From NCBI RefSeq assembly GCF_035474595.1, contig NZ_DATIND010000085.1:1-64000 (forward strand): DNA of 64,000 nt, read 5' to 3'. This document shows positions 1 through 64,000 of this stretch, in pieces. This DNA comes from Longimicrobium sp. GTDB lineage: Bacteria; Gemmatimonadota; Gemmatimonadetes; Longimicrobiales; Longimicrobiaceae. Under the pieces are notes generated by a model. The model searched no databases and was not told the DNA's origin. It worked only from the letters and a program-made list of their open reading frames with translations. The translations under genes were made by a program, and so were the position numbers. Positions within the stretch are counted from its first letter, which is position 1, and each line of letters begins with the position of its first letter.

Positions 1-2
1 TG

Positions 3-128
3 CCCGCCGACCTCGCCGCGCTGAAGGAGCGTGTGGCCACGATCCTTCGCAACTACTCCAACGAAACTCTCGCCTCCATCACCGGCTACGAGTACCTGCG
101 GAACATCTATTCTGCACAATCAGCTTAA
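3..128 (+). CDS. C-terminal fragment, possible IS630-type transposase
   Basis: An open frame enters from the left edge and ends at TAA 126-128, leaving 41 codons. The fragment reads PADLAALKERVATILRNYSN, then a segment with the string ITGYEYLRNIY. Known for the family: IS630-type transposases often end in a helix (LxxRVxxIL) followed by an S-hT-G-aromatic segment, which this resembles. No DDE catalytic motif lies inside the window, so the assignment rests on a weak C-terminal resemblance. It could equally be the tail of an unrelated gene. No inverted-repeat insertion-sequence end was identified after the stop. Confidence 0.4.
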   Translation, partial: PADLAALKERVATILRNYSNETLASITGYEYLRNIYSAQSA

Positions 129-241
129 GGAAATGGTATCAGAGGGGGAGGATGCCAAGCGCATCCCCCCCTCGTTCTTGTCTTCCGGACGAATCCCGGT
201 TCTCGACTGATTGCTTTACGTCGCCTCGCTGATCGATCTCG

Positions 242-2734
242 ATGCCTGACCCCAGCCTCACCTCGCCCGTCCTCGACCCGCCGACTGTCCCCATCGCGAA
301 TGCGCCGGGGGTGGATGCCGTCGCGCGCGGTGACGAGTGGCTCTGGGGGTGGGATACGACGCCGGGGATCGTGTCCGTGTGGGCGGAGCCGGACGGCCGC
401 GCGACGGTGTGGCGGCGGATCTTGGAGACGGGTGAGCTGGTGCGCGAGGAGGAGCGCTTCCGCCCGTGGATCCTGCTCGACCGGCTGGACGACCTGCGCC
501 ACCTGGGCCCGGGGCTCGGGCCGGAGGGAGACGGGGACGCGGAGTTCGGCTACCGCGAGCTGGACGGGCCGGGCGCGCTGCGGTTCCTGGTCTCCGCGCC
601 GGACGGGCGGCGGCTGGCGGATGCGGTGTTGCACGGCGCGTCGCATCGCCTCGGGCGCCGCGTGGGGCATCTGCGCGAGCTGGGCGCCCACGCGGTGCTC
701 TCGCTGCCGCCCGAGGAGCAGTACCTCGTCGCCACCGGGCGGACGTACTTCCGCGACCTCCCCTTCGACCATCTCCGCCGCCTGCAGTTCGACCTGGAAA
801 CGACGGGACTGGACGCGCGCCGCGACCGCATCTTCATGGTCGCCGTGCGGCACCCGTCCGGCGCCACCGAGGTGCTGGAGATCGACGCGCCGGGCGACGC
901 GGGCGAGGCCGCGCTGATCCGCCAGCTGGTGGAGACGGTGCGGGCGGCCGATCCCGACGTTATCGAGAACCACAACCTGCACGGCTTCGACCTCCCGTTC
1001 CTGGCGCAGCGCGCGCGGACGCTGCGGGTGCCGCTCGCGCTCGGCCGCCTGGGGAAGCTGGGGTTGCGCGAGCGCGCGGCGCGGCGAGGGACGACGGTGC
1101 AGGGCGGGGATTCGGACCGGCGCGTGCGCTTCGTCGCCCCCGGCCGCGAGCTGATCGACACGCTGGACGCGGTGATCCGCTACGACTTCTCCGCGCGCGA
1201 GCTGCCCGGGCACGGGCTGAAGGCGGTCGCGCGCCATCTCGGCGTGGCCGCGCCGGACCGCGAGTACGTGCCCGGGCACCTGATCCACACCACCTGGCGC
1301 CGCGACCCGGAGCGCGTGCGGCGGTACGCGACCGACGACGTGGAAGAGGTGGCGGCGCTCGCGCGGCTCTTGGGCGGCGCGGCGTTCGCGCTCGCCCGGA
1401 TGGCGCCGCGGCGCTACGAGCGCCTGGCGGACGCGGGCCCGGCGACGGGCGTCATCGACCCGCTGCTGGTGCGGGCGTACCTGCGCGCCGGCGCCGCGCT
1501 CCCCGCGCACCAGCCGCAGGACGGGACCACGCACACCGGCGCGGCACTCCACCTCTTCGCCACCGGCGTGGCGCAGCGCGTGGTGAAGGCCGACGTCGCC
1601 AGCCTGTACCCGTCGCTCATGCGCGCCTTCCGCATCGGCCCGGCGCGCGACCACCTGGGCGCGCTGCTGGCGCTGGTGGACCGGCTGGTGGAGCAGCGCC
1701 TGGCCGCGAAGTCCGCCGCGAAGGCGGCGCCCGCCGGCTCCGCCGAGCGCCACACGCACGAGGCCACGTCGGCCGCGATGAAGCTCGTGGTCAACTCCGC
1801 GTACGGCTATCTCGCGGCCGGCGGCGAGCTTACGCGCTTCGCCGACGTGCACGCCGCCAACGAGGTCACGCGCCGCGGCCGCGAGACGCTGTCGCTGATG
1901 TGCCGCGAGCTGGCCGCGCGCGGGGTGACGCTGCTGGAGGCCGACACCGACGGCGTGTACTTCGCCGTGCCGGAGGGGTGGGCGGAAGATGACGAGCGCC
2001 GCGTGGTGGCCGAGGTCGCCGCGCTGCTGCCGCCGCTGGTGCAGCTGGAATTCGAGGGGCGCTACGCGGCGATGCTGTCGCACGAGCCCAAGAACTACGC
2101 GCTGCTGCATTACGACGGCACCCTGGTGCTCCGCGGCGTGGCCTTCCGCTCCAGCCGCGCGGAGCCGTTCGGCGAGGCGTTCCTTCGCCGCGCGCTCCCG
2201 CATCTCTTCGCGGGCGACCTGGGCGGCGTCCGCGACACGTATCTCGCGACGCTGGACGCGCTCCGCCGCCGCGAGCTGCCCACGTTCGACGTCTCCTCGC
2301 GCGTGCGGCTGACCAAGCCGCCCGCGCGCTATGCCGAGACGCGCGACACCCGCCGCGAGTTCGCGTACGAGGCCGTGCTCGCGAGCGGGCGCACGCACTG
2401 GCGCGCCGGCGAGCGCCTCCGCGTCTACCGCACCCAGTCGGGCGCGGGCGCCGTCGTCGCTTCGTCCGACGACGATCCCGCCGCGCACGATCCGCGCGAC
2501 TACGACGCGGACCACTACGCCCGCGTGCTGCGCGACAACTTCGCGTCGCGCCTCGCGCGCGCCCTGGCGCCGGACGACTTCGCCGCCCTCTTCGCCAGCC
2601 CCGACCAGCTCTCGCTCTTCGCGCCCTCCACCGCCGCGATGCGCCCCATCCTCAACACGCGCCCGCCGAGCCATCCAATGGCCGCGCAGGGCCCTGGCGG
2701 CAGCATCATGCGCGCCCCCAAGACGTCATCCTGA
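242..2734 (+). CDS. polB: Family B DNA polymerase (Pol II-like) with 3'-5' exonuclease
   Basis: An 830-aa template-directed DNA polymerase, probably for repair or damage tolerance like bacterial Pol II. The exonuclease comes first: Exo I DLETTG (D184, E186), Exo II around N243 (ENHNLHGFDLPF) and a YATDDVEEV Exo III-like segment. The polymerase motifs follow in order: motif A DVASLYPS (D451), motif B KLVVNSAYGY (N518) and motif C DTDG (D568, D570). All catalytic acids are present, so both activities are predicted intact. The length is typical of bacterial and archaeal-like B polymerases. The start is the first ATG in frame; no strong ribosome binding site is visible. The last codons and the TGA stop lie inside the 213-bp palindromic element that begins at 2722, so the extreme C-terminus (KTSS) is repeat-encoded. 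Confidence 0.93.
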   Translation: MPDPSLTSPVLDPPTVPIANAPGVDAVARGDEWLWGWDTTPGIVSVWAEPDGRATVWRRILETGELVREEERFRPWILLDRLDDLRHLGPGLGPEGDGDAEFGYRELDGPGALRFLVSAPDGRRLADAVLHGASHRLGRRVGHLRELGAHAVLSLPPEEQYLVATGRTYFRDLPFDHLRRLQFDLETTGLDARRDRIFMVAVRHPSGATEVLEIDAPGDAGEAALIRQLVETVRAADPDVIENHNLHGFDLPFLAQRARTLRVPLALGRLGKLGLRERAARRGTTVQGGDSDRRVRFVAPGRELIDTLDAVIRYDFSARELPGHGLKAVARHLGVAAPDREYVPGHLIHTTWRRDPERVRRYATDDVEEVAALARLLGGAAFALARMAPRRYERLADAGPATGVIDPLLVRAYLRAGAALPAHQPQDGTTHTGAALHLFATGVAQRVVKADVASLYPSLMRAFRIGPARDHLGALLALVDRLVEQRLAAKSAAKAAPAGSAERHTHEATSAAMKLVVNSAYGYLAAGGELTRFADVHAANEVTRRGRETLSLMCRELAARGVTLLEADTDGVYFAVPEGWAEDDERRVVAEVAALLPPLVQLEFEGRYAAMLSHEPKNYALLHYDGTLVLRGVAFRSSRAEPFGEAFLRRALPHLFAGDLGGVRDTYLATLDALRRRELPTFDVSSRVRLTKPPARYAETRDTRREFAYEAVLASGRTHWRAGERLRVYRTQSGAGAVVASSDDDPAAHDPRDYDADHYARVLRDNFASRLARALAPDDFAALFASPDQLSLFAPSTAAMRPILNTRPPSHPMAAQGPGGSIMRAPKTSS

Positions 2735-2934
2735 GGCCGCCCACACCGTAGGCGCGTGTTCGCAGATGGTTGCAGGCCGAAGGATCTATAACAGACGCCG
2801 CACGTCCGCTACGGAAACGCGCCGAACGACAGCGCGTTGCCTCCGTGCACGTGCGGCGACATGCCATAGATCCTTCGGCCTGCAACGGACCGTGCAGACA
2901 CTGATTACGGTGTGACCGGCCTCAGGATGACGTC
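2722..2934. repeat. 213-bp palindromic intergenic element (family F, full copy)
   Basis: The outer arms GACGTCATCCTGAGGCCG (2722 on) and its complement (ending 2934) are inverted. Nested arms TTGCAGGCCGAAGGATCTAT (2770-2789) and its complement (2866-2885) are perfect 20-mers. The element could fold into one long hairpin with a variable loop. A half copy lies at 22303-22371. It overlaps the last codons of the upstream polymerase gene. It fills most of the gap to the peptide gene at 3103 and carries no coding potential that I would defend. Confidence 0.9.
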
Positions 2935-3011
2935 ATCGGGGGGCTTTCGATGCTTGCGAGTGACTGGGGCAGAGGGAATCGAAGGACCCTCGTGATCGCT
3001 TTACGCGGAAG

Positions 3012-3040
3012 TTGCGGCGGAATGTGGGAGCGAATACGAT
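3012..3040 (+). promoter_or_regulatory. Candidate promoter of the small peptide gene
   Basis: TTGCGG (3012-3017), a 17-nt spacer and TACGAT (3035-3040) form a plausible housekeeping-sigma promoter 63 nt before the ATG at 3103. The spacing is optimal and the hexamers match the consensus only partly (3/6 and 4/6), so this is a candidate. Confidence 0.45.
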
Positions 3041-3102
3041 TGGATGCCGCCCGTTCGGTGCCACGGGCGGCTCGCTCGGAACCCGCGCAACGGAGGCGAA
3101 CG

Positions 3103-3255
3103 ATGGACAAGCTGAAGATGAACATCGAGGAGCTGAGCGTGGACACGTTCGATGTCGATCAGAAGAAGCAGGACGCGCTGCTCCACGGCGCCGTGAAGAC
3201 GTTCGATCCCACGAAGTGCGAGCCGCATTCGTGCGTGCCCACCTTCCCCTGCTGA
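3103..3255 (+). CDS. Orphan RiPP precursor peptide, pinensin/lanthipeptide-like
   Basis: A 50-aa peptide preceded by CGGAGGCG, a good ribosome binding site with about 6 nt spacing. The N-terminal half (MDKLKMNIEELSVDTFDV) has the K-h-K-h-x-h-E-x-L-x-V-x-(S/T)-F pattern of pinensin-type lanthipeptide leaders. A charged QKKQDALLHGAV link follows, then a short tail with all three cysteines: KCEPHSCVPTFPC. Ser and Thr residues (T33, T37, S43, T47) are available for dehydration and thioether formation. Known: such precursors are modified by lanthipeptide dehydratases and cyclases and are exported. No LanB/LanC/LanM, protease or dedicated transporter gene lies within the window, so the modifying enzymes would act in trans. 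Family membership is from leader resemblance only. The product and its activity are unknown. Confidence 0.75.
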   Translation: MDKLKMNIEELSVDTFDVDQKKQDALLHGAVKTFDPTKCEPHSCVPTFPC

Positions 3256-3405
3256 CCGCGCGGGATGGACGGAGACGCGAGGGGCGGCACCGGCCGCCTC
3301 TCGCGCTTTTTACGAAAGCATTACATCGGCGTCTGGTCCGCCCGCCCCGTTCGTGGGTACGATAGATCGAGACGGTTCCGCACACCCCTCGCGACCGGCA
3401 CCCCG

Positions 3406-5103
3406 ATGACCCTCCCGCGACGCTCCCCGCACCTGGCACCCGGCTCGGCCGTTCCGGTCGCGCTGCTGCTGATGCTGCTGGGGCTCTCGGCGGTGCTGGC
3501 GTACCAGGCCGCCGACGCCGCCCGCTCCGAGGCGCGCTCCACCGAGCGGGCGCTGCGCGGCTACGCCTCGTTCGCCACCTGGGAGCTGGAGCGCCGCGCT
3601 GACGACGTCCTCCGTGCCCGCCTCTCCGCCTCCCTCGCGGACGCGCTCGCCGGCGCGCCCACCGCCTCCGCGCTGGCGTCCGATGCATCGCGGGCGCTGG
3701 CCTGGTGCCGGTGCACGGACGCCGTCCAGGGCGCGCTCCGCGTCTCGCCGGACGGCGGGGAGATGGGTGTCGCCGCGCCGGATCCCGCCATCGCCGCGTG
3801 GCTGCGGGCGCGGGGCGCGGCGATGGCCGTCTCGTCATCCTCCGACAGCATCCGCATCGAGGCGGTGACGATCGGCCGCGCGCGCCATCTCTTCATCTAC
3901 CGTGACCGGGGAGATGCGGGACGGAGGGGGATGTCGGGGCTCGTGCTCGATCCCCGGCGCCTCGCGTCCGCGGCGTTCGACGCTGCGTATCGCGCGGGCG
4001 GGCTCCTCCCCGGCGCCGTGCGCGCCGGCGGCCAGCGCGATGCCGTTGCCGCCGCGCTGTCGACCGCGGACGGCGCCTTCGTCTGGCAGTCGCCGCCCCC
4101 CTCCGGCGCGGCGCGCGACGGCGTGTGGGTGGACGCCAAGATCGGCGCGTATCCCCCCGAGCCGCTGGCGCGCGGCGACGTGGCGCAGCCGCTGGACGGG
4201 CTCTTCGCCGGCCTCGTCTCGCGCGTTTCCGTGCGCGCGGACGCGGTGGTGGGCGCGCCCGCGCAGGGGCCGCACTCGCGGCTGCCGCTGCTGCTGGCGG
4301 TGTTCGGGCTGACGATGGCGCTGGTCTGCGTGGCCATCGTGCAGCTGCGCCGGCAGCAGGAGCTGGTGCAGCTGCGCGACGACTTCGTCTCGGGCGTTTC
4401 GCACGAGCTGCGCACGCCGCTGGCGCAGATCCGCCTCTTCTCCGACCTGCTGGACTCCGGCCGCATGACCGGCGCCGAGCAGCGCGCGCGCTCCGTCCGC
4501 ATCATCGCCGAGGAGTCGCGTCGCCTCTCGTGGCTGGTGGAGAACATCCTCCACTTCTCCCGCGCCCAGCGCGGCGCCGGGCGTGTGCAGCCTAATCCGG
4601 TCGAAACCGCGCCGCTCATCCGCGAGATCGTCGATTCCTTCGCGCCGCTCGCCCGCACCCGCGAGGCGGAGTTCGCGGTGGAGGCGGACGAGGGCGTGGT
4701 GGCCCGCATCGACCCCGACGCGCTGCGGCAGGTGCTGCTGAACCTGCTGGACAACGCGGTGAAGTACGGCCCGCCGGGGCAGACGGTGCGCGTCCGCGCC
4801 GAGCTGCGCGGGCTGGCGCTGCGCATCGCCGTGGACGACCGCGGCCCCGGTGTGCCGTGGGAGGAGCGGACGCGCGTGTGGGAGCCGTACCGCCGCCTCG
4901 CGCGCGATGCCGAGGGCGCGACGGGCGGCAGCGGGATCGGGCTGGCGGTGGTGAAGGACCTGGTGGAGCTGCACGGCGGCCGCGCGGGCGTGGGCGAGGC
5001 GCCCGGCGGCGGCGCGCGCTTCTGGGTGGAGTTCCCGTACGCGATGCACGCCGGCCCGGCGCCCGAGCCCGCCGCCGCCCACGTCGCGGGAGCCGCGCGA
5101 TGA
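3406..5103 (+). CDS. Membrane sensor histidine kinase
   Basis: A 565-aa inner-membrane kinase. TM1 is at about residues 15-37 and TM2 at about 292-311, bounding a roughly 250-residue extracytoplasmic region with no domain I recognise. The cytoplasmic part has the H-box [11 protein letters not shown] (phospho-acceptor H333), N-box LLNLLDNAVKYG, G1 DDRGPGVP and G2 GSGIGLAVVKDLVELHGG, that is HisKA plus HATPase_c. The ATG at 3406 was chosen because the first membrane helix follows directly; the frame is open upstream to 3265 but that stretch looks non-coding. A TACGAT -10-like hexamer lies at 3358-3363. The stop overlaps the next gene (ATGA), so kinase and regulator are translationally coupled and form a two-component pair. 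The signal is unknown. Confidence 0.92.
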   Translation: MTLPRRSPHLAPGSAVPVALLLMLLGLSAVLAYQAADAARSEARSTERALRGYASFATWELERRADDVLRARLSASLADALAGAPTASALASDASRALAWCRCTDAVQGALRVSPDGGEMGVAAPDPAIAAWLRARGAAMAVSSSSDSIRIEAVTIGRARHLFIYRDRGDAGRRGMSGLVLDPRRLASAAFDAAYRAGGLLPGAVRAGGQRDAVAAALSTADGAFVWQSPPPSGAARDGVWVDAKIGAYPPEPLARGDVAQPLDGLFAGLVSRVSVRADAVVGAPAQGPHSRLPLLLAVFGLTMALVCVAIVQLRRQQELVQLRDDFVSGVSHELRTPLAQIRLFSDLLDSGRMTGAEQRARSVRIIAEESRRLSWLVENILHFSRAQRGAGRVQPNPVETAPLIREIVDSFAPLARTREAEFAVEADEGVVARIDPDALRQVLLNLLDNAVKYGPPGQTVRVRAELRGLALRIAVDDRGPGVPWEERTRVWEPYRRLARDAEGATGGSGIGLAVVKDLVELHGGRAGVGEAPGGGARFWVEFPYAMHAGPAPEPAAAHVAGAAR

Positions 5104-5792
5104 GCCGCATCCTGGTCGTGGAGGACAACGCCAACCTCGCCTACGGCCTCACCGCCAGCCTGGAGCTGGAGGGCCACCAGGTCGCGGTCGCCCGCGACGG
5201 GGCCGAGGGGCTGCGCGCGGCGCGGGAGACGAATCCCGACCTCGTCATCCTGGACCTGATGCTCCCGGAGATGGACGGCTACCGCGTGCTGAAGGCGCTG
5301 CGCGAGGAGGGCCGCGACGTGCCCGTGCTGATCCTGACCGCGCGCGGCGCCGAGAGCGACAAGGTGACGGGCTTCCGCCTGGGCGCGGACGACTACGTGA
5401 CCAAGCCGTTCGGGCTGCTGGAGCTGATCGCGCGCGTCACCGCCCTCCTGCGCCGCGCCCGCCCGGCGCCCGCCGAGGCCGCGCCCGCCCCGGCGCTGGT
5501 GACCATCGGCGACATCGAGGTGAGCCCCGCCTCGCGCGCCGTGCGCCGCCGCGGCAGCGAGGTGGCGCTCACGCCCAAGGAGTTCGACCTGCTGATGGCG
5601 CTGGTGCGGCGCAAGGGCGGCGTGGCCGGGCGGCTGGAGCTGCTGGCCGAGGTGTGGGGCCACCGCGCCGCCGTGATGACCCGCACCGTCGACATGCACG
5701 TGGCCCAGCTCCGCCGCAAGCTCGAGGACGACCCCGCCGACCCCCGCCACATCGTAACCGTCTGGAAAGCCGGCTACCGCATCGCGCAGTGA
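5100..5792 (+). CDS. OmpR/PhoB-family response regulator
   Basis: A 230-aa DNA-binding regulator, partner of the kinase just upstream through a 4-nt ATGA overlap. The receiver domain (1-120) has the acidic pocket EDN, phospho-acceptor D52 (LVILDLMLPEMDG), the T in LILTARG and K in TKPF. A linker rich in Ala and Pro leads to a winged-helix trans_reg_C domain (about 135-230) with LTPKEFDLLMALVRRKG, RTVDMHVAQLRRKLEDD and a terminal VWKAGYRI. Family members bind direct repeats as dimers. Three 13-bp direct repeats with exact 20-bp period start 19 nt after this stop codon and are candidate sites for it (inference). Confidence 0.95.
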   Translation: MSRILVVEDNANLAYGLTASLELEGHQVAVARDGAEGLRAARETNPDLVILDLMLPEMDGYRVLKALREEGRDVPVLILTARGAESDKVTGFRLGADDYVTKPFGLLELIARVTALLRRARPAPAEAAPAPALVTIGDIEVSPASRAVRRRGSEVALTPKEFDLLMALVRRKGGVAGRLELLAEVWGHRAAVMTRTVDMHVAQLRRKLEDDPADPRHIVTVWKAGYRIAQ

Positions 5793-5810
5793 CGCGGCCC
5801 ACTCAGACGT

Positions 5811-5863
5811 GGGCCAGATTCGGCACAACCGGGCCAGATTTGGCCCAGGTGGACCAGATTTGG
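5811..5863 (+). promoter_or_regulatory. Three direct repeats, 20-bp period, possible operator array
   Basis: GGGCCAGATTCGG (5811), GGGCCAGATTTGG (5831) and GGACCAGATTTGG (5851) are spaced exactly 20 bp apart, about two helical turns. The second copy extends to the dyad GGCCAGATTTGGCC. The array sits in the 364-nt gap between the response regulator and the permease, nearly 300 nt before the permease start. The rest of the gap has no gene or other signal that I can support. Confidence 0.5.
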
Positions 5864-6156
5864 ACCGCCTCCTCGTCGAGGAATCCGCCCAAAGCTCGTC
5901 CCGCACGGAGGACATCGGCCAGGATGAGACGATCCCGCAAATGCGGGTGAGCGCGCGTCCGCCACTTCAGTCGCATCCGCTTTCCCGCCGCCGCTCTCCG
6001 CCGTTCTCCGCCGCTCTCCGTTCCCTCGCCACTTCCTTACAACCTTCGTACGAAAGCAAAGCCGCCGCCGCGCGCGGGACCGGTAGCGTTCCGGGAGATG
6101 ATTCCCCGGGCCGCATCCGGGCCGGGACGGACGTTCCTCGCGCGCGGAGGCGGCGG

Positions 6157-7659
6157 ATGGGGTTGCTGTCACGGAAGAGCGTGTTCGATCTGCAGGCCGA
6201 GGCCGGGCGCGGCACGCTGCGGCGGTCGCTGGGGCCGGTGAACCTGACCACGCTCGGCATCGGCTCGGTGATCGGCACCGGGATATTCGTGCTCACCGGC
6301 ACCGCCGCGTCGCAGAACGCCGGGCCGGCGCTGGTGGTCAGCATGGTCATCGCGGCGCTCGCCTGCGCGCTGGCGGGGCTGTGCTACGCGGAGCTGGCGT
6401 CCATGATTCCCGTGGCGGGGAGCGCGTACACCTACGCCTACGCCACGGCGGGCGAGATCTTCGCCTGGATCATCGGGTGGGACCTGATGCTGGAGTACGC
6501 GCTGTCGGCCTCCACCGTCGCCGTGGGATGGTCGGGGTACTTCGTCAGCTTCCTGGGCGACCTGGGGATCCGCCTTCCCGCGCGGCTGACGGCGGCGCCG
6601 GAGGTGATGGTCGCGCTCCCCGGCGGCGGGACGGCGCACGGGGTCTTCAACCTCCCCGCAGCGTGCATCGTCCTGCTGGTGTCCGCGCTGCTGGCCATCG
6701 GCATCCGCGAGTCGGCGAACACCAACACGGTGCTGGTGGTGGTGAAGGTGGCCGTCCTCCTCGTCTTCGTCGCCGCCGGCGCGGCGTACGTCCGGCGCGA
6801 GCACCTGACGCCGTTCATCCCCCCCAACACCGGCGACTTCGGCGCGTTCGGGTGGAGCGGGGTGATGCGCGGCGCGGCGGTGATGTTCTTCGCCTACGTG
6901 GGCTTCGACGCGGTGTCGACGGCGGCGCAGGAGGCGAAGAATCCCCAGCGCGACCTGCCGTTCGGCATCCTGGCCTCGCTCGCCATCTGCACCGTCATCT
7001 ACATCCTGGTGGCCACGGTGCTGATCGGCATCGTCCCCTACTCGCGGCTGAACGTGCCGGATCCGCTGGCGGTGGGGATCGACGCGACGGGGCTCACGTG
7101 GCTGAGCCCGGTGATCAAGATCAGCGCGCTCTTCGGCCTGTTCAGCACCATGCTGGTGACGCTGCTGGGGCAGACGCGGATCTTCTTCACCATGAGCCGC
7201 GACGGGCTCCTTCCCGCCGCGTTCGGGCGCGTGCACCCGCGCTGGCGCACGCCGCACGTGAGCACCGCCATCACCGGCTCGGTGGTCGCGGTCGCCGCCG
7301 GGCTCCTTCCCATCTCCGTGCTCTCGCAGCTGGTGAGCATCGGGACGCTGCTGGCGTTCGTGCTGGTGAGCGCGGGGGTGGTGATGCTGCGCCGCACGCG
7401 CCCCGAGCTGGAGCGCCCCTTCCGCACGCCGGGGATGCCGTGGGTTCCCGCGCTGGCCATCGTCGCGTGCGTGGCGCAGATGGCGTCGCTTCCGGCCGCG
7501 ACCTGGGCGCGCCTCTTCATCTGGCTGGCGATGGGGATGGTGGTCTACTTCGCCTACGGTCGCCGCCGCAGCCGCGTCGCCGCCCAGGCCGCTGCGGACG
7601 CGGAACCGGCGGTGAAGCACGTCGCCCGATCGGAAGTGCGGAAGTGCGGAAGTGCGTGA
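6157..7659 (+). CDS. APC-family amino-acid permease (cationic amino-acid transporter type)
   Basis: A 500-aa integral membrane transporter with about 12-13 hydrophobic segments. The first is the APC signature GIGSVIGTGIFVLTG at about residues 31-45. The segment CYAELASMIPVAGSAYTYAY and the later FAYVGFDAVSTAAQEAKNPQRDLP loop are hallmarks of the CAT/YfnA group (TC 2.A.3.3). It would import amino acids by proton symport or exchange; the exact substrate cannot be read. The start ATG at 6157 follows CGGAGGCGG and leaves a short cytosolic N-terminus. The final residues (SEVRKCGSA) are encoded by an 8-bp tandem repeat that runs through the stop codon, so the extreme C-terminus is probably a recent accretion. 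Confidence 0.92.
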   Translation: MGLLSRKSVFDLQAEAGRGTLRRSLGPVNLTTLGIGSVIGTGIFVLTGTAASQNAGPALVVSMVIAALACALAGLCYAELASMIPVAGSAYTYAYATAGEIFAWIIGWDLMLEYALSASTVAVGWSGYFVSFLGDLGIRLPARLTAAPEVMVALPGGGTAHGVFNLPAACIVLLVSALLAIGIRESANTNTVLVVVKVAVLLVFVAAGAAYVRREHLTPFIPPNTGDFGAFGWSGVMRGAAVMFFAYVGFDAVSTAAQEAKNPQRDLPFGILASLAICTVIYILVATVLIGIVPYSRLNVPDPLAVGIDATGLTWLSPVIKISALFGLFSTMLVTLLGQTRIFFTMSRDGLLPAAFGRVHPRWRTPHVSTAITGSVVAVAAGLLPISVLSQLVSIGTLLAFVLVSAGVVMLRRTRPELERPFRTPGMPWVPALAIVACVAQMASLPAATWARLFIWLAMGMVVYFAYGRRRSRVAAQAAADAEPAVKHVARSEVRKCGSA

Positions 7660-7760
7660 GTGCGAATAGGAAGCGCGTCCCCGGAGAAACCTCCAGGGAC
7701 GCGCGATCTTGACGCACTTCCGCACTCACGCACTTCCGCACTCACGCACTTCCGCACTTC
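7632..7760. repeat. Facing arrays of 8-bp AGTGCGGA-type tandem repeats
   Basis: Units of GAAGTGCG run from 7632 to 7666 across the permease stop. The complementary units CGCACTTC and CGCACTCA run from 7712 to 7760, up to the stop of the TetR gene on the other strand. A terminator hairpin lies between them. The two arrays are inverted relative to each other. Confidence 0.85.
7673..7704. terminator. Hairpin between convergent permease and TetR genes
   Basis: GCGCGTCCCCGGAG pairs with CTCCAGGGACGCGC (one mismatch) around an AAAC loop. It lies between two convergent stop codons and could serve both directions. It has no long T tract. Confidence 0.6.
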
Positions 7761-7762
7761 TT

Positions 7763-8365
7763 CTACGGCTCCAGCCCCCGGTAGAACGTCGCCGCGACCT
7801 TGGGTGCGAGCGGGGGGAGCGGGCGCGTGCGGTCGCCCAGGAGCCACTCCAGCTCGATCTCCTCCAGCAGCCCGATCAGCATCCGCCGGGCGAGGGGGAT
7901 GTCGACGCCGTCGCGGACCGCGCCCTCGGAGACGCCCGAGGCCAGCAGCTCGTCGATGGCCTGCGCGTAGGTGCGCAGCACGTCGCGCACGGCGCCGCCG
8001 TAGAACTTGCTGCTCTGGCGGCTTTCCAGCAGCAGCACGGTGGCCAGCGCCGGTTCGGCCTGGATGTTCTCGAACTGCAGCCCGATGAAGCGCGCCAGCC
8101 GCTCCTCGAACGGCGCGTGCGACGGCATCACGTCACGCACCGAGCCCACGAACTCGGCCACCTTGTCGCGGAAGGCGGTCAGCAGCAGGTCGTCCTTGCC
8201 ATCGAAGTACAGGTAGATGGTGCCCTCGGCCACCCCCGCCCCCGCTGCGATGTCGCGGATCCGTGCGGCGAAGAAGCCATGCTCGGCGAACACCCGCACC
8301 GCGCTGTCCAGGATCGCGCGGCGGCGGGCTTCCTTGCTTTCGGTGACGGCGGACTCGGAGGGCAT
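7763..8365 (-). CDS. TetR/AcrR-family transcriptional regulator
   Basis: A 200-aa regulator. The N-terminal TetR helix-turn-helix domain spans about residues 10-60: ARRRAILDSAVRVFAEHGFF, then IRDIAAGAGVAEGTIYLYF and DGKDDLL. The C-terminal helical ligand domain (FEERLARFIGLQFENIQAEP and following) resembles the FadR/YsiA-like group that senses acyl-CoAs; that ligand is a guess from resemblance. The start ATG at 8365 is the only sensible one. The gene stands alone, and the next gene upstream on the same strand is the large metalloprotease-like gene 416 nt away. The target is unknown. Confidence 0.9.
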   Translation of the reverse strand: MPSESAVTESKEARRRAILDSAVRVFAEHGFFAARIRDIAAGAGVAEGTIYLYFDGKDDLLLTAFRDKVAEFVGSVRDVMPSHAPFEERLARFIGLQFENIQAEPALATVLLLESRQSSKFYGGAVRDVLRTYAQAIDELLASGVSEGAVRDGVDIPLARRMLIGLLEEIELEWLLGDRTRPLPPLAPKVAATFYRGLEP

Positions 8366-8376
8366 GGGCGGGATAA

Positions 8377-8439
8377 TAGTGCGAGAGTGCGAAAGTGCGA
8401 AAGTGCGAACAACGGAAGTGCGGAAGTGCGGAAGTGCGT
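8377..8439. repeat. 8-bp tandem repeat array upstream of the TetR gene
   Basis: Imperfect units AGTGCGAA and then AGTGCGGA repeat from 8377 to 8439, directly upstream of the TetR start. The unit is the same as in the arrays at 7632-7760. Confidence 0.8.
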
Positions 8440-8470
8440 CGGGGTGGCGTGGGACCGGCGTCCGCGCGTT

Positions 8471-8536
8471 GCCGCCGCATCGCGCCCTCTCCGGCCGGCC
8501 GAGGCCGTCCACCTCTCCCGTACCGGGAGAGGTAGC
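8471..8536. repeat. 66-bp repeat C, copy 1
   Basis: It begins GCCGCCGCATCGCGCCCTCT and ends with the dyad CTCTCCCGTACCGGGAGAG. It is nearly identical to 33591-33656. It lies in the 416-nt gap between the TetR gene and the protease-like gene. The rest of that gap holds tandem repeats and a CTCTCCCGTACCGGGAGAG-like dyad near 8610-8650, and no gene. Confidence 0.85.
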
Positions 8537-8727
8537 CATCAGGCATCCCCGGCACGGGGAAGCTTTTGCGTGAGCAGAGGCTGCAGGGTGCGCCCGTGCT
8601 GGACAGCCCCCTCGCCCGGTACGGGAGAGGGCGAGCGCTCTAAAACGCGGGGAGAGGGCGGCGCGAGCGCAGGAGCGACGCCCACCGAGCGTTCCCGCGG
8701 TTTGTCGATCCCCATCCCCCCAAAGCA

Positions 8728-8777
8728 GAAGTGCGGGAGCGCTTTCGCACTCCCGCACTTCCGCACTCCCGCACTTT
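8728..8777. terminator. Hairpin built from AGTGCGGG repeats after the protease-like gene
   Basis: GAAGTGCGGGAG (8728-8739) pairs with CTCCCGCACTTC (8750-8761), and a further unit follows. It lies just 3' of the minus-strand gene that stops at 8782. It may end that transcript, although no T tract is present. Confidence 0.5.
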
Positions 8778-8781
8778 GGTG

Positions 8782-11700
8782 TTAGAAGCCCGGCTGGAAG
8801 CTGAACTGCCAGTGCCAGTGGGTCGGCCGGTCGAAGGCGTTCACGTAGTCGGCTTCCACGATGATGTAGCCGAACAGGTTCATTCGCGCGCCCACGCCGC
8901 CGCTGGTCAGGAACCCGCGCTGCGAAAGGTCGGTGCCCAGGCCGCGCTCGAAGTTCAGGTGCGTGGTGACGATGCTGCCGTCGCTCGCCTGCAGCTTGCC
9001 CCACGCGGCGCCGGCGTCCAGGAAGGTGAACACCTCCACCGGCGGCACCTGCACCGAGCCGCGCACCGGGTTGCGGATCAGCGGCAGGCGCAGCTCCACG
9101 TTCCCCACCGCCATGCGGCTGCCGAACAGCGCCTGGAACACGTCGCAGTCTGGCCCCGTTCCCGAGCTCTCGAGCTCGGCCAGGCAGTCGTTCTGCACGC
9201 TCCCGTAGCCGTAGCCGCGCAGCAGCGAGGGATAGCCCAGGAACACCGCGCTGGGGACGGCCTCGTCGCGCCCGTAGCGCCCGAAGTGCAGCGCCCGCAC
9301 GGCCAGCGTCACCGGCCGCGCCAGGAAGTAGCGCCGGTAGTCGGCCGTCACCGAGTTGTAGTGCAGGTCGCCGATGGTGGGCGCGAACTCGAAGCGGTAG
9401 CGCTGCCCCACCATGGGGCTGGTGTAGCCGTTCAGCGCGTTGTCGTACACCAGCGCCGCCGTGCCCTCGGCCAGGTTCCACGACCCCAGGCTCTGCTTGC
9501 TCTCCTGGTAGTCGATCACCACCGAGCCGCTGGGGTCGTAGGTGTAGTCGCGGATCTGCAGGTCCTGCGTGATCCGCCGCACCCCGCCCGCCAGCTCCAC
9601 CCGCTGCACCCGCGAGAACGGGTACTGCACGATCCCGTAGGCGCTGTTGTCGAAGTAGCGGTAGACCACCAGCTGATCGTGCAGGTTCCCCGCGTCGTCG
9701 AAGCCCTGCTGCACGCCGCCGGCGATGTACGGCAGCCGCTGCACGCTGGCGCCCCAGTTCCAGCGGTGCTTCTGGTTCAGGTACACCACGTTGCCGCCGA
9801 TCTCGTCCAGCTGCCCCTGCGCCTGGATGGTGCCGTAGATGGTGTGGTAGCCCAGCACGTCGCTGAAGATGCCGCCCACCCCGCCGTACACCCCGCCGCG
9901 CGCGTACGGCCCGCTGGACGCGGCCGCGCCCACCGTGGGCTGCCCCAGGTAGTCCAGCGACAGCCGCGGGCGGTACGGCGCCACCGCGTAGGTGGCCGGC
10001 GCCTCGGGCTCGGGACGGCCGAACACCGGGTCGTGGATCAGCGCGTACACCCGGTTGTACGCCGGCTCCACCGGGCGCGGGCTGGGCGGCAGCAGCGACG
10101 GCAGCGGCTCGCCGTTGGCGGCCAGCTGCGGCGTCTCGGGCGCCGTGCCCGCCAGCTGCGCGGGGTTGGCGATGGTGTAGATGTTGTACGAGTTGTGCTC
10201 GTACACCGTGAACACCAGCCGGTCGGCGCGCGTGGCCGACGAGATGGCCGGGCTCAGGTTGGTGATGCCGCTGACCCCCGTGAACAGCTTGGTCACCTGC
10301 GTGAGCGAGCCGCCGTTCAGGTCGGTGCGGTACACGTTGGCGATGCCGGTACGGTCGCTGATGAAGTACAGCCCCGACCCGTCGCGCGCCCACTGCGGGT
10401 TGATGTTCTTTCCCGCCTCGGTCCCCGCCAGCACGCGCGTCTGCCCGCTGGCCCAGTCCATCACCGCCAGCCGGTAGTTGCCGTAGGTCAGCGCGGTCAC
10501 GTCGGTGCCCGCGTCGGTCACGTACGCCAGCGTGCGGCCGTCGGGGCTGAACGCGGGCTGCATCTGCGCGGCCTTGTCGTTGGTCAGCTGCCGCGTCTGC
10601 CCGGTGTTCAGGTCTACCGCGTACAGGTCGCTGATCCCACCCTTCAGCCCCGAGACCACCACCGTGTTCCCGTCGGCCGTGAAGGTGGGATTGCTGATCT
10701 CGCCCACCCCCGGGATCTCGTACTCGCGGGTGATACGCGCCGACTGGATGTCGAGCAGCACCACCACGTCGTGGGCCTTGCGCAGCGCCGAGAAGGCGAA
10801 GCGCCGCTGGTCGGGCGACCACGCGCCCGCCGAGTTGATGAAGCGCAAGGAGCCGAAGTGCGGGTCCAGCGCCGTGCCGTGCACCAGCCGGCGCACCACC
10901 CGCCCCGTCTCCGCGTCGCCCAGGTACAGCTCGATGTCCAGCAGGTTCAGCGTGCTGAGGAAGGCGAACTGGCGCCCGTCGGGCGATACCGAGGGCGACA
11001 CGTTGTAGCCGCCGCGCCGGTCGCGGCTCACCACCAGCGGCGTGGCCGTCTCGCGCGCCTCGCGCTGCTGGGTCAGCAGCGGCAGGTAGGTGCGGCGGAT
11101 GGAGTCGTGCCAGTCCTTGATGATCTGGTCAAGGTCCGAGTTCAGGATGCGCGTGAACGCGTCCTCGTACGGCACCCCCTGGCCCACCTGCTTCAGGATC
11201 TGCCCGATCGCCGCGTCGCCCCAGCGCCCGCCGATGTACGCCCACAGCGCCTGCCCCCAGCGGTAGGGGAAGAAGCGCGGGTCGTAGTTCAGCTGCCCCT
11301 GCGTGGGCAGGTTGTTGGTCAGCGCGGCGTCGCGCAGCCACATGGCCGTGTTGGGGTCCACGGGGCCGATGGAGAGGTACTCGGCCATTCCCTCGATGAA
11401 CCAGAGCGGCGCGTTGAAGCGCGCGGCCGCCGCCTCCAGCCCGCCGCCGGCGCGCCCCAGCCCGGTGATGTCGTACTGGAAGGCGTGCACCAGCTCGTGC
11501 CCCAGCACGTGGTCGGTCTCCGCGTACGGCCCGGCGAAGGGAAGGATCACGCGCTGCTTGAAGACCTCGGTCACGCCGCCGGTGCCCTCGCCGATCTCGC
11601 CCTGCAGCGCCGAGGTCTGCTGGAACTCGGGCGAGCTGGCGTACAGGATCACCGGCTGGCGCGCCTCGAACTCGTGGTCCAGGATGCGCGAGTAGCGGGC

Positions 11701-11922
11701 GTACCACCGCTCGGCCATCCGGCTGGCGTCGCGCGCGGCCGCCTCCTCCTCGGGGTAGAAGTAGATGTCGAAGTGCGGGGTCCGCAGGATGCGGAAGTCG
11801 AAGGTCCGGTACTGGACCTTGTTCTGCCCGAAGTACTGGGCCTGGGCCTGCGGCGCCGCGAGCGCGGCCACTGCGGCCACCGCGGCGGCCAACAGCGCGG
11901 ACCTGCGGACGATGGGGACCAT
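8782..11922 (-). CDS. Secreted gluzincin-like metalloprotease with beta-propeller and surface beta-barrel
   Basis: A 1046-aa exported protein. The signal peptide is MVPIVRRSALLAAAVAAVAA with cleavage near AQA-Q29. A gluzincin-type peptidase domain follows: GHELVHAFQYD (H142, E143, H146), with the third zinc ligand in WFIEGMAEYL (E177 or E181). Next come WD40/TolB-like PD40 repeats (SPDGRQFAFL, SPDGRTLAYVTD, ARDGSGLYFISD). The C-terminal third is rich in alternating Tyr, Arg and Gly strands and ends in F, like an Omp85/surface-antigen barrel. It is predicted to sit at the outer membrane. The start is the ATG after GGAAGGAGCACC. A second protein of the same layout is at 39409-42399. The substrate is unknown. 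Confidence 0.85.
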   Translation of the reverse strand: MVPIVRRSALLAAAVAAVAALAAPQAQAQYFGQNKVQYRTFDFRILRTPHFDIYFYPEEEAAARDASRMAERWYARYSRILDHEFEARQPVILYASSPEFQQTSALQGEIGEGTGGVTEVFKQRVILPFAGPYAETDHVLGHELVHAFQYDITGLGRAGGGLEAAAARFNAPLWFIEGMAEYLSIGPVDPNTAMWLRDAALTNNLPTQGQLNYDPRFFPYRWGQALWAYIGGRWGDAAIGQILKQVGQGVPYEDAFTRILNSDLDQIIKDWHDSIRRTYLPLLTQQREARETATPLVVSRDRRGGYNVSPSVSPDGRQFAFLSTLNLLDIELYLGDAETGRVVRRLVHGTALDPHFGSLRFINSAGAWSPDQRRFAFSALRKAHDVVVLLDIQSARITREYEIPGVGEISNPTFTADGNTVVVSGLKGGISDLYAVDLNTGQTRQLTNDKAAQMQPAFSPDGRTLAYVTDAGTDVTALTYGNYRLAVMDWASGQTRVLAGTEAGKNINPQWARDGSGLYFISDRTGIANVYRTDLNGGSLTQVTKLFTGVSGITNLSPAISSATRADRLVFTVYEHNSYNIYTIANPAQLAGTAPETPQLAANGEPLPSLLPPSPRPVEPAYNRVYALIHDPVFGRPEPEAPATYAVAPYRPRLSLDYLGQPTVGAAASSGPYARGGVYGGVGGIFSDVLGYHTIYGTIQAQGQLDEIGGNVVYLNQKHRWNWGASVQRLPYIAGGVQQGFDDAGNLHDQLVVYRYFDNSAYGIVQYPFSRVQRVELAGGVRRITQDLQIRDYTYDPSGSVVIDYQESKQSLGSWNLAEGTAALVYDNALNGYTSPMVGQRYRFEFAPTIGDLHYNSVTADYRRYFLARPVTLAVRALHFGRYGRDEAVPSAVFLGYPSLLRGYGYGSVQNDCLAELESSGTGPDCDVFQALFGSRMAVGNVELRLPLIRNPVRGSVQVPPVEVFTFLDAGAAWGKLQASDGSIVTTHLNFERGLGTDLSQRGFLTSGGVGARMNLFGYIIVEADYVNAFDRPTHWHWQFSFQPGF

Positions 11923-12138
11923 CGGTGCTCCTTCCACCCCAGCCGGCGTGTGGTTTGGACGTCCATGGAAAGTAGGGTCCGCGCGGGGCGGGCCGGGGCA
12001 GGGAGCGGGCGTCCGTCCGCACCTGCTCGTCACAACGTCTATCCGCGGGGGCTTCTGACGTGGCCGATGCGGCCTGACGCCTTGCGTCTGCCCGGCCGAG
12101 CCCCGTTTCCTTCGAATCTACCGACTTTATTCCCGGAC

Positions 12139-12306
12139 CTACCGTCGCTGCGCCGGCGCGGGCGGCGGGGCCACCGGCTCGGCCGCCACCGGGGCGCCGT
12201 CGTCCAGCAGGCGGGTGAGCCCCCACAGCAGCAGCGCCAGCACGATCAACCCGGCGATCCACGGCCATGCGCCCGGACGGCGCGGCCGCGCTTCGGCTGC
12301 TTCCAC
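12139..12306 (-). CDS. Small single-pass membrane protein
   Basis: A 55-aa frame starting at GTG 12306, with GGAGAG eight nt upstream. An Arg-rich N-terminus (EAAEARPRRPGAWPW) precedes one hydrophobic helix (WIAGLIVLALLLWGLTRLL, about residues 16-34) and an Ala/Pro-rich tail (APVAAEPVAPPPAPAQRR). The charge bias suggests N-in topology with the Pro-rich tail outside. It is not recognised. Its support is the ribosome binding site, the helix and codon bias; the gene is short enough to be a chance frame. Confidence 0.5.
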   Translation of the reverse strand: MEAAEARPRRPGAWPWIAGLIVLALLLWGLTRLLDDGAPVAAEPVAPPPAPAQRR

Positions 12307-12723
12307 CTGGCGTGCTCTCCGGTGCGGGCGGACGAACGGCTCCCGTGCCCGGCGGCACGGGTGCGCCGCCGGGTGGAACCCCCGGGGAACGCACGGATCG
12401 TGCCCTGCGCGGAACCGTGTTTCCCAGCGAAAACGCCCCTCCAAGCGCCGATCGGCGCGCGCGGCGTTCCCCCCGGCGCGTCTCCGGAACGGCACCTCGC
12501 GCGGCACGTTTCCATGAGGGATGACACGCGAGCGGCGCCGCACCCTCGTCCCCCCGTCTTCCGGGTGAAACCAGTCGCCGGGATGGACCCGGGATGTCGA
12601 TGCCGGGGCGCGGCGGGACGGTTGGCGCCGAGTGGTCCGGCGCTTGCTCGCGCCGCAGGGGTGACGTGTAGCGGGGCGGAACGAGCGTCCCGTGGCGAGA
12701 CGAGCCAAGGGAGGCGGGTGGAC
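12307..12723. other. 417-nt gap with no gene
   Basis: Only one small dyad stands out, CCCGTGCC CGGC GGCACGGG (12342-12361). The sequence separates the divergent 55-aa and 179-aa genes and must contain promoters for both, but I can point to none with confidence. Confidence 0.5.
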
Positions 12724-13263
12724 GTGGACGCGACCGGGAACGAACAGGAGATGGCGGAGCGCGAAGAGCGGGCGCAGCACGCGCTGGAGGCATTCCGCGA
12801 GCGGCGGCGGCGCCGGCGCGCGGACGACACCTGGTTCGGCAGCGCCGAGGGGCTTCTGGCCGCGGAAGACGCCGAGCTCGACGCGGCCACCGTTGCGCGG
12901 CGGCGGATGGACGTGGTCGAGGAGGCGCAGGCCGAGGGGATGTCGCCGGAGCTGGCGGAGATGATGTACGACATCGCGCGCGAGGAGGGGCTGGACCCGG
13001 CGCTGGCGCACGAGCTGGTGCGCTCCGGCCTGGGCGTGGCGCCCCCGCCCGAGGGCGTGGTGAACGCGGCCGAGCAGCCCTCGAGCGACAAGTACTATCC
13101 CACCTGGCTCCTCCCGGCCACCGCGCCCGACGACGTGCTGCGCGAGCGGATGCTGCGCCTCTCCTTCCGCCGCATGCGCGGCAAGCTGGAGGCGCACAGC
13201 GACCCGGTGGAGGCCTTCCGCGCCTACGCGCGCGAGCCGGACGTGGGGCTGCACGGCTTCTAG
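12724..13263 (+). CDS. Conserved-looking charged helical protein of unknown function
   Basis: A 179-aa soluble, strongly acidic and basic helical protein with no signal peptide or membrane segment. The N-terminal 90 residues are charged (EMAEREERAQHALEAFRERR) and the middle reads LAEMMYDIAREEGLDPALAH. The C-terminal part has YYPTWLLPATAPDDVLRERM and ends GLHGF. The GTG at 12724 was chosen because GGAGG (12710-12714) is 9 nt upstream; GTG 12718 and ATG 12751 are alternatives. I do not recognise the family. A 13-bp tandem repeat begins right at the stop codon. Confidence 0.75.
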   Translation: MDATGNEQEMAEREERAQHALEAFRERRRRRRADDTWFGSAEGLLAAEDAELDAATVARRRMDVVEEAQAEGMSPELAEMMYDIAREEGLDPALAHELVRSGLGVAPPPEGVVNAAEQPSSDKYYPTWLLPATAPDDVLRERMLRLSFRRMRGKLEAHSDPVEAFRAYAREPDVGLHGF

Positions 13264-13300
13264 GGGACAGGTTACAGGGGACAGGTTACAGGGGACAGGG
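13262..13300. repeat. 13-bp tandem repeat (GGGGACAGGTTACA) at a stop codon
   Basis: The unit GTTACAGGGGACA repeats about three times, starting within the TAG stop of the preceding gene. A related inverted motif (CCTGTCCCCTATCCCCTGTC) lies at 19073-19102. Confidence 0.8.
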
Positions 13301-13349
13301 ACGGCCGGGTGGCGGCGATCCCCGCCGAAGCGCCGCGATGCCGCCGGGC

Positions 13350-13398
13350 GAGTCCGCGAAGGCGGACTTCGGGCCGTTGTTGCCGCGAATTCATTCGC
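13350..13398 (-). repeat. Bipartite palindromic repeat, family A (copy A1)
   Basis: On the minus strand it reads GCGAATGAATTCGCGG, CAACAACGGCCCGA, then AGTCCGCCTTCGCGGACTC. That is two short palindromes joined by a conserved linker. It lies between the 12724 gene and the helicase. Other copies are at 15418, 29433, 35403, 43849 and 52693. Confidence 0.9.
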
Positions 13399-13535
13399 CC
13401 TCCCCGCCCCGGAGCGAATCCCCCTGTTGTCCCGCCCGGCGCGGGCGGCGACATTGTCGTCCCCCCGGCGCGCCGGGCGATGACACTGGGCAAGATCCAG
13501 CATCTACATACAGCATTTCAGCCGGAGACGGGAAC

Positions 13536-15281
13536 GTGTCGGACGAGACGGAAATCGCCGGGGTGGCGGAAGAGGAGACCGCGCAGGCGGCCGGGTTCGG
13601 TGACCTGGGGCTGGCCCCCGAGCTGCTGGCCGCGCTGGACGCGCTGGGGTACGAGGAGCCCACGCCCATCCAGGTGCAGGCCATCCCCCTTCTCCTGGAA
13701 GGCCGCGACGTGATCGGCCGGGCGGCCACGGGAACGGGGAAGACGGCGGCCTTCGCCCTTCCCCTGGTTCAGCGCATCGACCCCGAGGGCGGGGTGCAGG
13801 CGCTGATCCTGGCCCCCACCCGCGAGCTGGCGGTGCAGGTGGCCGAGGCCACGCACCGCTACGGCTCGCGCCGGGGGATCCGCGTGCTCGCGGTCTACGG
13901 CGGGCAGGCCATCGACCGGCAGCTGCGCGAGCTGCGGCGCGGCGTGCACATCGTGGTGGGCACGCCGGGGCGCATCCTGGACCACATCCGCCGGCGCTCG
14001 CTGGACCTGTCCCGCGTCTGCAACGTGGTGCTCGACGAGGCCGACGAGATGCTGGACATGGGGTTCATCGAGGACATCGACACCATCCTCGAGGAAACCC
14101 CGCCGGAGCGGCAGACGGCGCTCTTCTCGGCCACCTTCCCGCCGCGCATCCAGGAGCTGGCCGACCGGCACATGCGCGAGCCGGTGCGCGTGACCGTCCG
14201 CCAGGAGAAGCTGGAGACGCCGCTGGTCCGCCAGGTGGCCTACGTCGTCCCCCGCCCCTACAAGCTCGAGGCGCTGACGCGCATCCTGGACCTCGAAGCT
14301 CCGACGTCGGCCATCCTCTTCTGCCGCACGCGCAACGAGGTGGACGAGCTGACCGAGGCGCTGCAGGTGCGCGGCTACCGCCCCGAGGCGCTGCACGGCG
14401 GGCTGAACCAGGCGCAGCGCGACCGGGTGATGAAGAAGTTCCGCGACGGCACCGCCGACCTGCTGATTGCCACCGACGTGGCGGCGCGCGGGCTGGACGT
14501 GGAGCACGTGAGCCACGTGATCAACTACGACATCCCGCAGACGCCCGAGGTGTACGTGCACCGCATCGGGCGCACGGGGCGCGCGGGGCGCGAGGGCACG
14601 GCCATCACCCTGGCCCAGCCGCGCGAGCAGTTCCTGCTGCGCGGCATCGAGCGCGAGGTGCGGCAGCCCATCGAGCGGGCGCGCGTTCCCACCGTGGCCG
14701 ACCTGCGCGCGCGGCGGCTGGAGCTGATGCGCGCCGCGCTGGTGGAGACGCTGGAGGGCGAGGACGATTACGAGGCCTACCGCGAGGCGGTGATCCTGCC
14801 GCTCTCCGAGCAGTTCGACCCGCTCGACATTGCCGCGGCGGCCACCAAGCTGGCGGCCGACGCCACGCGCGGCGAGGAGCCGGAGAACGAGGTGGAGATC
14901 CCGCAGTGGGACGAGCGCCGCCCCCCGCGCGACCGCGAGCGCGGCGCGCGCGACGAGGGGCGCGGCCCGCGCGGGCGGCAGGACCGCTTCGACGGCGGCG
15001 GACCGCCGCGCGGGCGGCGGCCGGACGGCGGCGGGCGGGGCGGGATGACGCGGCTGTTCATCAGCGTGGGGCGCCGCCGCGGCATCCGCCCGGGCGACAT
15101 CGTGGGCGCCATCGCCGGCGAGGCCCGCATCCCCGGCGAGGGGATCGGCGCCATCGAGATCGCCGACCAGTTCACCATCGTGGAAGTCGCGAACGAGTTC
15201 GCCGACCAGGTGCTGCGCGCGATGAGCAACGCCACGATCAAGGGCCGCCCGGTGAGCATCCGGCCGGCGCGGGAAAGCTGA
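13536..15281 (+). CDS. deaD: DEAD-box ATP-dependent RNA helicase with DbpA-type C-terminal domain
   Basis: A 581-aa RNA helicase of the DeaD/CsdA type, which remodels structured RNA in ribosome assembly and cold adaptation. All core motifs are present: Q motif (FGDLGLAPEL...PTPIQ), Walker A ATGTGKT (64-70), PTRELA, TPGR, DEAD (167-170), SAT and HRIGRTGR. A basic, Gly/Arg-rich linker (about 455-503: RDRERGARDEGRGPRG and more) leads to an RRM-like DbpA domain (504-581, starting MTRLFISVGRRRGIRPGDIV) that confers RNA specificity. The GTG at 13536 was chosen because GGAG lies 8 nt upstream. A GAAGTACG tandem array and a strong hairpin follow the stop. Confidence 0.95.
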   Translation: MSDETEIAGVAEEETAQAAGFGDLGLAPELLAALDALGYEEPTPIQVQAIPLLLEGRDVIGRAATGTGKTAAFALPLVQRIDPEGGVQALILAPTRELAVQVAEATHRYGSRRGIRVLAVYGGQAIDRQLRELRRGVHIVVGTPGRILDHIRRRSLDLSRVCNVVLDEADEMLDMGFIEDIDTILEETPPERQTALFSATFPPRIQELADRHMREPVRVTVRQEKLETPLVRQVAYVVPRPYKLEALTRILDLEAPTSAILFCRTRNEVDELTEALQVRGYRPEALHGGLNQAQRDRVMKKFRDGTADLLIATDVAARGLDVEHVSHVINYDIPQTPEVYVHRIGRTGRAGREGTAITLAQPREQFLLRGIEREVRQPIERARVPTVADLRARRLELMRAALVETLEGEDDYEAYREAVILPLSEQFDPLDIAAAATKLAADATRGEEPENEVEIPQWDERRPPRDRERGARDEGRGPRGRQDRFDGGGPPRGRRPDGGGRGGMTRLFISVGRRRGIRPGDIVGAIAGEARIPGEGIGAIEIADQFTIVEVANEFADQVLRAMSNATIKGRPVSIRPARES

Positions 15282-15282
15282 A

Positions 15283-15320
15283 CGGAAGTACGAAAGTACG
15301 GGGAGTACGGAAGTACGAAA
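15283..15320. repeat. 8-bp GAAGTACG tandem array after the helicase stop
   Basis: Units of GGAAGTACG and AAAGTACG begin two bases after the helicase stop codon. They are a variant (GTAC for GTGC) of the arrays near 7.6-8.8 kb. Confidence 0.8.
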
Positions 15321-15322
15321 CG

Positions 15323-15355
15323 GCAGAAGCCTCGCGCGGTCGGCGAGGCTTCTGC
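15323..15355 (+). terminator. Helicase terminator hairpin
   Basis: GCAGAAGCCTCGC and GCGAGGCTTCTGC form a perfect 13-bp stem with a 7-nt loop, 42 nt after the helicase stop. The downstream tract is TTGCTGGCTGGCTCTTC, so this is an imperfect intrinsic terminator. Confidence 0.7.
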
Positions 15356-15417
15356 GTTGCTGGCTGGCTCTTCGCGGCCGCGCAGGCGCCGCCGAAGCCG
15401 CCGCGATGCCGGATGGC

Positions 15418-15463
15418 AGTCCCGCAGGGACTTCGTGCCGTTGTTGCCCCCGAATTCCATTCG
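15418..15463 (-). repeat. Bipartite palindromic repeat, family A (copy A2)
   Basis: A minus-strand copy with compensatory changes: the inner palindrome is AGTCCCTGCGGGACT and the outer one CGAATGGAATTCG. The changed bases keep both stems, which argues that the structure matters. Confidence 0.85.
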
Positions 15464-15469
15464 GGGCCA

Positions 15470-15793
15470 TCAGCTCCCCTGCGGCGCCTTCGGAGTTGGC
15501 GCCGGAGGCTCCGCCGCGGTCGCTTGAGCGGGCGGGGCCGCGGCCGGCGGCTGTGCGGCCGCCGATTGCGGCGCGGGAGCGTTCAGCTGCGCGTAGAAGC
15601 TCTCGGTCGCGTGCATGCGCTCCACGTGGCTGCGCAGCTCGTCCAGCTCGGCCTGCAGCTGCGGCACGCGCGGGTCCTCCAGCATCACCTGCTGCGGAGG
15701 GGGAAGGTCGCGATAGCGCCGCCGGCCGTTGACCGCGCGGGCCACGATGGAGATGCCGATGGCGATGAAGACGAAGTCGATTCCGCCGAACAA
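15470..15793 (-). CDS. Small membrane-anchored coiled-coil protein (paralogue 1)
   Basis: A 107-aa protein starting at TTG 15793. A hydrophobic N-terminal helix (GGIDFVFIAIGISIVARAV, about residues 3-21) is followed by a basic stop-transfer (NGRRRYRD). A heptad-like helix follows (LQAELDELRSHVERMHATES), then FYAQL and a long Ala/Pro/Gln tail. The same ESFYAQL helix occurs in the next gene upstream at 15924-16214, so the two look like a tandem duplication. The TTG start is the least certain part; no clear ribosome binding site precedes it. The function is unknown. Confidence 0.65.
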   Translation of the reverse strand: MFGGIDFVFIAIGISIVARAVNGRRRYRDLPPPQQVMLEDPRVPQLQAELDELRSHVERMHATESFYAQLNAPAPQSAAAQPPAAAPPAQATAAEPPAPTPKAPQGS

Positions 15794-15923
15794 GATCGGG
15801 TGCAGGAAGAGGTTGCTCCGGTCGCGGGCCCGGCGCTGCCGTGCCCGATGGATGCCGCCGATCCGGAACGCCGGGTGGAACGGACAACATAACGTGCCCG
15901 GTGCCCGTCCGGGGAGCCCGGCG

Positions 15924-16214
15924 TCAGGCGCGGGGCGGCGCGGCCTGCGCGGAGGGCGCCTGCAGCTGCGCGTAGAACGACTCCGCGGCGCGCAGGCGCT
16001 CCACCTGCGTCCGCAGCTCGTCCACCTCCGCCTGCAGGCGCAGCACCTCCGCGGTCGGCACGGCGGCCGGGGGCGGCGGCGGCGCGAGCTGGGCCGGCTG
16101 CCGGGGCCCGCGCACCCGCGCCACCGCGGTGCCGATGCTGCGGATCACGATCCCCGCGCTCGCGGCGAGCACGGGGAAAAGCGCCAGGAAGAACCAGGGC
16201 GGTGGATCGGCCAT
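15924..16214 (-). CDS. Small membrane-anchored coiled-coil protein (paralogue 2)
   Basis: A 96-aa protein, ATG at 16214. The N-terminal helix PWFFLALFPVLAASAGIVIR (about residues 6-25) is followed by a Pro-rich spacer (AQLAPPPPPAAVP). Its coiled coil reads LQAEVDELRTQVERLRAAES, then FYAQLQAP. It is collinear with the 15470-15793 product: TM helix, linker, coiled coil, Ala/Pro tail. The helical segments agree at most positions. It is probably a membrane-attached oligomeric scaffold of some sort, but this is only inference. Confidence 0.75.
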   Translation of the reverse strand: MADPPPWFFLALFPVLAASAGIVIRSIGTAVARVRGPRQPAQLAPPPPPAAVPTAEVLRLQAEVDELRTQVERLRAAESFYAQLQAPSAQAAPPRA

Positions 16215-16314
16215 CGTCGTTGCTCGGGGTGCGGGTGAGACGGATCGGGCGATGCATCTACGGGCGCTCGCGGAAAAAGGATTCGGGTGATCCGGCATCC
16301 CCCAAAGAAATGTC

Positions 16315-16391
16315 TTACGCGGAGGTCGCGGAGGACGCAGAGGAAGCGCCGTGTGCGATGAGTTCTCTGCGTCTCCGCGGCTCCGCGTGAG
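16315..16391. repeat. Family D hairpin ending CTCCGCGTGAGA
   Basis: TTACGCGGAGGTCGCGGAGG and the later TCTGCGTCTCCGCGG form an inverted repeat just before the GH13 gene. The right end CTCCGCGTGAGA recurs at 43973-44013 and, as CTCCGTGTGAGA or similar, at 47573-47650 and 50921-50994. Confidence 0.75.
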
Positions 16392-16416
16392 ACCCAATCG
16401 GTTCAGGAGCCTGTAG

Positions 16417-18030
16417 ATGACGATCGAAGGGAGCGAGAGCGGGGACGGGTTCCGCTGGTGGCAGCGCGGGGTGATGTACCAGGTGTACCCGCGCTCGTTC
16501 TTCGACACCAGCGGCGACGGCGTGGGCGACCTGCCGGGGATCGCGGCGAAGCTGGACCACCTGCGCCGCCTGGGCGTGGACGCGGTGTGGATCTCGCCCT
16601 TCTATCCCTCGCCGATGCGCGACTTCGGGTACGACGTGACCGACCATCGCGCCGTCGATCCCATCTTCGGCACGCTGGACGACTTCGACCGGCTGCTGGA
16701 GGCGGCGCACGCGCGGGGGCTGCGCGTGATCCTGGACTTCATCCCCAACCACACCTCCGATCTCCACCCCTGGTTCGCGGAGTCCCGCTCCTCGCGCGAG
16801 AACCCGCGGCGCGGCTGGTACGTGTGGCGCGACCCGGCGCCGGACGGCGGACCGCCCAACAACTGGCTGAGCACCTTCGGCGGGAGCGCGTGGACGCTGG
16901 ATCCCCCCACCGGCCAGTACTACCTGCACACCTACCTCCGCGAGCAGCCGGACCTGAACTGGCGCAACCCCGCGGTCGAGGCGGAGATGCTGGAGGTGAT
17001 GCGCTTCTGGCTGGCGCGCGGCGTGGACGGGCTGCGGGTGGACGCGGTGCAGAACGTCATCAAGGACGACCGCTTCCGCGACAACCCGCCGAATCCGGAC
17101 TTCCGCCCCGGCGACGATCCCTTCCGCTCGCTGCTGCGCCACTGGTCCGGCGACCGCCCCGAGGTGCACGACGTGATCGCCCGGATGCGGAAGGTGACGG
17201 AGGAGTTCGGCGATGACCGCGTGCTGATCGGCGAGATCTACAACGCGCCGGAGCGGGTGATGGCGTACTACGGCGCGGGCGGCGCCGGATGCCACTTCCC
17301 CTATAACTTCCAGCTGATCGAGCTTCCCTGGCTCGCGCGGCAGATCGACGCGGCGGTGCGGAGATACGAATCGCTGCTGCCGCCGGGCGCGTGGCCCAAC
17401 TGGGTGCTGGGCAACCACGACCGCCACCGCATCGTGACCCGCGTGGGAGCCGCGCAGGCGCGAGTCGCGGCGATGCTGCTGCTGACGCTACGCGGCACGC
17501 CGACGATCTACTATGGCGACGAGATCGGGATGGAGGACGTGCCGATCCCGCCGGACCGCGTGCACGACCCGTTCGAGAAGAACGTTCCGGGGATGGGGCT
17601 GGGCCGCGACCCCGAGCGCACGCCGATGCAGTGGAGCGCCGCCCCGCACGCGGGATTCTCCACCGTCGAGCCGTGGCTCCCCGTCGCCGCGGACTACCGC
17701 GAGCGCAACGTGGAGACGCAGCGCTGCGATCCGGAATCGCTGCTCGCGCTGCACCAGCGCCTCATCGCCCTGCGCCGCGCCGAGCCCGCGCTCTCCGTCG
17801 GCTCGTACGCGCCGGTGGACGCGGAGGGCGACGTGCTGGCGTACGTGCGCGAGCACGGGGGGTCGCGCTTCCTCGTCGCCCTGAACCTCGCCCCATCCCC
17901 CGCCTCCCTCCCGTTCGACGGAGATGGCGAGGTCGCGCTGTCGACGGACGTCTCCCGCACCTCCATCCCCATGCGCGGCCGCATCGACCTGCGCGGCGAC
18001 GAGGGCGTGATCGTGCGGCTGGACGGCTGA
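16417..18030 (+). CDS. GH13 alpha-glucosidase / oligo-1,6-glucosidase
   Basis: A 537-aa glycoside hydrolase family 13 enzyme that hydrolyses alpha-glucosidic bonds of malto- or isomalto-oligosaccharides. The (beta/alpha)8 motifs are all visible: region I DFIPNHTSD, region II GLRVDAVQ with nucleophile D209, region III IGEIY with acid/base E273, and region IV LGNHDRHR with D335. The N-terminal WWQRGVMYQVYPRSF is typical of the alpha-glucosidase/sucrose isomerase subgroups. There is no signal peptide, so it is probably cytoplasmic. The start ATG follows CAGGAG with a spacing of about 8 nt. No sugar transporter lies next to it, so the natural substrate is open. Confidence 0.93.
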   Translation: MTIEGSESGDGFRWWQRGVMYQVYPRSFFDTSGDGVGDLPGIAAKLDHLRRLGVDAVWISPFYPSPMRDFGYDVTDHRAVDPIFGTLDDFDRLLEAAHARGLRVILDFIPNHTSDLHPWFAESRSSRENPRRGWYVWRDPAPDGGPPNNWLSTFGGSAWTLDPPTGQYYLHTYLREQPDLNWRNPAVEAEMLEVMRFWLARGVDGLRVDAVQNVIKDDRFRDNPPNPDFRPGDDPFRSLLRHWSGDRPEVHDVIARMRKVTEEFGDDRVLIGEIYNAPERVMAYYGAGGAGCHFPYNFQLIELPWLARQIDAAVRRYESLLPPGAWPNWVLGNHDRHRIVTRVGAAQARVAAMLLLTLRGTPTIYYGDEIGMEDVPIPPDRVHDPFEKNVPGMGLGRDPERTPMQWSAAPHAGFSTVEPWLPVAADYRERNVETQRCDPESLLALHQRLIALRRAEPALSVGSYAPVDAEGDVLAYVREHGGSRFLVALNLAPSPASLPFDGDGEVALSTDVSRTSIPMRGRIDLRGDEGVIVRLDG

Positions 18031-18410
18031 GCACGGCACCCGGCGCATGCGAGACTGATCTGGACCGAGCGTCGTTACGAAGTCGACCGGCTTCGCGTCT
18101 CGTAGCGGAGTGCTGTGCGCACCGAGACCCTCCCGCCCGCCCCGGGGTCTGCCGTTCCACCGCCGCCGACAGCTGGGATGCAGTGCCCCGCAGATGTTGC
18201 CCATCCATGTCCCAGGTCCGCATTCCCCCACGGCCCCGCAAGGCCCCCGCTGTGTGCAACCTCTTGACCCTGCCGCATTTATAGCTTGATGCGCAGCACC
18301 TGTGTTCGGGTCTGGTTTCTGCTACTGCTGCAGTGCCCACCGTTTCGGCCGCCGCCGCCCGGCAGCGCAGCCACGCGACCCCACCGCTTCGCATCTCGCG
18401 GGAGATCACC
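18031..18410. other. 380-nt gap with no supported gene
   Basis: It contains no convincing frame. A TTGACC hexamer (18264-18269) followed by a TTTATAGCTT stretch (18278 on) is AT-rich relative to its surroundings and may hold the promoter of the secreted protein at 18411, but the spacing does not fit a standard promoter. Confidence 0.4.
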
Positions 18411-18971
18411 GTGCGCCAATTCATGAAGCCGATACCCCACCGAACGCTGGTGACGGCGCTCGCGGCAGGGCTCTCGCTCGTCACCGCGTCCTCCACGCTC
18501 GCGCAATGCGTGTCCCTGTTGCTGCAGGATGCGGATTTCGAGGGGCAGCACACGCAGGCCCTGCGAAGGCCCTGGTATCCCGAGGGCAGCGCGGGAATCG
18601 ACTTCGGCGAGAGCACCAGTGCATTTGCCCGCAGCACCACGGGGTGGAATGCGATCCGCCAACCGGTCAGCCTCAGGGCGGGCGTGACCTACACGCTGCA
18701 CGCTCAGGTGCGTACCTCGGGCAACGTACGCAACGGATACTTCGGGTTCCGCGATGCGGCACAGCATCCCGTCCGTGAGATCCCGTTCGGGCGTCTTCCG
18801 AATTATACCGAGCTCAGCGTCCAATACCGTCCCGCGCAGAACGGCCTCTATTTCGTCTTTACCGGGTTCTGGGCACCCGGCCAGGAGGCCTGGATCCAGA
18901 TGGACCACTACCGCCTCGACGAGATCCCGTTCTCCTGCGGCGACGTGCAGCTCAATCCGGCGCCCAACTGA
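18411..18971 (+). CDS. Secreted protein with carbohydrate-binding-like (jelly-roll) domain
   Basis: A 186-aa exported protein. The signal peptide spans about residues 1-31 (basic start, then LVTALAAGLSLVTASSTLA, cleavage before QC). The mature part begins CVSLLLQDADFEG and continues as beta strands: GWNAIRQPVSLRAGVTYTLH, a GNVRNGYFGFRD segment and an AWIQMDHYRLDEI ending. This order (nonpolar strand, h-x-L-x-A-G-x-x-Y-x-h, then a terminal I-x-h-D-x-h) is the pattern of galactose-binding-like CBM4/9-type folds, so ligand binding is likely but unproven. The GTG at 18411 was chosen for GGAGA five nt upstream; ATG 18423 is the alternative. It has no catalytic domain and stands alone. Confidence 0.75.
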   Translation: MRQFMKPIPHRTLVTALAAGLSLVTASSTLAQCVSLLLQDADFEGQHTQALRRPWYPEGSAGIDFGESTSAFARSTTGWNAIRQPVSLRAGVTYTLHAQVRTSGNVRNGYFGFRDAAQHPVREIPFGRLPNYTELSVQYRPAQNGLYFVFTGFWAPGQEAWIQMDHYRLDEIPFSCGDVQLNPAPN

Positions 18972-19100
18972 GCTTGCGCTTCCGCTCCCGGAAACGCGGT
19001 AACTGAATCCGCGATGAACCAACAAGCGGGGGTGGGCGCCCACATGGACGCCCACCCCCGCTTCGCATCTCCCTGTCCCCTATCCCCTGTCCCCTGCGGT

Positions 19101-20462
19101 TCAGCGATAGATCGTCACGAAGTTCGACAGGGTATTTCCGCCCGGCCACGCGTTGTTGCACGCGCCGCTGCTGTCCCGGTACGACCGGTTGGTCACCGTG
19201 CGCAGCGTGGTGCCCGCCAGGCCCTTGCCGTCCCAGGAGCGCCGCACGCCGTCGGAGCCGAAGTACGCCGTGTAGTAGCTCTCCGTGCCCGTGCAGTCGG
19301 CGCCGGTGTAGTGGCTGATGTAGGCGGCCGTCACCGGCGTGCACGACGCCTCGCCGCACCCGGTGCCGGCGTCGACGAGCCAGTCGCCGGCGTGCTGGCC
19401 CGGTCCCGGCTGGCCGCTGGTGTCGTCGATGTTGCCCTCCTCGCCCCAGTGGCCCGAGAACTTCAGCCACTCCTGCCCGGGCATGGGGCGCCGGCTGGTG
19501 CCCGCCTGCGGCATCTCGCCCACGTTCACCAGGCCGCCGCCCTGAAGGCCGGCGTCGTAGCCCTTGCCGCCGCTCCAGGTGAACCAGCGCTGGTCCAGGT
19601 TGTTCCAGCAGCTCTCGTTGTATCCCTCGGCAAACGTGGTGTTGCACTCGTAGAAGCTGGCGTAGCTGGCATGCGAGCCGTCGGCCACCCATACCTGCGG
19701 GTGCGTGACGCCGTACAGGGTCACCTGGTTGGCGGGCACCGTCTTCGGAGTGTGGTGCGCCCCGTAGATCACGCTGGCGAGCTGCTGGGCGCCGTTCAGC
19801 TGCACCGTGATGTGCTCCCAGTCCGACTCGTGGTTGAACCCGCCGAAGTAGTCGTTGTAGGCGTAGAAGAACCAGTACTGGATGCTGTATCCGCCCAGGT
19901 TGTTGCGATAGACGTGCGTGTACACCTTCCACCCGGCCGGGTCGCGCACGCCGGGATGCGTGACGTCATCGTACACGGCCTGGAGGAAGAAGTGGTTCTC
20001 GGCGTTGTACCCGTTGTCGTACCCGTTCGCCGCGCCGGAGCCGTACGTGGTGCCCGAATGGCTGCACCCCAGCCACGAGGTGGCGCGCTGGTGGACCTGC
20101 GTGATCAGGTTCGAGGTGTTGATGGTGCCCAGGTTCAGGATCTGGTGGTCCGGGCAGTTGTCGTGGTGGAAGCGCATCTGCGTGCTGGCCAGGTACCACT
20201 CCACGTTCGCCGGCCACGTCCAGTCGCCCTGCACGCCGGCGCCGGCCTGGTCGCGGGTGATCAGGTTGGGCATGTACAGCACGGGCGCCCAGGTGGCCGC
20301 GAGGTCCGCCTCGATGCCGTCGTCGATGTTGTCGCCGTCGTTGTCCACGCCCCAGGCCGAGGCGCGCGGCTTGTCGCTGGAGGGCGCCATGGGCTGCTCC
20401 GTGACGTCCGAGCAGCCGGCGGCGAAAACGGCAAGGCCCAGCAGGGCCATCCACTTCTTCAT
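19101..20462 (-). CDS. Vps62-like secreted lipoprotein
   Basis: A 453-aa exported protein with a lipobox signal (MKKWMALLGLAVFAAGC, acylated Cys17). The mature part starts with an acidic DNDGDNIDDGIEADL segment, then APVLYMPN, IQYWFFYAYNDYFGGFNHES and DWEHITVQL. Later segments are YGAHHTP and HASYASFYECNTTF. The h-x-Y-W-h-F-Y-x-x-N...H-E-x-D-W-E-H-I motif matches Vps62-related proteins, and less closely NPP1-type toxins. About eight cysteines in the mature region suggest disulfides. Its function is unknown; a role at the cell surface is inferred from the lipobox. It is preceded by a good promoter and transcribed alone. Confidence 0.8.
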   Translation of the reverse strand: MKKWMALLGLAVFAAGCSDVTEQPMAPSSDKPRASAWGVDNDGDNIDDGIEADLAATWAPVLYMPNLITRDQAGAGVQGDWTWPANVEWYLASTQMRFHHDNCPDHQILNLGTINTSNLITQVHQRATSWLGCSHSGTTYGSGAANGYDNGYNAENHFFLQAVYDDVTHPGVRDPAGWKVYTHVYRNNLGGYSIQYWFFYAYNDYFGGFNHESDWEHITVQLNGAQQLASVIYGAHHTPKTVPANQVTLYGVTHPQVWVADGSHASYASFYECNTTFAEGYNESCWNNLDQRWFTWSGGKGYDAGLQGGGLVNVGEMPQAGTSRRPMPGQEWLKFSGHWGEEGNIDDTSGQPGPGQHAGDWLVDAGTGCGEASCTPVTAAYISHYTGADCTGTESYYTAYFGSDGVRRSWDGKGLAGTTLRTVTNRSYRDSSGACNNAWPGGNTLSNFVTIYR

Positions 20463-20527
20463 TGGTCTCACCGGGTGGGCGAATGAGATTGCGATCACGC
20501 TTGTCGGTAGCGCGATGTTGGACTGCA

Positions 20528-20556
20528 AAGTTATGCAAACAAACAACTTACGTCAA
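20528..20556 (-). promoter_or_regulatory. Housekeeping-type promoter for the Vps62-like lipoprotein
   Basis: On the minus strand, TTGACG (20556-20551), a 17-nt spacer and TAACTT (20533-20528) lie 66 nt upstream of the ATG. The region is strikingly AT-rich for this genome. This is one of the best promoter matches in the window. Confidence 0.65.
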
Positions 20557-20882
20557 TGCGTCGGGAAAGGATGTTTTTGGCGGATGCATCGGTTTCCATA
20601 CCGCAGGATGCTCATTTCACCCGCAGTGGCGCGGGATCTGGAATCAGCCGCGATGAATCGGGATTCGATCCATCTCCACGAGAAGCGAACGGAGATTGCC
20701 CGTCAGGGCCGTTCGGGAGCGGCGGGGGGAGGATGAGCATCGCCGGCTGACCATCTCCCGATCCTCCTGATCCGAAGCTCCGATGATCTCCGTTCGGCGT
20801 AGAACCTGCGGATTCGCAGGGCGCGATCCGAGGGGGATGTCTCACGCGGAGCCGCGGACGGGGCGGAACGGGAATCGGGGGG

Positions 20883-22193
20883 ATGGAGATGGCGGACGAA
20901 GCGCTGGTCGATGCGGTGCGGGAGCGCGCGCTGCCGCTGCGGGACGAGGGCGACCTGGACCCGCTGCTGGAGCGCATCGGCGACGCGCGCGTGGTGCTGC
21001 TGGGCGAGGCTAGCCACGGCACCCGCGAGTTCTACACCTGGCGCGACCGCATCTCCCGTCGGCTGATCGCCGAGAAAGGCTTCGACTTCATCGCCGTCGA
21101 AGGCGACTGGCCGGACTGCTACACGGTCAACCTCTACGCGAAAGGCTGGGACGATCCCGGCAACGACGCGCGCGAGGTGCTGCACGCCTTCTCCCGCTGG
21201 CCCACGTGGATGTGGGCGAACGAGGAGGTCGTGGCGCTCGCCGAGTGGCTGCGCGAGTTCAACCGCGGCCGCGTGGACGAGCGGAAGGTGGGGTTCTACG
21301 GGCTGGACGTGTACTCGCTGTGGGAGTCGATCGACGTGGTCACCCGCTACCTGGAGCGCGTGGACCCCGCGCTGGCCGAGCGCGCGCGGCGGGCGTACGG
21401 CTGCTTCGACCCGTACGAGGAAGACGTGCAGGAGTACGCGTGGGCCACCGAGATGGTGCCCACCGACTGCGAGGAAGAGGTCGTTGCCGCGCTGGCGGAG
21501 CTGCGGCGCAAGGGGCCGGACTTCCGCCGCGAGGGGCCCGAGGCGTACTTCAACGCCGAGCAGAACGCGCTGGTGGCGCAGAACGCCGAGCGCTACTACC
21601 GAGCGATGATCCGCGGCGGCGCGGCGAGCTGGAATGTGCGCGACACGCACATGATGGAGACGCTGGACCGCCTGATGCGCCACCACGGCCCGGATGCGAA
21701 GGCGATCGTCTGGGAGCACAACACGCACGTGGGCGACGCGCGCGCCACCGACATGGCCCGCGCGGGGATGGTGAACATCGGCCAGCTCGCGCGCGAGGCG
21801 TACGGCGGCGACGTGGTGATCGCCGGGTTCAGCAGCTACGCAGGCAGCGTGATCGCGGGCGAGCATTGGGGCGCGCCCATGCACAGCATCCCCGTTCCCG
21901 AGGCGCGGCCGGATAGCTGGGAAGACGTCCTCCACCGGGCATCCGCGGAAGACAAGCTCCTGCTGCTGGAGGGCTTCGACGAGGTCCCCGGCGCGCTGGA
22001 CCGCCGCGGCCACCGCGCCATCGGCGTGGTCTACCGCTCCGAGCGCGAGGCGTTCGGCAACTACGTGCCCACGGTGCTCCCGTACCGCTACGACGCCATG
22101 CTGTACATCGACCACAGCCACGCCCTGCACCCGCTGCACATGCAGCCCGTCCCCGACCACGAGGTCCCCGAAACCTTCCCGAGCGGGATGTAG
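20883..22193 (+). CDS. Erythromycin-esterase-like hydrolase
   Basis: A 436-aa cytoplasmic protein of the erythromycin-esterase superfamily. Visible motifs are LGEASHGTREFY (about residues 40-51, with the conserved E and H), FIAVEGDWPD, GFYGLDVYSLWES, the VWEHNTHVGDARATDM block and the late VVYRSERE. Known: EreA/EreB open the lactone of 14-membered macrolides with a catalytic His/Glu pair, but most chromosomal homologues have no proven antibiotic activity. Resistance should not be assumed. The start is the ATG at 20883 (MEMADEAL). Family D-like sequence (TCTCACGCGGAGCCGCGG) lies at 20838-20857, just upstream. Confidence 0.88.
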   Translation: MEMADEALVDAVRERALPLRDEGDLDPLLERIGDARVVLLGEASHGTREFYTWRDRISRRLIAEKGFDFIAVEGDWPDCYTVNLYAKGWDDPGNDAREVLHAFSRWPTWMWANEEVVALAEWLREFNRGRVDERKVGFYGLDVYSLWESIDVVTRYLERVDPALAERARRAYGCFDPYEEDVQEYAWATEMVPTDCEEEVVAALAELRRKGPDFRREGPEAYFNAEQNALVAQNAERYYRAMIRGGAASWNVRDTHMMETLDRLMRHHGPDAKAIVWEHNTHVGDARATDMARAGMVNIGQLAREAYGGDVVIAGFSSYAGSVIAGEHWGAPMHSIPVPEARPDSWEDVLHRASAEDKLLLLEGFDEVPGALDRRGHRAIGVVYRSEREAFGNYVPTVLPYRYDAMLYIDHSHALHPLHMQPVPDHEVPETFPSGM

Positions 22194-22302
22194 ATCGGCG
22201 CCGCGGGCTCATGTGCGCCAGCGGGGGGATCGGTGGTGCGGAGATGCGAGGGTTTATACCGAATCCGGGAATTTAGTTCGTGCATCCTCGCCGTATCAAC
22301 CC

Positions 22303-22371
22303 GACGTCATCCTGAGGCCGACCACACTGTAACCAGTGTTTACACAAGAGATTGCAGGCCGAAGGATCTAT
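22303..22371 (+). repeat. Family F element, half copy
   Basis: GACGTCATCCTGAGGCCG to GCAGGCCGAAGGATCTAT, matching one arm of the 213-bp palindrome at 2722-2934. The second arm is missing here. It lies in the 489-nt gap between the esterase-like gene and the response regulator. Confidence 0.85.
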
Positions 22372-22440
22372 CATCTCCGCAGCACGTGATCTGGTGAGGT
22401 GCGCTGATTCTTCCGCCGGATTTTTGGTATTAGGCGTGGG

Positions 22441-22649
22441 AAAATGCGAGTGAACTCGCGGCTACAACATCACGCAGTCCGCCTTCGCGGACTTCAACAA
22501 CGTGCGAAGCCCCGCGGCCGTGTGGACGCGGGGCTTCTTCGTTTTTGTGCTCTGCTCTAGAGGTTCGGAGCCGCACATCAACTGGGCCGCACCGGAAGTC
22601 CGCGAAGGCGGACTATGTGCCGTTGTAGCCGCGACTTCAGTCGCATTTT
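22441..22649. repeat. Inverted pair of family B repeats (B1/B1')
   Basis: B1 (22441-22493, plus) reads AAAATGCGAGTGAACTCGCG, GCTACAAC, then AGTCCGCCTTCGCGGACT. B1' (22597-22649) is the same sequence on the minus strand. The pair flanks about 100 bp containing a terminator. The same inverted pairing occurs at 42444-42646 and 54614-54832. Confidence 0.9.
22506..22546 (+). terminator. Intrinsic terminator inside the B1 pair
   Basis: GAAGCCCCGCG (22506-22516) pairs with CGCGGGGCTTC (22527-22537), followed by TTCGTTTTTGT. A strong stem and a T run make this a proper intrinsic terminator, in plus orientation and about 310 nt after the esterase-like gene. Confidence 0.75.
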
Positions 22650-22682
22650 CCTTCCCGCCCTCGCCCGATCAACCTGCCTCGT

Positions 22683-23084
22683 TCAGCTCTCCGCGACCGC
22701 GGCGGCGCCTTCGATGTAGCCGGGGAGCGAGCGGATGAGCGCCTGCGTGTCGACCGGCTTCACCAGGTAGGCGGCGCAGCCGGCGGCGCGCAGCGCCTCG
22801 CGGTCCGAGTCGTCGTCGCGGCCGGTGAGGGCCACCACGGGGATGGAGCGCGTCTCGGGGTCGGACTTGATGCGGCGCGCCACCTCCACGCCGGGGATGT
22901 CGGGGAGGCCCAGGTCCAGGAGGACCAGGTCCGGCGCGCGCTCGGCGGCCAGGCGCACCGCCTCGGCGCCGTTGGGGGCGGCGGCCACGTCGTAGCCGCT
23001 TTCTTCCAGCAGGATGGTGAAGGCCATGCGGATGGCGTCGCTGTCTTCCACCACCAGGATGAGATGCCGCGCCGTCTCCGTCAC
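22683..23084 (-). CDS. CheY-like single-domain response regulator
   Basis: A 133-aa receiver domain without an output domain. Its acidic pair is in VVEDSD, the phospho-acceptor is D57 ([13 protein letters not shown]), followed by the T in VALTGRD and K in LVKPVD. The GTG start overlaps the stop of the kinase gene upstream (GTGA), so the two are coupled and this is probably the kinase's partner. With no DNA-binding domain it would act by protein contact or as a phosphorelay step. The stop is at 22683, next to the family B repeat pair. Confidence 0.92.
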
Positions 23085-24070
23085 GCCGCCGCGCCCTCCG
23101 CGACCGCGGACCGCGCCGACGCCTCCTCGTTCACCTCCACGCTGGGGAGGGTGAAGTAGAAGCGGCTTCCCTCGCCCAGCTCGCTCTCCACCCAGATGCG
23201 GCCGCCGTGCAGCCGCACGAACTGCCGCGCGATGGCCAGCCCCAGCCCGGTGCCGTGGTGGATGCGGGCGCGGCTGGCGTCCACCTGCGCGAACTCCTGG
23301 AAGATCAGGTCGTGGTGCGCGGCGTCGATCCCGATTCCCGTGTCCTCCACCCCCACCTCGATCCAGCGCGGGTCGTGCGCCGCGCGCCGGGCCACCACCC
23401 GCACGCGCCCGCCGTCGGGCGTGAAGTCGATGGCGTTGCCGATCAGGTTCCCCAGCACGTGCGCCACCTTGTCGCGGTCGGCATACACCCGCGGCAGCCC
23501 CGGGGTCAGCGCGGTCTCGAACTCCAGCCCCTTCCGCTCCACCAGCGAGGCGTTCATGTCGAACACCGTCCGCACCACCTCTTCCACGGGAAAGGAGGAG
23601 GGCTGGATGGAGATGGCCTGCGCGTTGGTGCGGGCGTAGGTGAGGATCTCCTCGATCATGGCCAGGAGCTGCCGGCACGAGCCGATCATGCTCTCGATGG
23701 CCTCGCGCTGGCGCGGCGTGATCTCGCCCAGCATCCCGTCGCGCAGGATCTCGCCGTAGGTGACGATGGCCGTGAGCGGGGTGCGCAGCTCGTGCGAGAC
23801 GTTGGTCAGGAACTGGCTCTTGGCCACGTCGAGGTTGCGCAGCTCCAGCACGGTGCGCTCCAGCTCCTCGATCTTCCGCGCCGTCTCGCCGCGGCCCAGC
23901 GGGGCGTGCGGGCCCTGCGGGTGGCCGTCGGGCTCCACCACCAGCACGGAGTGCGCGCCGGTCTCCGGCTTTGGCGGCTCCACGATGCGGAAGCCTTCGC
24001 GGGCCAGCACCTCGCGGAGCCGGGCCTCGGCTTCGTGGCCGCCGTGGATCTGAAGTCGAAGGTCGGTCAT
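23081..24070 (-). CDS. Soluble sensor histidine kinase
   Basis: A 329-aa kinase with no membrane helix. Residues 1-60 form a small unrecognised domain ([20 protein letters not shown]), followed by a coiled coil ([20 protein letters not shown]). HisKA follows with phospho-acceptor H93 ([20 protein letters not shown]) and then HATPase_c ([44 protein letters not shown]). It lies 37 nt after the ABC exporter gene and overlaps the regulator by 4 nt, so exporter, kinase and regulator look like one transcription unit. The signal must be cytosolic or delivered by a partner. Confidence 0.92.
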
Positions 24071-24107
24071 GCCTGCGGCTGATGCGGGAACTGATGAATC
24101 GAACAAT

Positions 24108-25895
24108 TTAGACCCGGTCTCCGGCGGCTGCAAGCACGTCGTCCCCCGCCACCTCGTCGGCCAGCAGCTGGCGGCGCTGCAGCATGGCGTAGGTGCCGCC
24201 GCGCCTCAGCAGCTCGTCGTGCGTCCCCTGCTCGGCGATGCGGCCGCCGTCCAGCACCAGGATCTGGTCGGCGTGCATCACCGCGGTCACCCGGTGGCTC
24301 ACGATCACGCTGGTGCGACCGGCTAGGACGCTCCGCATCTGCTCCAGGATCTCGTGCTCGGTGTGCGTGTCCACCGCGCTCAGGGCGTCGTCGAGGACCA
24401 GGATCCTCGCGTCCCGCGCCACCGCGCGGGCCAGGGCGGCGCGCTGCTTCTGCCCGCCCGACAGGTTGATCCCCCGCTCGCCCAGCAGCGTTCCGTAGCC
24501 GGCGGGAAACTCCTCCACCGCCTCGTGCAGCCGCGCCACCCGCGCCGCCGCCCGCACGCGCGCCAGCCGCGCCGCGGGGTCGGGCTCGTCGAACCCCAGC
24601 GCCAGGTTCTGCTCGATCGACGCCGAGAACAGGAAGGTATCCTGCGGCACCATCGCGATCGCCCGGCGCAGCGACGCCAGGTCCCACCCGGTCAGCGGGA
24701 CCCCGTCCACGCGCACCTCGCCCTCCGTGGGATCGTACAGCCGGACCAGAAGGGCGGCGAGCGTGGACTTCCCGCTCCCCGTGGGGCCCACGATGGCCAC
24801 GGTGTCGCCCGCGCGGATGCGCAGGTCCACGTCGCGCAGCACCCAGCGCTCGGTGCCGGGGTAGCGGAAGGAGACGCGCCTGAACTCGATCTCGCCCCTG
24901 ACGACCGCGGGCGCCCGCGCGTCACCCGGCTCGGTGATGCGCGGTTGGGCCTCCAGCACGCGCGACACCCGCCCCATCGACGCGGCGCCGCGCTGGAAGA
25001 GGTTCACCACCCAGCCGAGGGCGATCATCGGCCAGGTCAATCTCCCCAGGTAGGTGAGGAAGAGGACCAGGTCGCCGTTGGTGATGCGCCCCGCCACGAT
25101 GTCGCGCCCGCCGATCCACAGCGCGATGGCCAGCGACGCGCCGGCGATCATGGTGAGCAGCGGGTAGAAGAGGCCCGACGTCCTGGCCAGCCCCACGTTG
25201 CGGTCCATCAGCAGCTTGCTGAGCAGGGCGAAGCGGCGCGACTGGTCGGCCTCCTGGCCGTACGCCTTCACGATGCGCTGCCCGGCCAGGTTCTCCTGCG
25301 CCATGGTGGAGAGGACGCCGAACTGCTCCTGGATCTTCTCGAAGCGGTCGTGGATCACCCGCCCGAAGCCGATGGTCACGGGCGGGAGGAGGAGGAGGGG
25401 GACGAGCGAGGCGAAGGTCATCCACCCGTCCACCAGCGCCATCCGCCAGAGCGCGAAGATTCCCAGCACGAAGGTGTCGGCCAGGTACATGTACGCGGGG
25501 CCCGCCACCATCCGCACGGCGGGGATGTCGTTGGTGGCGCGGGAGATGATCTCGCCCGTGGGGTGCGTGGCGTAGAACGACGCGTCCAGCCGCAGCAGGT
25601 GCGCGAAGAAGTCGTCGCGCAGGTCATTCTCCACGAGCCGCGAGACGCCGTTCAGGATCTCGCGCATCCAGTAGCGCGCGACGCCGGACGCCAGGGCAAG
25701 GAGGACGAGGAAGAGCGCGTAGCGGAAGATGTCGCCGCGCGTGACCCCCGGCTTCCCCAGCGAGTCGACGGCGATGCGGATGTACTCCAGGCTGCCGACC
25801 GCGGTCGCGTTGGCGACCACGACGGCCACGATCCCCCAGAAGATGCGGACGCGGTAGCGGCGCAGGTACGGGAGCAGGGCCCTCAGTTCCTTCAC
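24108..25895 (-). CDS. ABC exporter half-transporter (MsbA/LmrA type)
   Basis: A 595-aa fused permease-ATPase. Six membrane helices occupy about residues 15-310. The ATPase domain has Walker [11 protein letters not shown] (about 365-375), Q-loop MVPQDTF, signature NLSGGQKQR, Walker [13 protein letters not shown] and switch H in VSHR. It works as a homodimer, or as a heterodimer with an unseen partner, exporting lipids, peptides or drugs; the substrate cannot be read. The start is GTG 25895, which begins the cytosolic helix [15 protein letters not shown]. The following kinase and regulator genes may adjust its activity or expression (inference from the shared direction and the 37-nt gap). Confidence 0.93.
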
Positions 25896-26013
25896 TCTGA
25901 CCTCGGCACGGGCGTTGCCCCCCTGTCGTATCGCGGAGCGGGGGGCGATGGACTGGACGATAGCCCCCCCGCACCCGCAAATTCAAGGCGACACGCCACT
26001 CAGGAGCCCCCCG

Positions 26014-26925
26014 ATGAAGACCCGCACCCTCGCCGCCGCGGCGCTGATCGCGCTGCCGGCGTCCTCCTTTCTGGTCGCCTGCGACCGCCGCGGAGAGGAC
26101 ACCGCCGCCAGCCGGCAGACGATCGAGCAGCGCGCGCTGGAGCGCGACCTGAACCTGGCGCTGAAGCCGGACAGCCAGGCCACGCCCGTGGCCGGCAGCG
26201 ACGTTCCCGTGACCGCCGACTCGTCCCCCGCCGAGGTGCCGGCCTTCACCCCGCCGCCGCCCCCCGCGCCCGAGCCGGAGCGCCAGCCGCCCCCGCCCGC
26301 CGCGAAGGCGAAGCCGCGACCGGCCACCCCGCCGCGCGAGCGGGAGCGCGAGCCCGAGCCGGCGCCCGTGGCGCAGGCGCCCGCGCCCGCCGGCCCGCAG
26401 TACGTCACGCGCACGGTGGCCGCGGGGCAGACCTTCGCGGTGAGCTTCGACCGGCAGGTGAGCGCGAAGAGCGACGGCGTGGGCTCCACCTTCACGGCCA
26501 CGCTGACCGAGGCGCTGGTGGACGAGATGGGGCGCACGGTGATCCCCGCCGGGGCGACCGTGACGGGGCGGATCACCAGCGCCGAGCGCGGGCGGCTGGG
26601 GCTGGCCTTCACCTCCATCTCCTCCGGCGGCGAGCGCTACCCGATCGACGCCACCGTGCTGACCAACCCGGTGCAGCGGCAGGTGAACATGGACAGCCGC
26701 GGCGAGCGCATCGCCAAGGTGGCCGCGCCGGCCGCCGCGGGCGCGGTGCTGGGCCGCGTCATCGGCCGCAACCGCCGGGGCGCTGTGGTCGGCGCCGTCA
26801 TCGGTGCCGCCGCGGGCGCCGCCGCCGCGGGCGCGACGGCGGATGTCGATACCGTCGTGGATCCGGGTGCGACCGCCACCATCCGCCTCGACGGCCCCGT
26901 GACGGTGCGCCGCCGCGCCGACTGA
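26014..26925 (+). CDS. Glycine-zipper lipoprotein with proline-rich linker
   Basis: A 303-aa exported lipoprotein. The signal peptide ends in the lipobox LVAC (Cys near residue 23). A charged helix (TIEQRALERDLNLALKP) and a long Pro/Glu/Arg linker (about 75-125) follow. Next comes a beta-rich domain (YVTRTVAAGQTFAVSFDRQV; TVIPAGATVTGRIT) that resembles the surface of TrbI/conjugal-type or GLUG-like domains only loosely. The C-terminal glycine zipper (AAPAAAGAVLGRVIGRNRRG, then GAVIGAAAGAAAAG) may insert into or stack at a membrane. The start ATG follows CAGGAG. It is a monocistron ending in a strong terminator. Confidence 0.8.
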   Translation: MKTRTLAAAALIALPASSFLVACDRRGEDTAASRQTIEQRALERDLNLALKPDSQATPVAGSDVPVTADSSPAEVPAFTPPPPPAPEPERQPPPPAAKAKPRPATPPREREREPEPAPVAQAPAPAGPQYVTRTVAAGQTFAVSFDRQVSAKSDGVGSTFTATLTEALVDEMGRTVIPAGATVTGRITSAERGRLGLAFTSISSGGERYPIDATVLTNPVQRQVNMDSRGERIAKVAAPAAAGAVLGRVIGRNRRGAVVGAVIGAAAGAAAAGATADVDTVVDPGATATIRLDGPVTVRRRAD

Positions 26926-26946
26926 CGCGCGCCGCGGCGACGGTAT

Positions 26947-26994
26947 GAAAGCAAGCGCCCCCGCCGGCTCAGCCGGTGGGGGCGCTTTGCTTTC
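26947..26994 (+). terminator. Strong terminator after the glycine-zipper lipoprotein
   Basis: GAAAGCAAGCGCCCCCGCCGG pairs with CCGGTGGGGGCGCTTTGCTTTC over about 20 bp with a short CTCAG loop. It could also end the minus-strand HicB-like gene, which stops 15 nt downstream. Confidence 0.8.
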
Positions 26995-27008
26995 GCGGCG
27001 AGATTGGA

Positions 27009-27167
27009 TCAGGGAAGACCCGGGACCTCGCCGCTGCGGATATCGACAAGCAGATCGTCGAGGTGCGTCTTCAGGTCGGCGACGCTCTCGTCCTGCGTCC
27101 AATGCGCGGGGTAGTCCCGCCAGAATCCCAGCCATGCGCCATCTTCATCCCAGCAAATGCTCTCCAT
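27009..27167 (-). CDS. HicB-like antitoxin-family small protein
   Basis: A 52-aa frame starting MESICWDEDGAWLGFWRDYP and continuing AHWTQDESVADLKTHLDDLL to a VPGLP end. The pattern (h-x-W-x-D-x-D-G-x-W-h-G-F...Y-P-x-x-W-T-Q-x-x-T/S-h-x-x-L-x-x-x-L-x-x-h...S-G-E-h-P-G) is that of short HicB-type antitoxin-fold proteins. The ATG overlaps the stop of the DUF433 gene upstream (TGATG), a classic coupled arrangement. No HicA (dsRBD-like toxin) gene follows; the next feature is the terminator at 26947-26994. Whether this pair is a toxin-antitoxin system is an inference. Confidence 0.7.
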   Translation of the reverse strand: MESICWDEDGAWLGFWRDYPAHWTQDESVADLKTHLDDLLVDIRSGEVPGLP

Positions 27168-27403
27168 CAACCTGCTCGGGTAGAAGGTCTGATCCTGAGG
27201 AACTCAACCGACTGCTCGCGGCTAACGCCGGGGAAATCCTCCAGAAAGCTCTCGATCGTGTCGCCCGTCTCGATGTAGTCGAGCAGCGTGCGGACGGGGA
27301 CGCGCGTGCCGACGAACACAGGCGTGCCGCTCATGATCTCCGGGTGACTGTGTACGACGGGTGTTTCAGGCATGGCTGCCAGCCGGTCGAGGTGTGAAAT
27401 CAT
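27167..27403 (-). CDS. DUF433 domain protein
   Basis: A 78-aa protein with the complete DUF433 signature: HPEIMSGTPVFVGTRVPVRT, then LLDYIETGDTIESFLEDFPG and VSREQSVEFL. DUF433 is a small winged-helix fold often found as the putative antitoxin beside a PIN-like (DUF5615) toxin. Here its downstream partner is instead a HicB-like protein translated through a TGATG overlap. The start is the ATG at 27403, directly after CGGAG; an internal ATG (MPETPVV) is an alternative. Confidence 0.85.
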   Translation of the reverse strand: MISHLDRLAAMPETPVVHSHPEIMSGTPVFVGTRVPVRTLLDYIETGDTIESFLEDFPGVSREQSVEFLRIRPSTRAG

Positions 27404-27452
27404 CTCCGTTCGAAGCTAATCATGTCGCGGATGAGCGCCAACCGCCCGCGGG

Positions 27453-29318
27453 CTACTGCACCACCCGCCGCACCTCGGCCAGGCCCACGGCCGCGCCGCC
27501 GCGGCGGGGGTCGCTTACGCCGGTCACGTAGCCGGTGGGGAGGACGATGATGGTCTGCACGTCGCCCTGGAAGCCGTCGCGCTCGGCGACCGCGTGGCCC
27601 ATCGCCCGCAGCCGCGCGACGGTGCTGTCCTCCAGGCCGTGCTTCTCGTAGCGCAGCGTGTCGGGGAGGTGCTGGTGGTGCAGGCGCGGCGCGAGCTCGG
27701 CGGTGGCCACGTCCATGTCGAAGTCCACGATGTTGCTCACCATCTGCGCGATGGAGGTGATGATGGTGGAGCCGCCGGGCGTGCCCGTGACCGCGCGCAG
27801 GCGCCCGCGCGGGTCCAGGATGATGGTGGGCGACATCGCCGAGAGCATGCGCTTGCCGGGGGCGATGGCGTTCGCGCTCCCCTGCACCAGCCCGAACTGG
27901 TTGGGCACGCCGGGCTTGCTGGTGAAGTCGTCCATCTCGTTGTTCAGCAGGAACCCCGCGCCGGTCACCGTCACCCCGCTGCCGTACAGCGAGTTCAGCG
28001 TGGTCGTCACCGCCACCGCGTTCCCCAGCCCGTCGACGATCGAGTAGTGCGTGGTGTTCGTCCCCTCCGCCGGCGCGGGGCCCAGGCCCGGCGCCACGGC
28101 GGCCGACGGCGTCGCGCGGTCCAGTCGGATCGTGCTGCGGCGCTGGGCGGCGTACGCGTCGGAAAGCATCCGCGCGGTGGGCTGGCGCACGAAGTCGGGG
28201 TCGGCCAGGTAGGTGTTGCGGTCGGCGTAGGCGCGGCGCGCGGCCTCGGTGAACAGGTGTACGTAGCGGGGGGAGAGGAACCCCGCCGCGCGCAGGTCGT
28301 ACCCCTCCAGGATCTTCAGCATCTCCGCCATGGTGGCGCCGCCGGACGAGGGCGGGGGCATGGAGATGACGGTGTTGCCGCGGTAGGTGAAGCGGATGGG
28401 GTCGCGCCACACCGCCTTGTATCTAGCCAGATCCTCCTGGGTGATGAGGCCGCCGCCGCGCTGCATCTCCTGCTCGATGAGCTCGGCCGTACGGCCGTGG
28501 TAGAAGCCGTCGGCGCCCTGCTGCTGGATGCGGCGGAAGGTCTCGGCCAGGTCGTGCTGCACCAGCCGGTCGCCCACCAGCAGCAGCCGCCCGCCGGGCG
28601 CGAAGATGCGCTGCGTCTCGGCGTAGTGGTTCACGATCTGCTGGTTGCGGCGCAGCGACCCGGCCAGCCGCTCGTGGACGACGATGCCCTCGGCCAGGTT
28701 GATGGCGGGCTGGACGAGATCGGCCCACGGCAGCTTGCCGAAGCGCCGGTGCGCCTCCCACATCCCCGCCACCGAGCCGGGGACCCCCGACGCCAGGTGG
28801 CCCAGCAGCGAAAGCGAGTCGCTGACGTTGCCCTGCGCGTCCAGGTACATGTCGCGCGTGGCCTTCAGCGGCGCGGCCTCGCGGAAGTCGAGCGCGGCCG
28901 TGGTCCCGTCCGCCATCCGCACCACCAGGAAGCCGCCGCCGCCGATGTTGCCGGCCTCGGGATTGACGACGGCCAGCGCGAAGTGCACGGCCACGGCGGC
29001 GTCGACCGCGTTGCCGTTGCGGCGCAGGATCTCGGCGCCCACCTCGCTGGCCACGCGGTCGGTGCTCACCACCATCCCCCGCGCGGCGATGGTGGGGGCG
29101 ATGGAGCCGCGCTGCATCTCCCACTGTCGCGGGAAGACCACCTCCGGCGGGTCGGCGGCGGCGCGGGTGCCCGCGGGGGTGGCGGTGCCGGTGGCCAGGA
29201 CCAGCGGGAGGAGCGGAAGAAGCGCGCGGCGGAGCAGCATCGGCATGTTCGCGGGCACGGGTGCGCGGCGGGCGATGGGGCGAACGGGCCGGGAGATGCG
29301 CATCACGTGGATGTTCAT
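27453..29318 (-). CDS. ggt: Gamma-glutamyltransferase (glutathione hydrolase)
   Basis: A 621-aa exported N-terminal-nucleophile hydrolase that cleaves or transfers the gamma-glutamyl group of glutathione-type substrates in the periplasm. The large subunit has GMVVSTDRVASEVGAEILRR, NAVDAAVAVHFALAVVNPEA and GNIGGGGFLVV. Autocleavage is expected before Thr422 in EGTNTTHYSIVD, giving a small subunit with the MLSAMSPTIILDP and GTPGGSTIITSIAQMV motifs. The hydrophobic export signal (LLRRALLPLLPLVLATGTAT) begins about 27 residues in. ATG 29318 was chosen because GGTGGAG lies upstream; ATG 29246 would give a shorter, more usual signal peptide. It is divergent from murQ across a 401-nt gap holding repeat A3. 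Confidence 0.93.
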   Translation of the reverse strand: MNIHVMRISRPVRPIARRAPVPANMPMLLRRALLPLLPLVLATGTATPAGTRAAADPPEVVFPRQWEMQRGSIAPTIAARGMVVSTDRVASEVGAEILRRNGNAVDAAVAVHFALAVVNPEAGNIGGGGFLVVRMADGTTAALDFREAAPLKATRDMYLDAQGNVSDSLSLLGHLASGVPGSVAGMWEAHRRFGKLPWADLVQPAINLAEGIVVHERLAGSLRRNQQIVNHYAETQRIFAPGGRLLLVGDRLVQHDLAETFRRIQQQGADGFYHGRTAELIEQEMQRGGGLITQEDLARYKAVWRDPIRFTYRGNTVISMPPPSSGGATMAEMLKILEGYDLRAAGFLSPRYVHLFTEAARRAYADRNTYLADPDFVRQPTARMLSDAYAAQRRSTIRLDRATPSAAVAPGLGPAPAEGTNTTHYSIVDGLGNAVAVTTTLNSLYGSGVTVTGAGFLLNNEMDDFTSKPGVPNQFGLVQGSANAIAPGKRMLSAMSPTIILDPRGRLRAVTGTPGGSTIITSIAQMVSNIVDFDMDVATAELAPRLHHQHLPDTLRYEKHGLEDSTVARLRAMGHAVAERDGFQGDVQTIIVLPTGYVTGVSDPRRGGAAVGLAEVRRVVQ

Positions 29319-29432
29319 CTGCCAACCAATCTCCACCGCCGCTGTCGATCGGGTGTTCACGGGGATATTGAGGCGGCGGGCGGGCGGGGGCAACGGGGCG
29401 CGGCATCTCCATCTCCGCCCGGGGGATGCCGG

Positions 29433-29482
29433 GCGAATGGAATTCGCGGCAACAACGGCCCGAAGTCCGCCTTCGCGGACTC
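29433..29482 (+). repeat. Bipartite palindromic repeat, family A (copy A3)
   Basis: GCGAATGGAATTCGCGG, CAACAACGGCCCGA, AGTCCGCCTTCGCGGACTC. It lies in the 401-nt divergent gap between ggt and murQ. Apart from this repeat I see no operator or clear promoter in that gap. Confidence 0.9.
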
Positions 29483-29719
29483 CCTCCCCGGCATCGTGCC
29501 GGCGGAGAGGCATCTCCGCTGCCACGCTGAGGGGTCCGGGGGAGATGCGGGCTCCGCCGCGCGGCGCCCTCGCGGGATCCGATCCTGCGCCGCATCCTCC
29601 TGCTGTCCCCTCCCGGCTGGACGCGCTCTTGCATCCCCGCGGCGCAGCGCGCACGTTGGCGCGCGTGCCGCGGGCGAACGTTTCCGCCCGCATCGGCACT
29701 TCACCGCATCCCGCGCCCG

Positions 29720-30640
29720 ATGTCGTCACGGCCCCCGCTCGACCCACGGCTCACCGAGCAGCGCAACCCCGCCACCACGGACATCGACCGGCTGTCCGCC
29801 CTGGAGATCGTCCGCGTCATCAACGACGAGGACCATCGCATCGCCCCCGCCGTGGCCGGCCAGCTGGAGCAGGTGGCGCGCGCGGTGGAGATGGCCGAGG
29901 AGACGTTCCGCGCCGGCGGGCGCCTGATTTACGTGGGCGCGGGGACCAGCGGGCGCCTCGGCGTGCTCGACGCGTCGGAGATGCCGCCGACGTACGGCAC
30001 CGACCCGCGCATGGTGCAGGGGATCATCGCCGGGGGGCCGCGGGCGCTGACCAACGCCGTGGAGGGCGCCGAGGACAGCCGCGAGGACGGCGCCCGCGCG
30101 ATCGACGAGATGCAGGTCGATGCGAACGACTTCGTCTTCGGCATCGCCGCGTCGGGGACCACGCCGTACGTGCACGGGGCGCTCACGCGGGCCAAGCAGC
30201 GCGGCGCGAAGGCCGGCTTCCTCCTCTGCACCCATCCCCAGGAGTGGATGCTGCAGGTGTACGACGTGGTCATCGCCCCGCTGGTGGGCCCCGAGGTGGT
30301 GACCGGCTCCACGCGCATGAAGGCGGGGACGGCGACCAAGCTGGTGCTGAACATGATCAGCACCGGCGCCATGATCCGCATGGGGAAGGTGTTCGGCAAC
30401 CTGATGGTTGACCTGCGCGCCACCAACCAGAAACTTCAGGACCGCAGCGAGCGCATCCTGATGGAAACGCTGGACCTGGACCGCCACTCGGCCGCCGCGC
30501 TGCTGGACGAGGCCGGCGGCAGCGTGAAGACGGCGATGGTCATGCGCTGGTGCAGGGTGAACCGCGAGAAGGCGACCGAGATGCTGATGCGTGCCGGCGG
30601 CCGGCTGGGCGAGATCCTGGGAGGGGAGGAGCGGCGATGA
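29720..30640 (+). CDS. murQ: N-acetylmuramic acid 6-phosphate etherase
   Basis: A 306-aa cytoplasmic enzyme that removes D-lactate from MurNAc-6-phosphate, yielding GlcNAc-6-phosphate in muropeptide recycling. The SIS-fold motifs are full length: TEQRNPATTDIDRLSALEIV, RLIYVGAGTSGRLGVLDASE and PTYGTDPRMVQGIIAGG. Further ones are FGIAASGTTPYV and the MurQ-specific GSTRMKAGTATKLVLNMIST, ending with an HTH-like NREKATEML. Its stop overlaps the next gene (ATGA), which in turn overlaps anmK by 7 nt, so the three are one operon. Confidence 0.96.
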   Translation: MSSRPPLDPRLTEQRNPATTDIDRLSALEIVRVINDEDHRIAPAVAGQLEQVARAVEMAEETFRAGGRLIYVGAGTSGRLGVLDASEMPPTYGTDPRMVQGIIAGGPRALTNAVEGAEDSREDGARAIDEMQVDANDFVFGIAASGTTPYVHGALTRAKQRGAKAGFLLCTHPQEWMLQVYDVVIAPLVGPEVVTGSTRMKAGTATKLVLNMISTGAMIRMGKVFGNLMVDLRATNQKLQDRSERILMETLDLDRHSAAALLDEAGGSVKTAMVMRWCRVNREKATEMLMRAGGRLGEILGGEERR

Positions 30641-31107
30641 GCTTCTACGATGCGCACCCCGCCCGCCCGGCGAGCGAAATGGAGTGGGAGGACGTACTGG
30701 TGCGCTACGAGATCACCCCCCGCGCCCTCCGCGCCGCGCTGGGCGACGGCGACGCGCAGGGCCCCGCGCGCGAGCGGCTGGGCGACCTGCTGCGGGCGCT
30801 GGTGGCCAACGAGCTGTGGACCGCGATCCTCTTCGCCGCCATGCGCGACCGCGCGCCCGTCTCCGGCCAGCCGCGAGTGGAGCTGTCGTCCCCCGACCCC
30901 GCCGCGCTGTTCGAGCGCTTCCAGCGCCTGCGCGAGCGCAACTTCGCCGAGGTGCAGCGGCGCGGCATCGGCGTGTGGGAGTGGCGGGCCGACGCGCCGG
31001 GCCTGGGCCCCGCCACGGCGTACCAGGTGATCCTGGCCTCGGCCGAGCTGGACGGGCGCACGCTGGCCGAGGTCCGCGAGGCGCTGCGCGGGGCCGGCGC
31101 GTGCTGA
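30637..31107 (+). CDS. Unknown protein between MurQ and AnmK (possibly DinB-like)
   Basis: A 156-aa soluble helical protein starting at the ATGA overlap with murQ and ending inside the anmK start. It contains EMEWEDVLVRYEITPRALRA, RLGDLLRALVANELWTAILF and RLRERNFAEVQRRGIGVWEW. The helical spacing and the late RNFxxVQRRGIxVWEW helix recall DinB/YfiT four-helix proteins, but the metal-binding histidines of that fold are not apparent. The double translational coupling ties it to amino-sugar recycling (inference). I do not assign a reaction. Confidence 0.75.
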   Translation: MSFYDAHPARPASEMEWEDVLVRYEITPRALRAALGDGDAQGPARERLGDLLRALVANELWTAILFAAMRDRAPVSGQPRVELSSPDPAALFERFQRLRERNFAEVQRRGIGVWEWRADAPGLGPATAYQVILASAELDGRTLAEVREALRGAGAC

Positions 31108-32264
31108 TCATCGGGCTGATGTCCGGCACCTCGCTGGACGGCATCGACGCGGCGCTGGTGGAGATCGGCGGATCGGGCGAGGACGACGTCAGCGCCCGGC
31201 TCGTTCGATCGTTGACGGTGGAGTACGGCGACGACCGCCGCGAGGCCATCCACGCCGCCATCGTCTCCGGATCGGCCGAAGCGCTCTGCGGATTGCACGC
31301 GGACCTGGGCGAGTGGCTGGCCGAGGCGGCGACCCGCGTCTGCGCGGAGGCGGGGGTCGAGCCGGACTCGGTGGACGCGATCGGCTCGCACGGGCAGACG
31401 GTGTGGCATCGTCCCCCGTCCGCCGACCGGCGCGGCGCCACGCTGCAGCTGGGCGACGCGGCGACAATCGCGGAGCGCACGGGGATCGCCGTCGTCTCCG
31501 ACTTCCGCACCCGCGACGTGGCGGCGGGGGGGCAGGGGGCGCCGCTGGTGCCGTGGGTGGACAAGGTGCTGTTCGCGGGCGAGGGGAAGACGCGGGCGCT
31601 GCAGAACATCGGCGGGATCGGCAACGTCACGCGCGTGCCGCCGAAGGGGAGCGCCGAGCCCGCGTTCGCCTTCGACACCGGCCCGGGGAACGCGCTGATC
31701 GACGCGGCGGTAGAGCTTGCCACGGGCGGGCGCGCCACCTTCGACCGCGACGGAACGCTGGCCGCGCGCGGCGAGGTCGACGCCGAACTCCTCGCGGAGC
31801 TGATGCGGCACCCGTACTTTGCCGCCCAGCCCCCGAAGTCCACCGGCCGCGAGGAGTTCGGCCGCCCGTTCGTGGCCCGCCTGGTGGAGGCGGTGCGCCC
31901 CGAGGGTGACCGCGACTGGCTGGACCTCGTCGCTACCCTGACGGAGCTGACCGCGCGCTCCATCGCCGATGCGTACCGCCGCTGGCTGCTGCCGCGCGGG
32001 GTGGACGAGGCGGTGGTGACCGGCGGCGGCGCGCGCAACCCCACGCTGATGGGGCGCATCCGCGCGCTGCTGGACCCCCTCCCGGTGCGCGACGGCGCCG
32101 CGCTGGGGATCGACGCGGACGCGAAGGAGGCCGTCGCCTTCGCGCTGCTGGCGTGGGCGCACCTGCGCGGCATCCCCGCCAACGTCCCGCAGGCCACGGG
32201 CGCGGCGGGACCGCGCGTGCTGGGCTCGTTCACCCCCGGACGCCGCGGCGCGGCGCGCACCTGA
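31101..32264 (+). CDS. anmK: Anhydro-N-acetylmuramic acid kinase
   Basis: A 387-aa kinase that hydrolyses and phosphorylates 1,6-anhydroMurNAc to MurNAc-6-phosphate, the substrate of the MurQ encoded two genes upstream. Motifs: phosphate-binding GLMSGTSLDGIDAAL at residues 5-19, IGSHGQTVWHRP, TLQLGDAATIAERTGIAVVS, DFRTRDVAAGGQGAPLVPW with catalytic Asp, FDTGPGNALID, and VTGGGARNPTLM. The start is GTG 31101, overlapping the previous stop by 7 nt. The length is normal for the family. Confidence 0.96.
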   Translation: MLIIGLMSGTSLDGIDAALVEIGGSGEDDVSARLVRSLTVEYGDDRREAIHAAIVSGSAEALCGLHADLGEWLAEAATRVCAEAGVEPDSVDAIGSHGQTVWHRPPSADRRGATLQLGDAATIAERTGIAVVSDFRTRDVAAGGQGAPLVPWVDKVLFAGEGKTRALQNIGGIGNVTRVPPKGSAEPAFAFDTGPGNALIDAAVELATGGRATFDRDGTLAARGEVDAELLAELMRHPYFAAQPPKSTGREEFGRPFVARLVEAVRPEGDRDWLDLVATLTELTARSIADAYRRWLLPRGVDEAVVTGGGARNPTLMGRIRALLDPLPVRDGAALGIDADAKEAVAFALLAWAHLRGIPANVPQATGAAGPRVLGSFTPGRRGAART

Positions 32265-32275
32265 CCCCGATCCCC

Positions 32276-33475
32276 ATGCCACGCACCCGCCTCGCCCGCA
32301 CGCTCCTCCGCCCCGCGCGCCTCGCGCTGGTGGCGGTGCTCGTGCTGGCGTCCGGGTGCGCATCGCTCTTCCGCCGCACGCCGCCGCCGCAGTACGGCTT
32401 CCTGCGGCTGGTGTACGACGTGCGCCGCATCCTGGACGTGGAGGAGCCGGATCCGGCGTTCTACCGCGAGCGGGCGCGGCTGGAGGTGATGGGGCCGGAG
32501 CTGGACGCGGCGCTCACCGCGCTGATCACCGACGTGTCGGTGAAGGACAACGTGCGCGCCAACGCGGCGCTGCTCCTGTCCGACCGGCGCGGCTTCAACG
32601 CGGCCAACCTGCTGCGCGGCGTGCTCATCTCCAGCCCCAGCGACGCGGTGCGCTCGGCGGCCGCGCAGGGGCTGCAGCGGTTTGCGACGGACAGCCCGCT
32701 GGTGAAGCAGGCGCTGCGGGCGTCGCTGCTGGACCCGCACGGCCGCGTGCGCCTGGCCGCGCTGCAGGCCATGGACGTGGAGGACGCCGGCTTCGTGCGC
32801 GGGCTGCTGCAGCGCGAGGACAACGAGCAGGTGCGCGTGGTGGCCGGGCAGCTGCTGACGCTGTTCGAGGCGCGCGGCGCGCCCTTGGCCGCCGACGCCC
32901 GCGGCGACCTGCGCACCTGGGGCGACGACTCGGTGCCGCACATCGTCTTCCACCCGGCCACGGCGGACGCCGGCAGCCGGCTGAAGACGGGGGCGCTCTG
33001 GGTGGAGCTGCCGGGCGGTCGCGGGCTGGTTCCGCTGGCGCCGCTGGTGGAGGTGGTGAACGACGTGGTCCCCGCGTTCTTCGATCCGCAGCGGCGCGTC
33101 GTGGTCTACGAGGCCGACCGGCAGGTGCACGTGCGCGACGTGGCCAGCGGCGTCACGCGCACGGTGGGCCCGGGAATCGCGCCGCGGCCGGGGCCGTTCA
33201 CCGATGCCTTCGTCTTCCTCCGCGAAACGCCGGGTTCGCGCCGCGCGCGCGGTCCCACCACGGAGCTGGACTACGCCGTCCTCCGCGCCCCCTTCGCCGG
33301 CGGCGACGCGCCCACGGTGGTGGGGACGCTGCACGCGGTCGTGCGGCCGGAGCGCTTCGGCGGCGCGTCGCCGGTGCGCACGATGATGGTGGGCGAGGCG
33401 AGCAACGGGTTCGTGCTGCGCGGCGCCGACATCAGCACCTTCGTGCTCCCCGGCCCGAACCCCCGCGCGCAGTAA
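32276..33475 (+). CDS. HEAT-repeat lipoprotein
   Basis: A 399-aa exported lipoprotein. The signal peptide carries a twin-Arg-rich start and lipobox LASGC (Cys near residue 28). Helical repeats span about residues 70-200: ELDAALTALITDVSVKDNVR, DAVRSAAAQGLQRFAT and HGRVRLAALQAMDVEDAGFV are HEAT-like two-helix units. The C-terminal 190 residues are beta-rich (VVVYEADRQVHVRDVASGVT). It follows anmK by 11 nt in the same direction and may belong to the same unit. A partner or scaffold role at the envelope is plausible from its architecture, but no function is known to me. Confidence 0.78.
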   Translation: MPRTRLARTLLRPARLALVAVLVLASGCASLFRRTPPPQYGFLRLVYDVRRILDVEEPDPAFYRERARLEVMGPELDAALTALITDVSVKDNVRANAALLLSDRRGFNAANLLRGVLISSPSDAVRSAAAQGLQRFATDSPLVKQALRASLLDPHGRVRLAALQAMDVEDAGFVRGLLQREDNEQVRVVAGQLLTLFEARGAPLAADARGDLRTWGDDSVPHIVFHPATADAGSRLKTGALWVELPGGRGLVPLAPLVEVVNDVVPAFFDPQRRVVVYEADRQVHVRDVASGVTRTVGPGIAPRPGPFTDAFVFLRETPGSRRARGPTTELDYAVLRAPFAGGDAPTVVGTLHAVVRPERFGGASPVRTMMVGEASNGFVLRGADISTFVLPGPNPRAQ

Positions 33476-33493
33476 GCCGAGCCGGGCGATGCG

Positions 33494-33524
33494 CCCCTCC
33501 CGTGGTGGGAGGGGTGTTTTGTTT
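33494..33524 (+). terminator. Intrinsic terminator after the murQ-anmK-lipoprotein operon
   Basis: CCCCTCCC (33494-33501) and GGGAGGGG (33507-33514) form the stem, followed by TGTTTTGTTT. Good stem and T-rich tail. Confidence 0.8.
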
Positions 33525-33590
33525 GGGGGAGATGGACGGGGGTTTGCGGTGGGGGCGGAACTCCGGTGCGGGGAGAGGCGGCGGCTCGTT

Positions 33591-33656
33591 CCCGCGGCAT
33601 CGCGCCCTCTCCGGCCGGTTCAGGCCGTCCACCTCTCCCGTACCGGGAGAGGTAGC
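33591..33656. repeat. 66-bp repeat C, copy 2
   Basis: CCCGCGGCATCGCGCCCTCT at the left and CTCTCCCGTACCGGGAGAG at the right; nearly identical to 8471-8536, 25 kb away. It sits in the 329-nt gap between the HEAT lipoprotein and nagZ. Confidence 0.85.
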
Positions 33657-33804
33657 TGGGCGAGCATCGCGGCGCGTCGACGTCATCGCTGCGATCAGCT
33701 CGCGAAGGCGCGCGGATGCTGGATCGGGCTCCGCGGGTGCGCGAAGGGGCTCGCCGCCGTGCAGTTTTGCAGTTGTTGTCGAGACCAAACCGGTAATCAG
33801 GAAG

Positions 33805-35274
33805 ATGACGGATCAACGGCTGGAGGTTGCGCGGCTGCTGCTGCCCGCGCTGCGATGGAGCAACGAGAACGGCTTTGAGGGGTTCCGCGACACCATCGAG
33901 CGCGGGCTGGCGCTGGGAGTGGGCGGCTTCATCCTCTTCGGCGGCGAAGCGGACGGGGTGCGCGAGCTGACGGCCGAGCTGCGGAGGCGCGCGCGCTTTC
34001 CGCTGCTGATCGCCAGCGACCTGGAGCGCGGCGCGGGGCAGCAGTTCCGCGGGGCCACGCCGCTCCCGCCCGCCGCCGCCATCGGCTGGCTGGACGACGA
34101 GGCGGTGGCCGAGCACGCGGGCGAGCTGACGGCGCGCGAGGCGCGGGCGCTGGGGGTGAACTGGATCTACGCGCCCGTGGCCGACGTGGACCTGGAGCCG
34201 GAGAACCCCATCATCGGCGTGCGCGCGTTCGGCCACGAGCCCGACGCGGTCGCGCGGCAGGTGGCCGCGTGGGTGCGCGGCTGCCGGCGCGGCGGGGCGC
34301 TGTCGTGCGCCAAGCACTTTCCCGGGCACGGCCGCACGAAGGGCGACTCGCACATCGAGCGCCCCACCGTGGCCGTCTCGCGCGAGGTGCTGGAGGACGA
34401 CCTGAAGCCGTTCCGCGCCGCGGTGGACGCGGGGGTGGATTCGGTGATGACGGCGCACGTGGTCTACCCCGCGCTCGACGCGGACTACCCGGCCACGCTC
34501 AGCCCGCGCATCCTGGGCGACCTGCTCTGCCGCGAGCTCCGCTTCGATGGCCTGGTCGTCACCGACGCGCTGATCATGGACGGGCTGACCGAGGACACCA
34601 CCGAGGCCGCCGCCGCGGTCCGCGCGCTGGCCGCCGGCTGCGACGTGCTGCTCTACCCGCAGGACGCCGATGCGGTGATCCGCGCGCTCGAGGCCGCCGT
34701 CGCGGACGGGCGCCTCCCGCGGGCGCGGCTGGAGGCGGCGCTGGCCCGCATCGCCGCCGCCGCCGAGCGCGTGTGGGGCGACGCGACGGGCGAGGTGGGC
34801 GCGGAGGCGGACCGCCGCTGGGCGCTGGAGGTGGGCGTGCGCTCGCTCCGCGTCTGCCGCGGCAGCCCCGCGCTGCCGCAGGGTCCGGTGCGGCTGGTGG
34901 AGATCGAGGACGACGCGGGCGGGCCGTATCCCCCCTACCCGCGCGATGCCTTCCCCACCGAGCTCCGCCGCGCGGGGGTGGAGCTCTCGGACGCGGGGAC
35001 GCCGCTGGTGGCGCTCTACTCCGACATCCGCGCGTGGAAGGGGCGCCCGGGCATCAGCGCGTCCGCGCAGTCCCGCGTCCGCGAGGTGACGGACGTGGCG
35101 CCGGACGCGACGGTGCTGCTGTTCAGCCATCCGCGCCTGGCGCACGAGATCCCCACCGCGCGCAACCTGCTCGCGGCCTGGGGCGGCGAGGGGGTGATGC
35201 AGGAAGCGGTGGCCGCATGGCTGCTGGGGGAGAGCGGCGGCGCGGCGGGGATGACGACGGGGGTGGATCGATAG
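33805..35274 (+). CDS. nagZ: Beta-N-acetylglucosaminidase (GH3), NagZ
   Basis: A 489-aa GH3 hydrolase that removes GlcNAc from GlcNAc-anhydroMurNAc peptides, feeding AnmK. Motifs: LLIASDLERGAGQQF, the substrate loop CAKHFPGHGRTKGDSHIERP (K170 on) that supplies the NagZ-type His of the His-Asp dyad, and nucleophile D254 in VVTDALIMDGL. The GH3 barrel ends near residue 340. A C-terminal extension of about 140 residues (VRLVEIEDDAGG; VALYSDIRAWKG; LLFSHPRLAHEIP) resembles a GH3 second domain and makes it longer than E. coli NagZ. No signal peptide is present. The ATG at 33805 follows AGGAAG. Ten copies of a 7-bp repeat start 4 nt after the stop. Confidence 0.93.
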   Translation: MTDQRLEVARLLLPALRWSNENGFEGFRDTIERGLALGVGGFILFGGEADGVRELTAELRRRARFPLLIASDLERGAGQQFRGATPLPPAAAIGWLDDEAVAEHAGELTAREARALGVNWIYAPVADVDLEPENPIIGVRAFGHEPDAVARQVAAWVRGCRRGGALSCAKHFPGHGRTKGDSHIERPTVAVSREVLEDDLKPFRAAVDAGVDSVMTAHVVYPALDADYPATLSPRILGDLLCRELRFDGLVVTDALIMDGLTEDTTEAAAAVRALAAGCDVLLYPQDADAVIRALEAAVADGRLPRARLEAALARIAAAAERVWGDATGEVGAEADRRWALEVGVRSLRVCRGSPALPQGPVRLVEIEDDAGGPYPPYPRDAFPTELRRAGVELSDAGTPLVALYSDIRAWKGRPGISASAQSRVREVTDVAPDATVLLFSHPRLAHEIPTARNLLAAWGGEGVMQEAVAAWLLGESGGAAGMTTGVDR

Positions 35275-35278
35275 GGAA

Positions 35279-35348
35279 GTGCTGAGTGCTGAGTGCTGAG
35301 TGCTGAGTGCTGAGTGCTGAGTGCTGAGTGCTGAGTGCTGAGTGCTGA
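35279..35348. repeat. 7-bp tandem repeat, ten exact GTGCTGA units
   Basis: Exactly ten copies of GTGCTGA begin 4 nt after the nagZ stop. Ten perfect units suggest recent or ongoing slippage. A related nine-unit array lies after the amidase gene at 39237-39299. Confidence 0.95.
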
Positions 35349-35402
35349 GTACGATGGCATGAGTGCGAGACTGGCTCTGGTGAGCAGCCAAGCCTCGTCC
35401 CG

Positions 35403-35561
35403 GCGAATGAATTCGCGGGCAACAACAGCACAAAGTCCCTGCGGGACTGCTGTCCAGCATCGCGGCGAAGCACCGGCATTTGTTCCGAGATTAGTTCTCC
35501 CCTCCCCCGCGGAGCGGGCGGAGGGGCCCGGGGGAGGGGGCCAGCCAGGCGGGCAGGATGC
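35403..35561 (+). repeat. Family A repeat (A4) joined to repeat E
   Basis: A4 is 35403-35448 (GCGAATGAATTCGCGGGCAA... AGTCCCTGCGGGACT). Repeat E (35480-35561) contains TTAGTTCTCCCC, GCGGAGCGGGCG and ends CAGGCGGGCAGGATGC. The same A-then-E order recurs at 52693-52843. Together with the heptamer array they fill the nagZ-ampG gap. Confidence 0.85.
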
Positions 35562-35672
35562 TTCCCTCCGGCGATGATGGTGGCGCTCGTGTCGTTCGGT
35601 CTGTAGAGGTGTGTTTGGAGGGGTGCCGGCGATCACCGGATCGCGGGCTGACCAGCTGATGAGGAGGCGCGC

Positions 35673-36998
35673 GTGGCGGAGCGGCGGGCGGTGGGGATCG
35701 GCCAGGTGTTCGCGAGCCGGAAGATGGCGGTCATCCTCCTCCTCGGCTTCGCGTCGGGGCTGCCGCTCTACCTCACCACCAAGGACCTGCAGGCCTGGAT
35801 GACGCTCGAGAACGTCGATCTGAAGACGATCGGCTACGTCTCGCTCCTCTCCTGGCCGTACACCTTCAAGTTCCTCTGGTCGCCGCTGGTCGACGCCTTT
35901 CCCATCCCGTTCCTGGGGCGGCGGCGCGGGTGGCTGATCGCCACACAGGTGGGGTTGCTGCTGGCCATCGGCTGGATGGGGACGCACGACCCGCGCACCG
36001 CGCTGCACCTGGTGGCCGTCAACGCCATCGCCATCGCCTTCTTCAGCGCCACGCAGGACATCGCCTTCGACGCGTACAAGATCGACGTGCTGCGCGAGGA
36101 GGAGCGCGGCGCCGGCGCGGCCCTGGGCGTGCTGGGCTACCGCGCCGCCCTGATCGTGGTCGGCGGGCTGGGGTTCATCATGGCCGACCACGTGGGGTGG
36201 CAGTGGGTGTACGTGATGATGGCGGCGCTGATGGTGCTGGGGATCATCGGTACGCTGCTGGCGCCCGAGCCGAAGCGGGTGGTGGCGCAGCCCAGCCTGG
36301 GCCAGGCCATCGTCTTCCCGTTCGTGGACTTCTGGCGGCGCGCCGGCGTGTACGCGGTGCCCATCCTCCTCTTCATCGTCCTCTACAAGCTGGGCGACGC
36401 CGCCCTCAACAACATGAGCACCTCGTTCCTGCTGAAGAACGGCTTCACGCAGACGGACATCGGCACTGTGCAGGGGGTGATCGGGCTGGCGGCCACCATC
36501 GTGGGGGTGGTCGCGGGCGGCGCGGCGCAGGCGCGGATCGGGCTGGTGCGCTCGCTCTGGATCTTCGGCCTGCTGCAGTCGCTGGTGAACGCCAGCTACT
36601 ACTTCCTGGCGCTCCACCCCGGCAACCGCCCGCTGATGTTCAGCGCCGTGGTGCTGGAGAACTTCTTCCAGGGGACGGGAACGGCGGCGCTGGTGGCCTA
36701 CATGATGAGCCTGTCCACGCCGCGGTTCTCGGCCACGCAGTACGCGCTGCTCAGCAGCTTCTACGGCTTCGGGCGCGACTTCCTGGCCGCGCCGGCCGGG
36801 AAGCTGGCCGAGAGCACCGGCTGGCCCTCGTTCTTCCTGCTGACGCTGGCGATGGCGGTCCCCGGCCTCCTGCTCCTCCCCATCGTCGCGCCCTGGAACG
36901 GAGCCCACCCCCGCGCCGCCATCGCCGACGTGGATGCCGACGAGACGGTGGGCGGGCGAGGGGAGACGGAGGACATCGCCGGAGGACCGCGGCCGTAG
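35673..36998 (+). CDS. ampG: AmpG-type muropeptide permease
   Basis: A 441-aa MFS transporter with 12-14 hydrophobic helices that would import GlcNAc-anhydroMurNAc peptides into the cytoplasm, upstream of NagZ. Diagnostic segments: LLLGFASGLPLYLTTKDLQA near residue 22, WPYTFKFLWSPLVDAFPIPF, RRRGWLIATQVGLL, and AFFSATQDIAFDAYKIDVLR. The C-terminal 30 residues are hydrophilic (HPRAAIADVDADETVGGRGE). GTG 35673 follows a GAGGAGG ribosome binding site. Its place between nagZ and a cell-wall amidase supports the assignment. Confidence 0.92.
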   Translation: MAERRAVGIGQVFASRKMAVILLLGFASGLPLYLTTKDLQAWMTLENVDLKTIGYVSLLSWPYTFKFLWSPLVDAFPIPFLGRRRGWLIATQVGLLLAIGWMGTHDPRTALHLVAVNAIAIAFFSATQDIAFDAYKIDVLREEERGAGAALGVLGYRAALIVVGGLGFIMADHVGWQWVYVMMAALMVLGIIGTLLAPEPKRVVAQPSLGQAIVFPFVDFWRRAGVYAVPILLFIVLYKLGDAALNNMSTSFLLKNGFTQTDIGTVQGVIGLAATIVGVVAGGAAQARIGLVRSLWIFGLLQSLVNASYYFLALHPGNRPLMFSAVVLENFFQGTGTAALVAYMMSLSTPRFSATQYALLSSFYGFGRDFLAAPAGKLAESTGWPSFFLLTLAMAVPGLLLLPIVAPWNGAHPRAAIADVDADETVGGRGETEDIAGGPRP

Positions 36999-37065
36999 CT
37001 GCGCGCGGTCTCATCTCGCAACTCGCGGAATAGGTGTGGAGCCGGCGCTGCTGGGGGCCCTCACC

Positions 37066-37118
37066 CGAAAAATGGAGGAGGGAAGACAAAACTGCCGTCT
37101 TCCCTCCTCCATTTTTCG
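37066..37118. terminator. Perfect 22-bp hairpin after ampG
   Basis: The 22-nt arms at 37066-37087 and 37097-37118 are exact complements (left arm begins CGAAAAATGGAGGAGGG) with a 9-nt loop AAAACTGCC. The A run at the stem base and T run on the 3' side give a bidirectional terminator shape, 67 nt after the ampG stop. A second small dyad CTCTCCCAAAACAGCCTGGGAGAG follows. Confidence 0.7.
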
Positions 37119-37266
37119 ACCTCTCCCAAAACAGCCTGGGAGAGGTAACTGCAACAGCATTTCCGCGCGATCGAAGTTGCGGTTGTCCCCGCATCCGCCC
37201 TCGCGCCGGTCCACTGCCCCCGCTACTGTGGTGGAAACGTCCGCCGCACCCGACGAAAATCGCCGC

Positions 37267-39228
37267 ATGCCGCTCCGCATTCCGCGCCCCGCCGCCACCG
37301 CGTTCGCCGCGCTGCTGATCGCGGCGTGCGCCACCGCTTCCTCGGTCGCTCCATCCGGCGTCTCCGGTTCGGGCGACAGCCTCCAGCGCGAGGGCCAGCG
37401 CGGGGCGCTGCCGCCGGTTCCGGCGCGCACGGGGCCGCTCGCGATCGACGTCGTGTACCCGGACGAGGGGGCGGCGCTCACGGTCAGCGACAGCAACTTC
37501 GTCTTCGGGAACGTGGGGACCGGCGGCGCGCGGCTGACCATCAACGGCGCGCCCGTGGAGGTCGCGGCCAACGGTGCTTTCCTCGCCTATCTCCCCGTCC
37601 CCCCGAACGGCGTCTACCAGATCACCGCCGAAGCCGAAGCGCGCAGCGGCAGCCAGGTGCAGACGCAGCAGGCCTCGCTCCGCCGCACCGTCCGCGTTCC
37701 CGTGCGGCAGGACCCGCCCGCGGCCGGCGGCCCGCTCGCCATCGTGGCCGGCAGCATCACGCCCACGGGGGCGATGACGATGGTGGAGGGCGAGCCGGTG
37801 ACGGTGCGCTTCCGCGCCACGCCGGGCGCGCGGGCGCGGCTGCTGTTCAGCGACGGCACGTCGTGGGAGATGCTGGAGACGCGGTCCGTGGAGCGCGCCG
37901 AGGGCTTCCAGCAGGACGTGTCGCGGCGCCCGCGCGAAGTGGCCGAGTACGCCGTCACCTTCCCCGCGTGGCAATGGATCGCCGGGCCGGCGGGTCCGGC
38001 GCATGCGACCGTCTGGTCCGTCGATCCGATGGCGCGCCGCGGCACGATCGAGCTGGTCCGCGGGCGGGACACGCTGCGCGCGCCGCTGCCGCTGGAGATC
38101 GGCGTGCTGGAGCCCGGGATGACGCGCGTCGCAATCGCCGCCGGGAGCCGCGAGGACAGCACGGTGATCGGCCAGGCGGTGGCGGGAACGAACACGCCGT
38201 ACAACTGGTTCTTCCCCAACGGCACCGTCTTCACCATCACCGGCGAGCGCGAGGGGTTCTACCGCGCGCGGCTGACGCAGGACCTGTCCGTCTGGATCGA
38301 CGCGAAGAGCCTGCGCCTTCTCCCGCCCGGATCGCCCGTCCGCGAGGGAGCGGTCGGCACCGTCCGCGTCGCGCCCGCGGCCGACTGGGTGGATTTCCGC
38401 TTCACCGTCTCCGACCGCCTCCCCTACCGCGTCACGGCGGACGGAAACGCGGTCGCGGTGGAGATCTACGGCGCGGCGACGCGGACCAACTGGGCGCACT
38501 ACGGGCCGGAGGATGCCTTCGTCCGCCGCGTGTCGTGGGACCAGCCGCGGAGCGATCTGTTCGCCGCGCGGCTGGAGACGGCCGAGCCGGTGTGGGGATG
38601 GCGGAGCTTCTACGACGCGTCGGGCACCCTCGTCGTCCGCGTCCGCCGCCCGCCGCGCATCGACCGCGAGCACCCGCTGGCGGGGAGATCCATCGCCATC
38701 GACGCGGGGCACCCGCCGGGCGGCGCGATCGGGCCCACGCGGCTGACCGAGGCGGAGGCGAACCTCGCCATCGCCCGGCGGCTCGTGCGGATGCTGCGGG
38801 CTGCGGGCGCGCGGGTGCTGGAGACGCGGCCGGACACCGCGGCCGTCGCGCTGAACCTGCGGCCGGTGCTGGCGGAGCGGGCGAACGTGGAGCTGCTCGT
38901 CTCGGTGCACAACAACGCGTTCCCGGACGGGGTGAACCCGTTCGCCAACGCGGGAACGGCGGCGTTCTACAACGCGCCGCAGTCGATGGAGCTGGCGCGC
39001 GGCCTCCAGCACGAGCTGCTGGGCGAGCTGGGGCTGCGCGACCTGGGGATCGCGCGCGCGGACCTGGCGCTGGTGCGTTCCACGTGGTTCCCCTCGTCGC
39101 TCACCGAGACGATGTTCCTGATGGTGCCGCAGCAGGAGGCCGCGCTCCGCGACCCCGTGGTGCAGGAGCGCATCGCGCGGGCGCATTTCCGGGCGCTCGA
39201 GGGGTTTTTCCGGGGGCGGGCGAGGTAG
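37267..39228 (+). CDS. N-acetylmuramoyl-L-alanine amidase (AmiC type), lipoprotein
   Basis: A 653-aa exported zinc amidase that cuts the MurNAc-L-Ala bond. A lipobox lies at LLIAAC (Cys near residue 20). Two beta-sandwich segments and an SH3-like region follow (GQAVAGTNTPYNWFFPNGTV; FYRARLTQDLSVWIDAKSLR), then an AMIN-like region. The C-terminal Amidase_3 domain has IAIDAGH (H482), E497 in EAEANLA, H548 in VSVHNNAFPD and catalytic E614 in LTETMFLM. All zinc ligands and the general base are present. The ATG at 37267 starts right at the signal peptide. It completes the wall-recycling block with nagZ and ampG. Confidence 0.9.
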   Translation: MPLRIPRPAATAFAALLIAACATASSVAPSGVSGSGDSLQREGQRGALPPVPARTGPLAIDVVYPDEGAALTVSDSNFVFGNVGTGGARLTINGAPVEVAANGAFLAYLPVPPNGVYQITAEAEARSGSQVQTQQASLRRTVRVPVRQDPPAAGGPLAIVAGSITPTGAMTMVEGEPVTVRFRATPGARARLLFSDGTSWEMLETRSVERAEGFQQDVSRRPREVAEYAVTFPAWQWIAGPAGPAHATVWSVDPMARRGTIELVRGRDTLRAPLPLEIGVLEPGMTRVAIAAGSREDSTVIGQAVAGTNTPYNWFFPNGTVFTITGEREGFYRARLTQDLSVWIDAKSLRLLPPGSPVREGAVGTVRVAPAADWVDFRFTVSDRLPYRVTADGNAVAVEIYGAATRTNWAHYGPEDAFVRRVSWDQPRSDLFAARLETAEPVWGWRSFYDASGTLVVRVRRPPRIDREHPLAGRSIAIDAGHPPGGAIGPTRLTEAEANLAIARRLVRMLRAAGARVLETRPDTAAVALNLRPVLAERANVELLVSVHNNAFPDGVNPFANAGTAAFYNAPQSMELARGLQHELLGELGLRDLGIARADLALVRSTWFPSSLTETMFLMVPQQEAALRDPVVQERIARAHFRALEGFFRGRAR

Positions 39229-39236
39229 GGAGGGAC

Positions 39237-39299
39237 GTGCTGAGTGCTGAGTGCCAAGTGCCAAGTGCCAAGTGCCAAGTCCTAAGTCCTAAGTCCCAA
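39237..39299. repeat. 7-bp tandem array with drifting units after the amidase
   Basis: Nine heptamers: GTGCTGA x2, GTGCCAA x4, GTCCTAA x2, GTCCCAA. They start 8 nt after the amidase stop. The units change stepwise along the array, as if copied by slippage with mutation. Confidence 0.9.
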
Positions 39300-39315
39300 G
39301 TCGTTGGTGCGCTAT

Positions 39316-39339
39316 AAAATGCGAGTTCACTCGCATTTT
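39316..39339. repeat. Isolated outer palindrome of family B
   Basis: AAAATGCGAGT TC ACTCGCATTTT: two outer arms of the family B repeat joined head to head with no linker or inner palindrome. It is possibly what remains after deletion between the members of an inverted pair. Confidence 0.8.
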
Positions 39340-39408
39340 CGAACATCGAGGATCCGCACTGATGCTATCCCACACGGCTGTTCATCTTCCGAATCGGCCC
39401 ATCTCCCG

Positions 39409-42399
39409 ATGATCCTAACTCTCGGCCGGCCGGCGTGGCGCGCGCGCATCCGCACCCTGCTGGTGGTGGCGGCGGCGCTGGTGCTGGCGCCGGCGGCGGC
39501 GCGGGCGCAGATCCCGGCGGACGCGCACTGGCGCGTGATCACCACGCCGCACTTCCGCGTGCACTACACGCCCGAGCTGGAGCCGCTCGCGCGCCGCGCC
39601 GGCACCCGCGCCGAAGAGGCGTACGCCGAGATCGCGGGCGTGTTCGTGCACCCGCCCAGCGGCCGCACCGACCTGGTGGTCACCGACAACGTCGATTTCT
39701 CCAACGGCTTCGCCACGCCGTTCCCGCGCAACCGCGTGGTCGTGTTCGCCCATCCCCCCGTGGACGACCCGTCGCTGGCCTACTACGACGACTGGATGCA
39801 GCTCGTCATCACCCACGAGCTGACGCACGTCTTCCACCTGGACTACACGCGCGGGCTGCCGCGGCTGCCGCGCTTCGTCTTCGGCCGCACGCCGATCTCC
39901 TTTCCCAGCACCACCTCGCCCGGGTGGACCAAGGAGGGGCTGGCCGTCTACCTCGAATCGCGCCTCACGCGCGCGGGGCGCATCCGCGGGACCATGCACG
40001 AGATGGCGCTGCGGACGGCCATCCTGGAGGACCGCTTCTTCTCCATCGACCGCGCCTCGGGCGACCCGGCGAGCTGGCCGGCGGGGAACACGCCGTACTT
40101 CTACGGATCGATGTTCCTGGACTGGCTCTCGCGTCGCCACGGCGAGGCGGGGGCGCGCGAGTACGTGCGGCGCTACGGCGGGCAGGTGATCCCCTTCCTG
40201 CAGGACCGCGCGGCGCACGCGGGCTACGGCATCTCCTTCACCCGCGCGTGGGACGAATGGCGCGGCGAGCTGGAGACGCGCTACCGCGCGGAGGCGGACT
40301 CGCTGCGCGCTGCCGGGATCACGGAGCCCGAGGTGCTGACGGAGGAGGGGCGCGACACGCAGTTCCCGCGCTGGTCGCCGGACGGGCGGTGGATCTCGTA
40401 CTCCGTTTCCAGCGGCCGCGAGCAGCCGGAACAGCGGGTGGTGGATGCGGAGCGCCGCGTGCGCACGCTGGCCTCGCGCACCACCACCGGCGTGGCGTCG
40501 TGGACGGCGGACGGGCGGGCGCTGGTGACGTCGATGATCGACCTGCGCGACCCCTACCGCTACTACTCCGACCTCTTCCGCATCGGCGCGGAGGGCGGGC
40601 GCGAGCGGCTGACGCACGGGGCGCGGCTGCTGGAGCCGGACGTGGCGCGCGACGGGCGCATCGTGGCCATCCGCAGCGCGCCGGGGACCACCGTGCCGGT
40701 GATCCTCGACCGCGCCGACGCCGCGCCGCGCGACCTGGCGGCGCCCTCGCTGGACGTGCAGTGGGCGTTCCCGCGCTGGTCGCCGGACGGGCGCCGCATT
40801 GCCATCTCGCGCTGGCGGCAGGGCGGCTTCTACGACGTGGTGATCCTGGACGAGACCGGCCGCGTCGTCGCCCAGGTGACGGACGACCGCGCGGTGGACA
40901 TGGCGCCCGCGTGGTCGCCCGACGGGCGGTACGTGCTCTTCTCGTCGGACCGCACGGGGATCGCCAACCTGTACGCGTACGACACGCAGGGCGGGCGGCT
41001 GATGCAGGTGACCAACGTGCTCACCGGCGCCTTCCAGCCCGACGTGTCGCCCGACGGGCGGTGGATCGCCTGCCAGTACTACCGCGCGGACGGCTACCAC
41101 GTCGCCCGCGTCCCCTTCGCGCCGGCGTCGTGGCGCGCGGCGCCGCCGGTGCGCGCGGAGGCGCGTCCGCAGGGGCCGCAGCTCGACCCCGCGCGCGCGA
41201 CCGACGCGCCGTCGCGCCGGTACTGGGCGGCGCGGTCGGTGCTCCCCGCGTACTGGCAGCCCAGCCTGTACACCAGCGGCGACTTCGGCACCGCGGTCGG
41301 CGTGGCGACGGGCGGGAGCGACGTCGTCGAGCGGCACCTGTGGGGCGTGTTCGGGCAGGTGTTCGTGGACGATGGGAGATTCGAGGGCGGCGCGGCGTAC
41401 ATCTTCCGCGGCTTGGGGAACCCGTCGATCGGCGTCTCCGCGTCGCAGGACTGGAGCGTGGCGGCGCGGACGACCGTCATCGGGCCCGGCGGAGAGGAGA
41501 TCGTGAACGACCTGCTGGAGCGCGAGCGGTCGGCCAGCGTGGTGGCCACCTTCGCCCGCCCGCGCTTCCGCTCGTACTCGTGGCTGAGCGTGGGCGGGAA
41601 CGCGCGGAAGCTGGACCGCACCTGGACGCTCACCGGCGCCGCGGACTCGCTGGATCTGCCGCTGGAGGTCGGCGTCGAGGCCACCGCGGGCACCTCCACC
41701 GCGCGCTCGTACGACTACTCCATCAGCGCGCAGGACGGCGTGCTGGCCTCCGTGTCGCTGCAGGGCCAGCGCTTCACCAGACCGCTGGCGACGGCCGAGC
41801 GCTCGCTGGGCTATACGCGAACGGACGGACGATTCCAGGCGTACCGCTCGTTCCCCAGCTGGGGATTCGCGCGGCAGGTCCTGGCATTCCGAAGCGTTGG
41901 CGGCGCGGACTTCGGCTCGTTCACCCCCTACTTCGCGGTCGGCGGCCTGACGGGCGATGCCATCGCGGCGCCGCTCTCCACCGGCACCGGGCTGGGCGCC
42001 ACGCCAGACCTGTTCGTGCGCGGCTATCCCTCGGGAACGCAGTTCGGCGACCGCGCGTTCGCGTCGACGCTGGAGTGGCGCTTCCCGGTCGCCCGCGTGG
42101 AGCGCGGGATCGGCCTCGTCCCCGTCTTCCTGAACCGGCTGTGGGGGACGGCGTTCGTGGACGCGGGGAGCGCGTGGTGCGTGGAGGCGTGCAGCGCGCC
42201 GGTGGCCGCGGTGCTCGACAAGCCCGATCCGCTCGTGTCGGTGGGCGCGGAGCTCGGCGGCGACTTCCTGTTCGGCTTCAACGCCGCATTCCGCATCCGC
42301 GCCGGCGTCGCGGCCCCGGTGACGGCGGTGCGGACCCTCGGGCCGGCGGCGTTCCGCCCGAAGCCGCAGGTGTATCTCACCCTCGGGCAGTCGTTTTGA
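39409..42399 (+). CDS. Secreted gluzincin-like metalloprotease with beta-propeller and surface beta-barrel (second)
   Basis: A 996-aa exported protein with the same plan as the product of 8782-11922. The signal peptide runs through TLLVVAAALVLAPAAARA (cleavage before Q34). The peptidase motif is ITHELTHVFHLDY (H136, E137, H140) with E176 in WTKEGLAVYLES. PD40/TolB-like blades follow (RWSPDGRWISYS, RWSPDGRRIAIS, AWSPDGRYVLFSSD, SPDGRWIACQY). The C-terminal 350 residues are beta-barrel-like and end in LTLGQSF. The zinc site is more canonical (HELTH) than in the first copy (HELVH). The substrate is unknown. ATG 39409 was chosen because it opens the signal peptide. Confidence 0.87.
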   Translation: MILTLGRPAWRARIRTLLVVAAALVLAPAAARAQIPADAHWRVITTPHFRVHYTPELEPLARRAGTRAEEAYAEIAGVFVHPPSGRTDLVVTDNVDFSNGFATPFPRNRVVVFAHPPVDDPSLAYYDDWMQLVITHELTHVFHLDYTRGLPRLPRFVFGRTPISFPSTTSPGWTKEGLAVYLESRLTRAGRIRGTMHEMALRTAILEDRFFSIDRASGDPASWPAGNTPYFYGSMFLDWLSRRHGEAGAREYVRRYGGQVIPFLQDRAAHAGYGISFTRAWDEWRGELETRYRAEADSLRAAGITEPEVLTEEGRDTQFPRWSPDGRWISYSVSSGREQPEQRVVDAERRVRTLASRTTTGVASWTADGRALVTSMIDLRDPYRYYSDLFRIGAEGGRERLTHGARLLEPDVARDGRIVAIRSAPGTTVPVILDRADAAPRDLAAPSLDVQWAFPRWSPDGRRIAISRWRQGGFYDVVILDETGRVVAQVTDDRAVDMAPAWSPDGRYVLFSSDRTGIANLYAYDTQGGRLMQVTNVLTGAFQPDVSPDGRWIACQYYRADGYHVARVPFAPASWRAAPPVRAEARPQGPQLDPARATDAPSRRYWAARSVLPAYWQPSLYTSGDFGTAVGVATGGSDVVERHLWGVFGQVFVDDGRFEGGAAYIFRGLGNPSIGVSASQDWSVAARTTVIGPGGEEIVNDLLERERSASVVATFARPRFRSYSWLSVGGNARKLDRTWTLTGAADSLDLPLEVGVEATAGTSTARSYDYSISAQDGVLASVSLQGQRFTRPLATAERSLGYTRTDGRFQAYRSFPSWGFARQVLAFRSVGGADFGSFTPYFAVGGLTGDAIAAPLSTGTGLGATPDLFVRGYPSGTQFGDRAFASTLEWRFPVARVERGIGLVPVFLNRLWGTAFVDAGSAWCVEACSAPVAAVLDKPDPLVSVGAELGGDFLFGFNAAFRIRAGVAAPVTAVRTLGPAAFRPKPQVYLTLGQSF

Positions 42400-42443
42400 A
42401 ACGACGGCGGAAGATGGTGTCGCACCGCGGCTGATGAGATCCC

Positions 42444-42646
42444 AAAATGCGAGTGAACTCGCGGCTACAACGGCACACACTCCGCCTGCGCGGAGTTCGC
42501 AGCCCGTCCCTCGGCGTGGACCCTCGCCGCCCGCGCGGGTGATGCGGATCGCCGCGGCGGCGCCCGATCCGCGCGCGGATGCATGGCGGGGGATGTCCGC
42601 GAAGGCGGACAGCGTGCCGTTGTAGCCGCGAGTTCACTCGCATTTT
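42444..42646. repeat. Inverted pair of family B repeats (B2/B2')
   Basis: B2 (42444-42496, plus) has AAAATGCGAGTGAACTCGCG and the inner palindrome ACTCCGCCTGCGCGGAGT. B2' (42595-42646, minus) has GTCCGCCTTCGCGGAC. The inner stems differ in sequence but keep their pairing. The pair fills the 400-nt gap between the protease-like gene and the K+ channel gene. Confidence 0.9.
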
Positions 42647-42799
42647 CCGATATATGATCCGCGCGCGCCCGGCCGATCTCGCACCGGAGCATCGCATCAC
42701 CCCCGCATCCCCATCTTCCTTCGCTTGCCCGACCGGTTACGTTATCCTCTGAATCCCGTTCGACCGTTTGACGCTGGTACACCGAGCCGCGAGGCGCCG

Positions 42800-43789
42800 A
42801 TGGCGGCACTGAAGCGCGAAGACTACAAGGACCTCGGGTTCGGCAGCGTGATGGCCACCGAGGGCGGCCGGCTGCTGAACCGCGACGGCAGCTTCAACGT
42901 GGAGCGCTTCGGGCTGAAGCCGTTCGAGTCGCTCAGCGTGTACCACTCGCTGCTCACCGTAACCTGGCCACGCTTCCTGGGGATGGTGGCCGCGGTGTAC
43001 GTGGCCAGCAACGCCATCTTCGGCCTTCTGTACTTCCTCTGCGGCCCCCGCGCGCTCACCGGCAGCGACGGGCTGGGGATGGGCGAGCGCTACCTCACCG
43101 CGTTCTTCTTCAGCGTCCACACGCTGGCCACCATCGGCTACGGCAACGTGGCGCCCAACGGGCTGGTGGCCAACCTGCTGGTGACGATGGAGTCGCTGGT
43201 GGGGCTGCTGGCGTTCGCGCTGGCCACGGGAGTGGTGTTCGCGCGGTTCGCGCGGCCGGTGGGGTTCATCATCTTCAGCCGCAACGCCCTGATCGCCCCG
43301 TACCGCGGCTACGGCGCGTTCATGTTCCGCATCGTGAACGGGCGCAGCAACCAGCTCATCGAGGTGAACGCCAAGGTCTCGGTCAGCCTGGGGCGCGACG
43401 GCGAGCGGCGGTTCCACGACCTGCCGCTGGAGCGCGAGAAGGTGGTGCTCTTCCCGCTCAGCTGGACCATCGTGCACCCCATCGACGAGACCAGCCCGCT
43501 CTGGGGCCTGTCCGAGCAGGACCTGCGCGACCTGGACGCCGAGTTCTTCGTGGTGCTCGAGGCCATCGACGAGACCTTCGCGCAGCAGGTACACTCGCGC
43601 ACCTCGTACAAGCCCGCCGAGATCGTGTGGGGCGCCCGCTTCGCCGACGTGTTCGTGCGCCGCGACGGCCACGCGCTGGGCATCGACCTGAGCAAGCTCC
43701 ACGACTGGCGCCCCGCCGAGCTCCCGCGCCACGAGCCCGTCCCCGAGCTCGCCGGCATCGCCGACCCCGGTGAGCCCGCCATCGCCTGA
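42800..43789 (+). CDS. Inward-rectifier potassium channel (KirBac type)
   Basis: A 329-aa tetrameric K+ channel subunit. The slide helix and TM1 are near SVYHSLLTVTWPRFLGMVAA, continuing VYVASNAIFGLLYFL. The pore has FFFSVHTLATIGYGNVAPNG with selectivity filter TIGYG (111-115), and TM2 is MESLVGLLAFALATGVVFAR. The cytoplasmic immunoglobulin-like Kir domain (about 165-310) includes FSRNALIAPYRGYGAFMFRI, ETSPLWGLSEQDL and a late DDxD-like loop. Start 42800 follows GCGAGGCGCC; the upstream in-frame ATG at 42725 would add 25 residues without a family match. Confidence 0.93.
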   Translation: MAALKREDYKDLGFGSVMATEGGRLLNRDGSFNVERFGLKPFESLSVYHSLLTVTWPRFLGMVAAVYVASNAIFGLLYFLCGPRALTGSDGLGMGERYLTAFFFSVHTLATIGYGNVAPNGLVANLLVTMESLVGLLAFALATGVVFARFARPVGFIIFSRNALIAPYRGYGAFMFRIVNGRSNQLIEVNAKVSVSLGRDGERRFHDLPLEREKVVLFPLSWTIVHPIDETSPLWGLSEQDLRDLDAEFFVVLEAIDETFAQQVHSRTSYKPAEIVWGARFADVFVRRDGHALGIDLSKLHDWRPAELPRHEPVPELAGIADPGEPAIA

Positions 43790-43848
43790 GCGCCTGAGGT
43801 TCGCGAGCGAAGGCGGGTGCGGCTTGCGGGCATCCCGGCGGCCGCCTG

Positions 43849-43897
43849 GCGAATGAATTCGCGGCAACAACGGCCCGAAGTCCGCCTTCGCGGACTC
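43849..43897 (+). repeat. Bipartite palindromic repeat, family A (copy A5)
   Basis: GCGAATGAATTCGCGG, CAACAACGGCCCGA, AGTCCGCCTTCGCGGACTC, between the K+ channel and carH-like genes. Identical to A6 over its length. Confidence 0.9.
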
Positions 43898-43972
43898 CCT
43901 CCCTCGCCATCCCCGCGTCGCGGCGGAAATCAGTGTGCGCTGACTGTCTCTATCTACCTTGAATGCAAAAAA

Positions 43973-44013
43973 GACGCGGAGGAACGATGCCGTTCCTCCG
44001 CGTCTCCGCGTGA
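43973..44013. repeat. Family D hairpin, possible terminator of the carH-like gene
   Basis: GACGCGGAGGAAC (43973-43985) and GTTCCTCCGCGTC (43992-44004) pair perfectly, followed by TCCGCGTGAGA. It lies just downstream of the minus-strand gene ending at 44053 and of the K+ channel gene, so it may separate the convergent transcripts. Confidence 0.7.
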
Positions 44014-44052
44014 GATCCCGCGATATCTCGGGACCGCGCCGCGCCCGCCGAA

Positions 44053-44910
44053 TCAGTTCGCCGAGAAGATCTCGCCGATGCACGAGGCGAAGCGCACGCC
44101 GTCGACCGGCGCGGCTTCGGCGGGGACGCCGGCGCCGCCGACGACCACGGCGGTGTCGTGCGGCGCCATGCCGCGCAGCCGCTCGGCGAAGGCGCCGAAC
44201 GAGGCGGGGTCCTGCCGCACCACGACCGAGGTGCAGAGCAGCGCCGGGCGCCGGTCCGCCAGCACCCGCCGGACGTCCTCCATCGGCACGTCGGCGCCCA
44301 GGTACAGCACCCGCCACCCGGCCGCGGCCAGCCGCACCGCGCACGCCATCAGCCCCAGCTCGTGCAGGTCGCCGGGGGCGCCCGCGCACACGCTCTCGGG
44401 GCCGGGGGCCACGCCGGTGTCCAGCTCGCCCATCATCTCCGCCAGCTTCTCGCGCACGAACCCGCTGGCGAAGTGCTCCTGCGCCACCACCGCCCGCGCC
44501 TCCTGCCACAGGTCGCCGATCTCCCGCATCACCGGCAGCAGCACGTCCTCGGCGCGCTTCTCGGGGGGAAGGTGGCCCAGGCGGTCGTACACCCCCAGCG
44601 CGCCCTGCCGGTCGAAGCGCAGCAGCGTGTCGCGCAGCTGCCGGCGCACGTCGCCCAGCTCGGGCGCCTGCGCGGTGGCGGGCAGCGGCGTGAACGCCCG
44701 CCGCACCCGCGCGATCGCCTCGCCGATGGTCAGCCCCTCGTCGGTCAGCTGCTTGATGCGCGAGAGCATGGCCACGTCCTCGTCGCTGTACAGCCGGTAC
44801 CCCGAGTCGGTGCGCCCCGGCGCGATGAGGTTGTAGCGGCGCTCCCACGCCCGGAGCGTGGCGGGGTTGATGCCGGTGAGGTGCGCGACCCGCTTGATCC
44901 TGTAGCTCAT
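44053..44910 (-). CDS. MerR-type B12-binding repressor, CarH-like photoreceptor
   Basis: A 285-aa regulator. The N-terminal MerR winged HTH (residues 3-72) reads YRIKRVAHLTGINPATLRAW, then ERRYNLIAPGRTDSGYRLYS. A helical bundle follows with W135-x9-E145-H146 (WQEARAVVAQEH), the light-sensing Wx9EH signature of CarH, where Trp caps the adenosyl group and His becomes the lower axial ligand after illumination. The Rossmann-type cobalamin domain carries D181-L-H183-E-L-G186 (DxHxxG), then GWRVLYLGADVPMEDV. All residues needed for adenosylcobalamin photoreception are present. Known CarH proteins repress carotenoid genes in the dark; the divergent neighbour here is a carotenoid-type glycosyltransferase. 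Length matches CarH. Confidence 0.88.
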   Translation of the reverse strand: MSYRIKRVAHLTGINPATLRAWERRYNLIAPGRTDSGYRLYSDEDVAMLSRIKQLTDEGLTIGEAIARVRRAFTPLPATAQAPELGDVRRQLRDTLLRFDRQGALGVYDRLGHLPPEKRAEDVLLPVMREIGDLWQEARAVVAQEHFASGFVREKLAEMMGELDTGVAPGPESVCAGAPGDLHELGLMACAVRLAAAGWRVLYLGADVPMEDVRRVLADRRPALLCTSVVVRQDPASFGAFAERLRGMAPHDTAVVVGGAGVPAEAAPVDGVRFASCIGEIFSAN

Positions 44911-44979
44911 CCTGACGGTCCTGCCGCTGGAAAGGTGGTTCTCCGCCCCGGTCCGCCCCGCCCGCATCCTGGGTCCACG

Positions 44980-45000
44980 GCACGGGTGCCGCACCCGTGC
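44980..45000. promoter_or_regulatory. 21-bp palindrome in the carH-like/GT2 divergent region
   Basis: GCACGGGTGC C GCACCCGTGC is a perfect interrupted palindrome centred 80 nt upstream of the CarH-like start. It is a candidate operator for that repressor. The remaining roughly 400 nt of the divergent region (44911-45325) has no gene and no clear promoter hexamers. Confidence 0.45.
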
Positions 45001-45325
45001 TAAATCTGCCAAACCCAAGAACTTTGCGGGATGGAGACGAACGCGCAAGCTTTGTGCAACGCGCGGATCACGGCCCTGGACCCCGGGAGACGATCCATCG
45101 ATCCGATGGCCCGTAGAGCGCGGTATATGGGGGCACATAGATCGCAGCGCGCCCGCGCCGCAACCTGGCCGCGCGCCGGATGATGGAAGGCCGGGTACAT
45201 GACGACCGGGTGGCGCCGGCGTCACCTCCGGGCGCGCGCACTTTCCAACGGCGGCGCGCGGCGGCATCCTTCTTCCCCGCCGCCCTGTCCGTCCACCCGC
45301 ACCCTTCCCCCTTCGCCCGGCGCGG

Positions 45326-46486
45326 ATGATCTCGCTCACCCCGCAGGAGCTTCCCTGGTTCTGGCTGCTCTCGGTGCCGCCGCTGGTGGCGCTGGGAATG
45401 GTGCTGTTCAACCTGGGCGTGTGGCCGCGCGGGCGCGAGAGCGGGCGCATCGCCGGCCGCGTGTCGGTGTGCATCCCCGCGCGCAACGAGGGGCGGCGGA
45501 TCGTCCCCTGCGTGGCCGCCATCCTGGGCGGTGGCCAGCGCCCCGACGAGGTGCTGGTGTACGACGACGGGTCGACCGACGGCACGGCGGAGGTGCTGGA
45601 GAGCCTGACCCGGGCAGAGCCCTGCGTCCGCGTGATCAAGGGTGGCGAGCTTCCCGCGGGATGGATGGGAAAGCCGTGGGCCTGCCACCGCCTGGCCGAG
45701 GAAGCCACCGGCGACGTCCTGGTCTTCCTGGACGCCGACACCGTGGCCACGCCCACCTGCCTGAACCGGCTGGGGTGGATCATCGAGCGGCAGAAGGCGG
45801 ACTTCGTGAGCGCGCTTCCCGAGCAGGGCACGGGCACGCTCACCGAGCAGATGGTGATGCCGCTCCTCTCCCTCTCGTACCTGGCCTGGCTCCCGCTCCC
45901 GCTGGTCTGGCTCCTTCCGCAGCCGTACGTGCGCGTGGCCAACGGCCAGCTCATCGCCGTGCGCAGGGCGGCGCTGGAGCGGGCGGGGGGATGGGAGTCG
46001 GTGGGCGCCGAGGTGGCCAGTGACGTGAAGCTCTGCAGCCGGGTGAAGGCCACCGGCGGCCGCGCCGTCTACGCCGACGGGAGCCGGATGGCGCACGGGC
46101 GGATGTTCTACAGCCGCAGCCAGCTCTGGCGCGGGCTGTCGCGGATGGCCTTCCACCGCGGCCCCGGCTACCTGGGCGTGCTTCTCTCGCTCCTGCTGTA
46201 CGGCGCCGTGCTCTTCGCGCCGTACGTGGGCCTGGTGCAGGGGATCCGCGGCTACGAGGGGCTCGTCTTTCCCTCGCTGATCGGCGTCGCGGCCAACCAC
46301 CTGATCCGCGTGGCCACCGCCATCCGCCTGCGCGAAAGCTCCAACGGCATCCTGCTGCACCCGCTCGGGCTGATGTGGATGCTCGCCATCCTCGTGAACT
46401 CGCTGCGCCGCAGCCGCGCCGGCACTCTCTGGTGGCGCGGCCGCAGATACGACCTCGGCCGCGTCGATCCGGAAGGCATCGCCTAG
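45326..46486 (+). CDS. GT2 glycosyltransferase, carotenoid-type (CrtQ/CruC-like)
   Basis: A 386-aa membrane-associated family 2 glycosyltransferase. An N-terminal helix (ELPWFWLLSVPPLVALGMVL) precedes the GT-A domain: VSVCIPARNEGRRI, VLVYDDGSTDGTAEVL, LPAGWMGKPWACHRLAEEAT, and the DAD metal site (D136, D138 in VFLDADT). A later ASDVKLCSRVK holds the ED/D-like catalytic position. Three hydrophobic helices close the protein (GYLGVLLSLLLYGAVLFAPY and two more). The GWxGKPWAxxR signature is shared by diaponeurosporenoate glycosyltransferases and hopanoid-associated HpnB. Divergence from a CarH-like repressor favours the carotenoid role (inference). Confidence 0.82.
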   Translation: MISLTPQELPWFWLLSVPPLVALGMVLFNLGVWPRGRESGRIAGRVSVCIPARNEGRRIVPCVAAILGGGQRPDEVLVYDDGSTDGTAEVLESLTRAEPCVRVIKGGELPAGWMGKPWACHRLAEEATGDVLVFLDADTVATPTCLNRLGWIIERQKADFVSALPEQGTGTLTEQMVMPLLSLSYLAWLPLPLVWLLPQPYVRVANGQLIAVRRAALERAGGWESVGAEVASDVKLCSRVKATGGRAVYADGSRMAHGRMFYSRSQLWRGLSRMAFHRGPGYLGVLLSLLLYGAVLFAPYVGLVQGIRGYEGLVFPSLIGVAANHLIRVATAIRLRESSNGILLHPLGLMWMLAILVNSLRRSRAGTLWWRGRRYDLGRVDPEGIA

Positions 46487-46532
46487 CGAGCCTCGCGCGC
46501 GTCCCCGCCGCTTCAACGCGGACGGACACGCT

Positions 46533-46826
46533 CTCAACTGCGTCATCGGATGATGATCCTCGCGGACGAACCATCGGTGCGTGAACGCGGGTGAGGTGGA
46601 AGCGGGTGACGAGATCGCGACGCTCACGCAGATCGCCCGATCGACGTTCGTCGCGAGGATGATGGGTGGGATGCCGTGATGCCGATCGATATGTCGGAAA
46701 TTTCCGACATATCGAACAGGGATGAATCGGAGGCATGGTCCCCATCGCCGCCACGGCGAAAGATGCCGGCGGGTGAGCACGCACGCCCGTCCACGCTCCA
46801 CCCTCTCCCCCGATGACGCAGTTGAG
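46533..46826. repeat. 294-bp element with terminal inverted repeats
   Basis: CTCAACTGCGTCATCGG (46533-46549) is exactly complementary to 46810-46826. Inside, ATCCTCGCGGACGAA (46556-46570) is complementary to 46647-46660 but for one base, and a 30-bp palindrome lies at 46686-46715. It could be a miniature transposon-like element or a large folded regulatory region. It fills most of the 527-nt gap before the gene at 47014. I see no frame in it. Confidence 0.6.
46686..46715. promoter_or_regulatory. Perfect 30-bp palindrome
   Basis: TCGATATGTCGGAAA joined directly to TTTCCGACATATCGA with no centre base. It is AT-rich relative to its surroundings. It could be a protein-binding dyad, or a cruciform or hairpin. 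The regulator is unknown. Confidence 0.6.
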
Positions 46827-46915
46827 GATGATGCGGATGCGATCAGCATCCGTCTCCTTCGAGTCGGATCTCATCGTCCTCGCCGTGCACGTTTCGCACG
46901 GCGGCGTCCACAGGC

Positions 46916-46947
46916 TTGACATTTGCCGGTAGGAAACCGAAGATAAA
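46916..46947 (+). promoter_or_regulatory. Candidate promoter for the SAIGRALA protein
   Basis: A perfect TTGACA (46916-46921) followed by an AT-rich GAAGATAAA segment (46939-46947). The -10 is poor at standard spacing; GATAAA would need a 20-nt spacer. Confidence 0.4.
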
Positions 46948-47013
46948 CCGTAATAGATGTCACCGCGGAGAGGCCCGCGGGAGCACACGGGCAGCAAAAG
47001 CAGGAGCAGGACG

Positions 47014-47562
47014 ATGAGCTTCGACCTCGAGGCGTACGCGCCGGTTCAGGAGCGGATCGGCGAGTTCTACCGCGACTTTCCTCACGGCTGCATCAAGACG
47101 CGCCTGGTGCGCGAGGACGGACCGGAGGTGGTGTTCGAGGCGCGCGTGTACCGCACCCCGGACGAGGCGCGCGCGGGCGTGTACACCAGCGGCTGGGCGC
47201 GCGAGGTGGAGGGAAAGAACCCGGTGAACCGCACCAGCCACCTGGAGAACTGCGAGAGCAGCGCCATCGGCCGGGCGCTGGCCAACCTGGGCTACAGCAA
47301 GGACGCCACCCGCCCCAGCCGCAGCGAGATGATCAAGGTGCACCGCATGCGCCAGGAGCACGAGGCCATGCTGGAGTTCATCCGCGAGGTGGGCGCGCGC
47401 TGCGAGGAGGAGATGGAGATCCGGATGTCGGGCTCCACGCGCAACCTGAAGGGCTACATCCGCGAGAACTGGCAGCCCATCAAGGAGCAGTACCGCCTCG
47501 CCCGCACCGTGGTCGAGGCCATCGAGGGGACCACCGGCGAGCAGTTCCGGCAGGCCGCCTGA
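47014..47562 (+). CDS. SAIGRALA-motif protein, phage-recombination-like
   Basis: A 182-aa soluble protein. The start ATG follows CAGGAGCAGGACG. The central motif TSHLENCESSAIGRALANLG (about residues 69-88) is characteristic of small proteins found with phage single-strand-annealing functions (ERF/DUF1071-like groups), where (E/Q)-T/S-S-A-I-G-R-A-L is nearly invariant. Before it lies a beta-rich part (CIKTRLVREDGPEVVFEARV); after it come helices (MIKVHRMRQEHEAMLEFIRE). There is no zinc or catalytic motif. It stands alone on the chromosome with no phage genes around it, so it is either domesticated or an independent cellular family. The role is not established. Confidence 0.7.
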   Translation: MSFDLEAYAPVQERIGEFYRDFPHGCIKTRLVREDGPEVVFEARVYRTPDEARAGVYTSGWAREVEGKNPVNRTSHLENCESSAIGRALANLGYSKDATRPSRSEMIKVHRMRQEHEAMLEFIREVGARCEEEMEIRMSGSTRNLKGYIRENWQPIKEQYRLARTVVEAIEGTTGEQFRQAA

Positions 47563-47572
47563 ACGGAAGGCG

Positions 47573-47650
47573 TCACACGGAGTCGCAGAGATGCGGAGGC
47601 ACGGAGAACTCAGCGCGGAGTTCTGCGTGCCTCTTCGTGTCTCCGTGTGA
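47573..47650. repeat. Family D hairpin after the SAIGRALA gene
   Basis: TCACACGGAGTCGCAGAGAT... and CTTCGTGTCTCCGTGTGA form nested inverted repeats (with an inner GAGAACTC/GAGTTCTGC dyad) just after the stop at 47562. A terminator role is plausible. Confidence 0.65.
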
Positions 47651-47699
47651 ATCAGGATCGCTGGAGAAGCACCGCATCCCGGGTCCGCGATCGTCATCC

Positions 47700-47730
47700 T
47701 TGACATCTCCGTCATAGGTGCTAGTGTATT
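47700..47730 (+). promoter_or_regulatory. Promoter of the BlaI-like/M56 operon
   Basis: TTGACA (47700-47705) is a perfect -35; TGTATT (47725-47730) is a 4/6 match -10 with a 19-nt spacer. The -10 lies inside the 37-bp palindrome, so repressor binding would block polymerase. Confidence 0.6.
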
Positions 47731-47754
47731 GACATAGTGTCAATCCATTAGCAC
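47718..47754. promoter_or_regulatory. 37-bp palindromic operator upstream of the BlaI-type repressor
   Basis: The left arm GTGCTAGTGTATTGACA and the right arm TGTCAATCCATTAGCAC flank a TAG centre. Only two of 17 paired positions mismatch. The core ATTGACA-TAG-TGTCAAT is perfect. BlaI/MecI repressors bind such dyads overlapping their own promoter, so autoregulation is expected. It ends 12 nt before the ATG and next to the ribosome binding site AGGAGG. Confidence 0.75.
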
Positions 47755-47766
47755 TCAGGAGGGGTG

Positions 47767-48153
47767 ATGTCCCCTACGGGATCGATGGACCTGGGGCGGC
47801 GCGAGCGGCAGATCATGGACGCGGTCTACCGCCTGGGGCGCGCCACCGCGGCCGAGGTGCTGGCCGAGCTGCCGGACCCGCCCAGCTACTCGGCCGTGCG
47901 CGGCATGCTGCGCCTGCTGGAGGACAAGGGCTACCTGCGCCACGAGCAGGACGGCCCGCGCTACGTGTACCTTCCCACCACCGCCCGCGACGAGGCGCGC
48001 CGCTCGGCGCTCGCGCACCTGGTGCGCACCTTCTTCAACGACTCGCGCGAGAACGCGGTGGCCGCGCTGCTGGACCAGCCGCTGGACGAGGGCGAGTACC
48101 GCCGCCTGCGCACCCTTCTGGACCACGCCCGCGAACCCGGAGACGAGCAATGA
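47767..48153 (+). CDS. BlaI/MecI-family transcriptional repressor
   Basis: A 128-aa winged-helix repressor. DLGRRERQIMDAVYRLGRAT and AAEVLAELPDPPSYSAVRGM form the DNA-binding part, ending in LRLLEDKGYLRHEQDGPRYVY. A dimerisation helix follows (ARRSALAHLVRTFFNDSREN; LLDQPLDEGEYRRLRTLLDH). ATG 47767 was chosen (GTG 47764 is adjacent), with AGGAGG upstream. The stop overlaps the M56 gene by 4 nt (ATGA), as in blaI-blaR1. In known systems the membrane peptidase BlaR1 triggers cleavage of the repressor on signal; here the signal is unknown and no beta-lactamase gene is nearby. Confidence 0.93.
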   Translation: MSPTGSMDLGRRERQIMDAVYRLGRATAAEVLAELPDPPSYSAVRGMLRLLEDKGYLRHEQDGPRYVYLPTTARDEARRSALAHLVRTFFNDSRENAVAALLDQPLDEGEYRRLRTLLDHAREPGDEQ

Positions 48154-50825
48154 GCGCGCTGCTTTCCGACCTCGCGTTCCCGCTGGCCGTGGTGGCCAAG
48201 GCCACGCTCCTGCTCCTGGCCGCGGCCCTGGCAACGCTGGCGCTCTCCCGCCGCCGCGCGCCTGCGGCGGCGCGGCACCTGGTGTGGACGCTGGCCGTCT
48301 GCGGGCTGCTGGCGCTCCCGCTCTTCTCCGTCACCCTTCCCGGCTGGAGCCTGGGCTTCGTGCGGCTGCGGGCGGAGCGCTGGGCCGCCGCGGATCCCCG
48401 CATCCCGGCGCCGGCTCCGTCGCCCGCGGCGGCGGTGGCACCGCGCGCGGCGATCGCGGACGTCGGGATCCCCGCATCTCCATCTCCCGAAACGCCCGTG
48501 ACCGAGGGTGTGGGCGGCGGCGGGGTCGACTGGAGGACGGCGCTCCCCGCGCTCTACCTGCTCGGTGTGCTGGCCGTGCTGGCGCGGCTGCTGGCGGGGC
48601 GGTGGAGCGTGCGGCGGCTGGCGCGCGAGGCCGCGCCCGTCACTTCGCCGGAATGGACGGAGCTCCTGCGCGACCTGGCGTGGATGATGGACGTGGGCCG
48701 ACCCGTCACGCTCCTGCGCGGGGCGGGCGCCAGCATGCCCATGACCTGGGGCACGCGCCGGCCCACCATCCTCCTTCCCGGCGACGCGGACGAGTGGCCG
48801 GACGACCGTCGCCGCGTGGTGCTGCTGCACGAGCTGGCGCACGTGGCGCGGCACGACTGCCTGACGCAGACGCTGGCCGCGGCCGCCTGCGCGCTCTACT
48901 GGTTCCACCCCGGCGCGTGGTATGCCGCGCGGCGCCTGCGCGTGGAGCGCGAGCTGGCCTGCGACGACCGCGTGCTGGCCGCCGGCACCCGCGCCCGCGA
49001 GTACGCCGAGCACCTGCTGGAGGTGGCGCGCGCCTTCTGCCCGCCGCCGCTGGCCGGCGCGGTGGCAGTGAGCATGGCGCGGCCGTCGCAGCTGGAGGGG
49101 CGGCTGCTGGCGGTGCTGGACCACCTGCGCAACCGCCACGTGCTCACCCGCCGGGCCGGCGTGAGCGCCGCCGCGGCCGCGCTCGCGCTGGTGCTGCCGC
49201 TCTCCGCCGCGCGCCCCGCGTCGGGCGAGAAGGCGGCGGCGCGGGACGGCGAGGCCCCGGCGGCCGCCCGCCGCGCCCCGGCACGTTCCGCCGCGGCGGC
49301 GGCGCAGTCCGGGTGCGTGCTGCGGGACGGCGAGCGCTTCGGCTGCGAGATCCAGGCGCGCGCGGGCGAGCGGCTGACGCTGGAGCTGGCGGAGGGGGTC
49401 GGGGCGCGCGTGGAGGCCTGGGAGCGCGACCTGGTGCGCGTCCGCTCCGAGTCCGGGCGCAGACTGGACGCGACCGCCGGGCGCGCGGCGGGCGGAGTGC
49501 GCGTGTCCGTGACCGCCGCGCGCGGCCATGACGGCGACGCGCCGGACCTGGTGATCCAGGTGCCGCGCCGCTTCGACGTGCACGCGCGCGCCGACGGCGG
49601 CGGGGTGGAGATCCGCGCCGTCCAGGGCACCTTCACCGGGAGCACGCGCGGCGGCGGGCTGGCGCTGATCGAGGTGTCGGGCACCGTGCGGATGGACGCG
49701 GCCGGCGGCGGCGCCTACATCCGCCACACACGGCTGAACGGCAGGCTGGAGATGGGAGGCGGCGGCGTGCTGCTGGACGAGAACCGCGGCAACCTCGACA
49801 TCGTGAACGGCGGCGCCGTGGTGCGCGGCTCCGCAGAGGGGCTGGCCCAGTGGGGAAGCCGCGTGCGCGACGAGATGGACGGCGATCCGGACGTGCACGT
49901 GGCCGAGGCCCACGGCCCCGTTCGCAACGGCGACGGCGACGTGGACGTGGACGACGCCCGCCCCGGCGCGCTGATCGAGACCGGCGGCGGCGACATCCGC
50001 GTGCGCCGCGCGCGGGGCGACATCACCGCGCACAGCGGCGGCGGCGACGTGACGCTGGAGTCGGTGGCGGGCGGCGCCACGGTCCGCACCGGCAGCGGCG
50101 ACGTGGAGGTGCGCCTGGACGGCCGCGGCGGCGACGTGGACATCTCCTCCGGCAGCGGCCGGGTGACGCTGGTGCTTCCCGCGGAGTTCAGCGGGAGCGT
50201 GGACCTGGAGTCGGCGTACACCGAGCGGCACGCGCCCACGCACGTCACCAGCGACTTTCCGCTGGCGCTCAGCCAGCCGCGGGAGTGGAGCTCGCGCGAG
50301 GGCACGCCGCGCCGCTACGTGCGGGGCCGCGGCACGCTGGGTTCGGGCCGCCACCACGTGCGCGTGCGGACGGTGAACGGCGACGTGCGGCTGGTGCGCG
50401 CCGGCGGCCACGGCACGAACGTCAGCGCCCAGGTGGGCGGCGACCGGGTGGAGTGCACGGGCGAGAGCTGCACCCTGACGGTGGCGGGCGAAAAGGGCTC
50501 CGGCAGGGCGACGGTGAGCTGGACCTCGGGGCCCGGCGGGCGCCCCGTCTTCTCGGCCGACGCGGTGGGCTACGGCTACACCACCGGCGACGTGCCCGAG
50601 CGGCTTGCGGCGATGGACGCCATCACGCGCGACGCGCCGCCCGCCGCGGCGGCGCAGGCGCTGGGCCGCTTCGCCTTCGGAGACCCCGAGCCGCGGGTGC
50701 AGCGCGCCGCGGTCGAGGGGCTGGCCGCGCTGCGCGGCCGCGCCGGCGCCGAGCAGCTCCGCCGCATCTCCCGCGAGCACCCCGGTGCCGCCATCCGCCG
50801 CCGGGCGGCCGACGCGCTGCGGTAG
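48150..50825 (+). CDS. M56 (BlaR1-type) membrane metalloprotease fused to DUF4097-like and HEAT domains
   Basis: An 891-aa membrane protein, translationally coupled to the repressor. Residues 1-360 form an M56 peptidase: TM helices at about 8-32, 45-65, 130-150 and 345-365, with zinc motif LLHELAHVARHD (H227, E228, H231) and VERELACDDRVL. The segment after the last helix is extracytoplasmic. Instead of a BlaR1 penicillin-binding domain it carries a Gly/Asp-rich beta-helix (about 480-720) of DUF4097 type: GGGVEIRAVQG, GNLDIVNGGAVVRGS, GGGDIRVRRARGDITAHSGG. A C-terminal HEAT-like segment follows (PPAAAAQALGRFAFGDPEPR; VQRAAVEGLAALRG). The peptidase is predicted active. The sensory input is unknown. 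Confidence 0.88.
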   Translation: MSALLSDLAFPLAVVAKATLLLLAAALATLALSRRRAPAAARHLVWTLAVCGLLALPLFSVTLPGWSLGFVRLRAERWAAADPRIPAPAPSPAAAVAPRAAIADVGIPASPSPETPVTEGVGGGGVDWRTALPALYLLGVLAVLARLLAGRWSVRRLAREAAPVTSPEWTELLRDLAWMMDVGRPVTLLRGAGASMPMTWGTRRPTILLPGDADEWPDDRRRVVLLHELAHVARHDCLTQTLAAAACALYWFHPGAWYAARRLRVERELACDDRVLAAGTRAREYAEHLLEVARAFCPPPLAGAVAVSMARPSQLEGRLLAVLDHLRNRHVLTRRAGVSAAAAALALVLPLSAARPASGEKAAARDGEAPAAARRAPARSAAAAAQSGCVLRDGERFGCEIQARAGERLTLELAEGVGARVEAWERDLVRVRSESGRRLDATAGRAAGGVRVSVTAARGHDGDAPDLVIQVPRRFDVHARADGGGVEIRAVQGTFTGSTRGGGLALIEVSGTVRMDAAGGGAYIRHTRLNGRLEMGGGGVLLDENRGNLDIVNGGAVVRGSAEGLAQWGSRVRDEMDGDPDVHVAEAHGPVRNGDGDVDVDDARPGALIETGGGDIRVRRARGDITAHSGGGDVTLESVAGGATVRTGSGDVEVRLDGRGGDVDISSGSGRVTLVLPAEFSGSVDLESAYTERHAPTHVTSDFPLALSQPREWSSREGTPRRYVRGRGTLGSGRHHVRVRTVNGDVRLVRAGGHGTNVSAQVGGDRVECTGESCTLTVAGEKGSGRATVSWTSGPGGRPVFSADAVGYGYTTGDVPERLAAMDAITRDAPPAAAAQALGRFAFGDPEPRVQRAAVEGLAALRGRAGAEQLRRISREHPGAAIRRRAADALR

Positions 50826-50845
50826 CGACCGTCATCTCCCGAAAA

Positions 50846-50890
50846 CGCGAAGCCGCGAAGGCACCGTCACCGGTCCTCCGCGGCTTCGCG
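50846..50890. terminator. Hairpin after the M56 gene
   Basis: CGCGAAGCCGCG (50846-50857) pairs with CGCGGCTTCGCG (50879-50890) around a 21-nt loop, 20 nt after the stop. No T run. Confidence 0.55.
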
Positions 50891-50920
50891 CATCAGGTAA
50901 GTCGGTCAACGGACGGGGGA

Positions 50921-50994
50921 TCACGCAGAGGGAACGGAGGGAGGCCGGTGCACGTCCGATCCCCCTCCGTTTCCTCCGGTCCCTCCGTGTGAGA
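50921..50994. repeat. Family D hairpin between convergent genes
   Basis: TCACGCAGAGGGAACGGAGG and CCTCCGTTTCC...CCCTCCGTGTGAGA are inverted, then CTTTCTTTTCTTCTC. The T-rich tail supports terminator use for the M56 gene; the convergent gene ends at 51016. Confidence 0.65.
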
Positions 50995-51015
50995 CTTTCT
51001 TTTCTTCTCGTCAGA

Positions 51016-51306
51016 TCAGTGGATGCCGGCGTCCGTCTTCGCCCACTCCAGCCGGCGGCCGATCTCCTTGTCGCTCATGGTGCGGATGGCGAACTCGGCC
51101 GCGCGGAAGGAGTTGAACTCTACCGTGGTGCGGATGGGCTCCGCATCCGGCTCGCCGGCCGGGCGGAAGCCGAGCACCGCGCCCGCCTTCAGGTGCGCCA
51201 CCTTGCTCTCCACCGGCACCGCCACCCAGGCGCGCCCGGCGCGGTCCGCCACCTCGCGCGGCATCTCCGCCGTGGCCGTGTCCCCCGAAGTCCCCGAGTC
51301 GTTCAT
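51016..51306 (-). CDS. Small unknown protein, 96 aa
   Basis: Start ATG 51306. A hydrophilic N-terminus (MNDSGTSGDTATAEMPREVA) precedes a compact alpha/beta domain: AWVAVPVESKVAHLKAGAVL, GFRPAGEPDAEPIRTTVEFN, then SFRAAEFAIRTMSDKEIGRR and a WAKTDAGIH end. No membrane segment, metal motif or family I recognise. It lies 39 nt downstream of the RNase D gene on the same strand and may be co-transcribed with it. Confidence 0.75.
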   Translation of the reverse strand: MNDSGTSGDTATAEMPREVADRAGRAWVAVPVESKVAHLKAGAVLGFRPAGEPDAEPIRTTVEFNSFRAAEFAIRTMSDKEIGRRLEWAKTDAGIH

Positions 51307-51345
51307 CTTCAGCTATCCCGTATCGGTTCCCGAATCGCCTGGAAT

Positions 51346-52473
51346 CTACCGCATCCCCTTCAGCAGCGCGTCGCCCACCGCCTCCACCTGCCAGCGGCGC
51401 ACGCCGGTGACTGCGGCCAGCTCCTCGGTGGTGCGGGGCCGCGCCCGGGCCACCTCCTCGAGCTGCGCGCGCGACATCACGAAGCCGGGGTCCAGCCCCA
51501 GCTCGTCGGCGCGGCGGTTGCGCGCGTTCTTCAGCGACTCCACCCGCGCCTCCAGCTCCACGTCGCGCTCCCAGCGCGGCGAGCGCGGCCAGCGCGGCAG
51601 CTCGTCGTCGGCGATCTCCATCGCCTTCGACACGGCGGCCAGGATGTCGCGCCCGCGCCGCTGGGCCAGGCCGTCGCTGAGGCCGGTGACGCCCTTCAGC
51701 GCGGCGAAGTTGCGCGGCGGCGCCATCGCCATCTCGATCAGCGCCTGGTTGCCCAGGACGCGGAAGGTGGCGCGGTCCAGCTCGCGGGCCACGCCCTCGC
51801 GCCACTCGTACAGCTCGCGCAGCACGGCCAGCCCGCGCGGCTGCAGGTCGCGCGCGCCCTTCACCTTCATCCACGACTCGCGGGCGTTCTCGTCGGGCTC
51901 GGTCCAGCGCGTCTGCTCGCGGCGGCGGAACTCCTCCTCGGCCCAGTGCAGCCGGCCGATGGTGACCAGCTCCTGGCGCAGGCGGTCGCGGAGCTCGGGG
52001 AGGTGCGCGGTGTCGGTGGCCGCGTACTCCTTCATCCCCTCGGTCAGCGGGCGCTCGCCCCAGTCGGCGCGCTGGTGCTCCTTGGGAAGCTTCAGCCCCA
52101 GGTACTTCTCGGCGATGTTCCCCAGCCCCAGCTGCCGCTCGCCCAGGAAGGCGGCGGCCACCTGGGTGTCGAAGAGGTTGGCGATGGCCAGCCCGGCGTC
52201 GCGGTCCAGGATGCGGACGTCGTAGTCGGCGTCGTGGAAGATCTTCTCGATCCCCTCGTCCGCGAACAGGTCGCCCAGCGGCGACAGGTCCGTCACCGCC
52301 TGCGGGTCGACCAGGTAGTTGCGCTCCCGCGACGAGAGCTGCACCAGGCTCAGGCGGTCGAAGTAGCGGTGATAGCCGGCGGCCTCGGTGTCGGCGCCCA
52401 GCAGCGGCTCGTTCCGCAGCTGGTCCACCACCTCGCGAAGCCGCCCGGGCGTGTCGATGTATTCGTATTCCAT
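51346..52473 (-). CDS. rnd: Ribonuclease D
   Basis: A 375-aa 3'-5' exoribonuclease for tRNA and structured RNA ends. The DEDDy exonuclease residues are present: D28 and E30 (LGADTEAAG), D85 in IFHDADYDVRIL, and Y150/D154 in EYAATDTAHL. The C-terminal half holds an HRDC domain (LQPRGLAVLRELYEWREGVA, RELDRATFRVLGNQALIEMA) and a second HRDC-like helical unit (MSRALLEEV-type MSRAQLEEVARARPRTTEEL). The ATG at 52473 opens directly on the exonuclease fold; the upstream bases are G-rich (ACCGGTGGGGGGA). The length equals the family norm. Confidence 0.94.
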   Translation of the reverse strand: MEYEYIDTPGRLREVVDQLRNEPLLGADTEAAGYHRYFDRLSLVQLSSRERNYLVDPQAVTDLSPLGDLFADEGIEKIFHDADYDVRILDRDAGLAIANLFDTQVAAAFLGERQLGLGNIAEKYLGLKLPKEHQRADWGERPLTEGMKEYAATDTAHLPELRDRLRQELVTIGRLHWAEEEFRRREQTRWTEPDENARESWMKVKGARDLQPRGLAVLRELYEWREGVARELDRATFRVLGNQALIEMAMAPPRNFAALKGVTGLSDGLAQRRGRDILAAVSKAMEIADDELPRWPRSPRWERDVELEARVESLKNARNRRADELGLDPGFVMSRAQLEEVARARPRTTEELAAVTGVRRWQVEAVGDALLKGMR

Positions 52474-52692
52474 TCCCCCCACCGGTCCGGAAGAGGCGCC
52501 AATGTCGTTGCCGCGCCGCGACTTCGCAACCCGCCCCCGTTCGCCGGCGACCCTCCGTGCCGCCACGTAAGCAGTTGGGGAGCAACGGCTTGGGGCTGCG
52601 CGCCGGGACGCAATTGCTACACCACTCGTATCAGAAGCCGACAAATCGTCGGGGTGGAAAACCGGGGTACGGAGCCTCGCCGGGCGGGAAGG

Positions 52693-52843
52693 GCGAATGA
52701 ATTCGCGGCAACAACGGCCCGAAGTCCGCCTTCGCGGACTCGCGCGGCGCCATCGTGGCGGCTCCGAGCCGATGGTGCCTCCTCGATTTGTTCTCCCCTG
52801 CCCAGCGGAGCGGGCGAAGGGGGAAGCCAGGCGGGCAGGATGC
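52693..52843 (+). repeat. Family A repeat (A6) joined to repeat E
   Basis: A6 is 52693-52741; repeat E (52784-52843) has TTTGTTCTCCCC, GCGGAGCGGGCG and CAGGCGGGCAGGATGC. Same order and similar spacing as 35403-35561. It lies in the 481-nt divergent gap between rnd and the amidohydrolase gene; no other signal was seen there. Confidence 0.85.
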
Positions 52844-52954
52844 CATCCCACCGTGCGGAAGCTTCTTCTCTCCGTTGCGCCCCATCTCCCATCTGCCGAT
52901 CTTCCGCCCCTCGTCTCCCTGATCTCCATCTCCATCTCCTTCATCCGCAATTGC

Positions 52955-54535
52955 ATGCCGTCTCCCGCGCTTCCGCCCGACCTGATCGTTCGCGCCCGGC
53001 GCATCCACGTGCTGGGTGACCATCCGGCCGTCGAGGCCGTGCTGGTGCGCGGGGGGTGCATCGCCGCGATTGGCGGGTTCGACGAGGTGCGGGGGATGGC
53101 GGGCGCCGGGGCGCGCGTGGAGGACCTGCGCGACGCGACCGTCACGCCGGGGCTCACCGACGCGCACGTGCACCTGACCACGTACGGGCTCTCGCTGCGG
53201 CGCGTGGACCTGAACGCCGCGCCCACGCTGCACGCCGCGCTGGAGATGATCGGCCGCGCGGCGGCGGCGGGCGACGGGTGGCTGCGCGGGATCGGGTGGG
53301 ACGTGCATCGCTGGGGGCGGCTGCCGAGCGCGGAGGAGCTGGACGCCGTCTGCCCGGCGCGGCCGTGCTACTTCCAGAGCCACGACATCCACGGCGCATG
53401 GCTGAACAACCGGGCGCTGGAGATGTGCGGCATCACCGGCGACACGCCGGACCCCGAGGGCGGCCGCATCGTGCGCGATCACGACGGCCGGCCCACCGGC
53501 GTGCTGCTGGAGACGGCGATGACGCTGGCCGAGCGCCATCTCCCCCCCGAGTCGCCCGCCGAGCGCCGCGGCGCGCTGCTGGCGGCGCAGCGCGAGGTGC
53601 ACCGCCTGGGCCTCACCGGCGTGCACTCGGTGGAGGTGACGGGGCTGGAGGATTTCTCCGCGCTGGCGGAGGAGGACGCGCTGCGGCTGCGCGTGCTGCA
53701 GGCGATCCCCCTCCCGCGCCTCTCCGCGGCGATCGAGACGGGGCTCCGCAGCGGCTTTGGCGGCGGCTGGCTGCGGATCGGCGGGGTGAAGATGTTCCTG
53801 GACGGCGCGCTGGGCTCGCGCACGGCGTGGATGCGCGAGCCGTACATCGGCAGCGGCGGGGTGGGGATCAACACGCTGCCGCCGGACGAGTTCCGCGCGC
53901 ACGTGGCCCGCGCGGCCGCGGCGGGGATCGCCAGCACCGTGCACGCCATCGGCGACGCGGCGGTGGAACTGGCGATCGACGTCCTCGGCTCGGTCGCGCC
54001 GCCGCGGACGATGCCGCACCGGATCGAGCATCTGCAGCTCTGCCCGGCGGACCTGTGGGAGCGCGCCGGCCGCTCGGGGCTCGTGGCGTCGATGCAGCCC
54101 GTCCACCTGATGACCGACATCCCCGCAGCCGAGACGCACTGGGGGCACGAGCGCTCGCACGGCGCCTACCCGTTCGCCGCCGTCCAGCGCGCGGGGATGA
54201 CGCTCGCGTTCGGCTCCGACGTCCCCGTGGAAACGGTCGATCCGCGCCTCGGCCTCTTCGCCGCCGTGAAGCGCGTCGGCTGGAACGGCGCGCCGGACGG
54301 GGAATGGTTTCCCGAGCACGCCATCTCCGCTGAAGCGGCGCTCCGCGCGTACACCGAAGGTCCCGCGCACGCCGCGGGCGTCGCCAACCGCACCGGCCGC
54401 CTCCTCCCCGGCTACGACGCCGACCTCGTCGCCTGGGACCGCGACCCGCTGGAGTGCGGGCCGGACGAGGTGCGGGAGATGACGTGCGTGCTCACGATAG
54501 TCGATGGCGAGACGGTGCATCGGGCGTCGACATGA
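52955..54535 (+). CDS. Amidohydrolase (YtcJ/Amidohydro_3 type)
   Basis: A 526-aa metal-dependent hydrolase. The beta-sandwich start (DLIVRARRIHVLG; VLVRGGCIAAIGGFDEV) leads to the metal site DAHVHLTTYGLSL (HxH), VKMFLDGALGSRTAWM (the Lys/metal strand), STVHAIGDAAVELAID, PHRIEHLQL and LAFGSDVPVETVDPRLGLFA with the catalytic Asp. The C-terminal NRTGRLLPGYDADLVAWDRD completes the sandwich. YtcJ-like members hydrolyse formamides or N-acyl compounds, but most lack a known substrate. There is no signal peptide. ATG 52955 precedes the first strand; no strong ribosome binding site is visible. Confidence 0.9.
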   Translation: MPSPALPPDLIVRARRIHVLGDHPAVEAVLVRGGCIAAIGGFDEVRGMAGAGARVEDLRDATVTPGLTDAHVHLTTYGLSLRRVDLNAAPTLHAALEMIGRAAAAGDGWLRGIGWDVHRWGRLPSAEELDAVCPARPCYFQSHDIHGAWLNNRALEMCGITGDTPDPEGGRIVRDHDGRPTGVLLETAMTLAERHLPPESPAERRGALLAAQREVHRLGLTGVHSVEVTGLEDFSALAEEDALRLRVLQAIPLPRLSAAIETGLRSGFGGGWLRIGGVKMFLDGALGSRTAWMREPYIGSGGVGINTLPPDEFRAHVARAAAAGIASTVHAIGDAAVELAIDVLGSVAPPRTMPHRIEHLQLCPADLWERAGRSGLVASMQPVHLMTDIPAAETHWGHERSHGAYPFAAVQRAGMTLAFGSDVPVETVDPRLGLFAAVKRVGWNGAPDGEWFPEHAISAEAALRAYTEGPAHAAGVANRTGRLLPGYDADLVAWDRDPLECGPDEVREMTCVLTIVDGETVHRAST

Positions 54536-54613
54536 TGGGAGTGGTGCAATCGGGCGTCGACATGATGGGGTGATTCGGTGCGGGACGAGATCGATGCGGG
54601 TCCTGCCACCTCG

Positions 54614-54832
54614 AAAATGCGAGTGAACTCGCGGCTACAACGGCACACAGTCCGCCTCCGCGGACTCCACATTCGTTCATCGTCCGCTTCATCGCGCGAT
54701 GTACGCATCCCGGGATGGGCGCGGCGGCGGCGTTCGCCTGGCTTGGTGATGGGCTGCGTCAACCGTAGCCCGCAGTTGAAGTCCGCGAAGGCGGACTGCG
54801 TGCCGTTGGAGCCGCGGCTTGAGGCGCATTTT
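54614..54832. repeat. Inverted pair of family B repeats (B3/B3')
   Basis: B3 (54614-54666, plus) has AAAATGCGAGTGAACTCGCG, GCTACAACGGCACAC and AGTCCGCCTCCGCGGACT; B3' (54780-54832, minus) has diverged in the outer arm (GAGGCGCATTTT). It fills the 353-nt gap before hemW, together with a short direct repeat CATCGGGCGTCGACATGATG (54519-54566, two copies) at the end of the amidohydrolase gene. Confidence 0.9.
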
Positions 54833-54888
54833 CGACAATATCTGGGCCCCGCCGCACCCCGCCCGCGCTCCGGTGTACCACCCGCCGG

Positions 54889-56130
54889 ATGAGCATTCTC
54901 GACGCGACCGCTTCGCATCCCCGCGCGGATGCAGACACGGCGGGGCCGGACGACCGGCCCCGCTCGCTGTACGTGCACGTGCCGTTCTGCGTGCGCCGTT
55001 GCTCGTACTGCGACTTCGCCGTGCAGGCCACTCGCGAGGCGCCGACGGACGATTGGCTCGACGCGGTCGCGATGGAGATGCGGCTCCTGGCCGAGGAGCG
55101 CGGGTGGAGCACGCCTTTGGCGCTCGACACCGTCTACCTCGGCGGCGGCACCCCGTCGCTGCTGCGGCCGGACGCGATGGCGGAGTTGCGTCGCCGTCTG
55201 GAGCCGTTCGCCGTCTGGAACGATTCCGCCGAGTGGACCTGCGAGGCGAACCCCGAGAGCTTCACCGCCGAGACCGCCCGCGCCTGGCGCGACGCCGGCG
55301 TGAACCGCATCTCGCTGGGCGCGCAGACCTTCCACGAGCCGGCGCTGCGCTGGATGGGGCGGATGCACGGCGTGGACGGCCCCCGCCGCGCGGTGGAGGC
55401 CGCGCGCGCGGCGGGCTTCGGCAGCGTCAGCGTCGACCTCATCTTTGGGCTCCCGTCCCGCCTGGGCCGCGACTGGGGCGCCGACCTTTTCCACGCGCTG
55501 GCGCTGGAGCCCGAGCACGTCTCGCTCTACGGCCTGACCGCCGAGGCCGCCGCGCCGCTGGGCCGCTGGGTGAGCGAGGGGCGCGAGACACTGGCCGACG
55601 AGGACCGCTACGCCGACGAGTACCTGCTGGCGCACGAGCGGCTGACCGCCGCCGGCTTCGAGCACTACGAGGTCTCCAACTTCGGGCTCCCCGGCCGCCG
55701 CTCGCGCCACAACTTCGTCTACTGGACGGGCGCCCCGTACGCCGCGCTCGGCCCCGGCGCCCACGCGTTCCATCCCCCGCTGCGCCGCTGGAATGTGCGC
55801 GGCTGGGACGCATACCGGGCGATGCTCCTCGACGAGCACCGCCTGCCGACAGACGGTGAGGAGACGGTGGACGAGGAGACGGCGGGGCTGGAGCGCGCCT
55901 GGCTCCATCTCCGCACCGACCGCGGCTGGCCGCTTGGGGACGCGGGAGATGCCGAGCGCCGCCTCGCCGAGACCTGGGTGCGCCAGGGATGGGCGCGGGT
56001 GGAGGACGACGCCCTGAAGCTCACCGCCGACGGCTGGCTCCTCCTCGACCGCCTGGCCGTGGAGATGGCCTCTGCCGCGGAGAAGCGCGCCGCGCCTGCC
56101 GCTCGCCAGGCGCCGGTCCTCGCACGGTAG
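54889..56130 (+). CDS. hemW: HemW-like radical SAM heme chaperone
   Basis: A 413-aa radical SAM protein. The [4Fe-4S] motif is FCVRRCSYCDF (C34, C38, C41), with HVPF just before it, the HemW/HemN-like arrangement. Other segments: TVYLGGGTPSLL, EANPESFTAETARAWRDAGV, NRISLGAQTFHEPALRWMGR and DLIFGLPSRLGRDW. The HemW C-terminal domain has YEVSNFGLPGRRSRHN and FVYWTGAPYAALGPGAHAFH. It lacks the extra N-terminal features of true coproporphyrinogen dehydrogenase HemN, so heme delivery is the better assignment. It is followed by hrcA-dnaJ-prmA in the same direction. Confidence 0.92.
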   Translation: MSILDATASHPRADADTAGPDDRPRSLYVHVPFCVRRCSYCDFAVQATREAPTDDWLDAVAMEMRLLAEERGWSTPLALDTVYLGGGTPSLLRPDAMAELRRRLEPFAVWNDSAEWTCEANPESFTAETARAWRDAGVNRISLGAQTFHEPALRWMGRMHGVDGPRRAVEAARAAGFGSVSVDLIFGLPSRLGRDWGADLFHALALEPEHVSLYGLTAEAAAPLGRWVSEGRETLADEDRYADEYLLAHERLTAAGFEHYEVSNFGLPGRRSRHNFVYWTGAPYAALGPGAHAFHPPLRRWNVRGWDAYRAMLLDEHRLPTDGEETVDEETAGLERAWLHLRTDRGWPLGDAGDAERRLAETWVRQGWARVEDDALKLTADGWLLLDRLAVEMASAAEKRAAPAARQAPVLAR

Positions 56131-56322
56131 CGGCCGCGCGCCGGGAGCGCTGCCTGCACGGATGACAGCCGCCGCGCGGTGATCCCGCCGCGGCGGCGGC
56201 GCTTCCGGCCGGAACGGCGCACCGCGGCGGCACCGGATCTTGCGGGTGAGCGGTGGCGGGTGCGGAGCGGGGTCCGGCGCGCCCAAGTGACGCAGCGGCA
56301 AGGGGAACGCCCGCTTCCGGCA

Positions 56323-56351
56323 TTGACGCCCCACGGAAGCGGCGGCAGATT
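56323..56351 (+). promoter_or_regulatory. Candidate promoter of hrcA-dnaJ-prmA
   Basis: TTGACG (56323-56328), a 17-nt spacer and CAGATT (56346-56351), 39 nt before the hrcA start. No CIRCE dyad (TTAGCACTC-N9-GAGTGCTAA) is visible here. Confidence 0.45.
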
Positions 56352-56389
56352 CTACAGGTTTGTGCCCGCAGTTTCTCCGCGACGCCGAT

Positions 56390-57436
56390 ATGCCCGAAGA
56401 GCCCCTCACCGAGCGCGAGCACGCGATCCTGGAGGCGGTCATCCGCACCTACGTGGAGACCGCCGAGCCGGCCGGCAGCCGCGTGGTTGCGCGGCGCTTC
56501 CGGCTGGGGATCTCGCCCGCCACGGTGCGCAACACCATGAGCGACCTGGAGGAGAAGGGGTATCTGTACCACCCCCACACCTCCGCCGGCCGCGTGCCCA
56601 CCGACCTGGCCTACCGGCTGTACGTGGACTCGCTGATGCGCCGCCAGCCGGTGAGCGAGGTGGAGCGCACCGCCATCCGCCGCGAGCTGGAGGGCGGCGG
56701 CGAGGCCGCGGTCGAGCACCTGCTGCGCCGCGCCGCACAGGTGCTGGGGCTGCTGACGCAGGAGCTGGGCGTGGCCATCGCCCCCCGGCTGGACCAGGCC
56801 ACCCTCGAGCGGCTGGACCTGGTCACCGTCCACGAGGCCAAGGTGCTGCTCGTGCTCACCCTGCGCGGCGCGGGGGTGCGCACCATCTACGTCGACGTTC
56901 CCGCGGCCATCCCGCCGCAGACGCTGGCCTCGGTCGCGCGCATCCTGAACGAGCGGCTGGGCGGGCTGGCGCTCCGGGAGATCCGCGCCACGCTGGCCGA
57001 CCGCCTGCGCGACTCGGCCCCGGCCGAGACGCCCGGCGCCGCCGAGCTGCTGAATGTGTTCGTGCAGGGCGCGGAGGAGCTTTTCGTGGGCCCCGTCCCC
57101 CCGGAGCATGACGTCCATCTCGGCCGCGCGTCGGTCCTCGCGGAGCAGCCCGAGTTCAGCAGCGGGCAGCGGCTGCGCGGGCTGATCGAGCTGACCGAGC
57201 GGCGCGACCTGCTGAAGGACGTGCTGGGCCGCCGCGGCGAGGGCGGGCTGCAGGTGACCATCGGGGTGGAGCATGGCGACCCCGCGCTCTCCGACTTCAC
57301 CGTGGTGACCTCCGAATACCGCTCCGGCGGCCTGAAGGGCGTGATCGGGGTGATCGGCCCCACGCGCATGCCGTACGACCGCGTGATCGCGCTGGTCGAG
57401 AGCACGTCGAACCTGATCTCCGACTTCCTGGGCTGA
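56390..57436 (+). CDS. hrcA: Heat-inducible transcription repressor HrcA
   Basis: A 348-aa repressor of class I heat-shock genes. The N-terminal winged helix has LTEREHAILEAVIRTYVETA, EPAGSRVVARRFRLGISPAT and VRNTMSDLEEKGYLYHPHTS, ending AGRVPTDLAYRLYVD, the HrcA signature. A GAF-like domain (LLVLTLRGAGVRTIYVDVPA) follows, and the terminal IGVEHGDPALSDFTVVTSEY and GVIGVIGPTRMPYDRVIALV blocks are typical. ATG 56390 was chosen. It would bind CIRCE operators, but none was found within this window, so its own operon may be controlled differently. dnaJ starts 23 nt after its stop. Confidence 0.96.
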   Translation: MPEEPLTEREHAILEAVIRTYVETAEPAGSRVVARRFRLGISPATVRNTMSDLEEKGYLYHPHTSAGRVPTDLAYRLYVDSLMRRQPVSEVERTAIRRELEGGGEAAVEHLLRRAAQVLGLLTQELGVAIAPRLDQATLERLDLVTVHEAKVLLVLTLRGAGVRTIYVDVPAAIPPQTLASVARILNERLGGLALREIRATLADRLRDSAPAETPGAAELLNVFVQGAEELFVGPVPPEHDVHLGRASVLAEQPEFSSGQRLRGLIELTERRDLLKDVLGRRGEGGLQVTIGVEHGDPALSDFTVVTSEYRSGGLKGVIGVIGPTRMPYDRVIALVESTSNLISDFLG

Positions 57437-57459
57437 CGCCGTTTGATGACGATAGAGGC

Positions 57460-58614
57460 ATGAGAGACTACTACGAGATCCTGGGCGTGGCGAAGGACGC
57501 CGACGGCGAGGTGGTGAAGAAGGCCTACCGCAAGCTGGCGCTGCAGTACCACCCCGACCGCAACGGCGGCGACAAGGAGGCCGAGGAGAAGTTCAAGGAG
57601 GCCACCGAGGCGTACGAGGTGCTGCGCGACGGCGAGAAGCGCTCCCTGTACGACCGCTTCGGCCACGCGGGGGTGAAGCGCGGCGCGGCGGCGGGCGGCG
57701 CCGGAGGGTTCGGCGGCGGCTTCGGCTTCGAGGACGCGCTGAACATCTTCATGCGCGACTTCGGCGGGTTCGGCGGCTTCGAGGACCTGTTCGGCGGCGG
57801 CGCGCGGCGGCGCGGCGGGGCGCAGAAGGGGAAGGACCTGCAGGTGCGCCTCCGCATGACGCTGGCCGAGGTGGCCACGGGGGTGAAGAAGACGCTGAAG
57901 GTGAAGGCGCTGGACCCCTGCTCGCAGTGCCAGGGCTCGGGCTCGGCCGACAGCGGCGGCCCGGTGACCTGCGAGAGCTGCCAGGGAACGGGGCAGATCC
58001 GCCGCGTGCAGAGGAGCGTCTTCGGCCAGTTCGTCTCCGCCTCCGTGTGCCCCACCTGCGGCGGCGAGGGGAAGACGATCCGCAACCCGTGCAAGAAGTG
58101 CCACGGCGACGGGCGCGAGCGCGGCGAGCAGACGCTGGAGGTGGAGATCCCCGCCGGCGTGAGCACCGACCAGTACCTGACGGTGCGCGGGATGGGCAAC
58201 GCCGGCCCGCGCGGCGGCCCCCGCGGCGACGTGCTGGTGGTGATCGAGGTGGAGGACGACGCGCGCTTCGTGCGCGACGGCTCCGACCTCTTCTACGACC
58301 TTCCCGTCTCGTTCAGCCAGGCGGCGCTGGGGCAGGAGGTCGACGTCCCCACCGTGTACGGCGACGAGAAGGTGCGCGTTCCCGGCGGCGTGCAGGGCGG
58401 CGACGTGCTGACGCTGCGCGGCAAGGGCCTTCCGCACCTGGGCGGCGGCGGCCGCGGCGACCAGCACGTGCGCATCCACGTGTGGACGCCCACCGAGCTC
58501 TCGCCCGAGCAGCAGGAGCTCTTCCGCAAGCTGGCCGAGATCGAGGGCCCCGCCCCCGCGCAGGGCGGGCAGAAGGGCTTCTGGGAGCGCGTGAAGGACG
58601 CGTTCGCCGCGTGA
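57460..58614 (+). CDS. dnaJ: Chaperone DnaJ (Hsp40)
   Basis: A 384-aa co-chaperone of DnaK. The J domain (1-70) has the HPD motif H31-P-D33. The G/F region (about 75-115) reads GAGGFGGGFGFEDALNIFMR. The zinc domain has four CxxCxGxG-type repeats (CSQCQGSG, CESCQGTG, CPTCGGEG, CKKCHGDG), and the C-terminal peptide-binding domains follow (VPTVYGDEKVRVPGGVQGGD; LTLRGKGLPHLG). All features of a full type I DnaJ are present. Its stop overlaps the GTG of prmA (GTGA). The hrcA-dnaJ-prmA order is common, though grpE and dnaK, which often lie between, are absent here. Confidence 0.97.
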   Translation: MRDYYEILGVAKDADGEVVKKAYRKLALQYHPDRNGGDKEAEEKFKEATEAYEVLRDGEKRSLYDRFGHAGVKRGAAAGGAGGFGGGFGFEDALNIFMRDFGGFGGFEDLFGGGARRRGGAQKGKDLQVRLRMTLAEVATGVKKTLKVKALDPCSQCQGSGSADSGGPVTCESCQGTGQIRRVQRSVFGQFVSASVCPTCGGEGKTIRNPCKKCHGDGRERGEQTLEVEIPAGVSTDQYLTVRGMGNAGPRGGPRGDVLVVIEVEDDARFVRDGSDLFYDLPVSFSQAALGQEVDVPTVYGDEKVRVPGGVQGGDVLTLRGKGLPHLGGGGRGDQHVRIHVWTPTELSPEQQELFRKLAEIEGPAPAQGGQKGFWERVKDAFAA

Positions 58615-59489
58615 TCGATCCGCGCAGATGGCTGGTGCTGGCCGTCCGCGGCCCCTCGCCCGAGATGGCGGGGCTGGTCGCCGACGGCCTGCTCGCGCTG
58701 GGCGGCGCCGCGGTCGAGGAGAAGGGCGGCGCCTCCATCACCTACCTCCTCCCGCCGGACGACCCCGACGCCTTCGCGGCCGAGGCGCGCGAGCAGCTGG
58801 CGTCGTGGCTCCCGGACGAGACGCCGCTGGAGATCGAGTGGCGGTGGCAGGAGGACGAGGACTGGGCGGCGGACTGGAAGCGCGGCCTGGCCCCGCGCCA
58901 GGTGACGGACCGCATCGTCGTCAAGCCGACGTGGACGGAGTGGGACGCCGCGCCCGGGCAGGTGGTGCTCGATGTCGATCCGCAGATGGCGTTCGGCACC
59001 GGCGAGCACGCCACCACGCGCGGCTGCCTGCGCCTGCTGGACGGCGCGCTGCGCGGGGGCGACCGGGTGCTGGACGTGGGCTCCGGCTCCGGCATCCTCG
59101 CGATCGCCGCCGTGCGGCTGGGCGCGCGCGAGGCGGTGGCGGTGGAATACGACCCCGACGCCAACCTCAACGCCCGCGAGAACTTCGAGCGGAACGGCGT
59201 CGACGGCCGCGTCCGCCTGGTCGAGGCGCTGGCGGACGACGCGCTGCTGCGGGAGCTGGGACGGTTCGACCTCGTGCTCGCCAACATCCTGAGCGGTGTC
59301 ATCCGCCCGCTCCTCCCGGCGCTGCGCGGCGCGCTCGGCGGGGATGCGGAGGGGCGGCTGATCGTCAGCGGCATCCTCCGCGCCGAATCCTCCGACGTGG
59401 TCCGCGATGCCGAGGCCGCCGGCTTCCGCGTGGAGCGGGTGGACGAGGAAGAGGAGTGGTGGAGCGCGCTCCTGCGCCCCGTGGGGTGA
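58611..59489 (+). CDS. prmA: Ribosomal protein L11 methyltransferase
   Basis: A 292-aa SAM-dependent methyltransferase that trimethylates L11. The N-terminal L11-binding domain (1-90) includes WQEDEDWAADWKRGLAPRQV. The linker motif VVLDVDPQMAFGTGEHATTR is diagnostic of PrmA. The catalytic Rossmann domain has VLDVGSGSGILAIAAVRLGA and a substrate-side LVLANILSGVI (the NIL motif). GTG 58611 overlaps the dnaJ stop. The length is normal. Confidence 0.95.
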   Translation: MIDPRRWLVLAVRGPSPEMAGLVADGLLALGGAAVEEKGGASITYLLPPDDPDAFAAEAREQLASWLPDETPLEIEWRWQEDEDWAADWKRGLAPRQVTDRIVVKPTWTEWDAAPGQVVLDVDPQMAFGTGEHATTRGCLRLLDGALRGGDRVLDVGSGSGILAIAAVRLGAREAVAVEYDPDANLNARENFERNGVDGRVRLVEALADDALLRELGRFDLVLANILSGVIRPLLPALRGALGGDAEGRLIVSGILRAESSDVVRDAEAAGFRVERVDEEEEWWSALLRPVG

Positions 59490-59619
59490 AGGGATTCCGG
59501 GTTGGGGACGATAGGAGATGCGAGGCGGCGCCGGGATTTCCGGCGCCGCTTCGTGTCTCGGTGCACGGGGCGCGAACGATGCAGCGATTCTGGCCGAACC
59601 TGCAACGCGAGGAGGAAGC

Positions 59620-59904
59620 ATGGCCACCGCACGCGATCCGGTCTGCGGGATGGAGGTGGATACCGACACCGCCATCCGCGTCCAGCACGGCGACCACACG
59701 CACTACTTCTGCTCGGAAGCCTGCCGCGAGAAGTTCCTGGCCGATCCGGCCCGCTACGGCGACGCCCACGCGGCGCCCGGCGGAACGGCGGAAGAGAACC
59801 CGCCCTTCACCGTCGACGAGCACGGGATCGCCGCGCCCAAGTTCGGCTCCGCGGGGAGCGGCGGCGCCGAGTTCGAGCCGCTCCCGCCCGGCGCGCGCGA
59901 CTGA
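59620..59904 (+). CDS. YHS-domain protein
   Basis: A 94-aa protein preceded by GGAGGAAGC. Residues 1-48 are a YHS domain (ARDPVCGMEVDTDTAIRVQH, HYFCSEACREKFLADPARY) with three Cys and two His for metal binding, as in the leader of CopA-type ATPases. The C-terminal tail (HAAPGGTAEENPPFTVDEHG onward) is hydrophilic and not recognised. The partner metal and its role are unknown. Confidence 0.88.
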   Translation: MATARDPVCGMEVDTDTAIRVQHGDHTHYFCSEACREKFLADPARYGDAHAAPGGTAEENPPFTVDEHGIAAPKFGSAGSGGAEFEPLPPGARD

Positions 59905-59909
59905 GCCCG

Positions 59910-59940
59910 GGGCGGGGACGCGCCTGAACCAGGCGTCCCC
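59910..59940 (+). terminator. Hairpin after the YHS gene
   Basis: GCGGGGACGC (59910-59919) pairs with GCGTCCCCGC (59931-59940), with an inner GCCTG/CAGGC extension. It lies 6 nt after the stop. No T run. Confidence 0.6.
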
Positions 59941-60059
59941 GCGGTGGCGGAGTAGGATCGATTTGCGCTCACTTTGTGCGCCTGTCGGTCATCGGGGTCG
60001 GTGGATATGATTCTCGCCCGCGTTGGGCGATGGATCATGTCCGCCATTCATTTTCCCTG

Positions 60060-60818
60060 ATGACGACGATCCCGGGCCGGCGGCGGCCGCGATTCTACGA
60101 GCGCAAGACGGTGGTCGAGCTGCTGGCGATCGTGCCGCCGGTGGTGACCGCCGGCGTTACCGCGTACATCAACCTGCGCGACCCCGGCAAGCGCACCCTC
60201 GGCTGGCTGCTGGTCGGGGCGATCGGCTGGCTCGCCGCCGCCAGCATCGTGAGGGTGCTGCACGCCCACGCGCAGGACCGCGAGCAGAAGCGCCGCGACG
60301 ACTACGACGGGTTGCTGGGGGCGCTGTATGTGCTCTACGGCCTCGTCAGCGCGCGAGCCGCCGTCGGTCCGCACGAGCACGGACGCCTGCGGATCACCAT
60401 CCACCGGATCGTCCCGCCGGTGGCGAAAGGACGGGCGGCCGAGGAGCTGGAACAGCTGCTGCCATACCTTGGCGGCGATGGAGGCGGCCCCGGGCGGCGG
60501 TTCTCGATCCGCGCCGGGGTGATCGGCAGAGCCGTGCGAGAGAAGATTGCGTTCGCCGCGTCGCGCCAGAACGAGCACTACGAGCAATTCCTGGGCGAGC
60601 TGGTGCGCGAGTATGCCTACACGGAGGAGGATGCGCGCCAGCTCGCCCCGGACCGCCGGGCATGGATGGCGGTGCCGGTCGCCGGCGCGGGGCGTGCGGT
60701 CGCGGCGGTGGTGTACCTGGACTCGAACGAGCGGACGTTCTTCACAAACGAGCTGCAGAAGATTATCGTTGATGCGTGCAGCGGAATCACCTCCTACGTA
60801 CACGAGGCATACAGATGA
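60060..60818 (+). CDS. Membrane protein with cytoplasmic GAF-like domain
   Basis: A 252-aa protein. Two hydrophobic helices (VVELLAIVPPVVTAGVTAYI, about 16-35; LGWLLVGAIGWLAAASIVRV, about 43-62) are followed by a charged helix (HAHAQDREQKRRDDYDGLLG) and a GAF-like alpha/beta domain: ARAAVGPHEHGRLRITIHRI, RFSIRAGVIGRAVREKIAFA, AWMAVPVAGAGRAVAAVVYL and DSNERTFFTNELQKIIVDAC. There is no kinase or cyclase output, so it may signal through a partner. It overlaps the next 58-aa gene (ATGA). ATG 60060 was chosen because it precedes the first helix; an earlier in-frame ATG exists. Confidence 0.8.
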   Translation: MTTIPGRRRPRFYERKTVVELLAIVPPVVTAGVTAYINLRDPGKRTLGWLLVGAIGWLAAASIVRVLHAHAQDREQKRRDDYDGLLGALYVLYGLVSARAAVGPHEHGRLRITIHRIVPPVAKGRAAEELEQLLPYLGGDGGGPGRRFSIRAGVIGRAVREKIAFAASRQNEHYEQFLGELVREYAYTEEDARQLAPDRRAWMAVPVAGAGRAVAAVVYLDSNERTFFTNELQKIIVDACSGITSYVHEAYR

Positions 60819-60991
60819 TCGAGCCCCGTCCGGCCGAGAACACTCCGCGCATCCGGTCCGTCGTCGTCTCTCCCGAGGGTGCGGCCATTCGCCTCGAGCG
60901 CATCGAGCTCTCCGACGACATGCGCCGCCGGCTGACGGCCGAGGGCGTCACGTATCTGCCGCCGCCGCCCGGCTCTAAGCTGAAGCGGTAG
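60815..60991 (+). CDS. 58-aa protein coupled to the GAF-like membrane protein
   Basis: It starts at the ATGA overlap with the preceding gene: MIEPRPAENTPRIRSVVVSP, EGAAIRLERIELSDDMRRRL, then TAEGVTYLPPPPGSKLKR. It is a small basic/acidic alpha-beta protein with no recognised family. The translational coupling suggests that it acts with the GAF-like protein, perhaps as a partner or accessory (inference). Confidence 0.7.
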   Translation: MIEPRPAENTPRIRSVVVSPEGAAIRLERIELSDDMRRRLTAEGVTYLPPPPGSKLKR

Positions 60992-61078
60992 CTGCTTGCC
61001 GGGCCGCATTCCTGCCCGCTCTCCACGCGATCGTGGCGGGCGGGCTTCGTGTTTCCGGAAGATGAAGAAGGTGACCGG

Positions 61079-61444
61079 ATGAGCGGGATCGTGGGGCTGG
61101 ACCACGTGCAGCTGGCGATGCCGCGCGGCGGCGAGGAGCGGGCGCGCGCCTTCTACGCCGGCGTGCTGGGGATGGCGGAGGCGGCGAAGCCGGCGGTGCT
61201 CGCGGCGCGCGGCGGCGTGTGGTTCACCGCCGGCGCGGCGGAGGTGCACCTGGGCGTGGAGGACGACTTCCGCCCGGCGCGCAAGGCGCACCCCGCGCTG
61301 AGCGTGCACGGGCTCGCGGCGATGCTGGAGGCGTGCCGGGCGGCCGGGTGCGAGATCGCGGACGCGGAGCCGCTGGAGGGGTGCGAGCGCGCGTACGTCT
61401 CCGACCCGTTCGGCAACCGCGTCGAGCTCATCGAGCGGAGCTGA
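61079..61444 (+). CDS. VOC-family (glyoxalase/bleomycin-resistance-like) protein
   Basis: A 121-aa vicinal-oxygen-chelate fold protein. It starts with GLDHVQLAMPRGGEERARAF and YAGVLGMAE, followed by WFTAGAAEVHLGVEDDFRPA, ALSVHGLAAMLEACRAAGC and the terminal AYVSDPFGNRVELIE motif. Metal ligands H9 (DHVQL), the middle H (EVHLG) and E (ELIE) are present. GAAGAAGG precedes the ATG at 61079. The substrate is not predictable. Confidence 0.9.
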   Translation: MSGIVGLDHVQLAMPRGGEERARAFYAGVLGMAEAAKPAVLAARGGVWFTAGAAEVHLGVEDDFRPARKAHPALSVHGLAAMLEACRAAGCEIADAEPLEGCERAYVSDPFGNRVELIERS

Positions 61445-61531
61445 GCGGCGCCGGCGGGCTTGTGGAGGGTCGGCGCGGGCCGCACTTTCGGGCATCGAAC
61501 CATTCGACACACCGAAACCGGCGTACGAGCG

Positions 61532-61879
61532 ATGAGCGACTGCATCTTCTGCAGGATCGTGGCGGGCGAGATCCCGTCGCAGCGCGTGCTGGAGGGCGGC
61601 GACTGGATCGCCATCCGCGACATCAACCCTGCCGCGCCCACGCACGTGCTGGTCATCCCCCGCCGCCACGTGGATTCCATCGCCGCGCTGGAGGATGGGG
61701 ACGGGCAGCTGGCGGGGGCGCTGCTGCTGGCGGCGCGCGACGTGGCGCGGCACGAGGGCGTGGCCGAGAGCGGCTACCGCACGGTGATCAACACCGGCGC
61801 GCACGGCGGGCAGACGGTGGCGCATCTCCACGTGCACGTGATCGGCGGGCGGCAGCTGACAGGGCACGGCACGGCCTGA
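61532..61879 (+). CDS. HIT-family (HINT-like) nucleotide hydrolase
   Basis: A 115-aa purine phosphoramidase-type HIT protein: SDCIFCRIVAGEIPSQRVLE, IAIRDINPAAPTHVLVIPRR, GYRTVINTGAHGGQTVAHLH and HVHVIGGR, holding the histidine triad HLHVHVIGG. A Cys pair near the start (CIFC) is common in the HINT group. The length is normal. The ATG at 61532 fits the family start. Confidence 0.93.
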   Translation: MSDCIFCRIVAGEIPSQRVLEGGDWIAIRDINPAAPTHVLVIPRRHVDSIAALEDGDGQLAGALLLAARDVARHEGVAESGYRTVINTGAHGGQTVAHLHVHVIGGRQLTGHGTA

Positions 61880-61983
61880 CGCCGCACCGCCGCCCGCCAT
61901 CTCCCTGCGCTCGTCCAGCCGGGCGTCGCCGCACACCTTCCGATCTCCCGAACGGGGAGGCGCTTCCTGATCTCGATCCGGCG

Positions 61984-62706
61984 ATGGTGAGGGCGCGGGC
62001 GCTGCTCGCGTGGGGCGTGCACTTCTACACGGCGCTGGGGCTGGCGATCGCCGGCGTGGTGGCGGTGCTGCTGGTGCGCGGCGACGCGGCGAGCCTGCGC
62101 GCGGCGTTCCTGCTGCTGCTGGTGGCGACCGTCATCGACGCGAGCGACGGGGCGCTGGCGCGGGCGGTGGAGGTGAAGCGCGTCCTCCCCGGCTTCGACG
62201 GGCGGCGGCTGGACGACATCACCGACTTCCACACCTACACCTCGCTGCCGCTGCTGCTGGTCTGGCGCAGCGGCGTGCTGCGGCCGGAGCAGGCGCCGTG
62301 GCTGCTCATCCCCCTGCTCGCCAGCGCGTACGGGTTCTCGCAGGCGGACGCGAAGACGGACGACGGCTACTTCCGCGGCTTCCCGTCGTACTGGAATGTC
62401 GTCGCCCTCTATCTCCACTATCTCCGCCCCTCGCCGGACGCGGCGCTCGCGGTGCTGCTCGGGCTCGCGGTGCTGACGTTCATCCCCGCCAAGTACCTGT
62501 ATCCCTCGCAGCCCGGCCTGCTGAACCGGGGGACCACGGTGGGCGCGGCGCTCTGGTCCGCGGTGCTCGTGCTCGTGCTGCTCGACATCGTAACGCCGGT
62601 GCGGACGTGGCTGCTCGCGTCGCTCATCTTTCCCGCGTGGTACATGCTGGCGTCGTGGGCCGTCACCATGCGCGACTGGCGGCGAGGCCATCGCGATCCC
62701 GGCTGA
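61984..62706 (+). CDS. CDP-alcohol phosphatidyltransferase, Pcs-like
   Basis: A 240-aa integral membrane enzyme with about eight hydrophobic helices. The CDP-alcohol motif is complete: D52-x2-D55-G56-x2-A59-R60, then G73-x3-D77-x3-D81. The segments DFHTYTSLPLLLVW, YGFSQADAKTDDGYFRGFPS and YWNVVALYL are those of bacterial phosphatidylcholine synthase (Pcs), which joins CDP-diacylglycerol and choline. The FHTYTSLP/GFPSYWN pair favours a Pcs-type enzyme, but substrate choice cannot be proved. Start 61984 (ATG) leads into the first helix. Confidence 0.85.
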   Translation: MVRARALLAWGVHFYTALGLAIAGVVAVLLVRGDAASLRAAFLLLLVATVIDASDGALARAVEVKRVLPGFDGRRLDDITDFHTYTSLPLLLVWRSGVLRPEQAPWLLIPLLASAYGFSQADAKTDDGYFRGFPSYWNVVALYLHYLRPSPDAALAVLLGLAVLTFIPAKYLYPSQPGLLNRGTTVGAALWSAVLVLVLLDIVTPVRTWLLASLIFPAWYMLASWAVTMRDWRRGHRDPG

Positions 62707-62744
62707 TGGATACGCGGCGTCCGCCGGGGCCATCTCCCGCCGAC

Positions 62745-62773
62745 TTGTAGGGGCGGGGGAGCGTTTGTATCTT
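62745..62773 (+). promoter_or_regulatory. Promoter for the zinc-ribbon protein
   Basis: TTGTAG (62745-62750), a 17-nt spacer and TATCTT (62768-62773), 89 nt before the ATG. Confidence 0.55.
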
Positions 62774-62862
62774 CATCTCTCCAAAGTCTTTCCGTGGCGA
62801 CCCCACCGCGCCGCGATCCGCATCTCCCATCCATCTCCACTCCCCTCCCGAGGTCCGTTCCG

Positions 62863-63486
62863 ATGAGCGAGATCCAGTTCAGCGACAACTACAACGACCT
62901 GTCCACCGACACCGGCTTCCAGTTCGAGTTCTACTGCGAGCACTGCCACGAGTCGTGGCGCTCGCCGTTCGACCGCTACGCGGCGGGGACGGCGGAAAGC
63001 CTGCTGGGCGCGGCGGACGGGCTGTTCGGCGGGTTCTTCGGCACCGCGCGCAACGCCGTGAGCAACCTGCGCGGCGCGGGGTGGAGCAAGGCGCGCGACG
63101 AGGCGCTGCGCAAGGCGGTGGGGGCGGCGCGCGAGCACTTTCACCGCTGCGCGCGGTGCGCCAACCACTACTGCGACAACTGCTGGAACGAGGACGAGGG
63201 GGTGTGCACGGTATGCGTGCCGCGGCTGGACGCGGAGCTCTCCGCCATCCGCCGCGAGGCCAAGCTGAACCGCGCCCGCGAGGAGGCGTACGCGCAGGCC
63301 ACCGTCAGCCAGGCGGACCTCACCGACCGGGTGGTAAGCTGCCGGGACTGCGGCGCGCCGGTGGGAAAGGGCAAGTTCTGCCCGGAGTGCGGCACGCCCG
63401 TGTCGCTCACGCGCACCTGCGGCAGCTGCGAGGCGGAGATCCCCACGTCGGCCAAGTTCTGCCCCGAATGCGGAGCCAAGCCGTAA
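62863..63486 (+). CDS. Multi-zinc-ribbon protein
   Basis: A 207-aa soluble protein. CxxC pairs start at C25-x2-C28 (FYCEHCHESW), then CARCANHYCDNC and a CTVC near 100-125, and two tandem double-zinc ribbons at the C-terminus (CRDCGAPVGKGKFCPECG; CGSCEAEIPTSAKFCPECGA). Between the first zinc pair and the second block lies a Gly-rich helix (AESLLGAADGLFGGFFGTAR). The closing ribbons are DZR-type protein- or nucleic-acid-contact modules. The function is unknown. ATG 62863 was chosen by position; no strong ribosome binding site is seen. Confidence 0.85.
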   Translation: MSEIQFSDNYNDLSTDTGFQFEFYCEHCHESWRSPFDRYAAGTAESLLGAADGLFGGFFGTARNAVSNLRGAGWSKARDEALRKAVGAAREHFHRCARCANHYCDNCWNEDEGVCTVCVPRLDAELSAIRREAKLNRAREEAYAQATVSQADLTDRVVSCRDCGAPVGKGKFCPECGTPVSLTRTCGSCEAEIPTSAKFCPECGAKP

Positions 63487-63566
63487 GGCCGCGGGGGGGG
63501 GACGCAACACCGTCCCTCCTCCCCCGCATTCCAGGGAGAAGGGACGGAGAGGGATCGGGACGATGA

Positions 63567-63836
63567 TCAGGGATAGCGTCGCCGTCCCGCGCCCGCGAGC
63601 AGGCGGATGAGGAAGAGCAGCACGATGGCGCCGATGAAGGCGACGAAGATCTGGCCCGCGAGCCCGCCGAACGGGGTGCCCACGCCGAGGGTGCTCAGCA
63701 GCCAGCCGCCGATGAACGCGCCCACGATGCCCACGATGATGTCGCCGATGATGCCGTACCCGATCCCGCCCATCACCACCGACGCCAGAACGCCGGCGAT
63801 CAGGCCGACCAGGATCCACCAGAGGATTCCGTGCAT
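63567..63836 (-). CDS. GlsB/YeaQ/YmgE-family small membrane protein
   Basis: An 89-aa protein with three glycine-rich membrane helices: GILWWILVGLIAGVLASVVM, GYGIIGDIIVGIVGAFIGGW and IFVAFIGAIVLLFLIRLLAG, ending GRRRYP. This is the transglycosylase-associated (GlsB/YeaQ/YmgE) stress-protein family. AAAGGA lies 7 nt before the ATG at 63836. It stands alone. The remaining 164 nt to the right edge of the window hold no gene that I can support. Confidence 0.92.
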   Translation of the reverse strand: MHGILWWILVGLIAGVLASVVMGGIGYGIIGDIIVGIVGAFIGGWLLSTLGVGTPFGGLAGQIFVAFIGAIVLLFLIRLLAGAGRRRYP

Positions 63837-64000
63837 GGGGCTGTCCTTTCGAAGAAGGTTCGGCCACACAGGGGCAACCGCCATGCCGAAACCGCACGCG
63901 TGAAACGGCGGGCGCCATATGTTCGTATCGTAAGCGCCTGTGGCGGAATGGTCTGCGGAATCTCGCCGGACCGGCCGACGAAGGGTTGGTTTGGACGACG

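Follow-up and report, generated by a model that had tools for sequence, protein, structure and literature searches.

The window, by which we mean the entire stretch of 64,000 nucleotides of Longimicrobium sp. DNA analyzed here, contains a short gene that likely encodes an orphan precursor of a class I (pinensin-type) lanthipeptide, modified in trans by a LanB/LanC enzyme set that is shared with other precursors. That the product of this gene is a lanthipeptide is an inference, for which neither mass spectrometry nor expression data are available.

Precursor Gene and Its Surroundings

The full translation of the gene is MDKLKMNIEELSVDTFDVDQKKQDALLHGAVKTFDPTKCEPHSCVPTFPC. Its features are listed below, where G000 denotes the genome of the window and G011 that of a sister species, and siblings are the other precursors of G000 with the same leader.

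3103..3255, + strand: precursor peptide gene of 50 aa plus TGA; assigned from its translation and a syntenic ortholog with conserved core at G011:C199:5727-5876
3092..3096, + strand: Shine-Dalgarno-like GGAGG, 6 bases 5′ of the ATG, as read from the sequence
3103..3189, + strand: putative leader, residues 1-29 (MDKLKMNIEELSVDTFDVDQKKQDALLHG), with the motif MxKLxLxxExLxVxSF common to the siblings; leave-one-out HMM E 6e-7
3190..3252, + strand: putative core, residues 30-50 (AVKTFDPTKCEPHSCVPTFPC), with 3 Cys and 4 Ser/Thr; last 16 residues the same in G011
3276..3305, + strand: intrinsic terminator hairpin followed by a T-tail (CTTTTT); 13-bp GC-rich stem, fold of -33.1 kcal/mol, z -3.3 versus shuffles

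The boundary between leader and core, placed after residue 29, is inferred from the alignment with the siblings. A hairpin comparable to the terminator is also found 3′ of the ortholog in G011 (z -4.4).

The initial annotation had proposed a 50-aa peptide with a good ribosome binding site, which was borne out by the GGAGG motif and by the selected ortholog described below; the span given there began at 3012, but coding starts at 3103. A promoter of its own had also been suggested for the gene, yet a scan for the sigma-70 consensus revealed none. It may be that promoters in this phylum deviate from the consensus. On both sides the gene is flanked by ordinary genes, namely a B-family DNA polymerase gene in 5′ direction and a sensor kinase and a response regulator in 3′ direction, all of which were identified from their sequences and not by family scan. 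The statement that no modification enzymes are encoded nearby was confirmed, as no match for LanB, LanC, or LanM was found on contig C85, which begins at base 1 of the window. NCBIfam and Pfam scans of the window peptide itself yielded nothing useful.

Nested inverted repeats were observed at positions 2702-2954 and 22357-22371 of the window, the former between the polymerase gene and the precursor, with 49-nt arms that are 82% complementary and perfect inner arms of 21 nt. The arm GGCCGAAGGATCTAT was found again in 32 fetched loci at one to two copies per locus, in the manner of a dispersed extragenic palindrome. The place of these repeats is occupied in G011:C199 (L085 6135-8618) by an ORF of 828 codons with a weak pectate-lyase-like match, likewise flanked by the polymerase gene and the precursor. 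In addition, the window's contig carries another precursor of this leader family 9.6 kb past the window end (G000:C85:73646-73834, - strand), with the C-terminus STLSYLRPCFYTEQRTCTC.

Leader Family and Core Composition

The leader of the window peptide belongs to a family that is present throughout the genome. At least 183 distinct short precursors with this leader were found in G000 and at least 189 in G011 (15 bits or more), both counts being lower bounds since only listed places were collected. In G000 they are spread over 94 loci on 53 contigs, with 61 loci consisting of a single gene and the largest array comprising nine. Median values are 69 aa for the precursor length and six for the number of Cys beyond residue 28. 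The precursors are preceded by a Shine-Dalgarno-like motif in 179 of 183 cases and differ in their C-termini without exception (183 of 183). In one array of six precursors (L078, G000:C109), several members have in common a Cys-free tail (e.g., EIPAAMGEPQLPPK) behind the Cys-containing part, which is unusual for a core.

When the family was searched with a leader profile built from 36 leaders, ten genomes contained matches, and every one of the 150 scored candidates was accepted in G000 and likewise in G011. With an HMM from which the window peptide and its ortholog had been left out, the window peptide reached 28.4 bits (E 6e-7 among 11,195 ORFs); the best reversed ORF scored 6.8 bits against the full leader HMM. 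A degenerate DNA pattern for KLxLxxExLxVxSF had 114 matches in the genome, including the window gene, and 0 when read backwards.

The initial annotation had called the leader pinensin-type, which holds for the family more than for the window peptide: NF038180 (leader_pinensin) is matched with an E-value of 0.1 or lower by 26 of the 36 aligned sibling leaders, and 19 places in G000 exceed the cut-off of this model, whereas the window peptide gave no match up to E 10. Since most siblings match at the lenient threshold and the window peptide does not, the latter was filed as a relative of pinensin-type leaders and not as a formal member of NF038180. A further difference concerns the GTV-type motif (GTV(R/H)(G/A)), which is present in 161 of the 183 siblings and is replaced by LLHG in the window peptide. 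Forms bridging LLHG and GTV occur in two other genera (FLHA in G001, TVHG in G007).

What a class I precursor needs, a leader together with a C-terminal part containing Ser/Thr and Cys, is present in the window peptide (4 Ser/Thr and 3 Cys). The sibling cores consist of 15.2% Cys and 12.3% Thr, compared to 0.2% Cys in the leaders and to 0.3% Cys and 4.2% Thr in two neighboring proteins. Thr is strongly enriched directly before Cys (329 observed vs. 175 expected, z 14.4) and five residues before Cys (259 vs. 154, z 10.2), and is avoided two residues before Cys. Such a spacing is what repeated rings from Thr to the next Cys would need, and it is as expected for Thr-Cys thioether chemistry. By inference, the pair Ser43-Cys44 and the stretch Thr47-Phe-Pro-Cys50 of the window core fit rings of this kind.

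Of the 21 family genomes, 10 contain the leaders, and exactly these 10 also contain LanB-C (PF14028), namely G000, G001, G004, G007, G009, G011, G013, G014, G015, and G017. For two random sets this coincidence would be expected in 1 of 352,716 cases (p about 3e-6), with shared ancestry being ignored. The number of leaders per genome varies between one in G013 and 150 or more.

As the cores are rich in Cys and an exporter is encoded together with precursors, the peptide might also be translated and mature by disulfide formation or metal binding, with the leader serving only as a targeting or export signal. We regard this as very unlikely, since it offers no reason for the enrichment of Thr at a fixed spacing from Cys and none for the exact co-occurrence of the leaders with a dehydratase domain.

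Enzyme Locus

The enzymes required for a class I lanthipeptide, both LanB domains and LanC, are encoded in G000. Contig C23 carries one pinensin-like split class I locus comprising LanB-N, LanB-C, LanC, six precursors, an ABC exporter, and HlyD. One gene with a LanB-C domain (PF14028) and one class I LanC were found in the genome, the domains PF04738, PF14028, and PF05147 being located on C23. The zinc motifs WCHG and LCHG of LanC are kept. The only solved structure matched by LanB-N was 6ec7, a lantibiotic dehydratase domain protein, which we take to be TbtB, the split LanB of thiopeptides. LanB-N of C23 is cut by the contig end, and a second LanB-N, with 82.5% DNA identity to the former over the overlap, ends contig C4. 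Since both contigs stop within LanB-N, it is undecided whether C4 represents a second full enzyme set. The assembly has about 4% contamination.

An intact locus is present in G011 (C103), where LanB-N, LanB-C, and LanC are accompanied by ten precursors, ABC, and HlyD. Related enzyme and exporter loci occur in G007 and G017 as well; in G014, G001, G009, and G015, LanB/LanC were found without a close exporter match adjoining, on contigs that are partly cut. Diverged LanB loci were additionally seen at L136 3834 (G011:C98) and L140 14242 (G013:C30), the precursors of which consist of repeats such as CSNCSDCSNCSDC and show a different core style and a weaker leader match.

Taken together, both checks requested in the initial annotation came out in its favor: the leader recurs many times in the genome in front of differing cores, and LanB/LanC-type enzymes are encoded elsewhere, with the same leaders adjoining on C23. 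Its proposal of an orphan precursor that depends on one enzyme set for many peptides is supported as well, with the window gene being one of about 180 and not an isolated oddity.

Apart from LanB/LanC, G000 encodes two LanM (C25, C136) and one RamC-like enzyme (C87), and one precursor of the leader family is located about 5 kb from the LanM of C25. Modification of the window peptide by one of these class II or RamC-like enzymes in place of LanB/LanC is nevertheless very unlikely. The presence and absence of the leader tracks LanB-C in 21 of 21 genomes, a comparison that did not include the distribution of LanM, and the leaders adjoin LanB/LanC in several genera. Moreover, a protein with a nitrile-hydratase-type leader adjoins the C25 LanM directly upstream and is therefore probably its own substrate. 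The C25 LanM gene (L067 6421-10371), which lies downstream of this nitrile-hydratase-alpha-like leader protein, has a low third-position GC (0.56) and was perhaps acquired from elsewhere.

Modification by the shared LanB/LanC set remains the preferred reading, with the other synthetases of the genome, the missing NF038180 match, and the missing GTV motif of the window peptide counting against it. The conserved N-terminal leader would dock on LanB-N and be recognized in trans by the split dehydratase encoded on another contig. Glutamylation and elimination by LanB-N and LanB-C would convert Thr/Ser of the core to dehydro residues, to which the LanC cyclase would add Cys39, Cys44, and Cys50, closing thioether rings. 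Export of the product would proceed through the ABC/HlyD pair of the enzyme locus, and an unidentified protease would remove the leader by cutting near the GTV(R/H)(G/A) motif. The same enzymes are proposed to serve at least 183 precursors spread over the genome. Dehydration, cyclization, and export in this scheme correspond to established class I lanthipeptide biochemistry. For the window peptide, its acceptance by the enzymes, its modification, ring pattern, cleavage site, protease, and export, and any activity or biological role are inferred in the absence of expression or mass data. The exporter of the C23 locus showed no C39 protease domain, so that removal of the leader is unexplained.

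Conservation of the Core

The gene order of the window, consisting of polymerase gene, precursor, kinase, regulator, and permease, is shared by G011, in which 80% of the residues of the syntenic ortholog are the same, including all 16 C-terminal ones. Between the two species, the last 16 codons differ by 7 synonymous and 0 nonsynonymous changes, compared to 6 synonymous and 10 nonsynonymous differences in the first 34 codons. Since the core in G011 keeps all residues with only synonymous changes, the gene is real and its core under selection, which is therefore tighter on the core than on the leader. Coming from an alignment of two sequences only, this evidence may be called strong but not broad. 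A third ortholog was not found in 295 genomes of the class, which contained only the one of G011 and a weak match in G001, and a scan revealed no relatives of the window peptide among GTDB contigs. The nearest leaders are carried by peptides from G001 and G007 with cores ending in SCGHICP; the neighborhood of the window gene was not seen around these peptides, the G001 contig being short.

Looking beyond the window gene, the core was more alike than the leader in 65 of 92 pairs. These pairs were chosen by core similarity, a selection bias due to which they do not prove that cores are generally better conserved. Among 18 syntenic pairs with a single candidate, core identity was above that of the leader in only 8 and amounted to 0.6 or more in 10; several of these pairings are incorrect, as the same G011 gene entered more than one of them.

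The window gene might also be a relic left by the precursor expansion, either decaying or silent, as it stands alone, lacks the GTV motif, and has no promoter detectable by the consensus scan. Given that the reading frame is intact, that the core has accumulated synonymous changes only, and that a ribosome site is present and the terminator hairpin is found in both species, we consider this explanation highly improbable. Short ORFs are common in GC-rich DNA, but a chance ORF merely resembling a leader is hardly compatible with the leave-one-out E-value and is ruled out by the conserved syntenic ortholog with its selected core.

Comparison With Known Systems

Beyond the single gene, the observations somewhat favor the existence of a class I diversity system in members of this Gemmatimonadota family, in which one split LanB/LanC set serves 180 or more scattered and individually maintained precursors per genome. 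Such a repertoire of lanthipeptide precursors would be the largest known, and many of its cores would be conserved between species and not drift freely. If true, combinatorial peptide cyclization would gain a further, independent enzyme set, and each strain would offer about 180 cores as a natural library. As some cores are common to different species, the function of such repertoires would become testable, and single peptides with selected cores, e.g., the window peptide beside a two-component sensor kinase, could be deleted or made for assay. For Longimicrobium terrae, genome reports list lanthipeptide clusters numbering three or four, and the passages searched mention no expansion of precursors (PMC7291104, PMC11271474). 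Cluster-based tools would miss such an expansion, since most precursors found here stand apart from the enzymes. No published precursor expansion was found for Gemmatimonadota or Longimicrobium in a search that mostly did not cover subscription journals.

The pinensins of Chitinophaga pinensis, whose LanB is split into two proteins (PMC7268733), resemble the present system in the leader pattern of the sibling precursors and in the combination of split glutamylation and elimination domains with LanC. They differ in that they come from a different phylum, the only named relatives here being Gemmatimonadetes MAGs, and in that the precursors described here are scattered by the hundred, with the window peptide missing NF038180. 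The match of LanB-N to 6ec7 constitutes a likeness to the split LanB of thiopeptides (TbtB); in contrast to the latter, the present enzymes occur with LanC and Cys/Thr-rich cores and not with thiopeptide enzymes.

The prochlorosins and synechococsins, class II lanthipeptides made by ProcM and SyncM, are similar in that a single promiscuous enzyme set faces many scattered precursors whose leader is shared and whose cores differ. The same arrangement is seen here, with at least 183 precursors at 94 loci on 53 contigs and only a single LanB-C and a single class I LanC found, which makes the present system a putative class I counterpart of the prochlorosins. Membership in the prochlorosins, defined by a ProcM-like LanM with CCG and by Nif11-type leaders, does not apply to the system of the window, which uses a class I split LanB/LanC instead of LanM, a LanC motif CHG instead of CCG, and a pinensin-like instead of a Nif11-type leader. 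Unlike in the prochlorosins, many cores are recognizably common to two species, albeit in a selection-biased sample. One paper presents the prochlorosins as the sole diversity-oriented lanthipeptide system in which a highly promiscuous synthetase acts on diverse cores (PMC10027976), and the largest precursor number found in the literature is the 79 of SyncM (PMC10783134), which the present count exceeds more than twofold. The individual parts are of known kinds; a class I system with more than 180 precursors is therefore new as far as the literature was searched.
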